Part shown: piece by piece, positions 1 to 64,000 of the stretch
How the letters are laid out: the number at the start of each line of letters is the position of its first letter
Position numbering within the stretch: position 1 is the first letter of the stretch
The notes under the pieces: model-generated
Databases searched by the model: none
What the model was told of the DNA's origin: nothing
Seen by the model: the letters and a program-made list of their open reading frames with translations, nothing else
Translations under genes and position numbers: made by a program
NCBI GenBank assembly: GCA_937981575.1
Contig: CALJNR010000026.1
Coordinates: 62,001-126,000 of the forward strand
Origin: an uncultured Clostridia bacterium
GTDB taxonomy: Bacteria > Bacillota > Clostridia > Lachnospirales > Cellulosilyticaceae
DNA: 64,000 nt
Reading direction: 5' to 3'

Positions 1-512
1 CATCAAGATAGTCTAACATTTCCACTTTAAACCCTCTGCCCTCTGCCCACCTCGTATACATTCTAAGCAGCATGCTCACCCAATCACAAGCTTCTGTGCC
101 TCCTGCTCCTGGGTGAAGTTCTAAAATAGCATCATTTTTATCATAAGGCTCGTCTAATAATGTCGCAATAAGCATTTCATCATAATTTTTCTGAAACTCT
201 TTTGCACATGTTTTAGACTCATCAACAAGTTCTTCTTCTTCAGATTCCTCTGCCATTTCAATCAGCACAAAAATATCATCATAATCCATACACAGCTTTT
301 CAAATTTTTCAACCAGCTCTTTATAAGATTTAAGCTGCTGCAAAACCTTTTGCGCCTTTTCAATATCATTCCAGAAATCATTACTCATCGAAGTTTGTTC
401 TAATTCACCAATAAGCTCTTTTACCCTTTCTACGTCAAAGAGAGTTCCCCATTTCAACCAACTTAGCCTTATACGGTTGAAGGCTCACTTGCAATTGTTC
501 CAATTCTAACAC
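1..512 (-). CDS. prfB: Peptide chain release factor 2, 5' part (programmed frameshift)
   Basis: RF2 releases finished proteins at UGA and UAA codons. The gene starts at a GTG (512-510) seven bases after an AGGAG. It reads MLELEQLQVSL, reaches CTT TGA at 440-435, and continues only after a +1 shift (CTT, skip T, GAC) into DVERVKELIGELEQ. Further on it carries the RF2 signature ELHPGAGGTEACDW, and the reading ends at the window edge within GFKVEMLDYLD. The GGQ domain lies outside the window. In the RF2 family a shift at a CTT TGA C site lets low RF2 levels raise RF2 synthesis. A GGGG run just upstream could act as the stimulatory Shine-Dalgarno-like element. Confidence 0.95.
435..440 (-). promoter_or_regulatory. 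Programmed +1 ribosomal frameshift site of prfB
   Basis: On the minus strand the codons are AAC TCT CTT TGA CGT. The slip codon CTT precedes an in-frame TGA followed by C, the weak termination context that is conserved in RF2 genes. A purine-rich ATGGGG lies a few bases upstream. Without the shift the product would be about 25 residues; with it the RF2 reading frame is restored. Confidence 0.95.
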
Positions 513-654
513 GCTATCACTCCTTTATATATATCATATATGGAAAATGGATAATTATTCAACTACTTTTTATAATTATTTCTATATTTATTTTTAATCT
601 TTATAATGGGATCAGTTCCTCAACAGCACACCCAAAAAGTTTCTCATTTTTCAC

Positions 655-682
655 AAAAAAAAGCTAAGTATTTTCTTAGCTT
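655..682 (-). terminator. Intrinsic terminator of the amidohydrolase gene
   Basis: The 8-bp inverted repeat AAGCTAAG/CTTAGCTT has a six-base loop and is followed on the minus strand by a run of eight T. It lies 20 bases beyond the stop of the amidohydrolase gene. Confidence 0.85.
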
Positions 683-703
683 CGGGTCATATATTTATTT
701 TAA

Positions 704-1519
704 CTAGTAAAAAATGTTTTTTGCTTTATGCTTAACTTCTAATCTAAAAAGATTTGCAGCATTCTTATAAAAGACATCTTCCAGCTCTTTCCCTCTTAGA
801 TTCGTCTTCAAATACTCGATCATGTCTAAGTACTGATCTGCAGTGTGCACCCCATTTGAAACAGTATGAGTCCCAAATAACACTTTATGACTGCCGCAAC
901 TGCCAATTGTTTTTACAATGCTCTTCGGGTTCATCCAAGTAGTATCACAATAGAGATTAGGAAGCTTTTTAATAGATTCAATGATTTTTGTATCATCCTG
1001 TGTGCTTTCCATATGTACCATTATAAACTTAACGTCTGGATAAGATTCTGCTATTTGGCATATAGCCTTAAGCGGCGCATAGATGCTGCTTCCACTGTGA
1101 ATCACACAAGGCCAATTAAACTTCTGGCATAACAAAATATAAGGAATAATCCTCGGATCCGTGATCTTAATAGCAGAATGATAGGGATGGACTTTTATTC
1201 CGCAAAAATACAGTTTATATTCTTCCACAAATCTTTCAAATTCCTCAGTGCAGCCTTCTCCATGCGGTTTTATCCAGCATAGTCCTTTTAATCTCTCTGG
1301 ATATTCTTTTACAAGATCAGCTGTACGTTTATTAAGCTGAATTTGCGGATATTGCCTTGCTCTGTCTATTTCATTCATTTTATCATCAAATTCAATTCCT
1401 GAGACATTTGATATAATAGCATAGTCTACTTTATATTCATAGATGTATCGAATCAAATCTTGTTCCGGCAATTCCAAATTCATCACCTTTCCAAAATGAA
1501 TATGACTATCTATTACCAT
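704..1519 (-). CDS. Amidohydrolase-2 family metal-dependent hydrolase
   Basis: Cytoplasmic TIM-barrel hydrolase of the Amidohydro_2 type (ACMSD-like superfamily); the substrate cannot be told from sequence. The metal-binding motif DSHIHFG sits at the N terminus, VIHSGS in the middle and MVHMES after it, as expected along the barrel. The length (271 residues) is normal. I chose the ATG at 1519: AAGGGG lies eight bases before it, whereas for the upstream in-frame GTG at 1528 the ribosome site would be almost adjacent. It is a single gene with an extended -10 promoter upstream and its own terminator. The alternative, a lactonase or decarboxylase of the same fold, is equally possible. Confidence 0.75.
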   Translation of the reverse strand: MVIDSHIHFGKVMNLELPEQDLIRYIYEYKVDYAIISNVSGIEFDDKMNEIDRARQYPQIQLNKRTADLVKEYPERLKGLCWIKPHGEGCTEEFERFVEEYKLYFCGIKVHPYHSAIKITDPRIIPYILLCQKFNWPCVIHSGSSIYAPLKAICQIAESYPDVKFIMVHMESTQDDTKIIESIKKLPNLYCDTTWMNPKSIVKTIGSCGSHKVLFGTHTVSNGVHTADQYLDMIEYLKTNLRGKELEDVFYKNAANLFRLEVKHKAKNIFY

Positions 1520-1629
1520 TTTTATCACCCCTTATTCGGCTCACCTTTTGATAAGCTGTTTACATCAAAACTCTTTATCATTTTTCTCTATTATTTTATT
1601 CCATTCATCTTTTATCCCTATTTTATTAC

Positions 1630-1638
1630 ATTATAGCA
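1630..1638 (-). promoter_or_regulatory. Extended -10 promoter of the amidohydrolase gene
   Basis: The minus strand reads TGCTATAAT, a perfect extended -10 element. No good -35 hexamer is present at 17 bases. The inferred leader is about 110 bases long. Confidence 0.5.
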
Positions 1639-1787
1639 CACTATTTTTATTTATTCGAGGTAATAATTCGGTTATCTGTTAAGGAAATAATATTTTTATT
1701 AGTTCATTATACTTTAAGCAATCCCCCCCCTACGCATATAAAATTGGCTCTTCTGCTTCCTGGCTGGCAAGACCTATTCCCTATCTC
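1639..1787. other. Intergenic stretch without recognisable gene
   Basis: No coding signal is seen here. The only notable item is a run of eight C at 1723-1730, unusual in such AT-rich DNA. Confidence 0.5.
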
Positions 1788-1821
1788 AAAAAAAAAAAAA
1801 AAACGTGCTAAAACGCACGTT
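1788..1821 (-). terminator. Second terminator downstream of tRNA-fMet, with 16-base A/T run
   Basis: AACGTGC/GCACGTT forms a 7-bp stem with a six-base loop, and on the minus strand runs into 14-16 T. It lies about 55 bases beyond the first terminator with no gene between them, so the two act as a tandem stop. Confidence 0.8.
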
Positions 1822-1874
1822 CAAATGAACTCATTAGGTGATATCTTATAGGTTAACTAATCTTTCAATCTCAT

Positions 1875-1906
1875 AAAAAAATCACTCAATACACTTTTGA
1901 GTGATT
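1875..1906 (-). terminator. Intrinsic terminator following tRNA-fMet
   Basis: The 10-bp inverted repeat AATCACTCAA/TTGAGTGATT is followed by seven T on the minus strand, starting 8 bases after the tRNA 3' end. Confidence 0.85.
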
Positions 1907-1913
1907 AAACAAA

Positions 1914-1987
<74 letters not shown>

Positions 1988-2028
1988 CTATTACTTTAAG
2001 TATATCATCAAATCTGTACATGTCAAGG

Positions 2029-2310
2029 CTACTTTTTTTCCCTAAAAACTATATCGTCTTTCTTAACCATACCCAATTCTTCTCTTGCTATCTTTTCAAT
2101 ATATTCCGGTGTATCCATTTTTGTGATTTCATTTTCTAATTTATTAAGTTGTTTTTTGCTGTCTTCTAGTTCTTTTCTATCTGCACCAATCTGTTCATCT
2201 ACTCTTTTTATGAGCCTGTTAAGTTGATAACCTTGTACACCAAACATCAAGAATATAAGAATGGTAATAATAAAGGTGACACGAAAAATTATCTTTTTTA
2301 GTTTTCTCAT
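2029..2310 (-). CDS. divIC: Septum formation initiator family protein (DivIC/FtsL type)
   Basis: Small bitopic membrane protein of the divisome. Residues about 5-27 form one transmembrane helix (VTFIITILIFLMFGV), followed by a coiled coil (LNRLIKRVDEQIGADRKELE) and the conserved tail PEYIEKIAREELGMVKKDD typical of DivIC. I prefer the ATG at 2310, preceded by GTGGGG, giving 93 residues; a longer frame to 2367 lacks a ribosome site. It ends the pth-to-divIC block, downstream of yabQ, the order also known from Bacillus. FtsL shares this architecture, but context favours DivIC. Confidence 0.85.
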   Translation of the reverse strand: MRKLKKIIFRVTFIITILIFLMFGVQGYQLNRLIKRVDEQIGADRKELEDSKKQLNKLENEITKMDTPEYIEKIAREELGMVKKDDIVFREKK

Positions 2311-2394
2311 TTGTATCCCCACTTTGAATCTTAAAATAAGCGTTCCCAAAAAATTACTTACTATCATCTTATCTAATTTATTATTATTTGTAAA

Positions 2395-2922
2395 TCATTT
2401 TTTGCTTTTCCTAATTTTAATTTCTGTGCGTATTTCAGCTTTTTTATGATACCACTTTCTTTTAATTTTTCTAAGTTTCCTTTTTTTATAATAGTTAACG
2501 ATGCTTAATTGATTATGTACATATTTCAATGGAATGCTTATAAGGACAACTACTTTCTTTATAGGAATAAGCATAAGGTGTATAAGCTGAGCAATAATTC
2601 TTTTAACATAATCAATAACGATTGTTGCAATTTTCATAAAAATTATACTAAAGCTTGCAAAGTAGAGAATCGCCCCGAGTAAGATCCCAATAAAAACAAA
2701 GGGTCTTATCGCTGCATAATTGCTTATATAAAGCATGTAAAATCCAACAAAAGCACATACAACCCAATAAAGAAAATCTTCTATCTGCACAAGAAAGTCA
2801 GGGTGCTTAATGATCTTCCTAAAAATTCTTATTAGATCAAAGAAGATACCCATTATAATACCAATTTGTGCACAAGTCATAAATAGCAGTGATTGACTGC
2901 TGACTATTTGATTCATAATCAT
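2395..2922 (-). CDS. yabQ: Spore cortex biosynthesis protein YabQ
   Basis: Polytopic membrane protein of 175 residues needed for spore cortex formation in Bacillus. Hydrophobic segments lie near residues 10-28, 45-65 and 72-95, with an amphipathic stretch around 105-135, then a basic tail rich in Lys and Arg (KKRKLRKIKRKW). This membrane-then-basic layout and the position between yabP and divIC identify it. The start is ATG at 2922 or the second ATG two codons in, which has better spacing from GGGG. It lies 8 bases after yabP and is probably translated from the same message during sporulation. Confidence 0.85.
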   Translation of the reverse strand: MIMNQIVSSQSLLFMTCAQIGIIMGIFFDLIRIFRKIIKHPDFLVQIEDFLYWVVCAFVGFYMLYISNYAAIRPFVFIGILLGAILYFASFSIIFMKIATIVIDYVKRIIAQLIHLMLIPIKKVVVLISIPLKYVHNQLSIVNYYKKRKLRKIKRKWYHKKAEIRTEIKIRKSKK

Positions 2923-2930
2923 TCCCCATC

Positions 2931-3221
2931 TTATTTAAATAGTTTTGATACAAAAGAGCCCTTTTTCTTCGTGGCCCCCTGTGTATCATGATAGGTTAGT
3001 TCTGTTACTGTTCCTTCTACAATCATATCACCGTCATCTATATTCATTTTTACAATATGCAAATCTTCTCCTTTTATCTCAATATAGCCTTCATTTGTCT
3101 CAAGTTCTATAACGTTCTCGTCAAATGAGAATACATCTGTAACTCCTGTTATAGATAATTTTTCACGATCTACGATATTTACAATATGTTTTCTTGTCAT
3201 CTTCTCTTCCACACCGCTCAT
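2931..3221 (-). CDS. yabP: Sporulation protein YabP
   Basis: Small cytoplasmic-side sporulation protein of the YabP/YqfC family. The body carries the pattern LSITGVTDVFSFDENVIEL..EGYIEIKGEDLHI, and the C terminus GSFVSKLFK closely matches the ending of Bacillus YabP. Homologues act with YabQ in cortex assembly in the mother cell. The start is uncertain: an ATG at 3221, a GTG three codons in and an ATG seven codons in all follow the AAAGGA/GGAAGAG purine stretches. It is upstream of yabQ by 8 bases. Confidence 0.88.
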   Translation of the reverse strand: MSGVEEKMTRKHIVNIVDREKLSITGVTDVFSFDENVIELETNEGYIEIKGEDLHIVKMNIDDGDMIVEGTVTELTYHDTQGATKKKGSFVSKLFK

Positions 3222-3276
3222 CCTTTCATATAAATAGACTTATATTAACTATTTATATGAAAAGAAAAGATAATTA

Positions 3277-3516
3277 TTACAGAATACGGTACAAGTTATT
3301 TATTTCTTCTTTTTTAACATGCTCTTTGATTTCCAAAACTTCATACTTAGCCGTTTGCGCCCCAAATCTAATTTCTATAATATCCCCAATCTTTACGTTC
3401 GTACTAGCCTTTGCTGCTTTGCCGTTTATAAATACTCTTTCATGATCACATGCTTCTTGAGCAATTGTTCGCCTTTTTATAATACGCGATACTTTTAAAT
3501 ACTTATCTATACGCAT
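3277..3516 (-). CDS. rqcP: S4-domain ribosome quality control protein RqcP
   Basis: 79-residue S4 RNA-binding protein, formerly YabO. The S4 fold runs from MRIDKYLKVSRIIKRRTIAQE through RVFINGKAAKASTNVKIGD, leaving only a short C-terminal extension. In Bacillus RqcP works with RqcH on stalled 50S subunits to drive alanine tailing. An RBS GGAGG stands five bases before the ATG. It sits between hup and yabP. The Hsp15 family has the same fold, but length and gene order favour RqcP. Confidence 0.9.
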   Translation of the reverse strand: MRIDKYLKVSRIIKRRTIAQEACDHERVFINGKAAKASTNVKIGDIIEIRFGAQTAKYEVLEIKEHVKKEEINNLYRIL

Positions 3517-3540
3517 AACATCCTCCTAATTAATCCGAAT

Positions 3541-3570
3541 TAAAAAAAATCTACACAGATGTGTAGATTT
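3541..3570 (-). terminator. Intrinsic terminator after hup
   Basis: ATCTACAC/GTGTAGAT forms an 8-bp stem with a four-base loop, followed by eight T on the minus strand, 13 bases after the hup stop. It separates abundant HU mRNA from the rqcP cistron. Confidence 0.8.
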
Positions 3571-3582
3571 ATTATTATAATA

Positions 3583-3861
3583 TTATTCCCCTTTAACAAC
3601 GTCTTTTAAAGCTTTTCCTGGTTTGAACTTAGGTGCTTTTCCACCTGGAATTGGCATTTCTTCATTTGTTTTTGGATTTCTTCCTACACGTGGTTTGCGT
3701 TCTGTAACTTCAAATGTTCCGAATCCAACTAATTGAATTTTTCCCCCAGCTTTTAGCTCTTCCATTACTGAGTCTTCAAAAGCTTTAAGAGCTTTCTCAG
3801 CATCCTTTTTGCTAATTTCCGCTTTTGCAGCCATTGCTGCCACTAATTCCGATTTGTTCAT
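3583..3861 (-). CDS. hup: HU family DNA-binding protein
   Basis: Nucleoid-associated histone-like protein of 92 residues, the standard HU length. N-terminal helices (MNKSELVAAMAAKAEISKKDAEKA) form the dimer core. The beta-arm signature GFGTFEVTERKPRVGRNPKT contains the DNA-intercalating RNP region, followed by PKFKPGKALKDVV. I chose the ATG at 3861, preceded by a strong GAGGAGG at normal spacing, over the longer frame to 3894. It is inserted between mazG and rqcP and has its own terminator, so it is probably expressed above its neighbours. Confidence 0.97.
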   Translation of the reverse strand: MNKSELVAAMAAKAEISKKDAEKALKAFEDSVMEELKAGGKIQLVGFGTFEVTERKPRVGRNPKTNEEMPIPGGKAPKFKPGKALKDVVKGE

Positions 3862-3913
3862 TAATTGTTCCTCCTCTATACATGTACCTAACATGGATAT
3901 ATGTATTGAAAAC

Positions 3914-4711
3914 TTAGCGCCCCTTACTCAATATCTTATATGCTTCCCACAATTTATCCATCTCTTCTAACGACAAATCAGAGAGCTGTCTACCTTGTGC
4001 AAACGCTGAATTTTCAATATATCTAAATCTATTTATAAACTTTTCCAAGGACTTTGTCAAGGCAAATTCAGGATTTATCTCAAAAAAAGTTGATAAATTT
4101 ACCACACTAAACAGCAAATCTCCCAATTCTTCTTCTATTTGTATTTTTTTACCACTTTCTATCGCTATTCTCACCTCTTCAAGCTCTTCTTCTACCTTAT
4201 CAATAATAGGCAAATAGTTCTCCCAAAAGAAGCCTGATTTAGCCGCTTTTTTCTGTATTTTCTGAGTCCGCACAAGGGCAGGAAGGGCTTTGGGTATACG
4301 CTCGATAGATTCTGTAATAGTCGTTTCTTTTTTTTCAAGTTTTTTGATTTCTTCCCAAGTCTTTACAACTTCTCCAGCTGAAGATATTCCCTCAAGACTG
4401 CCAAATACATGTGGATGTCTAGATATTAATTTTTCAGCCAGCTGACTAACAACTTCACCCATATCAAACAAGTTGTCTTCTTTTCCAATCTGTGCGTGCA
4501 AGAGCACTTGAAGAAGCACATCTCCTAATTCTTCTTTCATATTGACTATATCATCGTTATTAATCGCCTCAACAAGCTCATAACTTTCTTCCAGCAGATA
4601 CGGAAGAAGAGAATGATGCGTCTGTACTTTATCCCAAGGACACCCTTTTTCTCCTCTCAGCTGCTCAATAATAGCCAGCAGATCTTCATATGTATACTTC
4701 TTGCAGTTCAT
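3914..4711 (-). CDS. mazG: Nucleoside triphosphate pyrophosphohydrolase MazG
   Basis: House-cleaning enzyme that hydrolyses (d)NTPs to NMP and pyrophosphate. Two MazG domains are visible: the first around residues 20-120 with EESYELVEAI and EELGDVLLQVLLH, the second around 165-260 with VEEELEEVRIAI and EEELGDLLFSVVNL. Both carry the EExxE and ExxD metal-binding acidic residues. At 265 residues it has the short form, without the N-terminal methyltransferase-like half found in Bacillus YabN. It lies downstream of spoVT, upstream of hup. Confidence 0.93.
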   Translation of the reverse strand: MNCKKYTYEDLLAIIEQLRGEKGCPWDKVQTHHSLLPYLLEESYELVEAINNDDIVNMKEELGDVLLQVLLHAQIGKEDNLFDMGEVVSQLAEKLISRHPHVFGSLEGISSAGEVVKTWEEIKKLEKKETTITESIERIPKALPALVRTQKIQKKAAKSGFFWENYLPIIDKVEEELEEVRIAIESGKKIQIEEELGDLLFSVVNLSTFFEINPEFALTKSLEKFINRFRYIENSAFAQGRQLSDLSLEEMDKLWEAYKILSKGR

Positions 4712-4832
4712 ATCATTTCTCCTTTAAAATAGATTAAAAACCCATTGAGCATCGTAGTCTTTATGTAGTCTTTATATAGCCTTAAAGTTAGTTATATAGG
4801 ACATATTATTTTAGATTGTACTCTAAAAACTT

Positions 4833-4873
4833 CTAAAAAGCCAGTAACTTATAATAAGTTAGTGGCTTTTTAG
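4833..4873. terminator. Terminator downstream of spoVT
   Basis: An 18-bp inverted repeat with one mismatch (CTAAAAAGCCA.. / ..TGGCTTTTTAG) has a five-base loop. It is flanked by A and T runs inside the stem and can work on either strand. It starts just after the spoVT stop. Confidence 0.8.
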
Positions 4874-4874
4874 A

Positions 4875-5426
4875 CTATTGTTCCATTTGTTTTCCTATAA
4901 ATCCAGCCGCAGACTGTGCTAATTTTTCTTCTACTTCTCCCATCATGTTATTCTTATTTTGAGATAGGAAAATAACAGCTCCGATAGCATCTCCTTCACA
5001 AATAATAGGTGAAATAACTTCAGAATAATAACCTTCTGTAGAGCCTTCAGATAAAATAGGAGCAAATTTCGAATCATCTTTAGTTGCTTTAAATATTGTT
5101 CTACTTTCAATAATCTTTTCTAAATTACTGCTAATACTCTTATCAAGAAATTCTTTTTTCGAACCTCCTGCTACTGCTATAACCTGGTCTTTATCAGATA
5201 TACATGTAATATGACCTGTAGCTTGGGCTAAGGCATCTGCATATTCTTTTACAAAGGAACTAAGTTCTCCTACTGGTGAATATTTTTTAAGTATAACCTG
5301 CCCTTCATTATCAGTGAAAATTTCTAGTGGATCCCCTTCTCTAATACGTAATGTTCTTCTTATTTCTTTTGGGATTACCACACGCCCCAAATCATCTATT
5401 CTTCTAACGATGCCTGTTGCTTTCAA
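4875..5426 (-). CDS. spoVT: Stage V sporulation transcription regulator SpoVT
   Basis: Forespore regulator that tunes SigG-dependent genes in Bacillus. The N terminus is an AbrB-type swapped-hairpin DNA-binding domain (ATGIVRRIDDLGRVVIPKEI, residues about 3-50). The rest (about 60-180) is a GAF-like domain ending GFIGKQMEQ. Length (183) matches the family. The start is almost certainly the TTG at 5426, giving the family start MKATGIVRR; it lies nine bases after AAGGAGG, while the TTG at 5435 would abut that site. A terminator follows. Confidence 0.95.
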   Translation of the reverse strand: MKATGIVRRIDDLGRVVIPKEIRRTLRIREGDPLEIFTDNEGQVILKKYSPVGELSSFVKEYADALAQATGHITCISDKDQVIAVAGGSKKEFLDKSISSNLEKIIESRTIFKATKDDSKFAPILSEGSTEGYYSEVISPIICEGDAIGAVIFLSQNKNNMMGEVEEKLAQSAAGFIGKQMEQ

Positions 5427-5576
5427 ACAAAACAACCTCCTTAATGTCTAAGAATATATAGCTCTTAACTGTAATTTACAATTATTATGCTACATAATCT
5501 ATGATAATATACACAAGTAAATTTAAGTTTTAATTTCTACTTGTAGTATTACCAATAAACACTATATTCATCCAAC

Positions 5577-5621
5577 AAAAAAAGACTAAATCATCTTCTA
5601 CGCATGGTTTAGTCTTTTTTT
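5577..5621. terminator. Bidirectional terminator after prsA-like gene
   Basis: A 14-bp perfect inverted repeat (AAAAAAAGACTAAA / TTTAGTCTTTTTTT) has a 17-base loop and T runs on both strands. It lies about 45 bases after the foldase stop. Confidence 0.85.
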
Positions 5622-5665
5622 GCTGCCACATAAACTTTGTTTTCTGTCATAGACAGATCTATTTA

Positions 5666-6712
5666 TTATTCTATTTTGGTATCAAGTCCTGCTTCTGTTG
5701 TTTGTGCACCTGGCAAATTTGATGCTTCATTTCTTATAATATGAATTTCGTTATAAGCTTCAGTCTTTTCAAGCTTCATCGCTGCTGTTAATTCAGTAAG
5801 TTCATTTTCAGCAAATCTTTGCTTAATACGTTTTCTGCTGTCTTCTTTAATCTGATTTTCATCACCCATTTGATGATCTTCAACCTTTATAATATGATAA
5901 CCATATGATGTTTCTACCAGTGTTGGATAAACTTTCCCAACTTCACCTGTAAAAGAGGCTTCTTCAAATTCTGGAACCATCCGGCCTCTGCCAAAAGTAT
6001 ATTCTCCACCTTTATCTTTAGATCCGGGATCTTCCGAATATTTCTTCGCAAGTTCTGCCATATCTTCGCCATCTAAGGCTCTCTTTAGTACTTCTTCAGC
6101 AAGTTCTCTTACCTCTAAAGCCTTATCTTCCGGCAGCGCCTGCCCCTGCTCATCCTTATTCCCAATAAGAACATGCTTAACAGTTACTTTTTCATAACTG
6201 CCTCTTATAAGTTCTATCTCCGCGTTAAGTTCTTCTTCATTAGGGACATAGCTATCCCCTATTTTTTGAACAACCTTCTCTATAAGACTGCCATAGCTAA
6301 AAAATTCCTCTAAATCTTTTTGCTTAATATTAAGCTGTTTAACAAGTTCGGGTTTGTTTTGTACAATATCTTTTGCATTATTTCTAATATCATTTTTCTC
6401 TTCTTTGGATAATTCTATCCCTAGTTCTTTAGCCTTTTGCTTTGCGGCCACCGAAAGCTTTATTGAATCTAAAGCTCTTTCCTTTGCAACATCTTCTGTC
6501 TTTTTGCCTTCGAGCTCCATATCCCATATATTAGGTGTAAGGCTTTCAAATTCCTGCTGGGTGGTCCATAGATATATTCTGTAGAGTGACTCTGATATTT
6601 TTTCATTACTAATAGTTACTACTACCGGATCTGCTGCACTGCATCCTACGAGCGCTATAGTGATCATCGTTGCTGTTAGTATCCATGCTAGTATTTTCTT
6701 TACTCTTTTCAC
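5666..6712 (-). CDS. PrsA-like peptidyl-prolyl isomerase lipoprotein
   Basis: Membrane-anchored extracytoplasmic foldase. Residues 1-24 form a lipoprotein signal ending in the lipobox ALVGC. An N-terminal SurA-like helical region (about 40-170) precedes a parvulin/PpiC domain (about 175-285) with VTVKHVLIG, YSEDPGSKDKGGEYTFGRG and SYGYHIIKVED. A charged tail follows. The start is a GTG 14 bases after AAGGAG. It has its own promoter at the 3' end of mfd and a 5' leader that holds the conserved structured element described at 6754-6846. The insertion between mfd and spoVT is the usual place in this gene block. Confidence 0.9.
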   Translation of the reverse strand: MKRVKKILAWILTATMITIALVGCSAADPVVVTISNEKISESLYRIYLWTTQQEFESLTPNIWDMELEGKKTEDVAKERALDSIKLSVAAKQKAKELGIELSKEEKNDIRNNAKDIVQNKPELVKQLNIKQKDLEEFFSYGSLIEKVVQKIGDSYVPNEEELNAEIELIRGSYEKVTVKHVLIGNKDEQGQALPEDKALEVRELAEEVLKRALDGEDMAELAKKYSEDPGSKDKGGEYTFGRGRMVPEFEEASFTGEVGKVYPTLVETSYGYHIIKVEDHQMGDENQIKEDSRKRIKQRFAENELTELTAAMKLEKTEAYNEIHIIRNEASNLPGAQTTEAGLDTKIE

Positions 6713-6753
6713 TTATATCTCTCCTTATAGTTTATCTTGCCCTTAATATAGTT

Positions 6754-6846
6754 TTCACATCTTTAAATTTAAGTTGTCTACAAATAATACATGATGCGAA
6801 ACTACCCTGAGAAACAACTTTGCTTAGATGAATGACTTAAGTTTAT
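6754..6846 (-). ncRNA. Conserved structured RNA element, copy A (unknown class)
   Basis: Shares about 70 of 92 positions with 20018-20108. On the minus strand it can fold as follows. An outer stem pairs 6835-6846 with 6762-6774. A 7-bp hairpin GGGUAGU/AUUAUUU (6801-6807 with 6782-6788) closes a 12-nt loop. A pseudoknot of 8 bp pairs loop bases UUCGCAUC (6793-6800) with the tail GAUGUGAA (6754-6761). The hairpin pairs only if read on the minus strand, where copy B keeps it with different bases. The element lies in the leader of the prsA-like gene, 27 bases before its ribosome site. Confidence 0.6.
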
Positions 6847-6886
6847 TTGTTGTTACCCTATTGTTAATTAAAGCATTCTTTTTTAC

Positions 6887-6915
6887 ATTATAGCCTAAAA
6901 CAATCAACTCTTCAA
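6887..6915 (-). promoter_or_regulatory. SigA-type promoter of the prsA-like gene
   Basis: The minus strand shows TTGAAG, 17 bases, TATAAT. The -35 overlaps the last codons of mfd. The predicted transcript starts near 6880 and includes the structured element before reaching the GTG at 6712. Confidence 0.65.
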
Positions 6916-9900
6916 TTTATTAATCGCTTGTAATATGTTTTTAATATAAGCAAGTATCTCTTTTTTAGGAACACTTGTAAGATCAGCTTTAATCACAGAC
7001 TCTTTGCCTCCTGAAAACTTCAGAATTCTAGGATAAGCCTCCAAAACTTCCGGCAGCCGTTCAATATTAAGGTTGGCATCGGATTTGAACTTAAAGATAA
7101 CAATTCTGCCATTTTCTGCAACAAGCGCAATGTATACTGCATGCGCCAAAGCTTTGATGAGTGCTATATCAAGCAAGTTCTGTACCATATAAGGTATCGT
7201 CCCATATCTGTCTTCGATCTCTTCTTGAATATCAAAATAATCTCTTTCAGATTGAATAGAAGCTATTTTCTTATAGATATCAAGTTTCTGCATTTCATCT
7301 GGAATGTAAGCCTTTGAGATATAAGCATCTATTTTGATCTCTATTGCTGTTTCAAAATCTTCTTCAACTATTTCTCCTCTCTCTTCGCTTACTACTTGAG
7401 CCAACATTTTGCAGTATAAATCATAACCTATCGTTTCCATATGTCCGTGCTGCTGGGCCCCCAGCAAATTCCCCGCACCTCTTATCTCTAAATCCCTCAT
7501 GGCTATTTTAAACCCTGCTCCAAGCTCTGTGAATTGCTTAATAGCCTGAAGTCTTTTTTCAGCAATTTCCCTAAGCACTTTATTCTTTTGATACATCAGA
7601 TAGGCATATCCAATTCTATTAGATCTTCCTACCCTCCCGCGCAATTGGTAAAGCTGACTAAGCCCCATTTGATCTGCGTTATTAATAATAATTGTATTAA
7701 CATTTGAAATATCAAGACCAGTTTCAACTATTGTCGTACAAACGAGCACATCAATTTCGCCTTCTATAAAGGCTATCATTATCTTTTCAAGTTCCCGTTC
7801 ATTCATCTGTCCATGGGCAAAGGCTACTTTTGCATGAGGAACGAGTTTTTGTATGCGGTGAGACTGCTCTTCAATATCTTTAACTTGATTATGCAGGAAA
7901 TAAACCTGCCCTCCTCTAGCTAATTCTCTATTCATAGCGTCTTTTATAAAGTCTTCACTATACTCAATAACATAGGTTTGAACAGGCTTTCTCTCTAGCG
8001 GCGCCTCTTCTAAAACACTCATATCCCGTATGCCAATAAGACTCATATGCAAAGTTCTCGGAATAGGCGTAGCTGTCAAAGTCATCACATCTACCTGTGT
8101 CCTTAGCTGCTTCAGCCTCTCTTTATGAGTAACTCCAAAACGCTGCTCTTCGTCAATGATAACAAGTCCAAGGTCTTTAAATTTTACATCCTTAGAAAGG
8201 AGCCTATGGGTGCCAATAATAATATCAACCTGCCCTTTTCCTAATTTTTGAAGCGTCTCTTTGATCTGTTTAGCCGTTCGAAACCTCGAAAGAAGTTCAA
8301 CATTAATAGGATAGTTAATCATTCTTTCTGCAAATCGATTATAGTGCTGCTGTGCAAGGATAGTTGTCGGAACGAGATATGCAACTTGTTTATTATTTTG
8401 AACAGCTTTAAATGCGGCACGTATGGCTACTTCCGTCTTTCCGTATCCTACATCACCGCAGATCAGGCGATCCATAACTTTCGTGCTTTCCATATCACCT
8501 TTCACATCTTCTATCGCTTCTAACTGGTCACTTGTCTCCTCATATAGAAACATATCTTCAAACTCTTTCTGCCACAACGTATCCGGTTCATAAACAAACC
8601 CTCTTGTATGCTGTCTTTCCCCATAAAGCATGATAAGGTCTCTTGCAATATCTTTAATAGCACTTTTAACCTTAGCCTTAGACTTTTTCCACTCTGTTCC
8701 CCCTATTTTATTCAGCTTAGGCGTTTTGCCTTCTGCCCCTATATATTTTTGTACCATATCCATCTGATTAATATTAACATAGAGTGTGCTGTTATCTGCA
8801 TATTCTATTTTTAAATTGTCTCTGCTGATCCCTTCGAGAACAATTTGTTCAATCCCTTTAAATACCCCTATACCGTGCAGTTCATGTACTACATAATCAC
8901 CAGGATTAAGTTCAAGAAAACTCTCAATTTTTGTCCCCTGATATTTCCTTTTCGGCTTTTTAGATTTTTTATCTTTTCCGAATAAATCCTTATCCGCTAT
9001 AATATAAAATCCAATATCTTCATACATGAATCCTTTTTGCAACGATCCCTTCGTAATAACAACTTGACCTTGCTCGATATGCTCCGGAAGCTTATCTGCA
9101 TAGGATGTTACTATTTTTCTTTCTTCGAGCTCATTATAAAGCCTCTCTGCCTTTGCTTTAGCCCCCGATAGTATAACCACTTTTTTTCTTGCCTTTTTCC
9201 ACGCACTAATATCTTTTTCCAGAAGATCGATACTTTTATAGAAAGCTGTATTTTCATAAACACTTAGTGAAAGCGTATAAGCTTCTTGTATATCTTCAAA
9301 GTGTTTCTCAAAATTCATCATTAGTAAATGGGTGTATCCAGATATTTTTCTTATGATATCATCATAGTTAAATGTAAGCTCTATCTGCTTCGGCAGAATA
9401 TGCCCATACTCCAGCCTGTCTTTCATACTTTCCTCGTATTCCAAAAGGGTCAGCATGCACTTTTCTTTCACTTTAGCCGGTTCATCAATATATAAAATTG
9501 TCTCTTTGTTGATATAATCCAGGATTGATACAACCTTCGTATCTGTATAAGGAATATACAGTTCAAGCCCTTTAGGACTTATATTATTCTTAATATGTTC
9601 AATAGCCTCTTTAACCTGATTCTTTATGGTTTCTGCACTTTCTTTCCTCCCTTCTGTAATAAGCTTAGTAACTACATTTTTAAGTTCTGCCTGTATTTCA
9701 GGAATGGCCTGTTTTAATAGTTCAGGCGGAAAAATAATCTCTTGGTTAGGTACAATGCAAAAGCTATCGATCTTCACTACTGACCGCTGCGTCTGCACGT
9801 TAAAACTCCTTATAGAATCAACTTCATCATCCCAAAGTTCGATTCTATAAGGTTCTTCGGCAATAGGAGTATAGATATCTATAATTCCCCCTCTTATTGC

Positions 9901-10431
9901 AAACTGCCCCATTCCTTCTACCCGTGATACTCTTTCATACCCTATTTGAATGAGATAGTTTCCAAGGTTTCCAATATCTATAGTATCTCCAACTGATACT
10001 TTTCGTATATACGCCTCCCATGTTTCTTTAGGAGAAAGCGGATTAAGCAGTGCCTCTATCGGAATAATCACGATAATATTATTTTTTGTTCTTAACGCCT
10101 CAATGACTTTGAGTCTGGCTGAAGTAATATCCATACTGTGAACATCAGCATTGTAAAAAAGCACATCCCGCGCAGGATAAACATATACATCCTCTTCGCC
10201 CATCAAAAACTGCATATCTTCGTAAATTCTCTTTGTGCTTATTTCATCATAGCTGATGATTACAGCTGGGGTATTTGTAAAACAACTTACTCCATATAAA
10301 AAATGTGCTTTACAGGAGTCTACCATATTAACCACTCTACAGCTTTTTCGGCTAAGGAGCATATTGATAAGCTCCTCCATCCCTTCCAACTGCTTAAGCG
10401 GCAAAATAAGCCCTTCTTGCTTATGCGTCAT
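6904..10431 (-). CDS. mfd: Transcription-repair coupling factor
   Basis: ATP-dependent translocase that removes stalled RNA polymerase and recruits UvrA. At 1175 residues it has full family length. In order: UvrB-like N-terminal domains (1-350), a CarD-type RNA-polymerase interaction domain ([19 protein letters not shown], near 510), SF2 helicase motifs ([16 protein letters not shown], Walker A; DEEQRFG, DEEQ box; [13 protein letters not shown]), the RecG/Mfd motif region (RGRVGRSNR and [10 protein letters not shown]), and a C-terminal TRCF domain. The start at 10431 follows the pth stop by four bases, so it is probably translated from the same mRNA. Confidence 0.98.
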
Positions 10432-10435
10432 TTTA

Positions 10436-11008
10436 TCACCGTCTCGCTTTTATGTTATATCGATTCATTGCCTGATCTATTCCTTTATCAAGCATAACTG
10501 CAATAGCTTTCTCAATATCTTTCAAACTGCTTTGCATCTTTTCCATTTCTTCTTCATTAAATCTTCCTAATACATAATCTGCCAGATCCCATCCTTGAGG
10601 TTTCTCTCCAACACCAACTTTTATACGTGCAAATTCTTGCGAGCCCAGATGAGCTATAATATTTTTGATACCATTATGTCCTCCAGCACTTCCAGTTTTT
10701 CGGATACGCAGCTGCCCTATATCCAGCGATACGTCATCATATATAATTATAATATCATTTCTTTCTATTTTTTTCCAGTCCATACATGCTCTCACAGCTT
10801 CTCCGCTGAGGTTCATATAAGTCTGCGGCTTCATTAAAATAACTTTCTCATCTTCAATCCTTCCTTCTCCAATTAAAGCTTTAAATTTATTTTTTGTTAT
10901 ATCTATATTATAAGCTCGTGCTAAGCTGTCAATTGCTCTAAATCCTATATTATGCCGGGTTGCTGCATATTCTCCCCCCGGATTTCCAAGTCCAACGATT
11001 AATTTCAT
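10436..11008 (-). CDS. pth: Peptidyl-tRNA hydrolase
   Basis: Cleaves peptidyl-tRNA released from stalled ribosomes and recycles the tRNA. Motifs are classical: KLIVGLGNPGGEYAATRHNIGF with the catalytic His in RHNIG, KPQTYMNLSG, YDDVSLDIGQLRIR and GSAGGHNGIKNI. The start is the ATG at 11008, giving MKLIVGLGNPG, three bases after GGAGGAG; a frame extending to 11020 would bury that site. Length is 190 residues, normal for the family. It is the first gene of the pth-mfd pair. Confidence 0.97.
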   Translation of the reverse strand: MKLIVGLGNPGGEYAATRHNIGFRAIDSLARAYNIDITKNKFKALIGEGRIEDEKVILMKPQTYMNLSGEAVRACMDWKKIERNDIIIIYDDVSLDIGQLRIRKTGSAGGHNGIKNIIAHLGSQEFARIKVGVGEKPQGWDLADYVLGRFNEEEMEKMQSSLKDIEKAIAVMLDKGIDQAMNRYNIKARR

Positions 11009-11215
11009 GATCTCCTCCATCTTACTTAGTACTATGCTAGTTTGATTTATACTTTGTTCTTTCTCTATTATAATGACCTTTTCATTAGATTATCAACCTA
11101 AATCTCACTACTCTTTTTACCTTCTTGATCTATAAGTACATTTTCATGATATTCTACCTTTCTCTAGAGCTATTCTATACTCAAAAAGTTAGTATAAAAC
11201 ATTTAACAAAAAATG

Positions 11216-11244
11216 TTGACAAATATCTTTTTTTGTCATATTAT
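11216..11244 (+). promoter_or_regulatory. Promoter of the FMN-lipoprotein operon
   Basis: TTGACA (11216-11221), 17 bases, TATTAT (11239-11244) form a near-consensus SigA promoter about 50 bases before the TTG start. Confidence 0.8.
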
Positions 11245-11271
11245 AACAATTGTTATTGAAAATGAATTTCA
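11243..11271 (+). promoter_or_regulatory. Two adjacent palindromes, Fur-like operator candidate
   Basis: ATAACAATTGTTAT (11243-11256) is a perfect 14-bp palindrome that overlaps the -10 box. It is followed directly by TGAAAATGAATTTCA (11257-11271), a 7-1-7 near-palindrome resembling the Fur box TGATAATNATTATCA. A repressor bound here would block the promoter. Assignment to Fur is inference from the match. Confidence 0.5.
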
Positions 11272-11293
11272 TTATTGATATGGAGGTGAAAAA

Positions 11294-12028
11294 TTGAAAT
11301 ACCTTATGAAATATTTTATCGGTATTATGCTAAGCCTATTCGTTTTTGTGGGCTGTGCATCTAATACAACTGTTTCCGATAGACCTGGCATCCCTGAAAA
11401 ATTACTCGTTACGCAAGGCTCCTCTATCAAACATGAAGTTTCTCAAACTGAGGAGGAAACAGAAAACAAAGATGAAACAGAGGGTGAAAAAACATTGATT
11501 AATAATACTGAAACATATGTCATTGAACTCCCCCGCCCTAATAATCCTGCATCTTCTACCCCCTCGTCTACTCAGCCACTTAAAATATCTCAAAAAGAAA
11601 GTGGACAAAACCCCAGCTTAGGTGGGGAAAAACTAACCGTTACAAAAGATCAATCTGCCTCTTCTAAATCTGAAGCTTCAGATTTAGTAAAGACAGATAG
11701 TCAAGAAATTCCAAAAGATACTTTGATTGCAGAAGCTCCAATTACTCGTCCAGGTCTTTATAGCGATGGTAGTTATCAAGCTGCCGCCGCTGGCCATGCT
11801 GGTATTATCGAGGTAGAAGTTACCATTGAAAATGGCGTCATAAAAAAAATCGAAGTGCCTGTTCACGTAGATACGCCAAATCTTGCTAAAAACGTCTTTC
11901 AGGTTATAGCAAAGGAAATAATCTCTAAACAAAACACAGAAGTTGATAGTGTTACCGGTGCCACAGCCACTTCTAACGGCTTTAAAGAAGCCGTAAAAAA
12001 AGCACTAATGAATGCCTCAGCCACTTAA
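11294..12028 (+). CDS. FMN-binding domain lipoprotein
   Basis: Exported lipoprotein of 244 residues. A signal peptide ends in the lipobox FVFVGC, then comes a long low-complexity linker rich in Ser, Thr, Glu and Pro (about 25-150) that could span the cell wall. The C-terminal domain (about 155-240) is an FMN-binding domain with the flavinylation motif DSVTGATATS, in which the Thr after GA can carry covalent FMN. Such proteins move electrons outside the membrane; an ApbE flavin transferase would be required and is not in this window. The start is TTG, seven bases after GGAGG; the next ATG is too far downstream. It is the first gene of a two-gene operon. Confidence 0.85.
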   Translation: MKYLMKYFIGIMLSLFVFVGCASNTTVSDRPGIPEKLLVTQGSSIKHEVSQTEEETENKDETEGEKTLINNTETYVIELPRPNNPASSTPSSTQPLKISQKESGQNPSLGGEKLTVTKDQSASSKSEASDLVKTDSQEIPKDTLIAEAPITRPGLYSDGSYQAAAAGHAGIIEVEVTIENGVIKKIEVPVHVDTPNLAKNVFQVIAKEIISKQNTEVDSVTGATATSNGFKEAVKKALMNASAT

Positions 12029-12062
12029 CATCATTTAATATAACATTCAGGAGGAAATAATT

Positions 12063-13403
12063 ATGAGAAAACTTTTTTTATCTTTTTTGCTAAGTATGAC
12101 TTTATTTTCAAACACAGTTTTTGCAAACAGTATACATTCTGACTACTCAGCTTTTGATGCCAAGAGGCTTCAAAGTGCTTTCCCACATACACTGTCAAAA
12201 GACGGCAGCTTGCTGATTGAGGAAAAACTTACCGCAACAGATTATGCCTCTATACTATTTGCATTAACTAACATTCAAGACAACAGCCCAGAACTTAAAC
12301 GTAAAATTTCTGATACATTTACCGGATATATTTTGACGTCCGAATTCTTATTTATTAACCCTGATGGATCTGTTATTTCTGCGTATGATTACAAGGAAGG
12401 AAAATATGTTCCTACCGGCAAAACAGATATCTCATCGCTTACGCAATACAGCATCGCTTTCCATAGTGCCTTAAACAATACTGAAAAGTTTAATACAAAT
12501 CCAGCCTATCAGAAAAAGGTTGCAGCAGCGGCTTTTAAACACGCTTATAATACATCAAATTACGTATGGAGTCATATGTACGAAAACGGAAAATTTTTCG
12601 AGGATGCAAAAAAAGAAAAAGTAGACTACAAAACTATGGCAAATGGCTTACTAAGTTATAACGTTCTTTTTGAGACTGAAAAAAACTCGAAACGCAAAAA
12701 TCAGCTTGCAGCCTCATCAAAAGAGATCTATGATACATTGAATGCTTCGTGGAATGAAAAGTATAGAGTGTTTGATTTTAATGGAGATGGCTCAAAAGTA
12801 AAATTTGATTTAAGAGACTTTGGTTTGTTTTTATGGGGGACAAGTGAGCTTGCTGAGATACTAGCTGCAAACGGGTATGGCTATGAAGCATTAACACTGA
12901 TGACTCGCACAGAAAAAATGATAAATACCGTTTTAGTGGATCAAGCGACTTATAAAAATGAAGGAATCGCAAGAGAAATCGAAGTGATTAAAGGGGCAGC
13001 CGCCGCTTCCCGTGATGAAATAAACACTGGAAGACTCTACACCTTCTTATATGGTTACACGAAGTGGAGTGAACATCCATTTGCGAAAGTAATCGGCATT
13101 CAAAATAAAAACCTTCATTTCATAAGAAATATGATGATGTATGGTGTTAAAAACCACATGGATGAATTCGCAGTCATTCACGATACCTTATTTACTAATC
13201 CTTCTGTACGCAATGACGCAAAAGAAACGCCATATTTAACTTGGTTTATGACCACAGCTGATTATGTGGTTGAGGCCCACAAATCTCATTTCTCCGCAGA
13301 GGAGATTAAGCAAATTAACCATTCAATTGAAAAAAACTATACGTTCCTCATACATAACATTTATCAATCTGGAAAAAGTATTAATGAAAAATCTGGGTAT
13401 TAA
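12063..13403 (+). CDS. Secreted protein of unknown function
   Basis: I do not recognise this 446-residue protein. Residues 1-22 form a signal peptide (MRKLFLSFLLSMTLFSNTVFA, probable cleavage after VFA) with no lipobox. The mature part is largely helical. Repeated Tyr/Asn/His-rich segments and two short DxNxDG-like turns (FDFNGDGSKVKFD near residue 240; NPDGSV near 100) recall calcium-binding loops or alpha-alpha barrel proteins. No transmembrane or sorting signal is seen. It follows the FMN lipoprotein gene by 34 bases with AGGAGG before the ATG, so the two products are probably made together and may act together at the cell surface. Confidence 0.7.
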   Translation: MRKLFLSFLLSMTLFSNTVFANSIHSDYSAFDAKRLQSAFPHTLSKDGSLLIEEKLTATDYASILFALTNIQDNSPELKRKISDTFTGYILTSEFLFINPDGSVISAYDYKEGKYVPTGKTDISSLTQYSIAFHSALNNTEKFNTNPAYQKKVAAAAFKHAYNTSNYVWSHMYENGKFFEDAKKEKVDYKTMANGLLSYNVLFETEKNSKRKNQLAASSKEIYDTLNASWNEKYRVFDFNGDGSKVKFDLRDFGLFLWGTSELAEILAANGYGYEALTLMTRTEKMINTVLVDQATYKNEGIAREIEVIKGAAAASRDEINTGRLYTFLYGYTKWSEHPFAKVIGIQNKNLHFIRNMMMYGVKNHMDEFAVIHDTLFTNPSVRNDAKETPYLTWFMTTADYVVEAHKSHFSAEEIKQINHSIEKNYTFLIHNIYQSGKSINEKSGY

Positions 13404-13407
13404 GATA

Positions 13408-13463
13408 TTAATATAGACAAATAAAAGGATGGTATTAACCATCCTTTTATTTGTCTATATTAA
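13408..13463. terminator. Bidirectional terminator with 26-bp perfect stem
   Basis: Bases 13408-13433 are the exact inverse complement of 13438-13463, with only ATTA as loop. It serves the plus-strand secreted-protein gene and the minus-strand prs, whose stop codon lies inside it. Confidence 0.9.
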
Positions 13464-14416
13464 TCAAATAACTTAGAAACTGATAAATCTTCATGGATAC
13501 GTCTAATTGCATCTGCGAAGATAGGTGCTACAGAAATCTCTTTAACTTTTGGTATCTTTTTGTCTTCTGAAATAACAATCGTATTAAGTACAACAAGCTC
13601 TTCTATCGCCGATGCAGCTATTCTTTCCATAGCAGGCCCCGAAAGAACCCCGTGAGTACAACATGCATATACTACAGTTGCCCCCCTGTCTCTTAGTGCA
13701 TTTGCTGCATTGCAGATCGTTCCTGCTGTATCAATCATATCGTCTATTAATATAACTTTTTTGCCGTTAACATCCCCAATAATATTCATAATTTCTGATA
13801 CATTTGCTTTAGGTCTTCTCTTATCAATAATAGCTAAAGGAATATCCATTTTTGTTGCAAATGATCTTACTCTTCCTACGCTTCCAAGGTCTGGTGAAAC
13901 AGCAACAACATTATCTGTATCATCTCCGAATTTATCTGCATAATATTTTGTTAAAAGAGGCATCCCAACTAAATGATCTACTGGAATATTAAAAAATCCT
14001 TGTATTTGTGCACAGTGCAAATCCATAGTAAGTACTCTGTCCGCTCCTGCTGTCTGCAGAATATCTGCAACCAGCTTTGAACTAATTGGATCTCTGGCTC
14101 TTGTTTTTCTATCCTGTCTTGCATAGCCATAATAAGGTATGACTGCAGTAATACGTCCTGCTGATGCACGCTTCATTGCATCTATCATAATAAGGAGTTC
14201 CATAAGGTGCTCATTGGCTGGGGTAGATGTTGGCTGAATAATGTATACGTCTGTCCCTCTTACCTTTTCGTCAATTTTTACTCCTATTTCTCCGTCACTA
14301 AATCTGGTGATTTCTGATTTACCAAGGGAAACATCTAACTTCTCAGCTATTTCCTTTGCAAGCTGCGGATGTGCATTTCCAGTAAACACTTTGATATCCG
14401 TGTAATTTCTAATCAT
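13460..14416 (-). CDS. prs: Ribose-phosphate pyrophosphokinase
   Basis: Makes PRPP from ribose 5-phosphate and ATP for nucleotide, His and Trp synthesis. Length (318) is standard. Visible motifs: FSDGEIGVKI, the ATP-binding flexible loop around YGYARQDRKTRARDPISS, DLHCAQIQGFF and the PRPP-binding site VILIDDMIDTAGTI. AAGGAGG precedes the ATG. It is the gene after glmU, the same glmU-prs order as in Bacillus. Its product is the effector sensed by PurR, also encoded here. Confidence 0.98.
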   Translation of the reverse strand: MIRNYTDIKVFTGNAHPQLAKEIAEKLDVSLGKSEITRFSDGEIGVKIDEKVRGTDVYIIQPTSTPANEHLMELLIMIDAMKRASAGRITAVIPYYGYARQDRKTRARDPISSKLVADILQTAGADRVLTMDLHCAQIQGFFNIPVDHLVGMPLLTKYYADKFGDDTDNVVAVSPDLGSVGRVRSFATKMDIPLAIIDKRRPKANVSEIMNIIGDVNGKKVILIDDMIDTAGTICNAANALRDRGATVVYACCTHGVLSGPAMERIAASAIEELVVLNTIVISEDKKIPKVKEISVAPIFADAIRRIHEDLSVSKLFD

Positions 14417-14532
14417 TTGAGTTAGTCCTCCTTAATATTTTGCGACCATCTTTTCCGCTCAACATTATATCATATTGTATAGAGATTGCAATGTTTGTTT
14501 GCATTTTTGTATAGAATAACCTATTTTATCCA

Positions 14533-15897
14533 TTATTTCTTTCTTTTTTTAGTAACCCATTCCTCTTTATTTTCTTGCCTTGCTCTTGCAATGCCTAAGC
14601 TGTTCTTAGGAACTGTTTTAGTGATTGTAGACCCTGCTGCTGTATAAGCCGCCTCTTCTACCGTAACTGGTGCAATAAGATTGGTATTACAACCAATAAA
14701 AGCATTATCTTCTATCGTTGTACGATGTTTCTTTGCTCCATCATAGTTGACTACAACTGTTCCACACCCAAAATTAACATTTTTGCCTACATCAGCATCT
14801 CCAATATAAGTTAGGTGAGACACTTTTGTTCCATCTCCAATATTAGCATTTTTAATTTCTACGAAGTCACCAATTTTGATATTTTTTCCTAGATGAGAAT
14901 GTGGCCTTAAGTAAGCAAATGGCCCCACATGTGTGCCTTCATCAATAAAGCTATCTGTAATGACACTCATTTCAATATCTACATGTTCCCCAATTACTGA
15001 ATTCCTGATCTTTGAATGAAATCCGATATGACATCCTTCTCCAATTGTTGTATTCCCTTCAATAATGCATCCAGGTTCAATGATTGTATCTTTGCCAATT
15101 TTAACACTGCTCCCAATATACGTATTCGCAGGATCAACAATAGTCACGCCATTTATCATATGATACGCATTGATTCTTCGTCTCATAATGTCTGTGACTT
15201 CTGCTAATTGCTCTCTTGAATTAACCCCTAATATCTCATTTGCATCTTCAGCAGGAACAGCATCTATTTTATGGCCTTGTGCTAATAGTATTTCTAACGT
15301 ATCTGTAAGATAATATTCCTTTTGTACATTATTATTCGTTAGTTTAGTTAATGCATATTTAAGAAGCCCTGCTTCAAAAACATACATCCCTCCATTTATT
15401 TCTCTGATTTCTTTTTCAGAGGTGGAAGCGTCTTTTTGTTCTACTATTTTGATAAACTCATTATTTTCATTTCTAACAATTCGGCCATAACCAGTAGGTT
15501 CGTCAACAATTGCTGAAAGTACTGTAGCTGCATTCTTATTTGTTCGATGAAATGTGAGCATCTTTTCTAAAGTCTCACCTGTAATAAGGGGCGTATCCCC
15601 ATATAAAATAAGCACTTCTCCATCATCATCAATAAAGTCAATAGCCTGCATCACCGCATGTCCTGTCCCTAGTTGTTCTTTTTGAAGTGCATAACTTATT
15701 TGGTCTCCTAGGGCTTTTTTAACTTCTTCTGCTTGATGCCCTACAATAATACAAATTTCTTTAGCTCCTATATGATTTGCAGCTAAAATAGGATATTCTA
15801 CTAAGGCTTTATCAAAAACTTTATGCAATACTTTCGCCTTATTTGATTTCATACGAGTTCCTTGTCCCGCTGCAAGAATTAACGCTTTAGTTTTCAT
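14533..15897 (-). CDS. glmU: Bifunctional UDP-GlcNAc pyrophosphorylase / GlcN-1-P acetyltransferase
   Basis: Makes UDP-GlcNAc, the first sugar nucleotide for peptidoglycan. Residues 1-230 form the uridylyltransferase domain (LAAGQGTRMKSNKAKVLH, GTGHAV, LYGDTPLI). Residues about 250-454 form a left-handed beta-helix acetyltransferase domain with hexapeptide repeats (IGSSVKIGKDTIIEPGC, GFHSKIRNSVIG) and the catalytic-region motif NYDGAKKHRT. Full length. It lies between spoVG and prs, as in Bacillus. Confidence 0.98.
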   Translation of the reverse strand: MKTKALILAAGQGTRMKSNKAKVLHKVFDKALVEYPILAANHIGAKEICIIVGHQAEEVKKALGDQISYALQKEQLGTGHAVMQAIDFIDDDGEVLILYGDTPLITGETLEKMLTFHRTNKNAATVLSAIVDEPTGYGRIVRNENNEFIKIVEQKDASTSEKEIREINGGMYVFEAGLLKYALTKLTNNNVQKEYYLTDTLEILLAQGHKIDAVPAEDANEILGVNSREQLAEVTDIMRRRINAYHMINGVTIVDPANTYIGSSVKIGKDTIIEPGCIIEGNTTIGEGCHIGFHSKIRNSVIGEHVDIEMSVITDSFIDEGTHVGPFAYLRPHSHLGKNIKIGDFVEIKNANIGDGTKVSHLTYIGDADVGKNVNFGCGTVVVNYDGAKKHRTTIEDNAFIGCNTNLIAPVTVEEAAYTAAGSTITKTVPKNSLGIARARQENKEEWVTKKRKK

Positions 15898-15996
15898 TTA
15901 TATCTCCCTTCCCTATGTCTATGCTATTACTTAGTTATTCTCTCATTTTACACGTAGTAATGCAAGACAAAAAATGCTATCAAAATATTATACAGC

Positions 15997-16034
15997 AAAA
16001 AGGTGTTTCTTTATGTATAAAGAAACACCTTTTG
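15997..16034. terminator. Terminator between spoVG and glmU
   Basis: A 17-bp perfect stem (AAAAGGTGTTTCTTTAT and its complement, loop GT) ends in four to five T on either strand. It lies 15 bases after the spoVG stop. Confidence 0.85.
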
Positions 16035-16047
16035 TATTGGCATAAGA

Positions 16048-16353
16048 TTAATCTTCTATGTAGATCTCGTCTTCTCCAGCAACAGCTACTTCATCAGAAA
16101 GTAGCACCATTTCATATTTTTCAAGAACTTGATTTTGAATACGATCTCTTGTCTCAGAATTAATAGGATGTGCAATATCTCTAAATTCCCCATCTAAAGT
16201 TTTACGGCTTGGCATAGCGATAAAGCGTCCTTTATCTCCTTCTATTACTTTGATATCATGTACTACAAACTCATTATCAAATGTAACAGAAACAACTGCC
16301 TTCATTTTGCCGTCTTTATTGATCTTCCTCACCCTAATATCTGTGATTTCCAT
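16048..16353 (-). CDS. spoVG: Septation/sporulation regulator SpoVG
   Basis: Small DNA/RNA-binding regulator involved in asymmetric septation and exopolymer control in Bacillus and Staphylococcus. Sequence shows the family start [20 protein letters not shown], the core [21 protein letters not shown], and an acidic tail. The start at ATG 16353 follows AGGAGGGG at good spacing; the longer frame to 16395 has no ribosome site. Final length 101 residues. It has a consensus vegetative promoter; I could not see a convincing SigH site. Confidence 0.95.
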
Positions 16354-16423
16354 TAGCAAACCCCTCCTGTTATTAACTAGTGCCTTGGTGGCCATCCTAT
16401 TAATAGTTCTTTTTATTATTTGA

Positions 16424-16452
16424 ATTATAATTTATTTCTAGGAAATAGTCAA
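16424..16452 (-). promoter_or_regulatory. SigA promoter of spoVG
   Basis: The minus strand reads TTGACT, 17 bases, TATAAT. The leader to the spoVG ATG is about 65 bases. Confidence 0.75.
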
Positions 16453-16527
16453 TATTTTTTTTATTTTATTTCATTTTTTGGTAATATTTATAAAATTTTA
16501 CACATATAGTATAAGTTAACAACTTTA

Positions 16528-17637
16528 TCAAACAATATTTCTCTTTTCTAGAAGAATAATCTTATCTTTAGTTCCTATAACTTTCTGTCCATCTGATACA
16601 AAAACCTGCTTATCTAATATAGCATTTTCGATAACGCAGCCTTTTCCAATTGTTGCCCCTTCCATAATAATAGAATCTCTGACAACGGTACCTTCCCCTA
16701 CAAATACTTTTCTAAAAAGTACAGAGTTTTCAATATTTCCATTAATAATGTCCCCTCCGCTTATAATGCTGTTAACTACTTTTGCTTGTACATTAAACTT
16801 AGCTGGTGGTTCATCTTTAGCCTTCGTGGATATAGAAGGATACGTATTGAAAAACAAATTTCTAACTTCAGGTGTTAAAAAGTCCATGTTAATCTTATAA
16901 AATTCATTAATATCTCGAATTCTTTTCCAATAATCATCAAATAAATAGCCATAGATTTTTAACTTTTTACGATAGCGTATAATGATATCATTAACAATAC
17001 TGTATCTTCCGTCCTGTTCTAGTTCTTCTAAAAGCTTAATGAGAAGCTCTCTGCTGATAACATACATTCCAAGTGAAACAGTTGTATATTGAGGATTAAG
17101 AGGTTTTTCTTCAAAGTCTGTCATCTTATTGTCATCATCTAGCCCTATTACTCCATAGTCCTCAACTTCAAATGTCCTTAGATCTTTACAAACAATTGTA
17201 ATGTCTGCATTTTTCTGTTCATGATATTTGATAACTTTTTCATAATCTAACCTAAAAATCTGTTCACCAGAAGTAATAACGACATAAGGTTCATTACTTT
17301 TCTTAAGGAACTCAATATTTTGAAAAATCGAATCTGCTGTTCCCCTAAAACCAAATCCATCTTGATTAATCATATGAGGGGTAAACAAAAATAAACCTGT
17401 TTTCTTTCTTCCAAAGTCCCACCACTTAGACGACCCAATGTGGTCTGCCAGTGATCTTGCACTGTATTGAGAAATTACTGCCACTTTTTTTATTCCTGAA
17501 TTACTTAAATTACTAAGTGCAAAGTCAATTGCACGATAAGATCCCCCTATAGGCATAGCTGCTAAATTTCTTTGTTTTGTAAGTACTCCTAATGTGCTTC
17601 TCTTGCCTCCTGCTAAAATTATACCAATAGCTCTCAT
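16528..17637 (-). CDS. glgD: Glucose-1-phosphate adenylyltransferase subunit GlgD
   Basis: Second, regulatory-type subunit of ADP-glucose pyrophosphorylase, 369 residues. The nucleotidyltransferase N terminus reads GIILAGGKRSTLGVLTKQRNLAAMP: it lacks the strict GGxGxRL motif present in GlgC, a known difference between GlgD and GlgC. The middle has VITSGEQIF, and the C terminus is a short beta-helix (IEGNIENSV type, GEGTVVRDSIIMEGATIG). It starts 11 bases after glgC and is probably translated from the same mRNA. In Firmicutes GlgC and GlgD form a heterotetramer that feeds glycogen synthesis. Confidence 0.93.
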   Translation of the reverse strand: MRAIGIILAGGKRSTLGVLTKQRNLAAMPIGGSYRAIDFALSNLSNSGIKKVAVISQYSARSLADHIGSSKWWDFGRKKTGLFLFTPHMINQDGFGFRGTADSIFQNIEFLKKSNEPYVVITSGEQIFRLDYEKVIKYHEQKNADITIVCKDLRTFEVEDYGVIGLDDDNKMTDFEEKPLNPQYTTVSLGMYVISRELLIKLLEELEQDGRYSIVNDIIIRYRKKLKIYGYLFDDYWKRIRDINEFYKINMDFLTPEVRNLFFNTYPSISTKAKDEPPAKFNVQAKVVNSIISGGDIINGNIENSVLFRKVFVGEGTVVRDSIIMEGATIGKGCVIENAILDKQVFVSDGQKVIGTKDKIILLEKRNIV

Positions 17638-17648
17638 AGTTTCCTCCC

Positions 17649-18911
17649 TTACATCACAAGCGACTGACCGCTCTCTAGATTTCCATTCACGTAATGCTCT
17701 TTTAAAGTATGTCCGCCTATTTCACAGTTCTTACCAATCTTAACATCACCAGGAATAATCGTATTATCTCCTATTGTTGTAATACCGGTGGAATAAATAT
17801 GCGGCTTATTAATATGCGGAACATTTTCTCCTATGCCAATCTGTGTATTTTCTCCTATGTCGCACTTTTCGGAAACAATACAAGTCTCTAAATGCGCACC
17901 TCTTCTTACAATAGTTTCAGACATAATAATAGAGTTACTTATGACAGCGCCTTCTTCAACAATAACTTTCGGTCCAAGAACTGAATTATACACTTGTCCG
18001 TATATTTCACAGCCTTCAGATACAAGCGACTGCTGAAGCACTGCCTTTTCACCAACATACTGTGGAAGCTGATGTTCAATATTTGTATAAATTTTCCAAA
18101 ATTCATCATAAAGGTTAAATACAGGCACTGTATGAGTAAGTTCCATATTTGCCTTCCAGTAAGCATCTATCGTACCAATATCTCTCCAATAATCATTAAA
18201 TCTATAAGCAAATACATTTTTCTGAGATTCAATCATATCAGGAATAATATGCTTTCCAAAATCACTTTGTTCATGGATCTTATTATCTTTAATGAGTGCT
18301 TCTTTAAGCACATCCCAAGTGAAAATATAAATTCCCATTGAAGCAAGATTACTTTTTGGATGTTCAGGCTTTTCTTCGAATTCTACAATTCTTCCTTCTT
18401 CATTTGTATTCATAATACCAAATTGATTAGCTATATCAAGAGGTACTTCTATTACAGCAATTGTTGCGTCCGAATTATTCTTTTTATGTTCCTCTAACAT
18501 AGCACTGTAATCCATCTTATAAACATGGTCTCCAGATAAGACCAGAATATATTTTGGATTATACTCATCAATATATCTAATATTGTGGTATATTGCATTT
18601 GCAGTTCCTGAATACCAAGAACCTTCATTTCCCTTTACAAACGGCGGAAGTACCGTTACCCCACCAGTTCTTCTGTCTAAATCCCAAGGAATTCCTATAC
18701 CTATATGTTTGGTAAGAAGCAGCGGTTCATACTGAGTCAATACCCCTACCGTATCTATTCCTGAATTTATACAATTACTTAGTGGAAAATCGATAATTCT
18801 ATACTTCCCACCGAACATAACAGCAGGTTTAGCAATCTGTTTTGTAAGAATGCCTAACCTGCTTCCTTGTCCTCCTGCCAGCAACATAGCAATCATTTCT
18901 TTTTTATTCAT
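17649..18911 (-). CDS. glgC: Glucose-1-phosphate adenylyltransferase catalytic subunit
   Basis: Makes ADP-glucose, the glycogen precursor. The N terminus carries [23 protein letters not shown] (pyrophosphorylase loop), then [31 protein letters not shown] and the glucose-1-phosphate site [14 protein letters not shown]-terminal beta-helix follows. I chose ATG 18911 ([14 protein letters not shown]), preceded by AAGGAGG with six-base spacing; the longer frame to 18938 is unlikely. About 420 residues. It is the first gene of the glgC-glgD pair; no glgA, glgB or glgP lies nearby. Confidence 0.95.
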
Positions 18912-19071
18912 GCAACCCCTCCTTACTACAAATAACACCCTGTGTTTATTACCAAAAAGATTTCCTTTTTTCTTCTCTCTTAGTTTATCATTTTACCATA
19001 TTATTTACAATAATTAAATTTTAATACTCTAAATTAAAAAAATGGAATATTCAGCCTTTTTCAAAGGTATA

Positions 19072-19887
19072 TTATCTTTCCTGCATACTGTAAATGTCGA
19101 CTGCTTTATTGCTTTCATCCACTGTATCAAGCCATAAAAGGGTTTTAAAATCATCTACCAGCTTCTCTCTTGGCTCTTTAGTTGCCATTAGTACGCCTAC
19201 GCCTACCAGCTCAGCTTCAAATTCCTGCATCAAATCTATAATCCCTTTAGCGGTTCCTCCAGCCTTCATAAAGTCATCAATAAATAATACCTTTGATCCT
19301 TTTTTAATTGCCCTTGTTGAAAGACACATTGTTTTAATTCTATGGTTGCTTCCAGTAATATAGTTCATGTGTATAACAGTTCCGTCTGTCAGCTTGCTTT
19401 GATTTCTGACAACAACCATAGGTTTGTTAAGAACCATAGCTGTCATGAGTGCTATAGGGATTCCTTTTGTTTCGACTGTGATGACATAATCAAATTGAAC
19501 GTGCTTGAAAAGACTCGCTAGTGCAATGCCTATATTTTTAGATATATTGGGAGAGTATAAAAGATCATTTGTATAAATATAACCGCCAGGGATAATTCTG
19601 TCCGGCGTGTTAATAAGCTCACACAGAGTTTTTGTGAAACTCTGCATCTGCTCTTTGGTCATAAGCGGATTGTAATAAACCCCTCCTGCTGCTCCTGATA
19701 TCGTTTCTATTGTTCCTATCTCATAGTTTCTAAAAATATCTTTTATGATATCTAAATCTTCACTAATGGTCGATTTGGCACATTTAAAAATGTCACAAAA
19801 ATGAGTAAGTGTAAATATTTTATTTGGATTATTGGTTAAAATATTGGTGATGACACTTATCCTATCATGCTTTTGTACCTTCTTCAT
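19072..19887 (-). CDS. purR: Purine operon repressor PurR (phosphoribosyltransferase type)
   Basis: Repressor of purine genes in Gram-positive bacteria; PRPP binding releases it from DNA. The N-terminal winged helix (residues 1-75: ISVITNILTNNPNKIFTLTHFCDIF) is followed by a PRT-fold domain with the PRPP-binding loop VLFIDDFMKAGGT. Length 271 is standard. It is unrelated to the LacI-type PurR of enterobacteria. A probable PurBox pair lies just upstream (19936-19978), implying autoregulation, and an identical box lies before purA. Confidence 0.95.
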   Translation of the reverse strand: MKKVQKHDRISVITNILTNNPNKIFTLTHFCDIFKCAKSTISEDLDIIKDIFRNYEIGTIETISGAAGGVYYNPLMTKEQMQSFTKTLCELINTPDRIIPGGYIYTNDLLYSPNISKNIGIALASLFKHVQFDYVITVETKGIPIALMTAMVLNKPMVVVRNQSKLTDGTVIHMNYITGSNHRIKTMCLSTRAIKKGSKVLFIDDFMKAGGTAKGIIDLMQEFEAELVGVGVLMATKEPREKLVDDFKTLLWLDTVDESNKAVDIYSMQER

Positions 19888-19935
19888 TTTGTTTTCTCCT
19901 TTTTACTACGTAAGTGTTATTACTATTATAAACAA

Positions 19936-19978
19936 AAATCCGAATATTTAAAAGCATTTCCTTTAAAACATTCGTTTT
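19936..19978. promoter_or_regulatory. PurBox pair upstream of purR
   Basis: AAATCCGAATATT at 19936-19948 matches the PurBox AWWWCCGAACWWT with one change. An inverted partner with TTCG at 19971 lies 31 bases from the first CCGAA. The same 13-mer and the same 31-base spacing occur upstream of purA. Confidence 0.75.
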
Positions 19979-20017
19979 TTATCCAAATTGTTTAAGGACA
20001 ATTTTAATCTCATAGAT

Positions 20018-20108
20018 TTCACGTCTTTAAATTTAAGTGTTCAGGATGGTGCACGATGTGAAACCACCCCCAGAAACAACTTTTCATAAATAAATAACTT
20101 AAGTTTAT
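20018..20108 (-). ncRNA. Conserved structured RNA element, copy B (unknown class)
   Basis: Second copy of the element at 6754-6846. On the minus strand the outer stem pairs 20097-20108 with 20026-20038. The hairpin is GGGUGGU/ACCAUCC (20063-20069 with 20044-20050) around a 12-nt loop of the same length as in copy A. Loop bases UUCACAUC (20055-20062) can pair with the tail GACGUGAA (20018-20025) with one mismatch. It lies between divergent purR and murC, upstream of the purR PurBoxes, so it may be a separate small RNA or a part of a long purR leader. Confidence 0.55.
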
Positions 20109-20242
20109 AGATTGTTTCTCTATAAAAATATGTTTATTATTTTATTTCTGTTATATAATTATAAAATACGCTCTTGCATATTATGATAAGAGTATATTAA
20201 TATTTAAAACAGAATATATCGTTCATTGAAAGGATCAAATGT

Positions 20243-21625
20243 ATGACAAACCTTAATTCCTTATTCAATAAGAAAAAAATACACTTTATCGGTATTGGCG
20301 GTATCAGTATGAGCGGACTCGCAGAGATTGTTCATAACAGAGGTTTTATTGTAACAGGCTCTGATATGAAAAGCTCTGAAACGACCCGCCATTTAGAAGA
20401 TATAGGCATTCAAATATATTACAGCCACAGTGCAGAAAATATAGCTTCTGATGTGGATTTAGTCGTTTATACTGCTGCTATTGCAAAAGATAATCCTGAA
20501 CTTGCTGCCTGCAGCGAAATGCATATCGATTCTGTTTCCAGGTCAAAATTTCTTGGACTTATTATGAAGGATTATGCTTTTCCAATCTGTATTGCAGGAA
20601 CCCATGGAAAAACCACTACAACTTCAATGCTGACTCATGGCCTGCTGGCTGCTGATCTTGATCCTACCGTTACAGTCGGTGGAATACTTAAAGCTATAGA
20701 AGGCAATATCCGCATAGGAAAATCAAATTACTTTATTACAGAAGCCTGCGAATATTGCAACAGCTTTTTAGATTTTTTCCCTAAAATCGGAATTATCCTC
20801 AATATCGAAGAAGACCACTTAGATTATTTTAAAGATATCAACCATATTCGTGATTCCTTTCAAAAGTTCGTAGCGTTGATTCCAGCTGATGGGTTTTTAG
20901 CTATTAATGGAACCACTGAAAATCTTGCTGAGCTTTTGGCCCCCGTAAGCTGCAAAACAGAAACCTTTGGTCTTAACCCAAGATTTAACTGGTATGCTGA
21001 AAACATCACGTATGATGATAAAGCCTGTGGTTCTTTTGATGTTTATTATAATGGGGTGATTAAAGGACATCTTACACTCAATGCTCCTGGCATTCACAAT
21101 GTGCTTAACGCCTTGTCTGTATGTGCTGTATGTCATTATTTAGATATATCAATCAATGTACTTAATGATGGGCTTATACATTTTTCAGGTGCGAATCAGC
21201 GTTTCGAAATCAAAGGGAAAGTACATAACATTACGATTGTGGATGACTATGCTCATCATCCGACAGAAATCGATGCTACCCTCAAAGTCGCAAATGCTTA
21301 TCCGCATCATAATCTTTATGTAGTCTTTCAGCCCCATACGTATACCCGTACAAAAGCATTTCTAAATGAATTTGCTGCTTCTTTATCTCAGGCAAAAAAT
21401 GTAATAATCGCTGATATTTATGCTGCCAGAGAAAAAAATCCTGGGGATATCTCAGCCGAAGATATTGTCAAAAAAATCCACAGCCTTGGCAAAGAAGCTC
21501 TTTATATTTCTGATTTTGACGAAATTGCTAATTATCTGCTCGAACATGCAGTTCCTAACGATCTTATCATTACAATGGGAGCCGGAAATATTAATCAAGT
21601 TGGTGATATCTTGCTCGGAAAATAG
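20243..21625 (+). CDS. murC: UDP-N-acetylmuramate--L-alanine ligase
   Basis: Adds L-Ala to UDP-MurNAc, the first peptide step of peptidoglycan synthesis in the cytoplasm. Order of motifs: N-terminal UDP-binding IHFIGIGGISMSGLAEI, central ATP site AGTHGKTTTTSML, NIEEDHLDYF, HNVLNALSV and the C-terminal DDYAHHPTEIDATL. Length 460 is normal. AAAGGA stands before the ATG. It is a single gene ended by a terminator at 21699-21735 and does not sit in a dcw cluster. Confidence 0.97.
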   Translation: MTNLNSLFNKKKIHFIGIGGISMSGLAEIVHNRGFIVTGSDMKSSETTRHLEDIGIQIYYSHSAENIASDVDLVVYTAAIAKDNPELAACSEMHIDSVSRSKFLGLIMKDYAFPICIAGTHGKTTTTSMLTHGLLAADLDPTVTVGGILKAIEGNIRIGKSNYFITEACEYCNSFLDFFPKIGIILNIEEDHLDYFKDINHIRDSFQKFVALIPADGFLAINGTTENLAELLAPVSCKTETFGLNPRFNWYAENITYDDKACGSFDVYYNGVIKGHLTLNAPGIHNVLNALSVCAVCHYLDISINVLNDGLIHFSGANQRFEIKGKVHNITIVDDYAHHPTEIDATLKVANAYPHHNLYVVFQPHTYTRTKAFLNEFAASLSQAKNVIIADIYAAREKNPGDISAEDIVKKIHSLGKEALYISDFDEIANYLLEHAVPNDLIITMGAGNINQVGDILLGK

Positions 21626-21699
21626 TTATCCACATTATCCACATTTTTGCAGCTTTTTATTTGTTAATATATTAAATACTTATCAACAGGTTATCCTCA
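21626..21699 (+). promoter_or_regulatory. DnaA-box cluster upstream of dnaD-dnaI
   Basis: Two perfect TTATCCACA boxes lie back to back (21626-21634 and 21635-21643). They are followed by TTATCAACA at 21680-21688 (one change) and TTATCCTCA at 21691-21699 (one change). All are on the same strand within 75 bases, starting one base after murC. Confidence 0.75.
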
Positions 21700-21735
21700 A
21701 AATCTCTTTGATGTCCAGAGAGATTTTTATTTTTT
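21699..21735 (+). terminator. Terminator of murC
   Basis: AATCTCT with AGAGATT (stem 21701-21707 / 21719-21725) is followed by a T-rich tail TTTTATTTTTT on the plus strand. Confidence 0.75.
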
Positions 21736-21758
21736 GTTGTCATATTTTCCTTTTTTTG

Positions 21759-21767
21759 TGCTATAAT
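21759..21767 (+). promoter_or_regulatory. Extended -10 promoter of dnaD-dnaI
   Basis: TGCTATAAT is a perfect extended -10 box. A possible TTGTCA lies 19 bases upstream, longer than ideal. The predicted start is about 35 bases before the dnaD ATG. Confidence 0.6.
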
Positions 21768-21809
21768 ACTAACACATGCAAAAGGATAATTTTTCAAGGA
21801 GGTTTCAAA

Positions 21810-22883
21810 ATGGCATATATAAAATGTTTAAAACCCAAACAGACATTTGTACATCTTCCTTATTGGTTTGTGGTAGACTATATGCCTAAAGCACTGGGAG
21901 GCTATTTAAAAGTATATATTTATTTATTTGCACTCTCAAATAGTTCTTGTGAATCTGATTTTTCTTTAGAAGAAACGGCTGTGGCCCTGGATATGCTCTA
22001 TTCAGAAGTTGTTCAAGCCTTAAAATATTGGGATAAAGAAAAAGTACTTTGTTTCAAGGAATCAGCTAAGAAACAATTTGAACTTCAGTTCTTTTTAGAA
22101 AAACCAACAAAATTTCAAAGCGATTTAGAGGCTGATCTCCCTTTATCAAAAACACTTATCAGCCATACAAGACCTGAGTATCGAACCGAGGAGATCAATT
22201 TGTATATTAAAGACAGCGCCAGTGTGGCTAAACTTTTCAAAATAGCTGAACAGTATTTAGGAAGGCTGCTTACCATTACAGACCAAAAGATACTTTACAG
22301 CTTTTATGACTGGTTACATATGCCTTTTGATCTTATTGAATTTCTTATTGAATATTGCGCATCCAGTAACCATACAGCTATACATTATATCGAAAAGGTC
22401 GCTATCAGCTGGGTTGACGCTGGAATTAATACTGTCGAAAAAGCCAAAGAAAAGATAGCCCTCGACCGAAGATATTTTAAAATATTATCCGCTCTCGGCT
22501 CAACTAAAACAAGCATTACGCTGGCAGAAAAAAAATGCATTGATAAATGGCTGAATGATTATGCTTTTAATATAGAAGTTATCTTGGAAGCCTGCAGAAG
22601 AACTGTTATGCAGACTAATAAACCAAGTCTCAATTATGTTGACTCTATTCTTCTTTCATGGCATCAGTCAAAAGTAAAAAATCTTGATGATGTTACCCTG
22701 ATTGATAAAGCTTTTGAAAGCAAGCGGCAAATTGCCTCTCAAGATATGTATCAGCCTAAACGACCAAACAAATCAGCTAAATTTACAGATATTTATTCTC
22801 ATAACTGGAACTTTGAAGAATTAGAAAAGTTAGAAAGCGAATATATTGATCGGAAATTAAACGGAGGTAAATTGCGTGAATAA
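21810..22883 (+). CDS. dnaD: DnaD-domain primosome protein
   Basis: Replication initiation/restart protein that remodels DNA and helps load the helicase. The N-terminal winged helix (about 10-85) is followed by two DnaD/DnaB_2 domains. The first is around LYSFYDWLHMPFDLIEFLI with YIEKVAISW; the second ends in the hallmark YVDSILLSW (YxxxIxxxW). 357 residues. The true start is the ATG at 21810 after AAGGAGG; the open frame running back into murC is not part of it. It overlaps dnaI by eight bases, which supports translational coupling. Naming follows the domain; DnaB-like function is possible. Confidence 0.9.
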   Translation: MAYIKCLKPKQTFVHLPYWFVVDYMPKALGGYLKVYIYLFALSNSSCESDFSLEETAVALDMLYSEVVQALKYWDKEKVLCFKESAKKQFELQFFLEKPTKFQSDLEADLPLSKTLISHTRPEYRTEEINLYIKDSASVAKLFKIAEQYLGRLLTITDQKILYSFYDWLHMPFDLIEFLIEYCASSNHTAIHYIEKVAISWVDAGINTVEKAKEKIALDRRYFKILSALGSTKTSITLAEKKCIDKWLNDYAFNIEVILEACRRTVMQTNKPSLNYVDSILLSWHQSKVKNLDDVTLIDKAFESKRQIASQDMYQPKRPNKSAKFTDIYSHNWNFEELEKLESEYIDRKLNGGKLRE

Positions 22884-23877
22884 CAAAGAGTTTCATTACA
22901 AACGCCTCATTAGAGAATATGACATTAAGCGCACATCAGCGGCCAAAGACCAACTTAAGAGAGCTAAAGAAGTTTATGAAAAAATTCCTCAAATCGAAGA
23001 AATAGATAAACTTTTAAATACAAACGGCATTCAGCTGATACGCAGCATGCTGTCTGCTCCTTTAAATACTTCTGTTGATGACTACCGTAAAAACTCTGAG
23101 GATCTTATATTTACAAAAAAAATGCTGCTTGTTGAATCCGGCTTTCCCGAAAACTATCTGGACATCACCTACAGCTGTCCTCATTGCAAGGATACCGGCT
23201 TTATAAATACCGAACCATGCACCTGTTTTAAACAAGGGCTTATCAACATTGCTTATGAGCAGTCGAATTTAAAACATATTCTGCAAGTTGAAAACTTTAA
23301 TACTTTTAGTCTTGATTATTACTCTAAACACATTGATGAAAAAAGCAGCAAATCACCTCACAGCAATATGGAAAGAATTCATCAGATCTGCGTAGGTTTT
23401 ATAGAAAACTTTGAAACTGAAAAACAAAATCTTTTGTTTTATGGTCATACAGGTCTTGGCAAGACGTTCTTATGTAACTGCATTGCTAAAGAATTACTCG
23501 ATAGAAATTATACCGTTCTTTATCTTACCTCCCCTCAGCTTTTTAAGCTCTTTGAAGAATCCAGGTTTCACCGTGATGATATGATGGATGAAGCAAAGGC
23601 TATGCTGAGCACACTCTTTACAGTAGACCTTCTGATTATTGATGACCTAGGCACTGAATCAGCTTCATCTTTTACCGGAAGTGACTTATTTGATGTATTA
23701 AATACAAGATACCTTCACCAGCATCCAACTATTATTTCAACAAACTTAGCCCCTAACGATTGGAATAAATATTATTCCGAACGTATCGTATCTCGGGTCT
23801 TCGGAAATTATACAAACTTAAAATTTATTGGTTCAGATATCAGACTCCTGAAAAAGTATAAAAATAAAGTATTATAG
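22876..23877 (+). CDS. dnaI: Helicase loader DnaI/DnaC-like AAA+ ATPase
   Basis: Loads the replicative helicase onto single-stranded DNA. An N-terminal helicase-binding region with a zinc-type cysteine cluster (CPHCKDTGFINTEPCTC, near 100-116) is followed by an AAA+ core with Walker A GHTGLGKTFL and Walker B LLIIDDLGTE. It also has the sensor/arginine-finger region IISTNLAPNDWNKYYSERIVSRVFG. 333 residues. The start is GTG, eight bases after GGAGG, inside the end of dnaD. A terminator follows at once. Confidence 0.93.
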   Translation: MNNKEFHYKRLIREYDIKRTSAAKDQLKRAKEVYEKIPQIEEIDKLLNTNGIQLIRSMLSAPLNTSVDDYRKNSEDLIFTKKMLLVESGFPENYLDITYSCPHCKDTGFINTEPCTCFKQGLINIAYEQSNLKHILQVENFNTFSLDYYSKHIDEKSSKSPHSNMERIHQICVGFIENFETEKQNLLFYGHTGLGKTFLCNCIAKELLDRNYTVLYLTSPQLFKLFEESRFHRDDMMDEAKAMLSTLFTVDLLIIDDLGTESASSFTGSDLFDVLNTRYLHQHPTIISTNLAPNDWNKYYSERIVSRVFGNYTNLKFIGSDIRLLKKYKNKVL

Positions 23878-23904
23878 CCTGCTTACAGCAGGCATTTTTA
23901 TTTA
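23877..23904 (+). terminator. Terminator of dnaI
   Basis: GCCTGC TTACA GCAGGC is followed by ATTTTTATTT, immediately after the dnaI stop. Confidence 0.8.
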
Positions 23905-23997
23905 TGATTAATGATATTTTCCAAAGCTCTGTAATATATTAAGGTAGAGTATACTACGCTATTTTAAGTTTATTATAATTACTCAGGAGGATGAACT

Positions 23998-25347
23998 ATG
24001 TTTCATACTATTCAATTGTCTAAAAACGACCCTACTCCTCTTTACATACAGCTTGCCTCTGAAATGTCAAGACTTATACAAAACAACATACTTCCTCAAG
24101 GGGTCAAGCTGCCTCCCATTCGATCTTTGTCCAAACAGCTATCTATTAACCGTGATACCGTTGTAAGTGCCTATAAGCTTTTAGAAAACCAGGGGTTGGT
24201 AGAAGCTTATGTCGGAAAGGGTACCTACGTTTCTCAAATCTCCTTAATTCCTCTTCCTCATGCAGATTACATAGAAACAAATAGTGTCTGCTGCAGCACC
24301 GTGGGATTTCCCAAGGAACTTTTTCCTATCTCGCTGTGCAAGGAATTACTAGATACAATTATTGATGCAGAAGGCTGGGCAGCATTTAATGATCCATTGG
24401 GCCGCGAAAGAAATAGTTTAAAGCAAAAGGTTGCCGCCTTTTTAGAAAAAACTGGTGTTAAAGCATCTTCAGCGCAAGTACGCATCATTAAAAATTATCT
24501 CCAGTTTCTCCAGACACTTTTTAAATTTTCTCCTAAGCAGGGCATCTGCATTGAAGAAACATGTGATCTTACTTACCCTTCATACCTGCGTTCTATAGGT
24601 GCAAAAGTCTATGAGGTTCCGCTTAATGCTTCTGGTATGGATACCGAAGTACTCGAAAAACACTTACGCAGCGGAAACGTTAGTTATATCATCTTATCTA
24701 CTTATTTGCAAAATCCTACAGGGCTATGCTATTCTAAAGAAAACAAACTGAGAATTATTGAGCTGGCAGAACTTTATGATTGTTATATTATTGAAGATGG
24801 CACTTTGAGTGATTTTGTATCTATCGGCATACCATTACTCCCGTTATTCAGCTACTTTTCTAAAGATAGAGTTATCTACATTTATCATTTTTCTAAAGTA
24901 TATCTGCCACATTTTTCGTATAGCTTTGCACTGCTTCCAAATCCTATGCTGAAATGTATTCCTGATACCTTAGAATGCACGCTAAGCGAATATTTCTTGA
25001 GGTATTACTTAGACTCTGACTTTCTAGAGAAGAATCGTCACTGGATGATTTCTTCTTGCCAAGCCAAATATAACCAGCTCTACAAAGGACTCTCTTTACT
25101 AGAAGATACTATTGAGACTTATGCTTCTCATGGGGGAATATTCTTCTGGCTGAAACCCAAGTTTATCTCTTGTGATGAAGTCTGTGACTTTCTCACACAG
25201 CATAATATTATTGTAGCTCCAGGAAGCCTCTTTACTTATACCCACCGCTCACAATATTTCAGACTATCCATCTCTCAGCTTAGCTTTGAGCATATCGAAA
25301 TCATACTCCATTTACTCAAGCAGCAATTAAATGTTCAAAGAACATAG
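23998..25347 (+). CDS. MocR/GntR-family regulator with aminotransferase-like domain
   Basis: Transcription factor that joins a GntR winged helix to a fold-type-I PLP domain. Residues about 10-80 (PLYIQLASEMSRLIQNNILPQGVKLPPIRSLSKQL) bind DNA; residues 100-449 resemble an aminotransferase (YIILSTYLQNPTGLCYS, DCYIIEDGTLSDF, IYHFSKVYLPHFSYSF with a possible PLP Lys in FSKVY). MocR proteins usually sense PLP, GABA or related amines; the target here is unknown. No aminotransferase or pdx gene is adjacent. AGGAGG precedes the ATG. The gene is monocistronic, ended by a 20-bp-stem terminator. Confidence 0.88.
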   Translation: MFHTIQLSKNDPTPLYIQLASEMSRLIQNNILPQGVKLPPIRSLSKQLSINRDTVVSAYKLLENQGLVEAYVGKGTYVSQISLIPLPHADYIETNSVCCSTVGFPKELFPISLCKELLDTIIDAEGWAAFNDPLGRERNSLKQKVAAFLEKTGVKASSAQVRIIKNYLQFLQTLFKFSPKQGICIEETCDLTYPSYLRSIGAKVYEVPLNASGMDTEVLEKHLRSGNVSYIILSTYLQNPTGLCYSKENKLRIIELAELYDCYIIEDGTLSDFVSIGIPLLPLFSYFSKDRVIYIYHFSKVYLPHFSYSFALLPNPMLKCIPDTLECTLSEYFLRYYLDSDFLEKNRHWMISSCQAKYNQLYKGLSLLEDTIETYASHGGIFFWLKPKFISCDEVCDFLTQHNIIVAPGSLFTYTHRSQYFRLSISQLSFEHIEIILHLLKQQLNVQRT

Positions 25348-25354
25348 CTGCCTC

Positions 25355-25414
25355 AAAACTAAAAGGTATCTTAGCAGATGCCTAAGTCCATCTTCTAAGA
25401 TACCTTTTAGTTTT
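25355..25414. terminator. Bidirectional terminator with 20-bp perfect stem
   Basis: Bases 25355-25374 pair exactly with 25395-25414. It is shared by the MocR-type gene (plus) and cwlD (minus), whose stop codon it overlaps. Confidence 0.88.
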
Positions 25415-26123
25415 AGTATTGATTAAGTTCAACATTTTCGAAATATCTAACAATCCCTATATAGATACTCCATGCCATTGTATTTTGATATTCATCTGTA
25501 TTAAGCTTTCGTTCTTCCTCCGGGTTGGTCAAAAACCCACATTCAACAATAACTGCTGGCATGTCAGTTGCTCTAAGGACATAATAATCACTATTACTCT
25601 TAGTTTCTCTCCTGTTTTCCTTATCTGCATATTCCTTAATACTCTTTTGAATAGAATCTGCTAAGAGTTTGCCTTCTTTAGATGTTTTATTATAAAAAGT
25701 TTGAGCCCCTTTTACACTCGGCTGACTAAAGGAGTTTTGATGAACACTTACAAGCAGATCTCCCCCTTCAGCTATTTTCTTTCTTCCTGCCATATCTTTT
25801 CGCTTATGTTTCACTCCATCCATGCCATCAACATCATCATCGGTTGTTCGTGTCATAATAACGACTGCTCCTGATTGTTCCAAATAATCCCTAAGTTTAA
25901 GCGCAATCTTAAGATTAATATCTTTTTCATCCTCACCGTTAATTCCATTTTTACCAGGGTCGAACCCTCCATGTCCAGGATCAATAATAATAACCTTTGA
26001 ACTCGTAGAAAGCCCCAGCGTTTCTACTGACTGTCCTACATATTTAAAATACGAAGCAATGCAAATAATACTTATCAGCAGCATAATAAGTGCCGGCATC
26101 TTACTGGTTTTCAATCTCCACAC
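25413..26123 (-). CDS. cwlD: Germination-specific N-acetylmuramoyl-L-alanine amidase CwlD
   Basis: Amidase_3 enzyme that trims peptides from cortex muramic acid so that muramic-delta-lactam can form. One N-terminal membrane/signal segment (ALIMLLISIICIASYF) is followed by the zinc amidase core: IIDPGHGGFDPGKNG, VIMTRTTDDDV, LLVSVHQNSF and the catalytic region PAVIVECGFLTNPEE. Length 236 and start match Bacillus CwlD. It is separated from upstream genes and probably expressed during sporulation; pdaA is not nearby. Confidence 0.9.
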   Translation of the reverse strand: MWRLKTSKMPALIMLLISIICIASYFKYVGQSVETLGLSTSSKVIIIDPGHGGFDPGKNGINGEDEKDINLKIALKLRDYLEQSGAVVIMTRTTDDDVDGMDGVKHKRKDMAGRKKIAEGGDLLVSVHQNSFSQPSVKGAQTFYNKTSKEGKLLADSIQKSIKEYADKENRRETKSNSDYYVLRATDMPAVIVECGFLTNPEEERKLNTDEYQNTMAWSIYIGIVRYFENVELNQY

Positions 26124-26198
26124 CCTCTTTAATAAATACTATTGTCCTTTTTATTGTATTAAAGAAGAAGTGCTTGTATGCCAACTATTATTGGTTTT

Positions 26199-27182
26199 TT
26201 AGCCGTTAAGTATTTTATCAATAGCTATAAGTTCTTCTGCAGTAAACTGAGCATGCTCCAGCATTTTTACATTTTCAATGATTTGAGAAGGTTTGCTCGC
26301 CCCTATTAAGGCTGATACAGCCGCCCCTTCTCTTACGGTCCATGCTAACGCCATTTGAGCTAGAGATTGATTTCTGCCTTGGGCAATTTGACTAAGCTTT
26401 ATCACTTTATCTATTTTATCATCAGTAATACTTTCCTTCTTTAAAAAGGAATTCTCTTTATCAGCTCTAGACCCACTAGGCACGCCCGCAATATACTTAT
26501 CAGTAAGCAGTCCCTGCTCTAGGGGGCAGAACGCAATAATACCCATTCCTTCTTTATAGCTTGTATCAAATACCTCTTTTTCAGCTATCCTGTCAAACAT
26601 CGAATAACGTACTTGATGAATGAGAGGTCTTATTCCCAAAGATTTTAAAATTTCAGCCGCCTTTTTGGTATCTTCTTTATTATATCTTGAAATACCGACG
26701 TATAGCGCCTTACCTTGTTTAACGATGTCTGCCAGAGCCCCCATCGTTTCTTCAAGCGGCGTCAGCGGATCTCTGCGATGAGAATAAAAGATATCTACAT
26801 AATCAAGTCCTAGTCTTTGCAAACTTTGATCAAGACTTGCCATAAGGTACTTTCTTGATCCCCAGTCTCCATAAGGGCCCGGCCACATCGTATAGCCTGC
26901 TTTAGTAGAAATAACAAGTTCATCTCTATAGCTTTTGAGTTCCTCTTTTAATATTCTTCCTAATGTTTTTTCCGCACTTCCTGGAGGCGGACCATAGTTG
27001 TTTGCCGCATCAATATGGGTTATTCCTAAATTAAACGCAGTAAAAATCATTTCTTTGCAATTTTGGTAAGAGTCAGTATCCCCATAATTGTGCCATATAC
27101 CAAGAGATATAGCTGGCAGCTTCAGGCCGCTTAAGCCGCAGCGGTTGTAAAGCATCTTTTCATATCTTGCAGCATCGATCAT
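26199..27182 (-). CDS. Aldo/keto reductase
   Basis: NADPH-dependent reductase of 327 residues, close in pattern to the YghZ/KvAP-beta-like subgroup that reduces L-glyceraldehyde 3-phosphate and methylglyoxal. Visible: the N-terminal GLSGLKLPAISLGIWHNYG; the catalytic Asp/Tyr region THIDAANNYGPPPGSAEKTLG; Lys in VISTKAGYTMWPGPYGDWG; His in DIFYSHRRDPLTPLEETM; and a cofactor-binding end SALIGASKPSQIIENV. It lies 35 bases after the GH18 gene and may share its transcript. The exact substrate cannot be assigned. Confidence 0.88.
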   Translation of the reverse strand: MIDAARYEKMLYNRCGLSGLKLPAISLGIWHNYGDTDSYQNCKEMIFTAFNLGITHIDAANNYGPPPGSAEKTLGRILKEELKSYRDELVISTKAGYTMWPGPYGDWGSRKYLMASLDQSLQRLGLDYVDIFYSHRRDPLTPLEETMGALADIVKQGKALYVGISRYNKEDTKKAAEILKSLGIRPLIHQVRYSMFDRIAEKEVFDTSYKEGMGIIAFCPLEQGLLTDKYIAGVPSGSRADKENSFLKKESITDDKIDKVIKLSQIAQGRNQSLAQMALAWTVREGAAVSALIGASKPSQIIENVKMLEHAQFTAEELIAIDKILNG

Positions 27183-27217
27183 ATAAGTTTTCCTTTCATC
27201 TAAATATATTATTTATT

Positions 27218-28879
27218 TTATTTAACTTTTTGAAGTTCGTCCCAAATACTTGGTGTTTCAAGTCCCAATTTCCAAGCGCCATATCCTGCTAGGTCATATT
27301 TGTTAAGAAGTTCAATCCTTTTTTCTATAGACATCTGATCTTCTATCCATATACGGTACAGTGTATTATCTTTTTCAAACTCAGCATAGTTCTGCCCGCT
27401 GGCTTCATCCAGTACAGGAGTAATTCCCCAGCCGCTTATAATATTCTGGGCCGGTTTCATGCCATATGCTTTTGTCTTCAACCCTTCGCTGCTTTCTTCC
27501 CATATTCGTGTATAAAAAGGAATCCCAAGTACAAGTTTTTCTTTCTCTACCTCTTCTAAGTTCTTTATAATACCCGCTTCAACCCAAGGGATTTCAGACA
27601 CAGAACCCGGGCTTTCTGATCCTGACCAATGCTGATCATATGCCATAACCATAAAATAATCACATACTTTTGCAATCTTCTCTCGTTGGTAGTGTTTTGA
27701 CCAATCTGACGGCATATAAACATCAACTGATACTATCAGCCCCATTTCCTTAGCCTGTGGATAAAGCTCCCGCATAAACTGTACCCAAACATCACTTGTT
27801 TCAGGCTGAATATTTTCTATATCTATGTTAATGCCTTCGTAACCATACTGCTCAGATTTTTGAAGAACCTGATTAATAACATGCTGCCTTTTTGCAGTAC
27901 TTGTTAAGATAGGCTTCGTAAGGGCTGGGTTTGTAAAGTTATGGCTCATAAGCGGCCAAACCTGCAGATTTCTCCTCCTTGCCTCCAAAACATATTCCCT
28001 CGTTCCCCTGTCAACCAAATTACCTAAGTCATCTTCAAACTCAAACCAAGTTGGAGAGATAACATTAGCGTATTTAACATTAGCATACTTGGGACTTGCC
28101 CAGTCACCTGGAGTCTTGCTCCCCATCTGATCCCAAACCAGTTTAACCTTATCATTCAAAGGATTTGGTATAGGCCGAGGTTCTATTTCTTTTAATGGCT
28201 CAGCATTTAACACCTGAATATCTTTTACGTCTCCTTCCGGAAGAAATCCTACAATGCCATTTTCACTTCTTACTCTTAAAAATCCGTCCTGCTCTTTATA
28301 AATAATAACCTTATCTTCCCTTTTAAGCTCCTCAATAACATTTGATCTATTTTGGGGATGTGTTCTCAGGCTAGCGTTTCTTTTAATGACACCGATCTGT
28401 TTTTCTCGAGCTTGATCATCTGCAACAAACACTCTGTTATCTTTCCCCGCAGTAATACGAACCCCAAACCACTCACTAACAAGTTCTGCCGGAATATACA
28501 ATCGTCCATTAAATTCTTTAACAGTCTTGCTTACGGTTACTTCATTGAAATTGAGCCTGCCTTTATCCATTCCTTCATAAAGCCTTAGGACTTCTCTTAG
28601 GCTTGTAAGCGTTAAAACTTTTTCCACTTCGTCATAAAATATTCTGTCACTAACATATTCTCTTGCAAATTCATAAGAAACATAAATACTTTTATCGATC
28701 ATTGCCACAGGTTCTTTAAGCGGAATCCTCTGATCTTCATAAACTAAATTATTCACATTATCCCTAAATTCATTAAAATACGTTAATGGATTCACCTGTT
28801 TTCCTACTGGCATCCATTTGTATACAGCTATTGCAGTCAGCACAAGTGCCACTAATCCTAGTAATATTTTTTTTAGCAT
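27218..28879 (-). CDS. Glycosyl hydrolase family 18 envelope protein with stalk and SH3 domains
   Basis: Exported, membrane-anchored 553-residue protein. An uncleaved signal (LLGLVALVLTAIAVYKW) is followed by a copper-amine-oxidase-N-like stalk domain (about 35-155), a bacterial SH3 domain (about 160-225: VIKRNASLRTHP..GFLRVRSENGIVGFLPE) and a GH18 barrel (about 245-553). The barrel carries YEGINIDIENI, which keeps the catalytic Glu and two Asp of DxxDxDxE, and YGAWKLG near the end. Similar proteins (YdhD/SleL/YaaH group) act on spore or cell-wall glycan. The stalk-SH3-GH18 order suggests wall binding and hydrolysis; whether spore-specific is unknown. Confidence 0.85.
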   Translation of the reverse strand: MLKKILLGLVALVLTAIAVYKWMPVGKQVNPLTYFNEFRDNVNNLVYEDQRIPLKEPVAMIDKSIYVSYEFAREYVSDRIFYDEVEKVLTLTSLREVLRLYEGMDKGRLNFNEVTVSKTVKEFNGRLYIPAELVSEWFGVRITAGKDNRVFVADDQAREKQIGVIKRNASLRTHPQNRSNVIEELKREDKVIIYKEQDGFLRVRSENGIVGFLPEGDVKDIQVLNAEPLKEIEPRPIPNPLNDKVKLVWDQMGSKTPGDWASPKYANVKYANVISPTWFEFEDDLGNLVDRGTREYVLEARRRNLQVWPLMSHNFTNPALTKPILTSTAKRQHVINQVLQKSEQYGYEGINIDIENIQPETSDVWVQFMRELYPQAKEMGLIVSVDVYMPSDWSKHYQREKIAKVCDYFMVMAYDQHWSGSESPGSVSEIPWVEAGIIKNLEEVEKEKLVLGIPFYTRIWEESSEGLKTKAYGMKPAQNIISGWGITPVLDEASGQNYAEFEKDNTLYRIWIEDQMSIEKRIELLNKYDLAGYGAWKLGLETPSIWDELQKVK

Positions 28880-28946
28880 CGCCAGACCTCCTAACTCCCC
28901 TAGTATAACATATTTTAAATCTTACGGCATACTTGTTATAAAACAA

Positions 28947-28992
28947 AAACTAACGGCTCATACTTCTTTTCAAGAAGCCGAGCCGTTAGTTT
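28947..28992. terminator. Terminator between BI-1 gene and GH18 gene
   Basis: A 13-bp perfect stem (AAACTAACGGCTC / GAGCCGTTAGTTT) encloses a second small stem CTTCTT..AAGAAG. It lies just after the stop of the Bax-inhibitor-like gene on the minus strand. Confidence 0.7.
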
Positions 28993-29004
28993 AATAAAGT
29001 TATT

Positions 29005-29706
29005 CTATTTTCTATTTAACAGTCTAAGCAGTCTAAGAAATAAATTAATAAAATCTAAATACAGAATGACCGCCCCTAAAATACTTGCATTAGTACTAAG
29101 ATCCGTTCCATCATGCCCTGTAAGGCTTAAAGACTTAATCTTCTGCGTATCATATCCAATAAGTCCTATAAAAATAAATACGCCTGCATAAGTAAGCCAT
29201 AAGCTGAGCTGTTCATTTTGAAAAAACATATTAAATAAAGTTGCGATAATAACACCAAAAAGCCCCATCACAAGCAAGTTGCCGACAGCTGTCAAATCCG
29301 TCTTTGTTACATATCCATATAAACTCATTACCGCAAACAATACTGCCGTTAGTAGGAAAGCATACCCTATTACACCCAGTTCAAATACTAAAAAGATAGA
29401 TGAAAGCGTAATTCCATTTAAAACAGCATAAGTCACAAACCAGAATACAGCCGTTCCTGCACGCATACTATATACTTTTCTGCTTAGATAAATAACTAAT
29501 GCAAGTTCTGCAATAATCAGCCCGATAAACGTAAACTGCGAACTAAAGATAAGACTTAGCATCAGTGGACTGCTCGCTGTACTTATTCCTGTAATACCTG
29601 TAATAATAAGCGCTAATGTCATCCATCCATATACTTTTATAATGAAGTTCCTTGTTACTTCCGACCTTGATTTGGCTGCTTGTTCATACATCATATTTGA
29701 ATCCAC
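29005..29706 (-). CDS. Bax inhibitor-1/YccA family membrane protein
   Basis: 233-residue protein with seven hydrophobic segments and the C-terminal signature LIGYDTQKIK, followed by LGAVILYLDFINLFLRLLRLL. In the BsYetJ relative, a pair of Asp residues near this site form a pH-gated calcium leak; both DTQ and LDF acidic positions are present here. The role is probably calcium or membrane-stress related. Start is a GTG after AAGGAG. It stands alone between purA and the GH18 gene. Confidence 0.9.
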   Translation of the reverse strand: MDSNMMYEQAAKSRSEVTRNFIIKVYGWMTLALIITGITGISTASSPLMLSLIFSSQFTFIGLIIAELALVIYLSRKVYSMRAGTAVFWFVTYAVLNGITLSSIFLVFELGVIGYAFLLTAVLFAVMSLYGYVTKTDLTAVGNLLVMGLFGVIIATLFNMFFQNEQLSLWLTYAGVFIFIGLIGYDTQKIKSLSLTGHDGTDLSTNASILGAVILYLDFINLFLRLLRLLNRK

Positions 29707-29833
29707 TATCTATCACTCCTTATATCAATATAGTTTTATGTTACCATTATAGTTATATTATTCCCAAAATTCAATACTAAAATTCCAGCTTTATCCACGT
29801 CTTGTTTAGATTTTCCTTCAGAATTTGAGTTTA

Positions 29834-29870
29834 AACAAAAAAACCCTTATCTTAAGGGCTTCTTTGTTTA
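29834..29870 (-). terminator. Terminator of purA
   Basis: CCCTTA TC TTAAGGG forms a short stem, and the minus strand continues with seven T. It lies 40 bases past the purA stop. Confidence 0.8.
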
Positions 29871-29910
29871 CCTATTCGTTTATAAATCAGTTATTGTTTA
29901 TATCAGCTTC

Positions 29911-31191
29911 TTATGCTATAACAATATTTTGGTCTCTATTTGGGCCTACGCCTACCATAGTAATTTTGCAGCCACATAATTCTTCAATACGAGCAATATA
30001 TTTTTTTACGCTTTGTGGAAGTGCATCGTAGCTGCGGATATGTGAAATATCTCCCCATCCTTGAAGCTCTTCATAAACAGGCTTACATCTTTCTAAGTCT
30101 TCAAGGCTGGCTGGGAAGTACTTAATAACTTCGCCGTCAAGTTCATATCCTATACAGATCTTAATAGATTCAAGATCTTTAAGTACATCTATCTTATTAA
30201 GAGCAATCTGAGTGAGTCCGCTTGTTCTTACAGCAAATTCTCCAATAACAGCATCAAACCAGCCGCATCTTCTTGGCCTCCCTGTTGTTGTTCCAAACTC
30301 ATGCCCTTCTTGTCTTATGCGCTCACCTATTTCATCAAGAAGCTCAGTTGGGAAAGGTCCTTTGCCAACACGGGTTACATATCCTTTCATTACACCAATA
30401 CACTCATCTATCATAGTAGGTCCAATGCCGGCTCCTATGCAAGCGCCTCCTGTTACCGGATGGGATGATGTTACATAAGGATAAGTTCCTATATCAAGGT
30501 CAAGAAGCGTTCCTTGTGCCCCTTCAAATAATACATCTTTTCCTTCCTTAATAGCTTCATAAACAGTAACGGTAGTATCGTCCACATAGCCTTTCAAGCG
30601 CTCTCTATATCTCATATAATCAGCAATAATCTCTTCTGCATCAAACTGTACGTCTTGATTGTAAACATGCATTAGCATTGCATTTTTAATTTTTACATTT
30701 GTTCTTACCTTTTCCTTAAACACTTCATCGTGGAATAAATCACATACACGAATCCCTGTTCTTTCAGCCTTATCCATATAACAGGGGCCAATCCCCTTCA
30801 TTGTTGTTCCGATGTCTTTTCCTTCCTTAGCAGAAAGTACTTCCTTCGCCTTATCCAGTGCTTTATGATAAGGCATAACTAAATGGGCACGGCTGCTGAT
30901 TTTAAGCGTGCTTACATCTATTCCTTTACTCATTAAGCCATCTATTTCTCCTAATATGCCTTCTGGATCTATCACAACACCATTACCTACCACACATGTT
31001 TTTCCTGGATAAAGGATTCCTGAAGGAATAAGATGAAATTTATAGACCTCTTCATTAACTGCTACAGTATGCCCTGCATTGTTGCCTCCTTGGCAGCGTA
31101 CTACAACATCTGCTTTTTCAGATAATATGTCTATAATTTTTGCCTTCCCTTCGTCTCCCCATTGTGCTCCTATAATAACTTTAGTTGGCAT
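29911..31191 (-). CDS. purA: Adenylosuccinate synthetase
   Basis: First committed step of AMP synthesis: IMP + Asp + GTP to adenylosuccinate. Motifs: GAQWGDEGKAKIIDIL, where the usual GDEGKGK loop reads GDEGKAK; GGNNAGHT; GTTMKGIGPCYMDK; EGAQGTLLDLDIGTYPYVTSS; and TTTGRPRRCGWFD. Length 426 is standard. It is transcribed away from the CBS-pyrophosphatase gene. A PurBox pair upstream (31261-31306), identical in box and spacing to that of purR, indicates PurR control. Confidence 0.98.
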   Translation of the reverse strand: MPTKVIIGAQWGDEGKAKIIDILSEKADVVVRCQGGNNAGHTVAVNEEVYKFHLIPSGILYPGKTCVVGNGVVIDPEGILGEIDGLMSKGIDVSTLKISSRAHLVMPYHKALDKAKEVLSAKEGKDIGTTMKGIGPCYMDKAERTGIRVCDLFHDEVFKEKVRTNVKIKNAMLMHVYNQDVQFDAEEIIADYMRYRERLKGYVDDTTVTVYEAIKEGKDVLFEGAQGTLLDLDIGTYPYVTSSHPVTGGACIGAGIGPTMIDECIGVMKGYVTRVGKGPFPTELLDEIGERIRQEGHEFGTTTGRPRRCGWFDAVIGEFAVRTSGLTQIALNKIDVLKDLESIKICIGYELDGEVIKYFPASLEDLERCKPVYEELQGWGDISHIRSYDALPQSVKKYIARIEELCGCKITMVGVGPNRDQNIVIA

Positions 31192-31260
31192 GGCTTACAC
31201 ATCCTTTCGATATCATTCAAACATACTTATCATATCAAACATCATAAGATAAATCAATAC

Positions 31261-31306
31261 AAATCCGAATATTTTATCCGACTTAAGAAAAAACGTTCGA
31301 AACATT
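31261..31306. promoter_or_regulatory. PurBox pair upstream of purA
   Basis: AAATCCGAATATT (31261-31273) and the inverted ACGTTCGAAACATT (31293-31306) are 31 bases apart between CCGAA and TTCG. The first box is identical over 13 bases to the purR box. It also lies about 110-150 bases upstream of the divergent pyrophosphatase gene. Confidence 0.8.
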
Positions 31307-31411
31307 ATATTATTTTATTGTTTATTTTTTACATTAAAGGTTGACAATATATAGGGTTATTGCTATGTTTATTGTACATTAAACAGTTGCCTGAAGGAGA
31401 AGGAGGCACCT

Positions 31412-33040
31412 ATGAAAAAAAAAATTTACGTTTTTGGTCACATTAATCCTGATACTGACTCAATTTGTTCAGCTATTGCCTATGCTCACCTCAAAAAAGA
31501 ACTCGGCACTGAAAACATTAAAGCCGTTCGTCTTGGTAAAGTCAATAAAGAAACCCAATTCGCCCTCAATTATTTTGGAGTAAAGGCTCCCCCGCTAATA
31601 GAAAACATAAAACCTCAAGTCAGTGACATGAACTACTATGCGGTTCCTCCAGTTTATACCGACGATTCGGTCAAAAGAGCTTGGGATGTCATGACAACAA
31701 ATAATAGGCAGATGATTCCCATTCTTCATGAAGATCACAAACTCGCAGGAGTTATTTCGATTTCAGATATTGCTAAAACTTATATCGGACTTACAGATGC
31801 TACAGTACTTAAAAAACATAAAACCCCTTTTATAAATATCCCTGCTGTCTTAGAGGGTAAAGTGATTTTTGGAAATTATCCAGACTCATGTATCCAAGGT
31901 GACGTTTATACAACAGCCTCTATTGGTGATGATACAGTACTTAATGCTACAGATATTATTATTACAGGAGCAAATCAAAGTCAAATTCAAACAGCTTTTA
32001 GTTCGGGAGCTGGCTGCCTTATTATAACAGATCAGAACTTATCCTCACTAAATATTTCTATTCCGTCATCTGCATCCTGCGCTGTTATTTGTACACCGCA
32101 TTCTTTTTTTAAAACCATTAAAATGATTTCTCAAAGTATTCCTGTTAAAAACATTCTTATTAATCAAAACATCATTTACTTTGAGACTGATGACAGTTTA
32201 GATGAGGTTAAGGAAGTTATGCTTGACAGCCCTCATAGACATTTCCCAATTCTCGACGAAGAAGGTCAGGTAAGAGGCATTATTTCAAAACGTCATCTTA
32301 TTGATATCCAGAAAAAACAGGTTATTCTTGTTGATCATAACGAAAAGGATCAAAGCATTTCTGGCATTGAGCAAGCTGAAATTTTAGAAATTATTGACCA
32401 TCATAGAATTGCTAATATTGATACCGGTGTTCCAGTATTTTTACGTGCAGAGCCTGTAGGCTGCACATCTACCATAGTAGGCAAGATGTACGAGCTTAAT
32501 CATATCACCCCACCGGATAAAATTGCAGGTCTTATGCTTAGTGCTATTTTATCCGATACGTTGATTTTCAAATCGCCGACATGTACTCCTGATGATATCC
32601 GTATCGCAAAAAAGCTGGCTAAAATTGCAAAGGTTAATATCAATGAATATGGCAGTGACCTGATTGGAGCGGGTACATCTCTTGAAGGGATATCTGCTCA
32701 GGATCTCATTTATGTTGACCGCAAGCATTTTACAATCGGAAAGTATAACGTCAGTGTTTCTCAGGTTAATACAGGGGACTTCAAAAGTCTATTCAGTATA
32801 AAAGATGCTATTTTAGATGAGATGAAAACCTTAGAAAGCAGGGAGCACTTAGATCTTTCTCTATTAATGGTAACAGATATTATTCTTGGCGGAACTGAGC
32901 TATTAGTAGCAGGCAAAGAGCGCTGGCTGGCTGAATACGCTTTTGGCCTGGATAAAACCGATGAAAGTATTTTTCTTCCTAACGTTTATTCCCGCAAGCA
33001 ACAGATTATTCCTAAATTGATGACAGCTACACAAATTTAG
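31412..33040 (+). CDS. ppaC: Manganese-dependent inorganic pyrophosphatase with CBS and DRTGG domains
   Basis: Family II soluble pyrophosphatase, DHH superfamily, 542 residues instead of the usual ~310. The DHH catalytic domain is split: VFGHINPDTDSICSAIAYAHL at the N terminus, then a regulatory insert of CBS1 (about 70-125), DRTGG (about 130-245) and CBS2 (about 250-300), then VDHNEKDQS, EIIDHHR and the DHHA2 domain (about 400-542). In characterised clostridial enzymes of this type AMP/ADP inhibit and diadenosine polyphosphates activate through the insert. It is divergent from purA, whose pathway releases pyrophosphate. Confidence 0.95.
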   Translation: MKKKIYVFGHINPDTDSICSAIAYAHLKKELGTENIKAVRLGKVNKETQFALNYFGVKAPPLIENIKPQVSDMNYYAVPPVYTDDSVKRAWDVMTTNNRQMIPILHEDHKLAGVISISDIAKTYIGLTDATVLKKHKTPFINIPAVLEGKVIFGNYPDSCIQGDVYTTASIGDDTVLNATDIIITGANQSQIQTAFSSGAGCLIITDQNLSSLNISIPSSASCAVICTPHSFFKTIKMISQSIPVKNILINQNIIYFETDDSLDEVKEVMLDSPHRHFPILDEEGQVRGIISKRHLIDIQKKQVILVDHNEKDQSISGIEQAEILEIIDHHRIANIDTGVPVFLRAEPVGCTSTIVGKMYELNHITPPDKIAGLMLSAILSDTLIFKSPTCTPDDIRIAKKLAKIAKVNINEYGSDLIGAGTSLEGISAQDLIYVDRKHFTIGKYNVSVSQVNTGDFKSLFSIKDAILDEMKTLESREHLDLSLLMVTDIILGGTELLVAGKERWLAEYAFGLDKTDESIFLPNVYSRKQQIIPKLMTATQI

Positions 33041-33132
33041 AGAATAAAAGTTGAAAAATAAGAGAAATATATTTATAATAATATGTGTGAGTTTGTATTA
33101 TACTATTCTTTTAAATAGAAGGAGATAAAATT

Positions 33133-33345
33133 ATGGCAGCACAAATTACAAAAGATATGATTATTGGACAAATACTACAAGTCGACAAAGGTGTTATTCC
33201 AATATTAATGAACTCAGGTATGCATTGTCTTGGATGCCCATCTTCACAAATGGAAACACTTGGTGAAGCCTGCATGGTTCATGGTATTGATGCCGATGAA
33301 TTAGTAGGCAAGCTTAATGATTACCTTGCAACTGTAAGTGAATAA
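33133..33345 (+). CDS. DUF1858 domain protein
   Basis: 70-residue protein that is essentially one DUF1858 domain. The pattern is ITKDMIIGQILQVDKGVIPILMNSGMHCLGCPSSQMETLGEACMVHGID, with a conserved HCLGCP Cys pair and a third Cys. Such proteins are often linked to hybrid-cluster or ScdA-like redox/iron-sulfur functions, but the role of the isolated domain is unknown. AAGGAG precedes the ATG. The gene is monocistronic with its own terminator. Confidence 0.88.
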   Translation: MAAQITKDMIIGQILQVDKGVIPILMNSGMHCLGCPSSQMETLGEACMVHGIDADELVGKLNDYLATVSE

Positions 33346-33374
33346 TTAATGTGTTCTTAATCATAGATTTAACA

Positions 33375-33411
33375 AAAACAGCAGATAGGATAAATCCTAT
33401 CTGCTGTTTTT
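33375..33411. terminator. Bidirectional terminator between DUF1858 gene and thiD
   Basis: AAAACAGCAGATAGGAT and its exact complement, with loop AA, form a 17-bp stem with T runs on both strands. It serves two convergent genes. Confidence 0.88.
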
Positions 33412-33415
33412 ATGC

Positions 33416-34198
33416 TTATTTAATAAGATAGCCATGATCTAGCGGCGTACTTCCCTTCCCTAAAAATGTATCCGTCTCCAAAGCTCCTCTTACGTATTCC
33501 TTAGCCTTACAAGCAGCAGTCTTTAAGTCCAGACCTAATGCAAGGTTACAGGCAATAGCTGAAGATAAAGTACATCCTGTGCCGTGCCTGTCTTTATCTC
33601 CTACCCTGCTTCCTTTAAGCCAATGTATTTCTCCCATTTGATAAAGCAGATCATCTGCACTGGTTTTGAGATGACCACCTTTAATGAGGATGGTCCCATT
33701 ATAAAAACCATTAAACTTACTGGCAGCATTTATCATATCTTCTTCAGAATCAATCAAACTTCCTGTAAGTACTTCCGTTTCTTTGATATTTGGCGTAATA
33801 AGGTCCACTATAGGAATAAGTCTTTTTTTAAGCTGCTTTTCAGCTTCACGGTCTAAAAGCCTCCTGCCGCTGGTGGCTATCATAACAGGATCTAAAACAA
33901 TGTTTTCAGCTTTATACTGAATGAGCTTATTTGCAACTACCTCTATAATTTCTGCTGATAAAAGCATTCCTATTTTAACAGCCTTAGGCCTAATATCGGT
34001 AAATACAGCATCCATCTGTGTTTCAATAAACGCTGGAGTTGTTGGTGCTATGCCAAAAACCTTCGTTGTATTTTGGGCAGTCAGTGCAGTGATAACACTC
34101 ATACCATATAACTTATGAGCAGTAATCGTTTTAAGGTCCGCTTGGATCCCCGCCCCTCCACTGCAGTCAGACCCTGCTATTGTTAGTACTGCATTCAA
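33416..34198 (-). CDS. thiD: Hydroxymethylpyrimidine/phosphomethylpyrimidine kinase
   Basis: Phosphorylates HMP and HMP-P in thiamine synthesis. It is ribokinase-like and 260 residues long. Motifs: AGSDCSGGAGIQADLKT at the N terminus, ALTAQNT, DPVMIATSGRRLL, ILIKGGHL and the anion-hole/catalytic region KDRHGTGCTLSSAIACNLALG. It lies 53 bases after thiC in the same direction and so comes under the upstream TPP riboswitch. No thiE, thiG or thiM is nearby. Confidence 0.95.
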   Translation of the reverse strand: MNAVLTIAGSDCSGGAGIQADLKTITAHKLYGMSVITALTAQNTTKVFGIAPTTPAFIETQMDAVFTDIRPKAVKIGMLLSAEIIEVVANKLIQYKAENIVLDPVMIATSGRRLLDREAEKQLKKRLIPIVDLITPNIKETEVLTGSLIDSEEDMINAASKFNGFYNGTILIKGGHLKTSADDLLYQMGEIHWLKGSRVGDKDRHGTGCTLSSAIACNLALGLDLKTAACKAKEYVRGALETDTFLGKGSTPLDHGYLIK

Positions 34199-34251
34199 AA
34201 AATCACTCCTTATTACACACTCTTACCCCTATATGTATTTCTCGGTGATAC

Positions 34252-35553
34252 TTAAATAACATCCACATGCTCTCCATTTAATATTTTATTCATATTTCTT
34301 ACCGCACACATTTTACCGCACATTGTACAAGTATCCGCATGTTCCGGTGTTGATTCTTCTCTATAGCGTCTTGCTTTATCAGGATGAATAGCCAGTTCAA
34401 ACATTTTGTCCCAGTCCAGATTCTTTCTTGCCTCACTCATCTGATAATCCCAGTCTTTAGCTCCTTTTATGCCTTTAGCTATATCTGCTGCATGCGCTGC
34501 GATCTTAGAAGCAACAATTCCCTCTTCCATATCTTCAAGAGTCGGAAGTCTTAAGTGCTCAGCTGGTGTTACATAGCAAAGGAAAGAAGCTCCATATGTA
34601 GCTGCAATTGCCCCTCCTATAGCTGAAGTAATATGATCATAACCTGGCGCCACATCTGTTACCAATGGTCCTAGCACATAAAATGGTGCCCCTTTACAGA
34701 TGGTCTGCTGAATTTTCATATTAGCTGCTATCTGATCCAGCGGCATATGTCCTGGTCCCTCGATGATCACTTGAACCTCTTTATCCCAGGCTCTTTGGGT
34801 AAGCTCTCCAAGTACAACAAGTTCTTCTATTTGCGAAGCATCACTGGCATCCTCAATAGACCCTGGTCTGCAGGCATCTCCTAAACTGATAGTCACATCG
34901 TAGTTTCTGCAGATCTCGAGGACTTCATCATAAAATTCATAAAAAGGATTCTCATTTCCCGTCATCTCCATCCAGGCAAAAATCAGCGAGCCGCCTCTTG
35001 ATACAATATTTGTAAGTCGCTTGTTTCTTTTAAACCTCTCTGCAGTACTCTTGTTGATACCGCAGTGAATAGTCATAAAATCAACACCATCTTCAGCATG
35101 CATTTTTACGACATCCAGCCACTCTTTTGCTGTTATTTCAGCTAAATCTTTATTATAGTGAACAATAGCATCATAAATCGGAACAGTCCCAATCATAGCT
35201 GAACATTCTTCAACCAGTTTTTTTCTAAAAGCATGGGTATCCCCAAAAGAACTTAAATCCATAATAGATTCAGCACCCATCTGAACGGCTCTTTTTACTT
35301 TTTCCATTTCTATATCTAAATTAAGGCAGTCTTTTGAAGTCCCAAGATTAACATTTATCTTTGTTTTAAGCGCATTGCCTACCCCGTTTGGATCTAGGGA
35401 CTTGTGGTTCTTATTAGCCGGAATCACAACTTGCCCAGAGGCTACGAGCTCTCTTAGCATTTCTATATCCATCTTTTCTTTTTCTGCTACAAGCTGAAGT
35501 TCTGGTGTAATGATTCCTTTTCTAGCTGCTTCCATTTGAGTATTATATTTCAC
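34252..35553 (-). CDS. thiC: Phosphomethylpyrimidine synthase ThiC
   Basis: Non-canonical radical-SAM enzyme that turns aminoimidazole ribotide into HMP-P. Length 433 is the short form common in anaerobes. Motifs: [50 protein letters not shown] and the C-terminal cluster motif CTMCGKMC, which binds the 4Fe-4S cluster. AGGAGAG precedes the ATG. It is the first gene of thiC-thiD; expression is controlled by the riboswitch and terminator at 35648-35783. Confidence 0.97.
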
Positions 35554-35647
35554 TTGACATCTCTCCTCTACAAGATATATTTTTTGTATTTAACATCCTA
35601 TTAAGTGAAAGACAAAGTCCTTGTAGTTACTCTTTATTAAGGTCTAA

Positions 35648-35680
35648 ATAAAAAAGTGCCTACCATCACAGTAAGCACTC
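35648..35680 (-). terminator. TPP-riboswitch expression-platform terminator
   Basis: AGTGCTTAC / GTAGGCACT (one G-U pair) is followed by six T on the minus strand. It lies between the aptamer and thiC, as expected for transcriptional attenuation. Confidence 0.85.
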
Positions 35681-35699
35681 TTATCGCATATAAAAAGTA

Positions 35700-35783
35700 T
35701 AAGGCTGGCTTCCCTACGCTAGTATTAACTAACAGGTTCAAAGGGTCAGGTTTTAACCTTCTCAACCAAACGGTCCCCCCGCA
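35700..35783 (-). promoter_or_regulatory. TPP (THI-box) riboswitch
   Basis: The minus strand shows the conserved pieces in order: GCGGGGGGACC, TTGAGAAGG, CCTGACCCTTTGAACCTG, AATACTAGCGTAGGGAAGCC. These are the pyrimidine- and pyrophosphate-sensing helices of the TPP aptamer. It stands upstream of thiC-thiD. Confidence 0.95.
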
Positions 35784-35808
35784 ACACATAGATATTAAAC
35801 TAGTAATT

Positions 35809-35837
35809 AGTATAGCATGCTTTCCTTCTTAAGTAAA
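35809..35837 (-). promoter_or_regulatory. Promoter of the thiC-thiD operon
   Basis: TTTACT, 17 bases, TATACT on the minus strand, about 20 bases before the aptamer. Confidence 0.6.
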
Positions 35838-35955
35838 TCCCTGGCATACTTGAAATATAGCTGTTTCTTTCACCAAATAAAGATAATCCTGTATCTAAGG
35901 TTTCTTAAATACAGGATTATTTTAAGTTATCGTACTATACTTTACACCCATAACT

Positions 35956-36639
35956 CTACAAATACTTTGCAAGTACATCTACTGCATGTAAAGCAATCAT
36001 CAGCTTACCATGCTCTTTTAAAAACATCTCATTTAAATCTGTAGAAAGGCACTTGCTACCAAACTCATCCAGTATGCCTACTAACGTATCTGCTTTCACA
36101 TTTGATTTTTTATTTTTATTCAAAACCAGAAAATATCTTTCATTGTATTTATAAAGTGAACTGTCTCCAATATACATTGGCCCTATTCTGTGGGCAGCCA
36201 TGCTTACAGTATCAAAATCACCAAATAAATAAGTCAAAGACTTAGATTTCACTTTAGAATCTTTTTCTTTATGCTCCTCCTGGCCTTTACCCATTAAAGC
36301 AAGATCTGTCAATCTATCTTCTTCTGGATCTTTAAAAGTACGATGTGTAGGTCTTTCCCCTATAGCATCTAGTTTTTCTTCTATCTGCGAGGGGTCCTCC
36401 ACCTTAGTAACTACTATCATAATGCTGTCAGTTGATAAAGGTACTGCTTCTATCATCAGAGGAACATTTTCTGTTTCAAACCCAAAATCTTCATACGCTC
36501 TTGCCATCATATCTTTAAAAAGTGCCTGAGCCTTTTTAGAGCCATAAGCAAGCTCACTAATTTTAATATTTCTATCTATAAGATCTGAGTGATTCAAAGT
36601 GACTTGTATTTGTGTATCGCTAAGCTTTTCAATTTTCAT
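35956..36639 (-). CDS. mecA: Adaptor protein MecA
   Basis: Adaptor that delivers substrates to the ClpCP protease. The N-terminal substrate-binding part reads MKIEKLSDTQIQVTLNHSDL and ISELAYGSKKAQALFKDMM. A charged linker (residues about 90-130) leads to the C-terminal ClpC-binding domain with YRFGDFDTV-like YLFGDFDTVSMAAHR and KYNERYFLVLN. 227 residues is typical. It is a single gene; in Bacillus it controls ComK, here the target is unknown. The promoter is far upstream (36814-36842), which implies a leader of about 170 bases. Confidence 0.92.
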   Translation of the reverse strand: MKIEKLSDTQIQVTLNHSDLIDRNIKISELAYGSKKAQALFKDMMARAYEDFGFETENVPLMIEAVPLSTDSIMIVVTKVEDPSQIEEKLDAIGERPTHRTFKDPEEDRLTDLALMGKGQEEHKEKDSKVKSKSLTYLFGDFDTVSMAAHRIGPMYIGDSSLYKYNERYFLVLNKNKKSNVKADTLVGILDEFGSKCLSTDLNEMFLKEHGKLMIALHAVDVLAKYL

Positions 36640-36813
36640 TCAAATCACATCCTTTCACGTTAATTACAGCTTGTTCTTAATGCATATAAAATTAAGTTTG
36701 ATATAGAATAAGTATAATGTAGATAACTATCAGATGTAAAGAGGATAATATCGCTAATTAATAATACTATACTATGCATTACCCCTTTAAAAAAATCTAT
36801 ATTTCATACCTAT

Positions 36814-36842
36814 ATTATATAATATTTTTTATAATGTGGCAA
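36814..36842 (-). promoter_or_regulatory. Promoter of mecA
   Basis: TTGCCA, 17 bases, TATAAT on the minus strand. Confidence 0.6.
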
Positions 36843-37063
36843 TTTCATAATTCACAACTCCGATAATATCTTCTTATTCCTTCTGCTAGGCAGTTTGTGT
36901 TGTTATTATATTTTATTAAGAATCAATCCAAAGTGTGTACTTATCAGAAGCATCTGCGTTCGTATTTTATTTTTCTAAAGTTAAGGTATTTCATTATATA
37001 TATCGGCAAATAATGTTTATATATGATACTTTTCAAAGAATAGAGTAATTTTTTGAAATAGGA

Positions 37064-37093
37064 TTGACCTGTATACAGTATACATTATATAAT
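37064..37093 (+). promoter_or_regulatory. pflB promoter with 15-bp palindromic operator
   Basis: TTGACC (37064-37069), 18 bases, TATAAT (37088-37093). The spacer contains TGTATACAGTATACA (37070-37084), a perfect 7-1-7 palindrome placed to block RNA polymerase. It does not match the Rex site. The regulator is unknown; GntR-type factors use similar TATAC half-sites. Confidence 0.65.
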
Positions 37094-37191
37094 GTGTTTA
37101 TAAGTATTAATTTTTCAAAACTTATTTACTAATATTTTCTATTATATTATAATTACCCATACCTTATTTTACCGTTAAGGAGTTGATAGAT

Positions 37192-39420
37192 ATGTTTAAA
37201 GAATGGAATGGATTTGAATCCGGGTCTTGGTGCAGACATATAGATGTAAGAGACTTTATTCAAAAAAATTATACTCCCTATGAAGGCGATGATTCTTTTT
37301 TAGCTGATGTGACATCAAGAACATCAAAACTATGGGATAGAGTGCTTGAACTTATGAAAGATGAAATTGAAAAAGGCATACTGGATGTTGAAACATCAGT
37401 TCCTTCTACAATTTCATCCCATGCCCCAGGATATCTTGATAAAGAAAATGAGCAGATTGTTGGTTTTCAGTCAGATGCGCCTTTAAAACGAAATATTATG
37501 CCAAGCGGGGGTATCCGCACTGTCAAAAATGCATTAGAGTCCTATGGCTATGAACTTGATCCAGTAACTTGGAAAACCTATACTGAATATCGCAAAACCC
37601 ATAATGATGGCGTATTTTCTGCCTATACTACAGCTATGAAAAAAGCTAGGCACTCAGGGATTATAACCGGGCTTCCAGATGCTTATGGCCGCGGCCGAAT
37701 CATCGGTGACTATAGACGTGTTGCTTTATATGGTGTAGACAGGCTTATTGAAGATAAGGAAAGTCAAAAATTATCTCTTGAAGTTGGCAGTATGACTGAA
37801 GAGATCATCCGCCTACGTGAAGAAATCACAGAACAGATAGGTGCCCTTAAAGAACTTAAGAAAATGGCCCTTTCATATGGCTTTGATATTTCAAAGCCTG
37901 CTCAAACAGCTAAAGAAGCTATCCAGTGGACATATTTCGCCTATCTCGGTGCTATCAAAGAACAAGACGGCGCCGCGATGTCTATAGGCCGCGTCTCTAC
38001 TTTCCTAGATATTTACATTGAAAGGGACCTAAAGGCGGGGGCTCTTACCGAAGAGGAAGCCCAGGAGCTTATGGACCATTTTGTTATGAAGCTGCGTATG
38101 GTACGTTTCCTTCGTACACCATCTTATAATGAACTTTTTTCCGGAGATCCCACTTGGGTTACAGAAGTTATTGGTGGAATGGGCCTCGATGGTCGTTCTC
38201 TTGTTACAAAAAATAGTTTCCGTATGCTGCATACACTCGTAACCCTAGGCCCTGCACCAGAACCTAACTTAACAGTTCTTTGGTCCGTTCGTTTGCCTAA
38301 GGCATTTAAAGATTTTTGTTCAAAAATGTCTATTGAAACAAGTTCTATTCAATATGAAAGTGACGATTTAATGCGTCCTTACTGGGGCGATGATTACGGC
38401 ATTGCCTGCTGCGTATCAGCTATGAGAATCGGAAAGCAGATGCAATTTTTTGGCGCCCGCGCTAATTTAGCTAAAGCTTTACTTTACGCTATAAATGGCG
38501 GCCGTGACGAGAAAGCAGGAGACCAAGTTGGTCCAAAGTTTGCGCCTGTTACTACAGAGTATCTGGAATTTGATGATGTATGGGAAAAATTTGAACAGAT
38601 CATGGAGTGGCTTGCTGAGCTTTATGTAAATACTTTAAATGTTATTCATTATATGCATGATAAATATGCTTATGAAAAATTAGAGTTGGCTCTTCATGAC
38701 AGAGATATTCTGCGTACATTTGCAACAGGTATTGCTGGCCTTTCAGTGGTAGCTGACTCACTTTCTGCCATTAAATATGCAAAAGTGAAAGCTCTAAGAA
38801 ATGATGAAGGGCTTGTAGTAGATTATGAAATCGAAGGGGAATACCCAGCTTATGGCAACAATATTGATGAAGTTGATGATTTAGCCATCCAAGTAGTAGA
38901 AACCTTTATGAGCAAAATCAGAAAGCATAAAACTTACAGGAACTCTTACCCAACTTTATCTATCTTAACCATTACATCCAACGTAGTCTATGGTAAAAAA
39001 ACAGGCAATACGCCTGATGGGCGTAAAGCCGGCGAACCCTTTGCTCCTGGGGCAAATCCTATGCATGGCCGCGACCTTAAGGGCGCTGTTGCTTCACTAG
39101 CCTCTGTTGCTAAACTTCCCTATCAGCATGCCGAGGATGGTATTTCTTACACCTTTTCCATTATCCCCAAAGCTCTTGGTAAATCTGACGCGGAACGTAT
39201 TTCGAACTTGTCAGGGCTTTTAGATGGCTACTTTGCTCAAGGAGGCCACCATATCAATATTAATGTGTTTGATCGTGAAACGCTGCTGGATGCCATGGAT
39301 CATCCTGAAAAATACCCACAGCTTACGATACGAGTGTCTGGATATGCCGTTAACTTTATCCGTTTAACGAGGGAGCAGCAGCTGGATGTTATTAACCGAA
39401 CATTCCATGAACATGTATAA
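37192..39420 (+). CDS. pflB: Formate C-acetyltransferase (pyruvate formate-lyase)
   Basis: Glycyl-radical enzyme that turns pyruvate and CoA into acetyl-CoA and formate in anaerobic fermentation. 742 residues. The catalytic Cys pair is in [15 protein letters not shown]; the radical Gly is in the C-terminal [12 protein letters not shown]. The frame also shows [13 protein letters not shown] and [20 protein letters not shown] chose ATG 37192 because AAGGAG lies nine bases before it; the TTG at 37183 would overlap that site. It is followed by a terminator and then pflA. Confidence 0.97.
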
Positions 39421-39470
39421 TCTTAAAACCTATAATAACACTAAAATTTGCTTTCACTTATAAATTTGAT

Positions 39471-39512
39471 TATAATAAAAAGGATTTTATTGCTAAAATC
39501 CTTTTTATTATA
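39471..39512 (+). terminator. Intercistronic hairpin/terminator between pflB and pflA
   Basis: A 19-bp perfect stem with loop TTGC contains GGATTTTA..TAAAATCC followed by TTTTTATTAT. It can terminate most pflB transcripts. pflA begins 22 bases later with no clear promoter of its own between. Confidence 0.85.
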
Positions 39513-39534
39513 AAATATGGACAGGAGGGATAAT

Positions 39535-40260
39535 ATGAGAGGCAAAATACATTCGATAGAAACTTGTGGTACAGTAGACGGGCCTGGCATTCGCTACATA
39601 TTGTTTACTCAAGGTTGTCCCTTAAGATGCAAGTATTGTCATAACCCTGATACTTGGTCCATACAAAATGGCAAAGATGTAGATACCGATGATCTCATCA
39701 ACGAAATTATTAAATACAAATCTTTTATGCAATTTTCTGGAGGAGGTGTAACCGTAAGCGGGGGTGAACCACTGCTTCAGCCGGAATTTGTAAAGGATTT
39801 ACTCCAAAAATGTAAAGCTAATAACATTCATACTGCAATTGACACGTCCGGCTTTATTAGTATTCAAAAAGCTGACCCTGTCCTTGATTATACTGATCTG
39901 GTTCTTCTTGATATTAAATCGTACAATCCTGATATTTACAAGGACTTAACCGGCGTTTCCTTAGATCCTACACTCGCTTTTGCCAAACATCTTAATGATC
40001 GAAAAATCCCTGTCTGGATTCGTTATGTTCTTGTTCCTGGTATTACAGATCATAAAGAAGATATAGAACATCTTGCCGAATTTTTATCTTCTTTAGATAA
40101 TATCGAGCGCATTGATATCCTGCCCTTCCACAAAATGGGCGAATTTAAGTGGGAGCAGATTGGAAAAAATTATGAACTCGCTGATGTCTCTGAGCCAACA
40201 TCCGAAGCATTAAAGGAAGCCCAAGAAATTTTCAGAAAATATACCCTTCCTATTAAATAG
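39535..40260 (+). CDS. pflA: Pyruvate formate-lyase activating enzyme
   Basis: Radical-SAM enzyme that abstracts H from the PflB glycine to create the active radical. N terminus: GKIHSIETCGTVDGPGIRY, then the cluster motif CPLRCKYC (CxxxCxxC), the SAM-binding GGGVTVSGGEPLLQ, and IRYVLVPGITD. 241 residues. The start at 39535 follows AGGAGGG by five bases; a frame beginning at 39517 has no ribosome site. It lies downstream of pflB and an intervening terminator. Confidence 0.96.
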   Translation: MRGKIHSIETCGTVDGPGIRYILFTQGCPLRCKYCHNPDTWSIQNGKDVDTDDLINEIIKYKSFMQFSGGGVTVSGGEPLLQPEFVKDLLQKCKANNIHTAIDTSGFISIQKADPVLDYTDLVLLDIKSYNPDIYKDLTGVSLDPTLAFAKHLNDRKIPVWIRYVLVPGITDHKEDIEHLAEFLSSLDNIERIDILPFHKMGEFKWEQIGKNYELADVSEPTSEALKEAQEIFRKYTLPIK

Positions 40261-40303
40261 AACCAGTATCCTTCTCTCACAGTGCCTTGGATACTGGTTT
40301 TTA
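40261..40303 (+). terminator. Terminator of pflA
   Basis: AACCAGTATCC / GGATACTGGTT form an 11-bp stem followed by TTTT on the plus strand, directly after the pflA stop. Confidence 0.85.
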
Positions 40304-40416
40304 TATTGCTTCCTCTCTTATAAAAAAATGCACTTATTAAATATCATTCTTGATACTCAATAAATGCATTAACTGCTCTAACGATAAAATACTTTTTGCT
40401 GATATAAATTTAACTA

Positions 40417-41076
40417 TTAAACATCCATGGCACGGTCTTCTTTATCTTTAAATATACGGCTCCAAAAGGACGACTTATGCTTAACATTCTCTGATGACTG
40501 AAGTGCCATTTCTTTTCTGATTCTTTGCACTTCACGCATTGTTTCATCTAACTTTCTATAATATTCTTCACTTTTTTCATTTTGTTTTTCTTCAAGCTGA
40601 GATATTTTCTGATTAACAGCAAGATTAACTTCTTCCTTAATGCCTTCTTTCATTTCTATTTTAGATTGTTCATTGTATTCTGAAAGGGCCTGTTTAAACA
40701 TATCTTTCATCATAACTGAAAATTGTTTAACCTTATCATGATCCTCATCAGTAATATCAAATGCTGTTATATTGTTTTTTTTAAGCGGCGTTACAGTTGC
40801 CATTTGAATACTGCTCAGCTGTTCGTATGTTTCTTTTGCTTCTTGATTAGAATCATGTACAATTCCTTCAATAGCCTTAAGCTGAAGCCCCTGCTCACGC
40901 ATATCTTGAATTTGCTTAAACATTTCTACATTTTCCATGGTATATACCCTATGGCCTTTTGCATTTCTCTTAATATGAAGATTTAATTCCTTTTCATAAA
41001 ATCGGAGTACATAGGGCTCTGTATCTAACATATCCGATACATCTTTGACTGTCAGATAATCTCCTTCGCGTAACAT
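40417..41076 (-). CDS. MerR-type DNA-binding protein with long coiled coil
   Basis: 219 residues. The N terminus (about 5-75) is a MerR helix-turn-helix: YLTVKDVSDMLDTEPYVLRFYEKELNL..KGHRVYTMENVEMF. Residues about 125-190 are charged and heptad-like (EEVNLAVNQKISQLEEKQNEKSEEYYRKL...), a coiled coil. The end is basic (SSFWSRIFKDKEDRAMDV). No metal or ligand-binding domain is present. The same plan occurs in Bacillus RacA, which anchors the chromosome at the cell pole during sporulation, but sequence similarity cannot be judged here. A TTGAAC-16-TATAAT promoter lies upstream. It could also be an ordinary MerR regulator. Confidence 0.75.
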   Translation of the reverse strand: MLREGDYLTVKDVSDMLDTEPYVLRFYEKELNLHIKRNAKGHRVYTMENVEMFKQIQDMREQGLQLKAIEGIVHDSNQEAKETYEQLSSIQMATVTPLKKNNITAFDITDEDHDKVKQFSVMMKDMFKQALSEYNEQSKIEMKEGIKEEVNLAVNQKISQLEEKQNEKSEEYYRKLDETMREVQRIRKEMALQSSENVKHKSSFWSRIFKDKEDRAMDV

Positions 41077-41281
41077 ATCCTCACCTCATCATTCGTACCT
41101 GTTTTAAGGTAATTATACCATATTTTTACAATAGTTCAATATTTTTTAATTTTTTAATTACAAATAAAGCTAATAAAATCCTGCAACATGTTTCTTAGAT
41201 TTCACGGGCCTCATGATTCTCTGCATTTTTCTTAGGTACACTCCATCATTTAACGTTAACTTCCATGCATTTTTTATCACA

Positions 41282-42865
41282 TTATAGATTCTCACCATTA
41301 TTTTTGCTTTCCTGAACCGCCACTTCCTGCACAACTTTATTTAAAGCATTAATAAGTGCAATGGCACTGGCTCTTATAATATCTTTTTCTATTGCCTTTC
41401 CCTCAAAAAGATTATCTTCATACATAACCTGAATGCTTACCTTTCCCAGTCCTTCTTTCCCTCTAGAAATATTATGAATACGGTATTCAAGTAAAGAAAC
41501 TGGGAGGTCTGCTGCTTCCAAAATAGCCGAATAAAGTGCATCAATTGCTCCATATCCTTCTTTTGTTTTGCAGCTTATAGTCTCGCCTTTTTTGATTTTT
41601 ACCATCGCTGTTGGAATTTTGGTATTATAGATAACTTCAAAATCTATAAGTTCCCATAAATCTATGGCTTTTTCTCTTTGTACTCCGTTGTTAGTGTATT
41701 TGCTCATCAGCATCATGATATCGTAGTCATAAACTTCTTTTTTTTGGTCAGCCATTTCTAAAAAGTCTGTATAAACAGTTTCTTTTTGTTTTTCTTCAAT
41801 CTTGTAACCTAATTTTTGCGTAACATGTATAAATGCGTGGCGACCTGATCTCGCTGTGAGTACCAATTCCATAGGCGGTGCACCAACAGTTTCTGGCTCA
41901 ATGACCTCATAAACTTCTTTGGATTTTAAGAGCCCATCTTGATGAATGCCCGACGAGTGGGCAAAGGCATTTTCTCCTGTAATTGCTTTATTGACCTGCA
42001 CATCAATGCCCATAATGGCACTAACTACCTTGGATGTTGTATAGATTTCATTTGTTTTAACGCCGGTATATCCCCTATAGTAATCCGCATGCAATTGAAT
42101 CCCCATAACCACTTCTTCTAAAGAGGTATTGCCTGCTCTTTCACCTATTCCGTTAATCGTACACTCTACCTTGTCGGCACCATTTCTTACCGCAGCTAAA
42201 GTATTAGCTGTAGCAAGACCTGTATCATTATGGCAGTGTACACTTAGTAGAACGTTTGGGTTCAAATTCTTTAGTCTTTCATTAATACGGAAAATAAGAT
42301 GCCCAAACTCTTCTGGAACAGCAAACCCTACAGTATCTGGAATATTAATGATCGTTGCTCCCGCTTTTACAACAGCTTCTATTGTCTGCCACATATATTC
42401 AAAGCTTGATCTGCTTGCGTCTTCCAAAGAATACTGAACATTTGGCATAAGTCCTTTGGCATATTTAACTGCGTCTACGCCCATAGCTAAAACCTGTTCT
42501 GGCGCTTTGTTGAATTTCTTCTGAATATGAACACCTGAGGAGCCAAGCACGATATGAATCATTGGGGACTGGGCTTCCTTCAGACTTTCATAAATAGAAT
42601 CTATATCCCCTCTGACGGCTCTCCCTAGTGCTGTTACAGTAATATCTCTGCCTATTATCTTACTGATAGCCCTGACTGCTTCAAAGTCGCCTTTTGAAGA
42701 AGATGGAAAGCCTACTTCCATCATATCTACCTGGAGTCTGATGAGCTGACGTGCCACCTCCATCTTCTCTCCTAGGTTTAATTTTGCTCCAGGTACTTGT
42801 TCCCCATCTCTTAATGTGGTGTCTAAAACATAAATCTTTCTTTTGTTGTCTTTTACATCGTTCAT
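41282..42865 (-). CDS. leuA: 2-isopropylmalate synthase
   Basis: First step of leucine synthesis: acetyl-CoA + 2-oxoisovalerate. 527 residues: a TIM barrel with VLDTTLRDGEQVPGAKL, SVHCHNDTGLATAN (metal-binding HxH) and GIGERAGNTSLEEV, a linker, and a C-terminal LeuA allosteric domain (about 380-510) for leucine feedback. I chose ATG 42865, seven bases after AGGGAG; the TTG at 42883 would overlap that site. It stands alone with no leuBCD next to it, under its own T-box leader. Confidence 0.96.
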   Translation of the reverse strand: MNDVKDNKRKIYVLDTTLRDGEQVPGAKLNLGEKMEVARQLIRLQVDMMEVGFPSSSKGDFEAVRAISKIIGRDITVTALGRAVRGDIDSIYESLKEAQSPMIHIVLGSSGVHIQKKFNKAPEQVLAMGVDAVKYAKGLMPNVQYSLEDASRSSFEYMWQTIEAVVKAGATIINIPDTVGFAVPEEFGHLIFRINERLKNLNPNVLLSVHCHNDTGLATANTLAAVRNGADKVECTINGIGERAGNTSLEEVVMGIQLHADYYRGYTGVKTNEIYTTSKVVSAIMGIDVQVNKAITGENAFAHSSGIHQDGLLKSKEVYEVIEPETVGAPPMELVLTARSGRHAFIHVTQKLGYKIEEKQKETVYTDFLEMADQKKEVYDYDIMMLMSKYTNNGVQREKAIDLWELIDFEVIYNTKIPTAMVKIKKGETISCKTKEGYGAIDALYSAILEAADLPVSLLEYRIHNISRGKEGLGKVSIQVMYEDNLFEGKAIEKDIIRASAIALINALNKVVQEVAVQESKNNGENL

Positions 42866-42898
42866 ACAGTCACTCCCTTTCAATTTTTAAATGAAATA

Positions 42899-42940
42899 TA
42901 AAAAACCCCTTCATCTCCTTAAATTAAAGAGACGAAAGGG
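42899..42940 (-). terminator. T-box leader terminator of leuA
   Basis: The minus strand reads CCCTTTCGTCTC, an 11-base loop, GAGATGAAGGGG, then six T. This is the terminator half of the T-box switch. Confidence 0.9.
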
Positions 42941-43270
42941 AATTTTCGCGGTACCACTCTTTTTCACTCCATAGCGAAGTGCGCTTTTTCGATACTGATA
43001 AATAGGATAAGTGCTTTAGAAATAAAAAAACTCCTATCTCCAAAGAGACAGAAGTACATTCTGCTAAACCACTCTTGTATGCCATCATTGACTCTTGATA
43101 CAGGTACCCATATTCACCGATATCTAGCCATAGTAACGGTTGGCATCCGTCTAGGCCTACTTATTTCAGCCAGCAACTCCAAGGCGAGTTCATTATCTTC
43201 TAAATCCTGCTTCACACCATCCAGCAGGTCTCTGACATTTATAGGATAACTACTATTCCTTTTCTTAGTC
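42941..43270 (-). promoter_or_regulatory. T-box leader of leuA (tRNA-Leu sensing)
   Basis: The T-box sequence AGAGTGGTACCGCG lies at 42946-42959, next to the terminator, and can pair with uncharged tRNA acceptor ends and form the antiterminator. The 5' half holds the stem-I region, with GGTGTGAAGC and ATGAACTCGCC; the CTC triplet there is at the place where the specifier codon is expected, and CTC is Leu. The leader is about 415 bases long in total. Confidence 0.92.
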
Positions 43271-43304
43271 TTTAAATTGTATATTTGATTGATTAATGAG
43301 TTTG

Positions 43305-43333
43305 ATTATAGCGCAGGATTTTCTACTTGTAAA
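43305..43333 (-). promoter_or_regulatory. Promoter of leuA leader
   Basis: TTTACA, 17 bases, TATAAT on the minus strand, about 35 bases before the T-box structure. Confidence 0.65.
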
Positions 43334-43352
43334 TAGTTTTTTGAAAATTATT

Positions 43353-43616
43353 TTATATTCCTAGTATTTCATCTTTCCAATTCCACCACTTGAGTTTTTC
43401 TGGCTCATGATCCTTATTTTCAGCATAATACACTGCAAGCCTGAATACATAAAGCTGGCACCTATCAATATGACAGCCTTTCATATGCATTTCCCGTTCA
43501 TACATTTCTTCAGGACTTTCCCCTTTTAATGAATCAATAGTTGTATAGCCAAGACTGATTAACGATTGTTCTGTAGCTGCCCCTACTCCTGGAATTTTCC
43601 TAAACTCTGTTTTCAT
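43353..43616 (-). CDS. Cdd1-like helix-hairpin-helix protein
   Basis: 87-residue protein of the pathogenicity-locus Cdd1 family. It starts with the helix-hairpin-helix FRKIPGVGAATEQSLISLGYTTIDSLKGESPEEMYE, then CHIDRCQLYVFRLAVYYAEN and an aromatic tail KLKWWNWKD. The HhH suggests DNA binding, but no biochemical role is established for the family. AAGGTGAG precedes the ATG. It lies just upstream of the leuA promoter. Confidence 0.85.
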   Translation of the reverse strand: MKTEFRKIPGVGAATEQSLISLGYTTIDSLKGESPEEMYEREMHMKGCHIDRCQLYVFRLAVYYAENKDHEPEKLKWWNWKDEILGI

Positions 43617-43848
43617 TGATTCTCACCTTCCTTATTCTCTTATATTATTTATCTTTTTTTAAGCAATATTATCCTGCTAATATTTATCTTTAAAGTTAAT
43701 ATACTTTATATAAAGTAATTATTTTTTTATTATATAACTATTTTATCGGCTTGAAAATCAAAACTTGAGTACTAGCACATTTATTTATTCATTCGATTAT
43801 AATTTTTTTATACTAACCCTCATTTAAACAAGTAAAATTCTTATAAGC

Positions 43849-43891
43849 AAAAAAAGATATCCGGAGGCTTTCCTTTCAGATATCTTTTTTT
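43849..43891. terminator. Terminator after ablA-ablB
   Basis: AAAAAAAGATATC / GATATCTTTTTTT form a 13-bp perfect stem with a 17-base loop and T runs on both strands, 24 bases past the ablB stop. Confidence 0.85.
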
Positions 43892-43914
43892 GTACTGACT
43901 AACTGATAGTATTT

Positions 43915-44751
43915 TTAGGACATATTTCTCTTATACCATATGTTCATACTTTCAATACCACCAGCAATTTGTGTATTGTTATATAAGGTTCCTCCATAGA
44001 GATATCCCATACTTCTAAAAACAGCATTCATTGCATATGAACTTGCACGTGCTATTGTATAAAAGGTTTTCATTTGATCTCTATACATAACTTCTTCCAT
44101 GTTATAAAGAAGGTGTTTAGCCAGCTTGTGTCCTCTTGCTTTTGGCAAAATGGCAAAGTCTGTCATTTCAACATTCAGTTCTTTTTTATTGATTTCACAA
44201 GAAGATAGTCCTATAAGTTCTCCCCTATATTCTACTCCAAAATATTTAACATGAGTATTCATAGTTTCCTGAATATAGTTAGAGTCAAAAATAGGAAAAG
44301 GATAAGTTTCAAAAACTTTTTGATAAACTTTGGCCATATTTGGAGCATCTTCTTGATTCATTACCCTTATCGTAAACTCTTTTGAGAGCAGGGATATGAT
44401 TTGTATTTTTTTATTCTGCGCTGCCTTTAGTACATCATCGATCATTAATTGATCTTGTATTATTAACCTGTCTGTATCTAAATATTTACTTAAAAAATAG
44501 CACGTTTCCTCGCCTTGATAATATCCTGGTATTCTTCCTTCCTCTTTAAACCCATTTTGTAAGAACATCCAAACCGCACTTTTAGGTAATTTTGTAATGA
44601 TTTTAGAATATCCTCTGTTGCGTGCCAGTAAGTCCACGCAATTAATCATACGCTCTTCATCTTTTTCATCATAATGCATTAAATAGATCCTATTACTGTA
44701 TTTACCATGATGAATAATTGAATTTCCTAACTTTTCTACTTGATCCCACAT
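43915..44751 (-). CDS. ablB: Beta-lysine N6-acetyltransferase
   Basis: Acetylates beta-lysine to the osmolyte N-epsilon-acetyl-beta-lysine. 278 residues: an N-terminal region specific to AblB (IHHGKYSNRIYLMHYD, FKEEGRIPGYYQGEETCYFLSKYL) and a C-terminal GNAT domain with FAILPKARGHKLAKHLLYNME (acetyl-CoA loop) and YGGTLYNNTQIAGGIESMNIW. It follows ablA by nine bases; the ATG at 44751, after AGGTGAT, is a better start than the GTG at 44760. The two-gene ablAB unit is known from methanogens and some Firmicutes under salt stress. Confidence 0.9.
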   Translation of the reverse strand: MWDQVEKLGNSIIHHGKYSNRIYLMHYDEKDEERMINCVDLLARNRGYSKIITKLPKSAVWMFLQNGFKEEGRIPGYYQGEETCYFLSKYLDTDRLIIQDQLMIDDVLKAAQNKKIQIISLLSKEFTIRVMNQEDAPNMAKVYQKVFETYPFPIFDSNYIQETMNTHVKYFGVEYRGELIGLSSCEINKKELNVEMTDFAILPKARGHKLAKHLLYNMEEVMYRDQMKTFYTIARASSYAMNAVFRSMGYLYGGTLYNNTQIAGGIESMNIWYKRNMS

Positions 44752-44760
44752 TTTTATCAC

Positions 44761-46047
44761 CTACTCTGCTGGTTTTAATGTAATGGTTTCGTCATAATCA
44801 CATAGTAGCTTCTCAATACCAATAACTTGATTATTATCCCGTTTATCTAATTTAAGGTGCAAGTTGCATCGGTCACACTTTAAATCGCACTTAGTGTGCT
44901 CATAATTACAGGGCTCCTCATAAGTTGTGATAACCCCCTCGTAGTTCCTCAAAATAACCTTATTAGTGGACCAAGAGATAAGATAGTTTGGCATCACTGG
45001 AATCTTGCCTCCCCCTCCTGGTGCATCAATTACGTACGTAGGAATAGCAAATCCACTGGTATGTCCTCTTAAGCTCTCCATAATCTCAATGCCTTTACCA
45101 ATACATGTTCTAAAGTGTTCAAGCCCTTCAGATAAATCACACTGATAAATATAGTACGGTCTAATACGAAACTGAACAAGTTTTTGTACTAACTTTTTCA
45201 TAATTCTTGGACAGTCGTTGACATCAGCTAATAAAACAGATTGATTGCCTACTGGAATTCCTGCCCGCACCAATCGTTGAATTGCCGTTTTTGCTTCAGT
45301 TGTCAATTCTTTTGGATGGTTAAAATGCGTATTGATCCATAAATTATCGTATTTGCTTAGTTTTTCAGCTAGCTCCTTTGTAATACGAAAAGGAAGTACG
45401 ACAGGCGTTCTAGTCCCGATTCTCATAACTTCTACATGTTGAATTTCACTGATTTGATCTAAGATATCTATTAATCTTTCGTCAGGCAGCATAAAGGGAT
45501 CTCCTCCAGATAATAGTATATCTCTCACTTCTTTATGCTGCTTGATATATTTTATCCCTTCCTGGACTGCATCATAAGAAGGCATAAAATCTTTATCCCC
45601 AACTTTACGTTTTCGTGTACAGTGTCTACAATACATAGCACAAGAGTTACTAACATGGAATAATACTCTGTCTGGATAGCGATGAGTAATACCAGGAGCC
45701 GGACTATCATGTTCTTCTGCTAGTGGGTCTACCATATCTGCCGGTGATATTTCCAGTTCCCTAACATCTGGAAAAGCCTGTTTAAATACAGGATCATTTT
45801 CATAATCCCCAGAATCAACTAAAGAAAGATAGTAGGGTGTAATAGTCATTGGAAACTTATCTAATGTTAACTGCAGTATCTTCTTCTTTTTTTCATCAAA
45901 AGTTATATTTAATATTTGTTCGATTTCCTCGACAGTTTTTATCGTATTGGCAAGCTGCCATCTCCAATCCTCCCAGTAATGATACCCCGCGGTGTTCTTA
46001 TTTTGTCGTCCTTCCCTAAAATACAGCAGTTCCATAGTTTTTAACAT
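44761..46047 (-). CDS. ablA: Lysine 2,3-aminomutase
   Basis: Radical-SAM, PLP-dependent enzyme that converts L-lysine to beta-lysine. 428 residues. The cluster motif is [14 protein letters not shown] (CxxxCxxC); [10 protein letters not shown] is the SAM-binding GGD region; and the PLP lysine lies in [16 protein letters not shown] zinc-type cysteine group ([15 protein letters not shown]) is near the C terminus, as in clostridial enzymes. AAGGAGG precedes the ATG. Because ablB follows, osmolyte synthesis is more likely than lysine fermentation; no kamDE genes are present. Expression is likely controlled by the leader and terminator at 46103-46370. Confidence 0.95.
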
Positions 46048-46102
46048 AATATTCCTCCTTAAAGTAGTACTTGCTTATGATATTAAAAGGTATCGTATGG
46101 CT

Positions 46103-46146
46103 AAAAAAAAGCACTCTAACTCTATTTGCATAGAGTTAGAGTGCTT
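46103..46146 (-). terminator. Leader terminator upstream of ablA
   Basis: A 17-bp perfect stem (AAGCACTCTAACTCTAT and complement, loop TTGC) is followed by eight T on the minus strand. It ends about 56 bases before the ablA ATG and so must be read through for expression. Confidence 0.9.
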
Positions 46147-46365
46147 AAACTTCGCATACTGCTCGTTTTATACCACTAAAACATAGTATAGTTCATGACC
46201 GTTTGATCCTAAACAAGCCCCAGTTCTAAAATTAATTTTTCAAAATAGTTTTCGCTCTTATGAAAGCCTTACTTAACTCCACATCTCCAAGATACGTAGC
46301 TAAGCTCGAAATTCAGCTAATCACCATTTCTACTTCATTATTTTATATACTTGGAATAAATCTAA
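46147..46365 (-). promoter_or_regulatory. Long structured leader of ablA, attenuator candidate
   Basis: About 220 bases between promoter and terminator with no ORF. On the minus strand it can form TAGCTGA/TTAGCTA (with a nine-base loop), ATCT/AGAT, GTTT/AAAC, and just before the terminator the nested pair ATACT-GTTTTA / TAAAAC-AGTAT (46156-46189). I find no match to lysine, TPP, SAM, glycine, T-box, M-box or c-di-AMP aptamer sequences. Confidence 0.6.
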
Positions 46366-46370
46366 TACCT

Positions 46371-46400
46371 ATTATAGTATACTTTTGACATTTTGTCAAA
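46371..46400 (-). promoter_or_regulatory. Promoter of ablAB with overlapping palindrome
   Basis: Consensus TTGACA, 17 bases, TATAAT on the minus strand. The -35 is embedded in TTTGACATTTTGTCAAA (46384-46400), a 7-3-7 inverted repeat that could be an operator. Confidence 0.8.
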
Positions 46401-46449
46401 CTTTACCATTTACCTATCTTTTAATACTTTAAATACTTATTTATTTCTT

Positions 46450-47334
46450 TTAGGCGATAGGATAAAATATTTCCATCTCACAGTAATTCTTATCACAATC
46501 CTTTAAATTAACCCGCTCAAAATGAAAATCATACTTAGGAGTTAACGTTGCATCTGAAAACCATTTGTTGGTAATATATTGATAAATAGATAAAATCTTT
46601 TCATAATCAAGTTCAAAAGCGCTGTGAAAGCCTATATATTTAAAAACAGCATACTGATGTGAATGAATTGTATAATATCTTATACCTTCTAGTACCTCTG
46701 ATTCTTCGTGAACTTCTGTCCCTGTAATATAGTAATTGTATACTTCGCTGTCTTCAGAATACTTTACAAGGCCAATGTAAAGGTCTTTATCTATCACTCC
46801 TGGAATCCTCTGCATGTGATGATGATAAAAATCTATAGCCAACTGACTGGCTAAGGCCTCCTTTAAATTAACCGTATGATAGATCTTATTTTCTATACCT
46901 GCCACCCAAAACCTTGGCTTGATCTTAAACTGGGGCTGAATAATAATGGCTTCATTAAATGGATGTAAGGTATCAGGATTTAATTTCGGTGTAATGGTAA
47001 GTTCATGTTTATTTCTTCGATAGTCTGAAGGGCTTATCCCAAAATGCTGTTTAAAAGCTCTGCTATATCCCTGCTCATATCTAAAGCCATATTCTAGTGC
47101 AATGTCTATTACTTTATATTCTGTCCTTAAAAGATCCTGCAGACTGCATGTCAATCTCCGGCCTTTAACATACTGTATCAATGATTTTGAGGTCAATCCC
47201 TTAAAAACTCTATCCAAATGAAATTTTGATACCCCCACTTCTTTTGAAAGCGTATTTAAAGAAACATCTTGTTTAATAGACGCTTCTATATAATTGATAA
47301 TTTGAGTAATAATTTCTTTATAGTTTGTCTGCAT
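46450..47334 (-). CDS. AraC-family regulator with GyrI-like effector domain
   Basis: The N terminus (about 10-110) has two helix-turn-helices: VSLNTLSKEVGVSKFHLDRVFK and YKVIDIALEYGFRYEQGYSRAFKQHFGISPSDYR. Residues 135-294 form a GyrI-like/AraC effector-binding domain (ends CEMEIFYPI). This plan, as in Rob/SoxS-like and BltR-like relatives, senses hydrophobic compounds. The ATG at 47334 follows GGGGGA; the TTG at 47349 is less likely. It lies directly upstream of ablAB on the same strand, but no evidence ties it to that operon. Confidence 0.85.
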   Translation of the reverse strand: MQTNYKEIITQIINYIEASIKQDVSLNTLSKEVGVSKFHLDRVFKGLTSKSLIQYVKGRRLTCSLQDLLRTEYKVIDIALEYGFRYEQGYSRAFKQHFGISPSDYRRNKHELTITPKLNPDTLHPFNEAIIIQPQFKIKPRFWVAGIENKIYHTVNLKEALASQLAIDFYHHHMQRIPGVIDKDLYIGLVKYSEDSEVYNYYITGTEVHEESEVLEGIRYYTIHSHQYAVFKYIGFHSAFELDYEKILSIYQYITNKWFSDATLTPKYDFHFERVNLKDCDKNYCEMEIFYPIA

Positions 47335-47389
47335 AAATCCCCCAAACAAATATTCTTAGCAAGAATTAGTAAGTAAACACTTATTAGAA

Positions 47390-48346
47390 CTATAATTGAC
47401 CTAAATATTCTCCATAGCCTTCTTCCAGCATTTTATCTTTGGGAATAAATCTGAGAGCTGCTGAGTTAATACAGTATCTTAGCCCCCCTGCCTCCTCTGG
47501 TCCATCCTTAAATACATGTCCCAGATGGGAATTAGCATAAGTGCTTCTTACTTCTGTACGAACCATACCATGGGTTAAGTCTTCTTTTTCTCTTATATTG
47601 GATTTTGCAATAGAGCTCGAAAAGGCTGGCCAGCCACATCCAGAGTCGAATTTATGTCTAGAAGAGAAGAGCGCCCTTCCGCTTACTATGTCAACATATA
47701 TTCCTTCTTCAAAATGATCATAATATGCATTGTTATAAGGCAGCTCTGTTCCGTTTTCCTGTGTTACCTTGTAAGCTATATCTGTCAGCTGCTTTTTGAG
47801 TTCTTCTTGACTATAAGGCGTTGTGTGCCAGTACTTATCGATAAAACCTTCTCTGCCAGACCCCTTATAATAAAGGTTATATCTAAAGGGATTATTCTTA
47901 TAATAATCTTGATGATAAGATTCAGCTGAATAAAATTTTACTGCTGGAATAATAGCTGTAGCTATAGGTTTATTGAACCTTCCGCTTCGTTCAAGTTCCT
48001 CTTTATAGTTTTCTGCTATCTGCCTCTGCACTTCGTCATGATAAAAAACAGCTGTTTTGTAGCTTTCTCCCCTGTCATGAAACTGGCCTCCCGCATCAGT
48101 TGGATCAATGCTTTTAAAAAAAGCCTCCACCAGTTCTAAATAATCTAATTTTTCTGCGTCATAAGTGACTTGTACCGCTTCATAATGTCCTGTTGTGTGG
48201 GTACAAACCTCTTCATAGGTTGGATCCTCCTTATGCCCTCCTGTATAACCTGCTACAACACTTTTGACCCCTTCAAACTGATCAAAAGGCTTAACCATAC
48301 ACCAAAAGCATCCTCCTGCAAAAGTTGCTTGTTCTATTTTTTCCAT
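47390..48346 (-). CDS. msrAB: Bifunctional methionine sulfoxide reductase MsrA-MsrB
   Basis: Fusion that repairs both sulfoxide stereoisomers. The MsrA part (residues 1-160) has [18 protein letters not shown] with the catalytic Cys13 in GCFW and a second Cys three on, then [15 protein letters not shown] and [10 protein letters not shown]. The MsrB part (about 175-318) has [10 protein letters not shown] and the catalytic [11 protein letters not shown]. It lacks the two CxxC zinc pairs found in some MsrB. 318 residues, normal for the fusion. It is separate from neighbours by 40-170 bases. Confidence 0.96.
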
Positions 48347-48518
48347 ATTATCACCTCCCCCTTATTTTTTCCCTAAAGCCTAAAGATATTACAAAGCTTA
48401 AAGCCTTTTTTATAATATGCAATATAGAAAAACAATTATAAAACCTAACTTATTCAGCTACTTAGAGGTGTTTCTCCAAATGATTTCACAGTAACTAGCT
48501 TTGTGGTTAAGTTAAACT

Positions 48519-50318
48519 TTAAACTGTGAAATCTATAGAATCTTCAAGTTTCTTATATTCCGTAATATCACGAATGGTTGCAACCAGCGTTTTTGTTTCA
48601 CTGCTTATCAAAGTAAGTCTAGCTTCAAACCATCTTGTTCCTTTTGGTGTAACCACCTCGTATTCAGCGGTTTGGGCTCCTCTTGTCTCAATAACCATTT
48701 TGATCTTTCTTCTAACTTGCTCTGTATAGCTGCTATCCATAATATCCCCAATTGAAGAAGCATCTCCTTTTAGAAAAAGCTCTGCCAGATTATCATGATC
48801 ATTAGCCCATATATTTAAAAACCTGCCCTCTTCATCCAGTTCGATGATAATATCATCTATTGAATTGATAAGTGCTTGCAGATGCGCTTCTCTGCTTCTT
48901 AACTTATCCTGAACTATAAGCAGCCTTTTATTTGCATGTCCAAGTTCTGAACCCATACTCACCAGATGCTGCGCTGTATCTTGAAGTTCTTTTACATAGA
49001 AATGCGGTACCTCTTGAAAATAGTCCCCTTTACCTATTCTCTTAACCATCCCGTTGATTTTAAGCAGAACATTTGATATTTTTCCACCTGTTTTGTAAGC
49101 GTTAAAAGAAATAAATGACAAAAAGACAAAATAAAAAGCAGCTAAGCCTAAAAGCATAAATAGTCCTATATTAAATAACGTTTTTCTCATACCCTCTACT
49201 TCTGCATAAACGTTTTCTTTCGGAACAAGCACTAAGAGCTTCCATTCAGTATCTTTAGCAGTAGCCCATGATACTAATTGTTCCTGCTCTCCTAAACTAA
49301 TACTTGAAAATCCTGTTTCGTTTTTTAATACTTTTTGACTAAAGTCTGTCAGCTGAAGTTTTGTATAAAGGTTAAACTCACTCGGCTTGAAGGTATCTTC
49401 CAGAATAGCTTGCTCATAATGATGATGGGTGAGCTCATCGAGCCCCCAGTCTTCTTCTCGCTTATGGGGCAATGCTAAAATAGTCCCATCTTTTCCAATA
49501 AGCATGCCATACCCCTGCCACGGAATTTCCATCTTAAGTACGCGGCTTATAATCGTACTAACCGTAATATCTATGCCAACAACCCCTTCAAGAAAATCTC
49601 CCCGATAAACAGGCATAATAGCAGATGCCATCCATCCGTGCCCCGCTGGATCTAAATAAGCCTCTGTCCATTTAACTTTCTTGTCAGGATTATGTATAAG
49701 GTCTGCTTCATAATAAAAATTAAATTTGGTAATGTCTATTAAAGGCGTATACTGTGAAATGACATCAAAGTAAGGATAAATAACATTTAGCGAATCAAAA
49801 GTATTGATATAGATAGACGCAGCCAAGGGCTCTGAATAAATAATATCTTTCATTAATTCCTGCTGTGAAAGCATCTGTGCTACTTTAAGTTTTTCTTTGT
49901 CACCAATTGGAACATTACCACTGTAAAATACAGCAGCCCCTCCATTTTTTCTATCATAAAAGCTATAATAAGTCCCTTCCTGCGAATATTTTAGGCGTAT
50001 CCTATCTTCTTCTTCCATAGTGTTTGGCTCCTGCATAGCCTTTGCAGCCTGCTTTTGATATAACCTCGTCATACCAGCTACCCGTGACAGCTGCTCATCT
50101 ATAAGCCTGGCTTCCTGCTGAGCTATTTTAACGACTTCCTGATGGACTGTCTCTTCTAAAAAACTTACGGCCTTTCCTTGTGCCCAATAATTCGAAAGAA
50201 AATAAATGCTTATAAAAGCAACTTCGACTATAATTAAAGGAACTAAGGCGGTTTTTAAGTAAGACCCCCAAATCCATCTAAATAACGTAACAGTCTTTTC
50301 ACTTTTATTCTTTTTCAT
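48519..50318 (-). CDS. Cache-PAS sensor protein without a recognisable output domain
   Basis: 599 residues. A transmembrane helix at about 20-42 and another near 383-408 bracket a large extracellular double-Cache sensor (GWMASAIMPVYRGDFLEGVVGIDITVS). After the second helix comes a HAMP-like segment, then a coiled coil (LIVQDKLRSREAHLQALINSI) and a PAS-PAC domain ending VATIRDITEYKKLEDS. The protein stops five residues later, exactly where a histidine kinase, GGDEF or methyl-accepting module would normally follow. No such frame continues downstream. It is either a sensor that acts through a partner, or a truncated kinase. Confidence 0.8.
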   Translation of the reverse strand: MKKNKSEKTVTLFRWIWGSYLKTALVPLIIVEVAFISIYFLSNYWAQGKAVSFLEETVHQEVVKIAQQEARLIDEQLSRVAGMTRLYQKQAAKAMQEPNTMEEEDRIRLKYSQEGTYYSFYDRKNGGAAVFYSGNVPIGDKEKLKVAQMLSQQELMKDIIYSEPLAASIYINTFDSLNVIYPYFDVISQYTPLIDITKFNFYYEADLIHNPDKKVKWTEAYLDPAGHGWMASAIMPVYRGDFLEGVVGIDITVSTIISRVLKMEIPWQGYGMLIGKDGTILALPHKREEDWGLDELTHHHYEQAILEDTFKPSEFNLYTKLQLTDFSQKVLKNETGFSSISLGEQEQLVSWATAKDTEWKLLVLVPKENVYAEVEGMRKTLFNIGLFMLLGLAAFYFVFLSFISFNAYKTGGKISNVLLKINGMVKRIGKGDYFQEVPHFYVKELQDTAQHLVSMGSELGHANKRLLIVQDKLRSREAHLQALINSIDDIIIELDEEGRFLNIWANDHDNLAELFLKGDASSIGDIMDSSYTEQVRRKIKMVIETRGAQTAEYEVVTPKGTRWFEARLTLISSETKTLVATIRDITEYKKLEDSIDFTV

Positions 50319-50524
50319 ACGGATGTCCTCACTATATATATGTTGTCCTTAAGATAAAATGTATCTTTAGATTAAACTTCTGCTAATTAACGATACTCTT
50401 TTTTTACATTTTTCTACATAATCATTCATACTACTAATAATATATCATATATTACGCATCCATAAAACTTTTATCATTAAACTTTTAAAGAATAAAGCTT
50501 AACTTGTCCTTGTTTAATTTTAAC

Positions 50525-50580
50525 CTTCTAAATAAAAATAACACATAAAACATAAACTACTATGCTTTATGTGTCACTAT
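50525..50580. terminator. Probable terminator after mscS-like gene
   Basis: ACACATAAA(A)CATA / TATG(C)TTTATGTGT form an imperfect stem flanked by AT-rich DNA, just past the channel gene's stop on the minus strand. Confidence 0.55.
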
Positions 50581-50585
50581 TCTTT

Positions 50586-51443
50586 TCATCCTAAACGAAC
50601 ATCTGACTGCTCTTTGGTCATTTTAAGTACTGCTTCCCATATCATATGTTCTGTTATCCTAACCTTACGAGGCTCACATAAGTATCTTACCGTCAGTAAT
50701 ATTTGATGGTCTTTCAACTCTGTGTAAATCATAGGGGTTAAGTTATTATAATAAATTAAATAATTTCGGCCAGCTTCATCAATCTGTGTTTTAGCTTCTT
50801 CTATCACTTCTTCAGTATATTCTTCAAGCAGCCCATAAATAAGCTGTTTTGCCAGTTCCCAGTTACTATCTTGGGCAATTGGAACAGTAACTTCATTCCA
50901 TATGTATTTAAATCCTTTTTCGTAATTAGAAAGAGGATAATTAAAGACATACATATTGGGAATGTGCAGGATTCTTCCGGTGCTTTGCTCACCTGAAATA
51001 CGTTTGCCTACTTCAAGCATACTAAATTGAAGAATCTTAACATCAATGACATCTCCTATCTGCCCTGCAACTTCTATACGATCCCCTATCTTAAATGGTG
51101 CTGCCCAAAATATGTAGAGTGCCCCTATCATATTTAAGATAATATCACGCATTGCAATGGCCATCCCGGCTGTGAAAAACCCAAGAAAAGATAATATCTC
51201 AGCTGAAGAATCATACCAAATAAAGCTAAGTACGATTAAAAATATAAAGTTAGAAATGATGCCAATCAGCTTTCTTGCTGCAAAGTGTTTAACAGCATCT
51301 TGTTCTTTTCTTCTAGTTATTTGAAACATAACTTTTTTAGTACCATAAACTATAAGAAATGCAAACAGGCTGTATAAAATATTTTTTAGAAGTTCTTTAT
51401 TGCCAAGCAAGTTATCTATGATATTTTGAGGTACCACATTCAC
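50586..51443 (-). CDS. Small-conductance mechanosensitive channel (MscS family)
   Basis: 285 residues. Three hydrophobic segments (about 20-40, 60-80, 84-112); the last (FLGFFTAGMAIAMRDIILNMIGALYIFW) is the pore-lining TM3. The signature FKIGDRIEVAGQIGDVIDVKILQFSML follows, forming the beta domain, then a C-terminal alpha/beta cytoplasmic domain. It opens on hypo-osmotic membrane tension. It stands alone; the abl osmolyte genes are 5 kb away, so a link is only functional. Confidence 0.9.
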   Translation of the reverse strand: MNVVPQNIIDNLLGNKELLKNILYSLFAFLIVYGTKKVMFQITRRKEQDAVKHFAARKLIGIISNFIFLIVLSFIWYDSSAEILSFLGFFTAGMAIAMRDIILNMIGALYIFWAAPFKIGDRIEVAGQIGDVIDVKILQFSMLEVGKRISGEQSTGRILHIPNMYVFNYPLSNYEKGFKYIWNEVTVPIAQDSNWELAKQLIYGLLEEYTEEVIEEAKTQIDEAGRNYLIYYNNLTPMIYTELKDHQILLTVRYLCEPRKVRITEHMIWEAVLKMTKEQSDVRLG

Positions 51444-51510
51444 TCTATTTCCCTCCTCTATAAGCTGTCTTAACTATAACATGCCCCGCAATTAAACCGC
51501 AAATAAAATT

Positions 51511-52365
51511 TTATAACAGCATCTCTCCCTCATCCACTATCTGCTGCTCATTTGGTGAATACGTATGTTTCATCAGCAAAGCTACAAATAATACTAATCC
51601 AATTAGGCCAATACCGAAGCTTATGAGGCAAATTTCTAAAGTAATATTTTGTTTTACCACAACGGCTATAATAGTAGCTACAATATTATTGATCATATGC
51701 ATGATAATTGGCGCCCATATCGACTTTACCCGATAATAAGCATAGCCAAGTATAATTCCAAAAAATGCAGCATAAATACCCTGAATAAGGTTCAAATGAA
51801 AGATCCCAAAAAATATTGCCTGAATAATAATGGCTGACTTAGCCGAAAAATTTTTATGAAGTGTCTCATAAATTACGCCTCTAAATAAGACTTCCTCGCT
51901 TATAGGAACAATAATTCCAGTGGCTAATAGAGCTAAGAAAATGTTTTGAGATAAAAGTTCTTGTGAGAATTCTGCAAGCGCCTTTAATGACTCACTGAAT
52001 AACCCTAGTATAGAAGCCGCATTCACAGCAGCCCCATTAATACACCAAACTGCAATTCCAAGGCCTACTGCTATAGCGGCATGTCTAAACTGAATCGACT
52101 TAAAGTGAACTTCCTCCATCAGCTTTTTTCGCTGTCCTAAATAAACCATCCAAAATAAAAATATAGTACCTATTGATGAAGCAATCAATATATAAGGCAT
52201 CAGCAGCGTAATACTACTGGTTATGTCTCTACTTAGCCCTGCCTTTGTAAATACACCCCAAAAAACTATTCCTACTCCAAAAATAACTCCTACCCCCATA
52301 TGAACCGCTCCAGCAAGCAGCATATAGGCAATAGCCTGTAAAAAACTTTTCACCTTATTTTTCAT
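51511..52365 (-). CDS. CPBP-family intramembrane metalloprotease
   Basis: 284-residue membrane protein with about eight hydrophobic segments. The Abi/CAAX-protease motifs are clear: EEVLFRGVIYE (motif 1, EExxxR), FGIFHLN (motif 2, FxxxH) and HMINNIVA (motif 3, HxxxN). In bacteria these proteins process signal peptides, bacteriocins or regulators; target unknown. The ATG at 52365 follows AAGGAGG by seven bases; the longer frame to 52413 would place that ribosome site inside the gene. It stands alone. Confidence 0.88.
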   Translation of the reverse strand: MKNKVKSFLQAIAYMLLAGAVHMGVGVIFGVGIVFWGVFTKAGLSRDITSSITLLMPYILIASSIGTIFLFWMVYLGQRKKLMEEVHFKSIQFRHAAIAVGLGIAVWCINGAAVNAASILGLFSESLKALAEFSQELLSQNIFLALLATGIIVPISEEVLFRGVIYETLHKNFSAKSAIIIQAIFFGIFHLNLIQGIYAAFFGIILGYAYYRVKSIWAPIIMHMINNIVATIIAVVVKQNITLEICLISFGIGLIGLVLFVALLMKHTYSPNEQQIVDEGEMLL

Positions 52366-52524
52366 TATTATACCTCCTTCTAACACATTATAGCATAATT
52401 TAATAATATTCATAATATTTTAATTAATTCCTAATGAATTTCACTGTGTGAAAAATTCTCTTCTAGAACTTCATCATTATTGCAAAAATTCATCTATCCT
52501 GCAAGGTGTAACTTTTTATCTCAA

Positions 52525-52577
52525 AACTAAAGATAGGGATAAGCTGCAGCAGGTGCACCTTATCCCTATCTTTAGTT
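52525..52577. terminator. Bidirectional terminator with 19-bp perfect stem
   Basis: AACTAAAGATAGGGATAAG pairs exactly with 52559-52577 across a 15-base loop. It follows the histidine kinase stop on the minus strand. Confidence 0.85.
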
Positions 52578-52581
52578 CTAT

Positions 52582-54705
52582 TTAGCAAAGCGGAATTTTA
52601 ACTTCTACTTTAAATAAATCTCCATCAATGTAAATATTAAATATCCCATTTTGCAGTTTAGTCAAACTTTCGGCGATAGCAAGTCCTAGCCCCGACCCTT
52701 CAGTGCTTCTGGATTTATCTCCCCTAACGAACCTTTTCGTAAGCTCACTGACACTCACATTAAGGTGTTCTTTGGAAATATTTTTAATAACAAACACACC
52801 ATATCCATTTTCTCTTTCTATATCAATATATACCCTAGTTTGAGACATTGCATATTTTCTGACATTAGAAAGCAGGTTTTCAAATATACGGTACATATGT
52901 CTGCCATCAGCTAAAATATGAATCTCCTCAACTTTACTCATGACAATCGTTAGCTCACTCTCCTCCAGCCGGTCAGTATATTCTCCTACCGCCTGCTTTA
53001 CAAGCTGATGGAGTTCTACTGGAGCAAGATTTGCCTTAACGTTTCCTGTTACTGCCTTAGAAGCTTCTACTAGGTCTTCAACTAATTGTTTCAGCCTGTT
53101 ACTACGTTCATCAAGGATTTGAATATATTCTTTTGCATTACTATTATCTATAGGCTCTTCTTTAAGCAAATCAACATAACTGATGATAGATGTGAGCGGC
53201 GTTTTCAAATCATGGGAAACATTGGTAATAAGCTCTGTTTTCAAACGTTCGCTTTTAAGTGAATCTTCTACCGATCGTTCCATCCCTTCTCCAATATGAT
53301 TGATTGTATCAGCCATTTCGTTCATAACAGGCAAAGCATATTGAAGCTTAATTCTTGATCTTAGATTGCCCTGCAGAATCTGCCTGCTTCCTCTTAAAAG
53401 TGCAAGGTAATCCAGTACCACCTTTAGTAAAAGAAGTGCAGCAGCTATATTAAAGCCCAGCGTAAAAATCATTCCTGGTATTAAAATAATCCTCACATAA
53501 CGAAATACCACCATGATAAAAAGAAGCATCATATTGGTAAAGCAATATGCTCCTACTACCAGAACGGCTGCAACAGGAAGTGCTTTTTCTTTAGCTAAAT
53601 TAATAAATAACCATCTTGCCACCCGTATCACAGCAATATGCCGGCTTAAAGTATGATTTTTAATATGTTTAATGATGCTGCTTGCAAAAACTAAAGTTAT
53701 ACATACCCCTATACTGATCATCCCGAATAAAACGGCTGTTTCAAAGCCATAAGTCAGATCAAGAGTATAAGGCATCCAGCCCATGCCTAGAAAATAGCTG
53801 ATTCCTCTAACACTTACTATGAGCCAGATAAACATACATACAGCATAACCTATAAACTGTAGCTCAAAGGGTATTTTATCCAGTACTCCGATGATTACAG
53901 GTTCATCTTTTCCTTTTTGACCAATGACCCGTGTCCAATAAAAGAGGAGAATAAGTGCAGCGACAACACTGATGCTTCCAAATAGATAGACATGATCTTT
54001 GATGGCTATCCCCCTTTCAAATTCCTGTTTATCATAGTAAAACCAGTCACCCTCCTGAACATTATCACTGATTGCAACATAGACTTCAAAGTTTTCCTCT
54101 CCTTCGAAAGGTTCCCCTTTATAATAGCTTTGGATATAACCCAAATAAATGTTACCATAGCCATCATACTGTGCCATATGGTTTTTAAGTATACTGCTGC
54201 CATTTCCAAATAAAAACCCAGGTCTTTTCATCAGTTCATTAATAAGTTCTTTTTCATTGCCATTATGATAGTCCTTTATATTAGTGACTACTCGTCCTGT
54301 TTCTAGATTAACAGCCAGGTATTCTATGTTGACGTTATCTTTTATAAGTTCTTTTTCAATGTTTTTAAAATATGTCTGTCTGTCCTTTAGGATCATTGCA
54401 ATGGCTTCATCATCATTTTGAATAGTATCATTAAGTCTTTTATAGCTTTCAATTTGTTCTTTAGTAACACTGCTCGCATTAAATATTGCGCCGTCTTCAT
54501 AACGCACAATCCAGTCCCGTACAAAACCAGCCTTATAGGTCATTCTATCTATAAAACTATAGGTTTCATACCAGCTTTTTTCTCTCGGTATACCCATTGC
54601 CCCTATTAAACTTTGAGCCATTAAAAAAGCTGATATACAAAACAATAAGATTGCTGCTAATTTTGCCGCTGCCGAGTAACTAAATCTTTTCAACAAGGTA
54701 ACCAC
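52582..54705 (-). CDS. Multi-pass sensor histidine kinase
   Basis: 707 residues. One N-terminal helix (residues 12-32), a 210-residue extracellular domain, then about five further helices between 245 and 450. The cytoplasmic part has HAMP-like coil (QGNLRSRIKLQYALPVMNEMADTI), HisKA with His498 in NVSHDLKTPLTSI, and an HATPase with FENLLSNVRKYA (N box) and GSGLGLAIAES (G2 box). The sequence type resembles VanS/PhoR kinases. It overlaps the upstream response regulator by 26 bases, so the two form a pair and are translationally coupled. Confidence 0.92.
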   Translation of the reverse strand: MVTLLKRFSYSAAAKLAAILLFCISAFLMAQSLIGAMGIPREKSWYETYSFIDRMTYKAGFVRDWIVRYEDGAIFNASSVTKEQIESYKRLNDTIQNDDEAIAMILKDRQTYFKNIEKELIKDNVNIEYLAVNLETGRVVTNIKDYHNGNEKELINELMKRPGFLFGNGSSILKNHMAQYDGYGNIYLGYIQSYYKGEPFEGEENFEVYVAISDNVQEGDWFYYDKQEFERGIAIKDHVYLFGSISVVAALILLFYWTRVIGQKGKDEPVIIGVLDKIPFELQFIGYAVCMFIWLIVSVRGISYFLGMGWMPYTLDLTYGFETAVLFGMISIGVCITLVFASSIIKHIKNHTLSRHIAVIRVARWLFINLAKEKALPVAAVLVVGAYCFTNMMLLFIMVVFRYVRIILIPGMIFTLGFNIAAALLLLKVVLDYLALLRGSRQILQGNLRSRIKLQYALPVMNEMADTINHIGEGMERSVEDSLKSERLKTELITNVSHDLKTPLTSIISYVDLLKEEPIDNSNAKEYIQILDERSNRLKQLVEDLVEASKAVTGNVKANLAPVELHQLVKQAVGEYTDRLEESELTIVMSKVEEIHILADGRHMYRIFENLLSNVRKYAMSQTRVYIDIERENGYGVFVIKNISKEHLNVSVSELTKRFVRGDKSRSTEGSGLGLAIAESLTKLQNGIFNIYIDGDLFKVEVKIPLC

Positions 54706-55372
54706 TACCCCACACCACCTTTATATATTTTGGTTCTTTGGGATTAATCTCGATCTTTTCTCTAAGTCTTCTAATATGTACCGCCACTGTATTTTCCGGT
54801 GCATGGGCTACATCCTGCCATACATTTTCATAAATCTGATTGATGGATAAAATCATACCCATATTCCGCATAAGATACACGAGGATCTTATATTCTGTTG
54901 GCGTAAGCTTAATAACTTCTCCATCCACGCAGACCCGGCCGGTTTCTGTATCTGCCGTTAATCCTCCAGTTACTAAAACCTGCTTTTCCACCTGCATACA
55001 TCCAAGAGTCGTATACCTTCTTAGCTGCGATTTCACTCTTGCTAAAAGCTCAAAGGAATTAAAAGGCTTCGTCATATAGTCATCTGCTCCAAAATTGAGC
55101 CCTGCAATTTTATCCGTATCTTCACTTTTAGCGGAAAGAATAATAATTGGAATGTTTCTCTCCTGCCTGATACGAAGTGTAGTTGACAGGCCATCCAGCT
55201 TAGGCATCATGACATCTAATAAAATAAGATGAACTTCTTCCGTTTCTAGAATATCTAATGCCTCTAAGCCATTATAAGACTTAAGTATACGATAGCCTTC
55301 CTTTTGCAGATGAAGTGCTAAAGAATTAACAATAAGCTTATCATCATCACATACCAATACAGTATAGGTCAT
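54680..55372 (-). CDS. OmpR-family response regulator
   Basis: 230 residues. The receiver domain (1-115) has the acidic pocket CDDD, phospho-acceptor Asp53 in LILLDVMMPKLDG, the Thr/Ser switch in IILSAKSEDTDK and Lys in DYMTKPF. The C-terminal winged helix (130-230) contains LTPTEYKILVYLMRN and TVAVHIRRLREKIE. It precedes its kinase. The target genes are unknown; an adjacent CPBP protease or the kinase itself are only neighbours. Confidence 0.95.
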   Translation of the reverse strand: MTYTVLVCDDDKLIVNSLALHLQKEGYRILKSYNGLEALDILETEEVHLILLDVMMPKLDGLSTTLRIRQERNIPIIILSAKSEDTDKIAGLNFGADDYMTKPFNSFELLARVKSQLRRYTTLGCMQVEKQVLVTGGLTADTETGRVCVDGEVIKLTPTEYKILVYLMRNMGMILSINQIYENVWQDVAHAPENTVAVHIRRLREKIEINPKEPKYIKVVWGSGYLVEKI

Positions 55373-55617
55373 ACATTTTCCTCCATATTACATATTACTT
55401 ATTAAACTTATTATACACGAGATTAATCTTTTAGATACTTTCATTTTACAACATGACTCTTACAAAATATTTAATAAATTTCTTACAATTTCTTAAGAAA
55501 TAACATAATCATTATTTTCCATTTTCTTTTGCCTATGAATCGTTCCAAAATGACACATACTACTTTTAAAATAATTGATTCACCGCAAGCTGAATCGTAA
55601 GATAAGGAGAATAATCT

Positions 55618-56304
55618 ATGCCAGCTGGAGCCGATAAAAAATCTTTAGTTGAAAAATATATGGCCTCTTCCAATGAGTTTTTAAATGAATCTATGACAAA
55701 ATTTCTTCGTATCATCTTTTCAAGACTCGAAAGAGAAGTCACTCTTGCTAGTATTGTTGACCCAGAAAATTTAAAATCTGTTGAGCTTAAAAACTTTATT
55801 TTGAGCATCGCTCGTTTAAATGATTACATTTTAACTGAAATCTATGATAAAGATGAAAATCCTGATGCGGAAGTTTTTTTTCATGCTGATAAATTGCCTG
55901 TTGTCAGTTTGATTGATGATGAAAATTATTATATGGGTGTTAAATTTCATGCCGTTCCTACTGGTGATGCTCTCATTGCTTTCTCTTTAGCTATCTATAA
56001 TCTTGGAGGTCCTAAAGAAGACTTTGATGATATGCTTGCTCAAAAAATTCTTAGCATCGATAAGCCTATTGATATCAAAATATACGTTTCTCTTGCTGAG
56101 CAAAATTTTGCTGACATAGTCACAGCTACTCAGCAGTTAGCACTGATTAATCCTAATCTCCAAGTAGAAATGATAGATGTAGATTTATTTCCTGATCTAA
56201 AAAAACAATATAACCTAAAAACCTTACCCGCTCTCATCATTAATGATGAAAACATAAGCCCACTGCCAAAAGCACTAGAAGAAATCATTAACCTATTATT
56301 ATAA
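55618..56304 (+). CDS. AhpF-N-terminal-like protein lacking the redox CxxC
   Basis: 228 residues that resemble the N-terminal double-thioredoxin-fold domain of AhpF: an N-terminal helix region, EVTLASIVDPENLKSVELKNF, VVSLIDDENYYMGVKFHAVPTGDALIAFSLAIYNLGG, then a second fold with IKIYVSLAEQNFADIVTATQQLALINPNLQ and LKTLPALIINDE. In AhpF the second fold carries a CHNC site at the position that here reads EQNF, and the protein has no cysteine at all. The cis-Pro motif LPALIIN is retained. It lies 60 bases upstream of ahpC on the same strand. It may be a scaffold or a lost reductase. Confidence 0.7.
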   Translation: MPAGADKKSLVEKYMASSNEFLNESMTKFLRIIFSRLEREVTLASIVDPENLKSVELKNFILSIARLNDYILTEIYDKDENPDAEVFFHADKLPVVSLIDDENYYMGVKFHAVPTGDALIAFSLAIYNLGGPKEDFDDMLAQKILSIDKPIDIKIYVSLAEQNFADIVTATQQLALINPNLQVEMIDVDLFPDLKKQYNLKTLPALIINDENISPLPKALEEIINLLL

Positions 56305-56364
56305 ATAAAGAAACAAGCTTATATTTTTTAAAGTAACCTAATGACTATAAAAGGAGAAATTGAA

Positions 56365-56931
56365 ATGACAAATTTAATTGGAAAAAAAGTAAGTGAATTC
56401 AAAGCACAAGCTTATCATGAAGGGGCCTTTAGAGAAATTACGAATGAGTCTTTAAGAGGACATTGGTCGGTATTTTTCTTCTACCCCGCAGATTTTACTT
56501 TTGTATGTCCAACTGAACTCGATGATTTAGCATCTAGCTACGCTGATTTTAAATCTATTGGGTGTGAAATCTATTCCGTGTCTACGGATACCCATTTTGT
56601 GCATAAAGCATGGGCTGATGCTTCCGATACGATTAAAAAAATAGCTTTTCCAATGGTAGCTGATCCAACGGGAAAACTATCGAGAGACTTTGGTGTAATG
56701 ATTGAAGAAGAAGGGCTTGCGCTAAGAGGAACCTTTATTGTAAATCCTGAAGGTGAAATAAAAGCCTACGAAATTCATGATTTAGGAATAGGTAGAAATG
56801 CTGAAGAGCTGCTTCGAAAAGTTCAAGCTGCTCAATTTGTAGCAGCTCATGGTGATCAGGTATGCCCAGCCAGATGGAAACCTGGGGCTGAAACATTATC
56901 CCCAAGCCTTGACTTAGTAGGCAAATTGTAA
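56365..56931 (+). CDS. ahpC: Alkyl hydroperoxide reductase subunit C (2-Cys peroxiredoxin)
   Basis: Reduces hydrogen and organic peroxides. 188 residues. Peroxidatic Cys48 in FTFVCPTEL and the resolving Cys near the C terminus in QVCPARWKPG are both present, with catalytic Arg in LRGTFIVNPEG. I chose ATG 56365 (MTNLIGKKVSEF), preceded by AAAGGAG; an upstream ATG at 56341 has no site. No AhpF reductase with FAD domain is in the window, so the electron donor must be another thioredoxin or NADH reductase. It is followed by a long terminator. Confidence 0.96.
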   Translation: MTNLIGKKVSEFKAQAYHEGAFREITNESLRGHWSVFFFYPADFTFVCPTELDDLASSYADFKSIGCEIYSVSTDTHFVHKAWADASDTIKKIAFPMVADPTGKLSRDFGVMIEEEGLALRGTFIVNPEGEIKAYEIHDLGIGRNAEELLRKVQAAQFVAAHGDQVCPARWKPGAETLSPSLDLVGKL

Positions 56932-57050
56932 CGGTATTTTTTGTTTCATCTTCTTTCTATTGATGCTTTTTATGAATACTTTTACTTGTTTTAAGTACTA
57001 CTCCCTGTAGCGTTCAGCAGATTATATATAAATTACTCTATAGTGTTTCT

Positions 57051-57109
57051 AAAAAGATCAAAGACAGTATAGCCCTCATCTTCTGGTCTATACTGTCTTT
57101 GATCTTTTT
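57051..57109. terminator. Bidirectional terminator with 22-bp perfect stem
   Basis: 57051-57072 and 57088-57109 are exact complements around a 15-base loop. It serves ahpC (plus) and the 110-residue gene (minus). Confidence 0.9.
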
Positions 57110-57141
57110 CTCTTTCCATTTCTAAAACTTTATATTGGCAT

Positions 57142-57471
57142 TCACTTTTCTGCAATGCACAGTTGCGGCGCTAATGTCGTTTCTGCCCATTCCTTATACG
57201 TTTTATATTGGCTGCTAAGATCCGCCTTAGCCATAAGATCTCTCCAATCCCCACTATTAAGGTTAATGGATTTTCTGAGATTATCTAATTCCTCATTGGA
57301 TGTTTTAATCGTTTCCCATTGTATTTGCTCTATTTGCGTAGGCGTTAAGGTGTCGGAGTTTAATAGATCACTTGCGTATTCTTTTCTGATAATCTGCGTG
57401 CATGTTAAAGTAATCGTTTCTAGAAAAGTTCTTTCTATAATCTTTAAAGATTCTTCTGTTATATTAAGCAT
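57142..57471 (-). CDS. Small hypothetical protein
   Basis: I do not recognise it. About 109 residues, largely helical by composition (LNITEESLKIIERTFLE, LTPTQIEQIQWETIK, GDWRDLMAKADLSSQYK), with two Cys and no membrane segment or signal. TAGGAG stands seven bases before the ATG at 57471, a better spacing than the first ATG two codons earlier. It stands alone and ends before a strong shared terminator, which together with the ribosome site supports a real gene. Confidence 0.55.
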   Translation of the reverse strand: MLNITEESLKIIERTFLETITLTCTQIIRKEYASDLLNSDTLTPTQIEQIQWETIKTSNEELDNLRKSINLNSGDWRDLMAKADLSSQYKTYKEWAETTLAPQLCIAEK

Positions 57472-57688
57472 AACCATTCTCCTACTTGTTTATAAATAGC
57501 TCTACGCCTTATTTTATTTATACCATTATATTAATGAATTGCATTAAGTATACCATAACTTTTCTACAAAAACTAACTTCTTTTATTTTATATCGTGTCA
57601 TTTAGCCACTATTATTTAAATTTCTACTTAAATCATTAATTTAATACCTTTCTATCCTCTTAATTTAAATTGTGATATCATAAAATAA

Positions 57689-58219
57689 ATAACAATTGAA
57701 ATTTTTCAGTTAGATGACCTTCGTTTTGCTTTAGGTATTCCAGGTGAAACAGCATTACAAAAGCTTGGGATGGCAAATCCTTCTGAATCCAATCATAAAT
57801 GGAATGCTTATTTTAAAGCCTACTCTCATACTGTAAAAGTATTCGACGGTCTGAAAGAAACCTTATCCGTTCTGAATGAACAAAGTATATTAACAGGAAT
57901 TGTTACATCAAGAACTAAAGAAGAGTTTGCAAACGACTTTTCTCCTTTTGGCCTCGATCATTATTTTAAACATGTGATCTGCGCCGATGATACTCTACGA
58001 CATAAACCCTATCCTGATCCTATTTTGAAATTCATCGAAATTACGAAAACTGATCCCTCAGAAATGCTTTATATTGGAGATACAAATTATGATATGGACT
58101 GTGCGTTAGGTGCAAATGTTGATTTTGCCTTGGCCCTTTGGGGTGCTGGCTCTCTTAAAGGCATGTCACCCCACTATGTCTTCGAAACACCGCTTCAGAT
58201 TTTAGAATATGTGAAATAG
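57689..58219 (+). pseudogene. 5'-truncated HAD-family phosphatase
   Basis: The frame reads ..FQLDDLRFALGIPGETALQKLGM.. and then the HAD core: VTSRTKEEF (motif II Thr/Ser), RHKPYPDPILKFIE (motif III Lys) and MLYIGDTNYDMDCALGANVDFA (motif IV acidic residues). The N-terminal nucleophile motif DxDxT is missing. Upstream in frame comes a stop (57686) with no ATG, GTG or TTG before 57770, so about 25-45 residues have been lost. An internal start at 57770 could still give a 149-residue cap/core fragment, but without the nucleophile Asp it cannot be a normal phosphatase. Confidence 0.8.
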
Positions 58220-58270
58220 AAAAAGAGATGAACAAAAGCTGCACTCAGCCTTTTGGTTCATCTCTTTTTC
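58219..58270. terminator. Bidirectional terminator between HAD remnant and accA
   Basis: GAAAAAGAGATGAAC and its exact complement (58256-58270) form a 15-bp stem with T runs on both strands. It ends the fatty-acid operon on the minus strand. Confidence 0.88.
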
Positions 58271-58284
58271 ATTAGGTTTATTTT

Positions 58285-59232
58285 CTAAAGCTCTTCCTCA
58301 TAAAAAGCACCGTACTGTCTGAATCTTTCATATCTGTCTTCAACGAGAGTGTGTACATCTTTTTGCGTAAGTTCATTCAGCTGACTTACAATGTACTCTT
58401 TTAGTGCGTTAGCTGCTTGGAGTGGTTCTTTATGGGCTCCTCCTACCGGCTCTTCTACAATGTCATCAATAATACCGTATTCCAATAGGTCTCGGGCAGT
58501 AATTTTCATAATACCTGCTGCTTCTTTGGCTCTGTTGCTGTCTTTCCAAAGAATACTTGCAAATCCTTCTGGTGATAAAATAGAATACGTTGTATTGGCC
58601 TGCATAAAGACTCTGTCAGCTACCCCGAGCGCAAGAGCTCCTCCGCTGCCGCCTTCTCCTATAATCCCTGATACAATAGGTACCTTCAACCTTGCCATTT
58701 CAAGAAGATTTCTAGCTATAGCTTCTCCCTGTCCTCTTTCTTCTGCCCCAATGCCGCAGTATGCCCCTGGCGTATCAATGAGACATACAACTGGCCTGCT
58801 AAACTTCTCTGCCTGTTTCATAAGGCGAAGTGCTTTTCTATATCCTTCGGGATGAGGCATGCCGAAATTACGCTCGATATTTTCTTTTGCAGTATTCCCT
58901 TTGTTTTGCACAATAATGGTTACTGTATGCCCATCAATCTTACCAATGCCGCCTATAATAGCCTTATCATCCTTAAAGGCGCGATCTCCATGAAGCTCTA
59001 CAAAGTCAGTAACAATACTATTAATATAAAACTGCGCTCTTGGTCTTTCTATTTTCCTTGCAATTTTAACCTTATCCCATGGGTCATATAAAGTCCCTGC
59101 TTTTTTCTCAAGCTTATACACAACAGCCTTCAGTCTTGTAATTTCATTAGCGATTTCAGGTGTTTCATTAAGCTGGCTGAGCTGGTTGATAGCTTCACCA
59201 AGAGCATCTATTCTTTCTCTGATGTCTTCCAT
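58285..59232 (-). CDS. accA: Acetyl-CoA carboxylase carboxyltransferase subunit alpha
   Basis: With AccD transfers the carboxyl group from biotin to acetyl-CoA. 315 residues: an N-terminal helical region, then the crotonase-like core with FYINSIVTDFVELHGDR, GMPHPEGYRKALRLM, LIDTPGAYCGIGAEERGQGEAIA and GEGGSGGALALGVAD. It begins at the base after the accD stop, and its ribosome site AAGGAGG lies inside accD, so translation is coupled. Last gene of the operon. Confidence 0.97.
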   Translation of the reverse strand: MEDIRERIDALGEAINQLSQLNETPEIANEITRLKAVVYKLEKKAGTLYDPWDKVKIARKIERPRAQFYINSIVTDFVELHGDRAFKDDKAIIGGIGKIDGHTVTIIVQNKGNTAKENIERNFGMPHPEGYRKALRLMKQAEKFSRPVVCLIDTPGAYCGIGAEERGQGEAIARNLLEMARLKVPIVSGIIGEGGSGGALALGVADRVFMQANTTYSILSPEGFASILWKDSNRAKEAAGIMKITARDLLEYGIIDDIVEEPVGGAHKEPLQAANALKEYIVSQLNELTQKDVHTLVEDRYERFRQYGAFYEEEL

Positions 59233-60087
59233 TTATTTTCCCTCCTTTTGGTGGAGTTTTAATAAACAGGCTAAAGTCTCCCGCATATCTGGCCTTTTAA
59301 CAATAGCATCAATCATACCATGATCAAGTAAAAATTCAGCGCGCTGAAAACCTTCCGGCAGTTTTTGTTTGATAGTCTGTTCAATAACCCTAGGTCCAGC
59401 AAATCCGATAAGTGCTCCTGGTTCAGCTAAAATAATATCCCCTAGCATAGCAAAGCTTGCTGTCACCCCGCCGGTTGTTGGATCAGTAAGCACACTGATA
59501 TACAGCAGGCCGTTTTCATCATGTCTTGCCAGTGCAGCACTGGTTTTAGCCATTTGCATCAGTGAAAAGATTCCTTCTTGCATTCTTGCTCCGCCAGAAG
59601 CCGTAAATATAATAACTGGAAGCTTTTTGCTCGTTGCGTATTCAATGGCTCTTGTGAGCTTTTCTCCAACTACAGATCCCATGCTTCCCATCATAAATCT
59701 TGAATCCATAACGCCAATAACTGTTTCTTGTCCGTCAATAAGCGCAGTTCCGGTAATAACAGCTTCTTTTTGGTCTGTTTTATCAATATAGTTAACAAGT
59801 TTCTTCTCATAATCCGGAAAATCCAGTGGATTAACACTCATCATTTCTTTATCAAGTTCATTAAAAGATCCTTTGTCTACTATTGCAAAAATCCTTGCTC
59901 TTGGCGAAAGTGGATAATAGTAAGAACAATGAGGACACACGCCTAATTGTGCTTTTAAATCTACTTTATAAATACTCTTTTTACATTTTGGACATTGGAG
60001 ATACATTCCTTCTGGAATTCCTGCCTTTTTAGCCGCAGGATTTGTGGTAGCATATTTTTTTGCTCCCTTAATCAGATCATTCAGCAT
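59233..60087 (-). CDS. accD: Acetyl-CoA carboxylase carboxyltransferase subunit beta
   Basis: 284 residues. An N-terminal zinc ribbon [23 protein letters not shown] is followed by the carboxyltransferase core with [28 protein letters not shown] and [18 protein letters not shown]. Its start overlaps accC by 11 bases. AccA and AccD form the alpha2-beta2 transferase; the zinc ribbon can also bind mRNA in related enzymes. Confidence 0.97.
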
Positions 60088-61453
60088 CTATACCCACTCC
60101 CTGCTCTAATATTGCATCTAGGTTACGCTCGATGTAAGAAGTATCAAAATTGCCTTCTCTGAATGCCTTGGTGTTAAGCAACTGATATTGGAAATAAATA
60201 TTCGTATCAAGGCCTTCTATTACTAACTCACCTAAGGCTCTTTCCATAATACTTATAGCTTCCTCTCTCGTATCCCCATAAGCAATGACTTTTGCAAGCA
60301 TCGAATCATATGTTGGAGGAACTTTATAGCCTTGGTATAATCCTGTTTCTATTCTAACGCCCCGGCCTCCTGGAAGATGAAGCTTTGTCACTGTTCCAGC
60401 ACAAGGTCTAAAATTTTTGTGAGGGTTTTCCGCATTAATACGGCATTCAATGGCATGACCATTAAATTTAATACTTTCTTTTGTAAGACTCAGCTTCTTG
60501 CCTGATGCAATTTTAAGCTGTTCTTTTATAAGGTCTACACCTGTTATCATTTCTGTAATAGGATGTTCAACTTGAATACGGGTATTCATCTCAATAAAAT
60601 AGAAATTCCCATCTTTGTCCACAATGAACTCTATTGTTCCTGCATTTTCATAGTCAACTGCCTTTGCTGCCTTAATTGCCGCTTCACCCATACGTTTTCT
60701 TAGATCCTCAGTTATAAAAGGCGAAGGCGCTTCTTCTATAACTTTTTGATGTCTTCTTTGAAGAGAACAGTCCCTTTCTCCCAAATGAATGACGTTGCCA
60801 AAAGCATCTCCTAATATTTGAAATTCTATATGCCTTGGGTTTTGTACATACTTTTCCATATACATACTACCGTCGCCAAAGGCGCTTTTTGCTTCACTGC
60901 TTGCTGATAGGAAGGCTTTTTCAAGTTCACTTTCTTCCCATACGATACGCATGCCTCGGCCGCCTCCTCCTGCTGATGCTTTAAGCATAACAGGATAACC
61001 TATTTGACATGCGGTTAACTTAGCTTCCTTAACATCTTCTATCTTGCCTTCTGATCCCGGTACAACTGGAACATTAGCTTTAATCATCATCTCTCTGGCC
61101 TTAGCTTTATCTCCCATAGCGCGGATCATATCGGCTGTAGGTCCAATAAATTTGATGTCACATTGGTTACATATTTCTGAAAATTTTGCATTCTCTGATA
61201 AAAATCCAAAGCCAGGATGAATGGCATCAGCACCGGTTAGAACCGCTGCACTAATAATGTTTTCAATATGAAGATAGCTGTCTTTAGAAAGAGGACTACC
61301 TATGCAGACTGCTTCATCAGCAAGTTTAACATGTAAGGCTTCCTGATCTGCTGTAGAATACACAGCTACAGTGGCTATGCCCATTTCCTGGCAAGCCCTG
61401 ATGATACGTACAGCTATCTCGCCTCTATTGGCAATAAGCACTTTTTGAATCAC
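60077..61453 (-). CDS. accC: Biotin carboxylase subunit of acetyl-CoA carboxylase
   Basis: Carboxylates biotin on AccB using ATP and bicarbonate. 458 residues with the ATP-grasp fold: [28 protein letters not shown], the Gly-rich loop [34 protein letters not shown] and [16 protein letters not shown]. Length is normal. It lies 16 bases after fabZ. Confidence 0.98.
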
Positions 61454-61469
61454 TATGACTCACCTCCCC

Positions 61470-61892
61470 TTAGCCTATAGCAAACATAATTTCAGCTTCA
61501 CAAACTTTTTTACCTTCTACAGTTGCCAGTGCTTTTCCAATGCCCATAGGACCTTTTTGTTTAATAATTGAACACTCTAGTTTGAGTGTATCTCCTGGAA
61601 GTACTTTATCCCTGAACTTTGCTTCTTTGATCGAAGCAAGAAAAGCTACTTTGCCCTTATTGGCTTCCTGTGATAAAATTGCAATTGCCCCTACTTGTGC
61701 CAAAGCTTCTACAATTAAAACACCTGGCATAACAGGAAGTCCTGGAAAGTGTCCTTGAAAAAACGGCTCATTCATTGTTACGTTCTTGTATCCTATAACA
61801 CCTTTGCCGTCTTCTAAAATCTCAGCCTTATCTACAAGAAGAAAGGGATATCTATGGGGTAAAATCTCCATAATCTCTTGAATATTTAACAT
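61470..61892 (-). CDS. fabZ: 3-hydroxyacyl-ACP dehydratase FabZ
   Basis: Hot-dog-fold enzyme of 140 residues that dehydrates 3-hydroxyacyl-ACP. Starts [19 protein letters not shown]; the active-site His and Glu lie in [22 protein letters not shown]. It sits between accB and accC, a common clostridial arrangement. A FabA-like isomerase role cannot be excluded, but the sequence pattern is FabZ. Confidence 0.97.
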
Positions 61893-61908
61893 GACTTCAC
61901 TCCCTTTA

Positions 61909-62364
61909 CTATTTAATTACAAATAATGGCTGAGCATACTCTACCATTTGTTCATTATTTACAAGTATTTCTACGATTTCTCCATCAACTTCTGCTTCAA
62001 CCTCATTCATAAGCTTCATCGCTTCAATAATGCAGATAATATCACCCTTTTTAACTTTTGATCCAACACTTACAAAAGGTGCTCCTCCTGGAGTACTTGC
62101 TGCATAGAAGGTTCCTACCATCGGGGAAGTAATATGTTTTACATCATCGCAGTTTTCTCGTTTGATAACAACATTATCACTCTCATTATTTATTGCAATA
62201 GTCGGATAAGTCATTGCAGGCTGAACTGCCGGAGCACTAGCTATTTGTACAATCTCTTTTTCTTTTTCTAGTTCTAGTTCAAATCCTTCACACTTAAGAG
62301 ATAATTTAGTAAGTTCAGCATCCTTAAACTCACTTACTAATTCTTTGATCATCTTAATATCCAT
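61909..62364 (-). CDS. accB: Biotin carboxyl carrier protein of acetyl-CoA carboxylase
   Basis: 151 residues. A flexible Ala/Pro linker follows an N-terminal helix; the C-terminal biotinyl domain has the thumb region and the biotinylated Lys in [11 protein letters not shown]. It begins at the base after the fabF stop, so translation is probably coupled. Works with AccC and AccAD. Confidence 0.97.
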
Positions 62365-63609
62365 CTACATTTCCTCCTCCCACTTTTTCACGATAATACT
62401 CGCATTATGACCACCAAATCCTAATGAATTGCTCATAGCGTATCTTACTTTGGCTTGTCTTCCGACATTTGGCACGCAATCAAGGTCACATTCTTCGTCT
62501 GGTACCTGATACCCAATTGTTGGTGGAATAAAGTCATTTTCTACTGACTTAACAATAGCAACAGCTTCAATTCCTCCTGCTGCCCCTAAAAGATGTCCTG
62601 TCATAGATTTCGTTGAGCTTACAGCAACTTTAGTATGCTCACCGAATACTTTTTTAATGGCTAATGTTTCTATTTTATCATTGTATGGTGTACTTGTACC
62701 ATGTGCATTAATGTAATCGATGTCGCTTGGGTCAATTCCTGCTTCTAAAATAGCTTCTCTCATAGCTTTAGTTGCCCCTTCACCGTCTGGCATAGGAGAA
62801 GTAATATGATAAGCATCACCAGTTGCCCCATATCCTATTACTTCTGCAAAAATATGCGCGCCTCTGGCTTTAGCATGTTCTAAGGTTTCAAGCACTAAAA
62901 CCCCTGCTCCTTCTCCCATAACAAAACCGTCTCTTTCTTTGTCAAATGGAATAGAAGCTCTTTTAGGATCACTTGAGTTGCTAAGAGCTGTAAGAGCGCT
63001 GAATCCCGCTATCCCAAGAGGCGTAATACTTGCTTCTGTCCCCCCTGCAATGATAACATCGTTGATTCCTAATTTAAGTGCTCTAAACGCTTCTCCAATA
63101 GAATGTGTCCCCGAAGCACACGCTGTTACAACTGTTGAACAGATTCCCTTTGCCCCAGTATAAATAGACACATTGCCAGCTGCCATATTCACAATAGCCA
63201 TAGGTACAAAAAGTGGAGCAACTCGCTTCGGTCCCTTTTCTCTGAGCTTTTTAGCCTCTTCTTCTATAACCCCAAGCCCGCCAATACCGCTTCCGATAAT
63301 AACGCCAACTCTGGTCGGATCCTCTTTGGATATATCAAGACCCGCTTGATCTACAGCTTCTTTACTGGCATAAATAGCAAATTGCGAAAACTTAGCAAGC
63401 CTTCTCTGCTCTTTTTTATCCATATATTTTTCAGGCGCAAAGTCAGTAACTTCTCCTGCTACTCTAACGTTAAGATCTTCCAGAAAATTCCCTTCTGATA
63501 TAGGTTTAATGCCACATACGCCTTCTTTTAAATTATTCCAATAAGTATCGATATCATTACCTATAGGAGACACAACTCCCATCCCAGTAACAACTACTCT
63601 ATTACTCAT
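62365..63609 (-). CDS. fabF: 3-oxoacyl-ACP synthase II
   Basis: Elongating condensing enzyme, 414 residues. Thiolase fold with the catalytic Cys in [13 protein letters not shown] and the two His in [15 protein letters not shown] and [13 protein letters not shown]. It also has [20 protein letters not shown] precedes the ATG. It lies 25 bases after fabG. As no fabB is visible, this may be the only elongation synthase of the operon. Confidence 0.98.
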
Positions 63610-63634
63610 TTTTCCACCTCCTTAATGATTGTTA

Positions 63635-64000
63635 TTACATTGCCATGCCGCCATCTACACGAATAACTTCTCCGGTAATATAGGTCGCAAGATCACTTGC
63701 TAAAAAGAGTGCTGTATTCGCTACATCTTTCATACTGCCATAACGTTTCATAGGAATGCTGTTAGTTGTAGCTTCCTTTACCTTTTCCGAAAGAACACTT
63801 GTCATCTCAGTTACAATAAAACCTGGGGCAATAGCATTAATACGAATATTTTTTTGTCCAAACTCTCTTGCCGCTGACTTTGTAAATCCTATAATTCCGG
63901 CTTTAGAAGCTGCATAATTACACTGTCCCGCGTTCCCTGCAAGCCCTACAACTGAAGCCATATTAATGACACTTCCGCCTGCTTTCATCATAACTTTTGT
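63635..64000 (-). CDS. fabG: 3-oxoacyl-ACP reductase FabG, 3' part
   Basis: SDR-family NADPH reductase; the window holds the C-terminal ~120 residues only, and the 5' end lies beyond 64000. Visible: INMASVVGLAGNAGQCNYAASKAGIIGFTKSAA with the catalytic Ser, Tyr and Lys (YxxxK), NIRINAIAPGFIVTEMT, and the ending YITGEVIRVDGGMAM typical of FabG. It is upstream of fabF in the same operon. Confidence 0.96.
   Translation of the reverse strand, partial: TKVMMKAGGSVINMASVVGLAGNAGQCNYAASKAGIIGFTKSAAREFGQKNIRINAIAPGFIVTEMTSVLSEKVKEATTNSIPMKRYGSMKDVANTALFLASDLATYITGEVIRVDGGMAM

Follow-up and report, generated by a model that had tools for sequence, protein, structure and literature searches.

A dispersed 115-bp repeat in the leader of a prsA-like gene and elsewhere in the Cellulosilyticum lineage has the features of a MITE, most likely of IS630 type

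The window analyzed here, the whole stretch of 64,000 nucleotides from an uncultured Clostridia bacterium, carries a PrsA-like foldase gene with a promoter upstream of it and, between the two, a short palindromic element that occurs three times in the window. The genes and features concerned are as follows.

5666–6712, minus strand: gene for a PrsA-like PPIC-type foldase (PF13616/PF00639), downstream of copy 1.
6747–6862, minus strand: MITE copy 1, full element, defined by the alignment of copies, by flank identity that falls to background outside TATAGA..TCTATA and by an empty site in four sister species.
6887–6915, minus strand: prsA promoter TTGAAG-17-TATAAT (TTGAAG at 6910–6915, TATAAT at 6887–6892), outside the repeat and conserved in genomes G001–G004 without the element.
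20011–20124, minus strand: MITE copy 2, between the divergent genes purR (19072–19887, minus) and murC (20243–21625, plus); the site is empty in G002, G003 and G004.
48423–48537, plus strand: MITE copy 3, from a second subfamily (E=3e-18), overlapping the 3' end of the gene at 48519–50318 (minus).

Alignment of the copies defines a unit of 115 bp, TATAGAGAAACAAC…GATGTGAAATCTATA, with sharp ends. Across 82 aligned copies, conservation is at background level immediately beyond TATAGA...TCTATA, and the flanks are unconserved. The TATAGA/TCTATA tips form a perfect terminal inverted repeat, with 95% of tip cells paired, and are continued by imperfect inverted arms of ~35 bp; in copy 1, the 5' TATA is mutated to AATA. 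A preliminary description of this DNA had reported two similar stretches among unrelated flanking genes. The likeness is real, at ~75–80%, but the extent is 115 bp and not 93 bp: the interval reported then (6754–6846) is the inner part of copy 1, and the 5' arm, whose partner is in the middle, had been missed. Nor is this a two-copy feature, given the third copy in the window and the many in the genome described below. The stop codon of the 599-amino acid sensor-like protein encoded at 48519–50318 comes from copy 3, as do, apparently, its final residues (SIDFTV), so that the C terminus of this protein would be MITE-made.

The draft genome from which the window comes (3.56 Mb, 143 contigs) holds at least 65 copies, allowing for fragments. 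With copy 2 as the query, blastn matched at least 41; a consensus query added 10 further places and an end-pattern search another 5, and copy 3 as the query found ~14 further copies, largely of the second subfamily. The end pattern had 31 real matches compared with 0 for a reversed-pattern control, so the copy number is far beyond chance. Genomes of the same genus are also populated, with at least ~40 copies each in G001 and G002 and at least 16 in G003, as is G023, a relative of Cellulosilyticum, with at least 19. Single matches, some of them partial or weak, were obtained in G004, G020, G022 and G028, and the viral contigs contained neither the element pattern nor the transposase. No copy examined in the window's own genome sits well inside a called gene. 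Scattered copies with insertion-like boundaries had been named in advance as support for a mobile repeat, and this is the distribution that was found.

Two loci were compared with those of sister species. At the mfd–prsA site, the element is absent in 4/4 sister species (G001–G004), where prsA and its promoter remain; the exact insertion base is blurred by divergence. At the purR–murC site, it is absent in 3/3 readable relatives (G002, G003 and G004), and the surrounding sequence aligns straight through. TA bounds the copies on both sides, a duplication read from the comparison of diverged species, and the neighboring copies L030 and L031 on contig C1 share one TA, as expected for insertion at TA targets. 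The TTGAAG-17-TATAAT promoter noted earlier upstream on the minus strand is real, but its conservation in the four sister species without the element assigns it to prsA rather than to the repeat. Its presence in 5/5 species indicates that the promoter was already in place when the repeat landed between it and prsA.

Transcripts from this locus presumably include the element as a passenger within their 5' leader, where its hairpins may affect mRNA stability. An effect on prsA is possible; no support was found for selection on a leader effect there. The mobile repeat could also have been co-opted in places, for example as a processing or stability element of the prsA mRNA, a reading that is compatible with our preferred explanation and that we regard as fairly unlikely. 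Insertion between the promoter and the start codon fits it, as do the mRNA effects of ERIC elements and the proposed RNase III processing of NEMIS (PMC2229807), but the insertion is not shared across species.

The consensus pairings of the element are the tips, D (1–4/112–115), and stems A (5–14/45–54), B (23–35/81–93) and C (60–70/101–111). In copy 1, all on the minus strand, they lie as follows.

6849–6858: hairpin A 5' arm, GGGTAACAAC, also within the left terminal repeat.
6828–6840: arm B 5', TTAAGTCATTCAT, in the hairpin A loop; pairs with 6769–6781 across the family and crosses A and C.
6809–6818: hairpin A 3' arm, GTTGTTTCTC.
6793–6803: hairpin C 5' arm, AGTTTCGCATC, mostly the "loop" of the preliminary description.
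6769–6781: arm B 3', GTAGACAACTTAA, in the hairpin C loop.
6751–6761: hairpin C 3' arm, GATGTGAAAAC, the "3' tail" of that description and also within the right terminal repeat.

A and C are side-by-side hairpins of 10–15 bp with complementary loops of ~30 nt, and both appear in minimum-energy folds of the subfamily sequences. B joins the two loops, so a kissing or pseudoknot form is possible. Over 67 copies, 92% of cells are paired in A, 92% in C and 82% in B. RNAalifold predicted zero pairs for the same 67 copies, perhaps because the alignment is AT rich and individual copies are decayed, and stems were scored by counting over the named structure in its place. Cells with changes on both sides numbered 33 compared with 18.1 in shuffles (0/500 reach this), but slid controls (27–38) were not exceeded, so the covariation is modest. 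No clean helix emerged from an unsupervised covariation scan, in which the highest-ranked pairs were real stem pairs mixed with subfamily signal. Clear compensatory replacements occur between subfamilies: stem A changes from CAAC/GTTG to CCAA/TTGG in the G023 subfamily, and in the window's own genome the second subfamily has CAGT/ACTG in place of CATC/GATG in stem C. The unusual symmetric arrangement of two adjacent hairpins, with differing stems remade in this way in separate subfamilies and with complementary ~30-nt loops, might be retained because a single-stranded fold is required for the element's own mobilization or for control of the transcripts in which it comes to lie; we think this improbable. 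Integron attC sites were considered and rejected, as the core motifs expected of such sites were absent by eye.

Neither strand is favored across the family. Mean folding z scores are −2.85 and −2.75 for the two strands, the element strand folds better in 33/67 copies, and G-T and A-C changes number 38/28 in stem A, 28/29 in stem C and 66/46 in B. Strand-neutral folding and changes fit a palindromic DNA repeat, not an RNA made from one strand. The inner hairpin of the preliminary description fared differently from the stems above. Both window copies that it compared can indeed pair 5'-GGGTRGT with a partner across a 12-nt loop, but this is not a family feature: only 65% of cells pair over 67 copies, a value that 117/500 shuffles reach, A-C mismatches (84) outnumber G-U pairs (46), and the hairpin overlaps stem C. 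Other copies thus break it, an outcome that had been named beforehand as evidence against the proposal. They do not break the pairing of loop bases with the 3' tail, which is present in both window copies, as is the AT-rich arm pair.

These observations bear on a reading in which the element acts on the minus strand as a cis-regulatory RNA, whether riboswitch or protein-binding leader, for prsA and further genes. In its favor, copy 1 sits between prsA and a genuine promoter, its minus strand gives a better fold (MFE −19.0, z −1.4) than its plus strand (z 0.04), and some stem changes are compensatory. The family as a whole argues otherwise: the prsA site is empty in every sister species, no gene context is conserved, and the copies adjoin many unrelated genes without orientation bias (16 ++, 16 −−, 12 −+ and 7 +− for flanking gene orientation relative to the element at 51 copies in the window's own genome, approximate values from a simple ORF caller). 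Folding and G-U versus A-C changes show no family-wide strand preference, the inner hairpin does not exceed shuffles, and covariation is both modest and strand neutral. We therefore consider a regulatory RNA very improbable. A search of Rfam 15 at gathering thresholds gave no family match to the element, only chance ones, and relaxed thresholds, applied to copy 1 only, did likewise, in agreement with the earlier remark that no known riboswitch or leader class has this pattern. Rfam does place a T-box leader at 42925–43275 (minus) and a TPP riboswitch at 35692–35790 (minus) elsewhere in the window. Of the three readings first offered, the small mobile structured repeat is the one that stands, and the headline reading, an RNA leader element with a pseudoknot, falls.

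A candidate source of mobility was found in IS630-family elements of ~1.27 kb (1.26–1.27 kb) in G001 and G006, with confirmed DDE_3 and HTH domains, whose ends read TATAGATAAACCA...; G006, from the same genus as G023, carries six copies with these ends that are 99.9% identical. Compared position by position, the MITE left end matches the G001 IS630 ends at 10–13 of the first 14 bases (shuffle p 0.005 to <1e-4 for these 14) and at up to 25/36 overall. In the G023 MITE subfamily, the left end matches IS630 ends at 11–13/14, and one IS630 right end, TATAGAGAAACCA..., has the same first 13 bases as this subfamily. The MITE right end is more weakly related to the IS630 terminus (8–10/14, p ~0.01–0.1). 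The IS630 elements of the window's own genome were rejected as partners, having a different terminus (7/14, p=0.26). In the G001 elements (L202, L204, L206 and L207), the transposase is split over two overlapping frames, which suggests programmed frameshifting, whereas some G006 copies have single open frames of 354–368 amino acids.

MITE and matching IS630 were found together in G001 only; no IS630 partner was found in G002 (100% complete), G003 or G023. The G002 copies are 97–100% identical to one subfamily sequence, indicating recent movement, and the lack of a DDE_3 match there implies that the transposase was lost or that another enzyme acted. No autonomous element with exactly both MITE ends was found, and a search for isolated ends of such a long element gave only ordinary copies, half elements and internal-deletion derivatives of 42–57 bp, the last in G001 and G002. 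Slippage at the short repeat AAACTT, which occurs in each arm, could plausibly have produced these derivatives. Those of 42–48 bp retain the two tips only (L126 2353–2400, L127 2270–2311, L237 1484–1525 and L244 1501–1542); they may have arisen by deletion or may be mobile units of minimal size. The half elements are recurrent, have only positions ~1–40 or only ~83–115 (L120, L122, L138, L139, L124 and L128) and stop close to arm B, on its loop side.

Movement by some other enzyme, for example a transposase that escaped recognition or one of Y1/RAYT-like type that uses the two hairpins in single-stranded form, would account for the recent G002 copies in a genome with no DDE_3 gene, and each half of the element does make its own 10–15-bp hairpin on either strand. 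Duplication of TA is not expected of Y1 elements, however, and TA at both ends together with a terminus match of 13/14 bases points to IS630; we judge another enzyme unlikely.

Taken together, the element is short (115 bp, within <~200 bp), non-coding and dispersed in many copies, with terminal inverted repeats, a target-site duplication and empty sites for two insertions, and its left end, less so its right, matches an IS630 terminal repeat, as in IS630-type MITEs. It is very probably a ~115-bp MITE, and the enzyme that mobilized it in trans was most likely a transposase of the IS630 family (Tc1/mariner-like, DDE_3). IS630 mobilization is the best inference rather than a demonstration, because the MITE and its partner co-occur only in G001 and G002 has no DDE_3 match. 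On this view, the non-coding element, with its TATAGA/TCTATA tips and imperfect inverted arms of ~35 bp, is a DNA passenger that inserts at TA dinucleotides and leaves TA on both sides, and the transposase would recognize the related terminus TATAGAKAAACCA. The two hairpins may have a role in transposition.

By description, the closest known likeness is RUP, the repeat unit of pneumococcus, for which mobilization by IS630-Spn1 has been proposed (PMC2229807, PMC3049150). It is similar in size (~107 versus 115 bp), AT rich and tightly folded, has intergenic copies on the order of 100, targets TA and has ends similar to an IS630-family IS. RUP differs in its host and in that its terminal repeats are described as mutually paired, whereas the lowest-energy fold of the MITE is two separate hairpins, and most genomes carrying the MITE have no matching IS630. 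Also likened by description, the Correia/NEMIS elements of Neisseria (PMC2229807) are non-coding repeats of ~107–155 bp with TA termini and hairpin-forming transcripts, but they belong to another phylum and have terminal repeats of 24 bp compared with 6 contiguous bp in the MITE. The enterobacterial ERIC/IRU (PMC2229807) resembles the MITE, again by description, as a mostly intergenic repeat, 127 bp long, that has TA termini and a terminal repeat contiguous over just 7 bp; its host is different, and PMC2229807 reports no IS partner. The IS630-family IS of G001 and G006 share the terminal ~20–36 bp and TA flanks but are 1.26–1.27 kb long and encode a DDE_3 transposase, so that only the ends are common to both.

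We found no MITE family described for Cellulosilyticum and its relatives in the open-access literature. The ends and distribution of the element suggest a new family of IS630-type bacterial MITEs, an ordinary kind of mobile repeat, with the transposase assigned from terminal similarity. One false riboswitch candidate is thereby removed, with the caution that two structured copies with "compensatory" changes in a single window can be a dispersed palindromic repeat. For the Cellulosilyticum lineage, the result is a well-bounded MITE family with species-level subfamilies, recent copies and a likely IS630 partner group. Evidence that IS630 transposases move MITEs in bacteria has been called indirect (PMC2229807), and this family could be used to test whether they do.

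Follow-up and report, generated by a model that had tools for sequence, protein, structure and literature searches.

A cluster of DnaA boxes lies at the 3' end of murC in a 64,000-nt stretch of DNA (the window) from an uncultured Clostridia bacterium. Conservation strongly supports a DnaA-binding cluster under selection, and it is probably ancestral to most of the bacterial order. With moderate confidence, it is read here as a non-oriC control element to which DnaA would bind and so influence when initiation occurs, much like the DnaA-box clusters of B. subtilis and datA of E. coli. What remains of it in the source species is one tandem pair with two weaker boxes.

The arrangement given in the preliminary description, two perfect abutting boxes after the murC stop followed by two one-mismatch boxes on the same strand, was confirmed to the coordinate. 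The murC gene (20243..21625, + strand; three Mur ligase domains, Pfam PF01225, PF08245, and PF02875), to whose 3' end the element is anchored, terminates in a TAG at 21623-21625. Immediately 3' of this stop is box 1 (21626-21634), a perfect TTATCCACA, which is abutted at a 9-bp pitch by box 2 (21635-21643), also a perfect TTATCCACA; these two make up array 1. Boxes 3 (TTATCAACA, 21680-21688) and 4 (TTATCCTCA, 21691-21699) have one mismatch each and are likewise on the + strand; box 4 belongs to array 2, with which box 3 is also counted in the source family. Directly against box 4 is the stem of what is probably the intrinsic murC terminator (21699-21727, + strand; fold -12.7 kcal/mol, z -3.9), which had been overlooked: the boxes precede it, and it separates them from a probable dnaD promoter (21737-21767, + strand). 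This promoter was found by a script scan, as TTGTCA, a 19-bp spacer, and an extended -10 (TGC-TATAAT); a stock promoter scan with spacers limited to 16-18 bp did not report it. The likely -10 is at 21762-21767, and TGTGCTATAATACTAACAC of the promoter is invariant in seven aligned sequences. Downstream are a dnaD-like gene (21810-22883, + strand) and, overlapping it, a dnaI-like helicase-loader ATPase gene (22876-23877, + strand); their DnaB_2 (PF07261) and IstB/AAA domains bear out the DnaD-type and DnaI-type assignments made earlier. An Rfam search of 21300-22100 for RNA elements gave just a sub-threshold microRNA match (19.9 bits against a cut-off of 70).

Single boxes are close to background frequency. 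The window contains 31 with at most one mismatch where 20.8 are expected, modestly above chance, and the 58 perfect boxes in the source genome (3.56 Mb assembly, 143 contigs) are no commoner than the 67 found for a reversed-pattern control, as might be expected if the boxes had simply arisen by chance in A+T-rich DNA. The cluster is nonetheless above background, because its abutting pair (searched as a pattern with one free base) occurs once in the whole assembly, and its control not at all. Among 400 dinucleotide shuffles of the window, none had an abutting perfect pair, and none had even three one-strand boxes (one mismatch or fewer) within 74 bp. The earlier statement that the cluster exceeds chance thus stands, and chance, which order-wide conservation (below) also contradicts, retains a negligible probability. 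In the dnaA region of the source genome, on another contig, boxes of this consensus also occur, two of them perfect and many with one mismatch, so the motif would be expected to fit this organism's own DnaA. The same genome contains two further five-box clusters (L038, 5320-5473, and L039, 6116-6316), of which one adjoins a chemotaxis-receptor-like gene and the other is upstream of cbiM.

Conservation was surveyed in 146 genomes, the source genome included; 141 have dnaD relatives. The tandem 18-mer (at most one mismatch) is present in 97 of the 146, while its reversed control is rare. The murC ends of 108 genomes were taken, with 38 left out, and 107 were readable (G050 starts after murC); each was scored from -30 to +61 of the end of MurC homology, on the murC strand, with 17,317 windows from the same loci as background. 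Within the order, 69 of the 107 murC ends have a box (background 1.6%), 54 a perfect one (0.13%), and 45 a 9-bp pair (0.03%). Outside it, 62 loci representing 38 families were read, and none has such a box at the murC end. Most murC-end boxes keep a constant distance to the point where MurC homology ends: the offsets +3 and +12 recur in ten families (f1, f4, f5, f6, f7, f8, f14, f21, f22, and f24) and in single genomes of f11 and f16. Being common in the order and missing from the 62 outside loci, the element looks like an order-specific feature, although genera are not independent samples. The check proposed earlier, whether relatives keep the cluster upstream of dnaD, comes out in favor as to conservation, but the register of the boxes follows murC.

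In an alignment of seven family genomes, five of them from the source genus, the boxes (above all 1 and 4) and the -10 region rank with the most conserved blocks. Box 1 is perfect in all five genus members compared; box 2 is perfect in two, with one mismatch in two and two in the fifth; box 3 is kept in four of the five; and box 4 reads TTATCC[TC]CA in all seven sequences. Boxes are absent from several f1 lineages (g5, g6, g9, and most of g3) and from the f13, f15, and f19 genomes read, and the element is therefore dispensable rather than essential. A link between box loss and loss of DnaA was considered and dropped, since most boxless f1 genomes keep DnaA. One single-contig genome, G012 (f1, g9), has a DnaI relative but no DnaA detectable with PF08299 or the source DnaA protein. 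DnaA does occur in other genomes of that genus, and its absence here could be genuine or reflect a gap in the assembly. In another, G008 (L138), the dnaA region has 25 boxes, 21 of them perfect, with two 9-bp pairs, and the murC end has none.

In its full form the module has a strong abutting pair followed, 12 bp past the second box, by a weaker third (consensus near TTRTCAACA); from first box to third is 21 bp, equal to two helical turns. As a 30-mer with this 9/12 pitch (three mismatches or fewer), it has 61 matches in 37 of the 146 genomes, against one for the reversed control; 43 of the 61, in 30 genomes, are at murC/dnaD. Many genomes have a second array downstream. From the start of array 1 to that of array 2 is 161-167 bp (sd 1.5) in 15 entries from f5, f6, f7, f21, f22, and f24; f14 and some f5 have a shorter spacing of 140-146 bp. 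The source genus is without the third box, the coding box described below, and the 164-bp spacing, and its array 2 is closer and weaker. A separate motif, GTTTACATAA, recurs at +62 to +65 after murC in f22 and f21, often again just before dnaD, and was not found at that offset in the source genus; it is possibly the site of another protein.

Several features tie the element to murC itself. In f24, f6, f7, and G065 the murC stop has been lost and the boxes are translated in frame as LSTLST, with little or no change to the 9-mers; L058 and several f8 genomes have the stop codon inside a box. These translated versions could suggest a repeat acting at the protein level, an LSTLSTELST tail of MurC merely resembling DnaA boxes. 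Elsewhere, however, the same 9-mers follow a stop codon, and array 2, which is intergenic, has the same 9/12 geometry; conservation of the boxes where they are non-coding contradicts a protein-level origin, which is very improbable. An extra box, TTATCAACA on the minus strand, lies 62 bp upstream within the codons for the murC LLIT motif, by synonymous codon choice. Counting just those loci where this motif was readable, the exact coding box is present in 40 of the 59 genomes with boxes, in 1 of the 25 without, and in 0 of 42 genomes outside the order. The ATA share of murC isoleucine codons is 31% in box-bearing genomes, against 36% and 42%, so ATA is no commoner overall. This overlap suggests that where DnaA boxes are under selection, the coding sequence itself can be affected.

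DnaA boxes block RNA polymerase in E. coli, and a DnaA roadblock behind murC might similarly end or trim its transcription and limit read-through into dnaD. The boxes are suitably placed, exactly at the murC end, in one orientation, and ahead of the terminator. An intrinsic terminator is already present in the source genome, however, and in f24, f6, and f7 the boxes are within the reading frame, so a strong block there would truncate MurC. On balance such a role is quite unlikely.

A more direct connection to the downstream genes was also proposed: DnaA at the boxes would regulate the dnaD-dnaI helicase-loader operon at the level of transcription, linking the supply of loader to free DnaA. Some observations agree with this. 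In the source genome the boxes precede the dnaD -10 by some 60-140 bp. Where a murC end adjoins dnaD, boxes are commoner (60 of 76) than elsewhere (9 of 31), a comparison confounded by relatedness. In G025, the array has stayed by dnaD, 250-270 bp upstream, with murC about 1 kb further off. Among f1 genomes, boxes and promoter are separated by a nearly constant 62-73 bp, as such control would predict, although close kinship predicts the same. Predicted DnaA boxes upstream of the dnaB helicase gene are also included in the Caulobacter DnaA regulon in the available portion of a review (PMC8203912). G025 and f1 are, however, exceptions: in general, the boxes neither travel with dnaD nor keep a constrained distance to its promoter. 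In f11, where murC and dnaD are apart, the boxes remain at murC in six of seven genomes, while none of ten dnaD loci has a perfect box and one has a single weak one. In f17, where the two genes are also apart, 2 of 11 murC ends have boxes. Of 35 dnaD loci scored as unlinked (G063, too short for scoring, was left out), six have any box; among these is G050, probably a linked locus truncated by a contig end. The distance from array 2 to the predicted dnaD -10 drifts between 49 and 156 bp (sd 34; two longer values set aside) in the same 15 entries whose array-to-array spacing is fixed. Boxless g3 members retain the same dnaD promoter, the terminator stands between boxes and promoter in the source genome, and one box is within murC codons. 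Regulation of dnaD-dnaI by DnaA, as first proposed, is thus weakened, and is best regarded as a tentative possibility, secondary to the DnaA-binding role; it may have been added where murC and dnaD adjoin. A MurC tree suggests that the unlinked families nest among the linked ones; its deep nodes are weak, and nothing here rests on it.

So many DnaA boxes beside helicase-loader genes might also suggest a second or backup replication origin. In the positive control, oriC loci of the order, runs of DnaA-trios are conspicuous next to dnaA in most of 17 cases (median shuffle p ~0); the 29 murC elements tested have no such signal (median p 0.5). Boxes next to DnaA-trios were thus not found at murC, and an origin there is hardly credible. 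The murC element shares with oriC of the same order its box consensus and the presence of many near-consensus boxes; oriC, however, favors a 12-bp pitch, with 23 pairs at 12 bp and 5 at 9 bp, and has DnaA-trios, unwinding motifs that the murC element lacks.

We infer instead a control element at which DnaA binds cooperatively and so affects initiation timing. It is carried by the last murC codons and 3' flank. Several DnaA molecules would occupy the strong abutting pair next to one another and extend from there to the weaker third box, which is two helical turns away from box 1. In many families array 1 could pair, perhaps by looping, with the second array ~164 bp away. The murC locus would thereby hold DnaA away from oriC, and as an early-copied locus might take up DnaA after initiation and delay the next round. 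In eight relatives with both loci on one large contig, murC-dnaD is 1.4-27% of genome length from dnaA; the source genome is too fragmented for this distance. With the locus in the origin half in most of the genomes measured, it would be copied early in most of them.

The closest parallels are the DnaA-box clusters (DBCs) of B. subtilis. Like these, the murC element is a TTATCCACA-type cluster outside oriC in a Firmicute, and several DBCs are likewise between genes. At murC, too, several boxes are clustered beyond chance outside oriC, with dnaA on another contig. Unlike the DBCs, the element is order-wide and extends into coding sequence. Neither murC nor dnaD nor dnaB-dnaI is among the strongest B. 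subtilis regions listed in the accessible text of PMC4447404, and that text describes no 9/12 triples or paired arrays. According to the accessible text of PMC5295017, joint removal of the clusters leads to early initiation, but of six deleted, the effect was strong just when all six were gone; a single cluster such as that at murC may therefore do little. The earlier proposal that the cluster may titrate DnaA as the Bacillus clusters do still gives the best reading, with conservation as strong support for a selected cluster; DnaA binding and the effect on timing are putative.

E. coli offers two further comparisons. datA is also a non-oriC DnaA-binding locus with constrained box spacing (PMC4585315 and PMC5295017, accessible portions); it needs IHF, for which a site lies between its boxes, has five boxes, and acts in DnaA-ATP hydrolysis; no homology to it is claimed for the murC element. 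DARS1 and DARS2 have a three-DnaA-box core (PMC4585315, accessible portion), which promotes ADP release, and the murC elements of relatives resemble it in having three boxes. The element could conceivably be a clostridial datA/DARS counterpart, in which two looped three-box modules of 9/12-bp pitch ~164 bp apart, extending into the MurC tail in some families, would alter DnaA activity or nucleotide state. This is unlikely.

Searches of a collection of open-licence papers found no description of DnaA boxes at dnaD or murC. The C. difficile origin paper, in its available text (PMC7561715), does not mention boxes at dnaD, and states that regulation of DnaA activity in that species is unknown. With clostridial DnaA control largely open, a conserved, alignable, non-oriC element of fixed geometry is a defined target, and box losses within one family offer natural comparisons.

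Tandem arrays also occur elsewhere in the order. A second conserved set is upstream of the ribosome hibernation gene hpf, in some cases beside a secA-like gene (L246, L248, L249, and L254 in f17; L251 in f5; L252 in f22; L255 in f14; L256 in f21); the hpf identification is supported by Pfam S30AE domains in all three genes tested. In L240, L241, and L242 (f1, genera g2 and g3) a tandem array plus third box separates a Dabb-domain gene from an amino-acid ABC transporter-like gene, and in L244 and L245 (f24) a tandem array is found between a GntR/TrkA-C regulator gene and a large membrane sensor-like gene.

Follow-up and report, generated by a model that had tools for sequence, protein, structure and literature searches.

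The ablA-ablB operon found in the window (the whole 64,000-nucleotide stretch of DNA analysed here, from an uncultured Clostridia bacterium) is preceded by a long leader, and the question raised by this locus is what kind of RNA that leader is and to what it responds. The identities assigned to the two genes by a first-pass annotation were upheld by curated models: ablA (44761-46047, on the minus strand, as are all of the leader features described below) matches TIGR03820, lysine 2,3-aminomutase, at 705.8 bits (cut-off 525.4), and ablB (43915-44760, minus strand) matches TIGR03827, beta-lysine N-acetyltransferase, at 337.9 bits (cut-off 205.1). The consensus promoter reported there was also found, at 46371-46399, as TTGACA-17-TATAAT with 12 of 12 consensus matches. 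With a transcription start probably located near 46364, the leader would be approximately 317 nt long, ending at the ablA ATG (46047), in agreement with the figure of about 320 bases given earlier.

Several other features surround the operon. A gene encoding an AraC-type regulator (46450-47349) is situated upstream of the ablA promoter, on the same minus strand as the leader. Just after ablB is a gene for a small helix-hairpin-helix protein (43353-43616, minus strand; Pfam Cdd1, 'Pathogenicity locus', 87.2 bits). A T-box leader (42925-43275, minus strand; 135.9 bits) lies ahead of leuA (41282-42883), and is thus a second terminator-controlled leader near the ablAB operon. The window also contains a TPP riboswitch (35692-35790, minus strand; 60.0 bits, gathering threshold 54.3).

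At its downstream end the ablA leader contains an intrinsic terminator (46103-46146) composed of a hairpin (46146-46109) and a U tract. The hairpin has 17 pairs, and one such terminator-like structure was found where 0.2 would be expected from shuffled sequences. It had been described as a 17-bp hairpin with eight T residues, 56 bases before the start codon; both the hairpin and the T residues are present, but two of the eight lie within the stem, and the distance measured from the end of the terminator to the ATG is 55 nt. The leader and terminator together fold better than 200 of 200 shuffled sequences (z = -5.0). For the leader without its terminator z is only -1.5, and 16 of 200 shuffles fold equally well. 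As the terminator-free leader folds hardly beyond its shuffles, the case for structure rests on covariation and not on energy.

No family was detected in the ablA leader when the window was scanned with Rfam at gathering thresholds, nor did the same thresholds reveal anything within the element described below at 40 loci that carry it. When the leader was searched at E values of up to 10, only stray matches to the terminator were obtained, and the lysine riboswitch family (RF00168) was absent among all of these matches. The models for the Na+-I riboswitch (RF03071) and the c-di-AMP riboswitch (RF00379) gave no match in the leader at E≤10 and none in the genome from which the window derives, and the T-box model (RF00230) matches 42925-43275, not the ablA leader. 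The assertion that no element of the lysine, c-di-AMP, glycine, SAM, TPP or T-box classes is recognisable here therefore survives the Rfam scan proposed as a check on it.

A nucleotide search found the leader in 19 of 146 related genomes, with several of the matches situated far from ablA. Full-length copies were aligned with MAFFT and checked by eye. The initial alignment, A1, omitted L122, L126 and L125 (the last of which contains N) and so held 15 of the 18 copies known at that time; the covariance model R1 was constructed from those 15. The R1 match in the window defines a conserved element of approximately 236 nt at 46103-46338, in which positions 1-236 correspond to window coordinates as 46339 minus the position. 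Its score of 239.5 bits is high by construction, the window sequence being part of R1. Sixty-nine other copies were aligned in A2 and 32 in A4. A2 has 72 rows, including two antisense terminator fragments and the terminator-less L175; all 72 rows were used in the overall and linker-arm pair counts, 70 in the counts of motifs, P0 and free-energy partners, and 69 in the folding and register tests of the linker-arm helix.

It is apparent from these alignments that the element is a conserved, structured RNA with covarying helices, as would be expected of a riboswitch. In A1 (15 sequences, 69 drawn pairs), 92.0% of cells form standard pairs, as against 80.2% in shuffles, and 41 pairs have changed on both sides, as against 24.1; the covariation score of 0.425 (0.207 in shuffles) was reached in none of 500 shuffles and is far above that of every slid version, results that are favoured by the drawn structure having been based partly on the same 15 sequences. 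In A2, 92.4% of cells are paired. In A4, whose 32 later copies were not used to build R1, yet were aligned to it, 90.4% of cells are paired and 54 of the 69 pairs have changed on both sides. The several short helices that had been noticed in the leader thus belong to a structure that covaries, and the comparison of leaders among relatives, which might have revealed a lack of conservation, revealed the opposite.

The 5′ portion of the element is a long hairpin, referred to here as the 5′ arm, comprising in order P0, an AGUA/GAA motif, P1, a second AGUA/GAA motif, P2, P3 and P4. It is followed by the linker UAGAACUGGGG, then P5, P6, P7 and the terminator. P0, the two pairs that close the 5′ arm (46338-46339 with 46235-46234), falls outside the R1 columns. 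Its first pair is present in 64 of 70 rows and its second in 61, the shuffle means being 49.8 and 30.2, respectively. P0 covaries in Bacillota; in the Fusobacteriota rows the first pair is present in 26 of 29 and the second, which is not kept, in only 9 of 29. Outside P1, AGUA (46331-46334; 63 of 70 rows) is opposite GAA (46241-46239; 69 of 70 rows). All eight pairs of P1 itself (46323-46330 with 46249-46242) have changed on both sides. Between P1 and P2, the inner AGUA (46318-46321; 62 of 70 rows), which reads AUUA in the window copy, is opposite a second GAA (46253-46251; 51 of 70 rows). The facing AGUA and GAA segments resemble a loop E motif and may adopt its geometry.

The P2-P3-P4 arm (46254-46317) covaries, and is shortened or absent in some copies, for example L122 and L153, natural variants that are without much of the 5′ arm. 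Its helices are P2a (46317-46315 with 46256-46254), P3 (46305-46298 with 46278-46271) and P4 (46296-46291 with 46285-46280). Three hairpins are situated between the linker and the terminator. P5 (46191-46214) has 96.7% of its cells paired and six of nine pairs changed on both sides; P6 (46169-46190) has 98.8% paired and five of seven changed on both sides; and P7 (46147-46168), which contains a conserved GA/GAA internal loop, has two helices with 94.7% and 90.1% of cells paired. P7 corresponds to the nested hairpin previously seen adjoining the terminator. The terminator hairpin has 94.9% of its cells paired in A2. In 13 of 70 rows, however, the last nine positions contain four U residues or fewer, which counts against a terminator-based switch. 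One degenerate copy, L213 (2987-3113, minus strand), situated before an aminomutase gene, is without P5, P6 and P7 and retains P1, the linker and the terminator arm; this deletion variant is possibly constitutive.

Almost no variation is seen in CACUCUAACUCU, the terminator's 5′ arm, whereas the 3′ arm drifts by means of G-U pairs and mismatches, a pattern which suggests that the 5′ arm has a second partner. The linker UAGAACUGGGG (46218-46228) is the candidate for that partner, as the 5′ strand of an antiterminator whose 3′ strand lies within CACUCUAACUCU at 46131-46141. Of 181 upstream registers compared with the terminator 5′ arm, that of the linker was the best both in pairing (78.7%, the next being 59.4%) and in redundancy-weighted covariation (0.064, the next being 0.044). 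In the 72-row count 85.5% of the linker-arm cells are paired, and 39 cells have changed on both sides, as against 17.4 in shuffled alignments. Two of the five measures do not exceed the shuffles: as many doubly changed pairs arose in 30 of 500 shuffles, and as many pair types in 350 of 500. The covariation lies in the outer pairs, the inner UGGGG pairs barely varying, and in the Fusobacteriota rows the linker and arm are nearly unvarying, so that those rows add conservation and no covariation.

Predicted folding of transcripts ending after the terminator 5′ arm gave a mean linker-arm pairing of 0.25, compared with 0.18 for a shuffled linker; the real linker was above the shuffled one in 38 of 69 rows, and the antiterminator probability exceeded 0.5 in eight of 69. 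No single region is the best free-energy partner of the arm in all rows; the linker region takes that place most often, its core positions being covered in 27 of 70 rows. Thus, the linker-arm helix is predicted to be weak on its own in thermodynamic folding. A weak predicted helix would fit a need for a protein, for tertiary contacts or for a bound ligand, but does not constitute evidence for any of them. When formed, the helix would close a junction that encloses P5, P6 and P7, and would exclude the terminator. Since linker-arm pairing takes up the 5′ arm of the terminator in this way, the switch is presumably an ON switch. Regulation by transcription termination is, as a proposal, well supported by the terminator, which is present in nearly all rows, and by the conserved alternative pairing, even though that pairing is weak in predicted folding. 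The leader had been put forward as an orphan attenuator; its lack of an Rfam class, its conservation in relatives, its covarying helices, its terminator and a conserved alternative pairing of the terminator 5′ arm all bear out that description.

The element is not restricted to close relatives of the source organism. Among 392 genomes of the order, R1 matched at least 27 (E≤0.01); in the class it matched at least 15 of 391 and in the phylum, Bacillota, at least 28 of 348 (both at E≤1e-4), the genome of origin, in which these samples overlap, being included in each. The counts are lower bounds, as each genome contributed between 5 and 106 first-look candidates for scoring, and no more than 22 in the large samples. 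Two of the 27 matches from the order and two of the 28 from the phylum were weak and were dropped; these (G020 and G320, loci L158 and L157; G787, L206; G796, L207) are antisense and consist of the terminator alone. In a Fusobacteriota-centred sample, taken around a Cetobacterium genome, at least 17 of 98 genomes carry the element, in up to four copies each. The sole plasmid on which it was found is pILYOP01 of Ilyobacter polytropus DSM 2926 (Fusobacteriota), where one copy precedes a BCCT transporter gene, and a search of phages yielded no copy. Of 30 named genomes or records behind the loci, three match the element. It was not found at 54 ablA loci outside the copy set, the 58 sources searched giving matches only to L122, L126 and, weakly, L128.

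The genes downstream of the element were examined for 102 copies, L174, L211, L212, L213, L214, L217 and L230/L231 being excluded as degenerate or cut (for L230/L231 the stretch read contained no usable downstream gene). The longest frame starting within 600-700 nt was counted as the neighbour, by which a short first gene could be missed. On this basis the first substantial gene is ablA in 31 cases, a BCCT transporter gene in 25, a polar amino-acid ABC binding protein gene in 22, an Opu-type ATPase gene in 11, an amino-acid permease gene in six (two assigned by Pfam, the others by a shared N-terminus), ablB in two and an OpuAC binding protein gene in one; the ectoine protein EhuB follows one of the 102 copies (287.1 bits, cut-off 190.9). 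In all, 99 of the 102 copies precede compatible-solute-type genes or amino-acid transporters, and the remainder comprise two gene remnants and one PALP-GNAT fusion. The element therefore occupies, as riboswitches do, the 5′ leaders of functionally related genes, and osmotic protection is what these neighbours, with their different substrates, share. The amino-acid transporters may belong to an osmolyte regulon, to judge from the other genes with which they are grouped. Among the 102 neighbours there was no gene for a K+ or Na+ pump. It is apparent that the element is not specific to ablA-ablB but probably serves a wider osmolyte regulon in two phyla.

Some individual loci are of interest in their own right. 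In L171 the element (1501-1726) precedes a gene (1744-3099) for a threonine-synthase-like PALP enzyme fused to a GNAT acetyltransferase, and to judge from its domains this protein may possibly make an unknown acetylated osmolyte. In L245 (1501-1870) it precedes the broken start of an opuC-like gene, followed by ddl, and in L150 and L219 (2680-3050) it precedes an aminomutase relic. The degenerate extra copies stand before ablB (L212, L214 and L217), an aminomutase gene (L213) and a DUF5698 gene (L211). The last of these is a diverged copy (1514-1711; 84.4 bits) ahead of a gene (1774-2400) for a DUF5698/DUF2179 membrane protein, possibly a new osmotic-stress protein.

The composition of the regulon bears directly upon the nature of the signal. 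A riboswitch giving feedback from a single compound (lysine, beta-lysine, N-acetyl-beta-lysine or else glycine betaine) might be suspected, as AblA uses lysine and no other single gene follows the element more often than ablA (31 of 102); this is improbable, however, because the element precedes genes for chemically different solutes, standing also before those for BCCT, Opu, ectoine and amino-acid transport, which are not known to have a substrate in common, and because no Rfam riboswitch matched the leader at E values of up to 10. Lysine, beta-lysine, an ion or a nucleotide second messenger had been proposed as signals; the first two are unlikely given so wide a regulon, but an ion, ionic strength or a messenger is still plausible. 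Given that one RNA precedes genes that make or import N-acetyl-beta-lysine, betaines, ectoine and amino acids, the most likely signal is a cue common to osmotic stress in general, such as K+, ionic strength, Na+ or a messenger. Attenuation by a leader peptide or a T-box, in which termination would be decided by a short translated frame or a bound tRNA, is very improbable. In 43 of 70 rows the element opens with an NUG and has a stop as its third codon, the codon between them being mostly AAG, but in the other 27 the frame is open past the stop point or is without a start, and the leader in the window has no lysine-rich frame in any of its three frames; a leader peptide was set aside because the NUG-AAG-stop start is not conserved. 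In the window copy this start (46338-46330; A2 columns 1-9) reads Met-Lys-stop and coincides with the AGUA motif, a curious sequence before a lysine-using gene, though not conserved as a frame. The element does share with T-boxes a large leader, a choice between terminator and antiterminator and AGUA-type motifs such as those in its 5′ arm, but RF00230 finds the leuA T-box in the window and not the ablA leader.

Protein-dependent antitermination, in which an osmotic-responsive RNA-binding protein would recognise the loop-E-like arm or the junction, would account for the weakness of the unaided antiterminator in folding predictions, and a protein might bind at the conserved single-stranded motifs. 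Nevertheless, large size, many conserved helices and a junction closed by a switching helix are the look of riboswitch aptamers, which this element resembles, and we regard a protein reader as unlikely. A far-diverged Na+-I or c-di-AMP riboswitch also merits consideration, since in PMC9337991 the Na+-I riboswitch, once in tandem with a c-di-AMP riboswitch, is described as controlling lysine 2,3-aminomutase genes, and a signal could be shared with either. Neither model matched the leader at E values of up to 10 or, in the Rfam scan, the element at the 40 carrier loci; the models differ from it in size (55 and 134 positions); and RF03071 and RF00379 occur in one and 19, respectively, of 40 carrier genomes, always elsewhere. 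Such an origin is accordingly improbable. The background frequency of RF03071 in the class is nine of 196 genomes, and mutual exclusion of the element with Na+-I, which was considered, was rejected, the difference from one of 40 being too small. Sensing of a general cue would probably be direct, by the RNA itself. A more specific version, in which the RNA would be an osmosensor of cytoplasmic K+ or ionic strength, rising salt stabilising the linker-arm junction and switching on all of the compatible-solute systems that bear the element in both phyla, is put forward tentatively; no potassium riboswitch was found in the literature searched.

Among known systems, the Na+-I riboswitch (DUF1646 motif; PMC9337991) resembles the element in being a leader RNA with an intrinsic terminator, in being an ON switch (as the element would be) and in its position before ablA and other osmotic-stress genes; it differs in that it also controls ion pumps and ATPases, none of which was seen among the 102 neighbours. 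The c-di-AMP riboswitch (ydaO) is likewise associated with osmotic-stress genes, but is described in PMC9337991 as an OFF switch, in contrast to the ON switch proposed here. In a genome of the same genus as the window (G002), a c-di-AMP riboswitch (C7:25939-26089) is situated just upstream of an aminomutase paralogue (C7:24673-25731), and the new element precedes ablA itself and an operon for an amino-acid transporter. This division, together with the known control of aminomutase genes by Na+-I and c-di-AMP riboswitches, suggests that the element probably fulfils the role of those riboswitches by means of another fold, or else responds to another facet of osmotic stress. The opuB motif of Enterobacteriaceae (PMC11109978) and the proX motif of Spiribacter (PMC8632094) are also riboswitch candidates before osmolyte-transport genes, but are described as acting at the ribosome-binding site and not through a terminator. 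No description of the element was found in the literature searched, a search whose reach ended short of the 2017 collection of 224 candidate RNAs, supplements and closed journals.

Taken together, these data indicate that the element is a real, widespread and apparently undescribed class of cis-regulatory RNA of the compatible-solute regulon. It is reasonably probable, in our judgement, that the ablA leader is a member of such an unnamed class, in which a choice between terminator and antiterminator is governed by a general osmotic cue sensed by the RNA itself. According to this proposal the 5′ arm, with P0-P4 and its two loop-E-like motifs, would adjoin a four-way junction closed by the linker-arm helix, and the junction of P5, P6 and P7 would be the sensor. 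The signal would stabilise the linker-arm helix, so that termination would not occur; without the signal, the stronger terminator hairpin would win. The variants lacking P5-P7 (L213) or much of the 5′ arm (L122 and L153) leave some doubt over which part senses.

Few RNA sensors are known for osmotic stress, and the route from osmotic stress to gene expression is only partly understood. Because this large, highly conserved class numbers more than 100 copies and has both a clear regulon and a defined terminator/antiterminator switch, the question of sensing is directly testable. Were the signal K+ or ionic strength, the element would represent a novel type of sensor; were it Na+ or c-di-AMP, a task already known would have been solved by a novel structure. 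In either case, its recognition would annotate the regulation of ablAB and of genes for betaine, ectoine and amino-acid uptake in many anaerobes.
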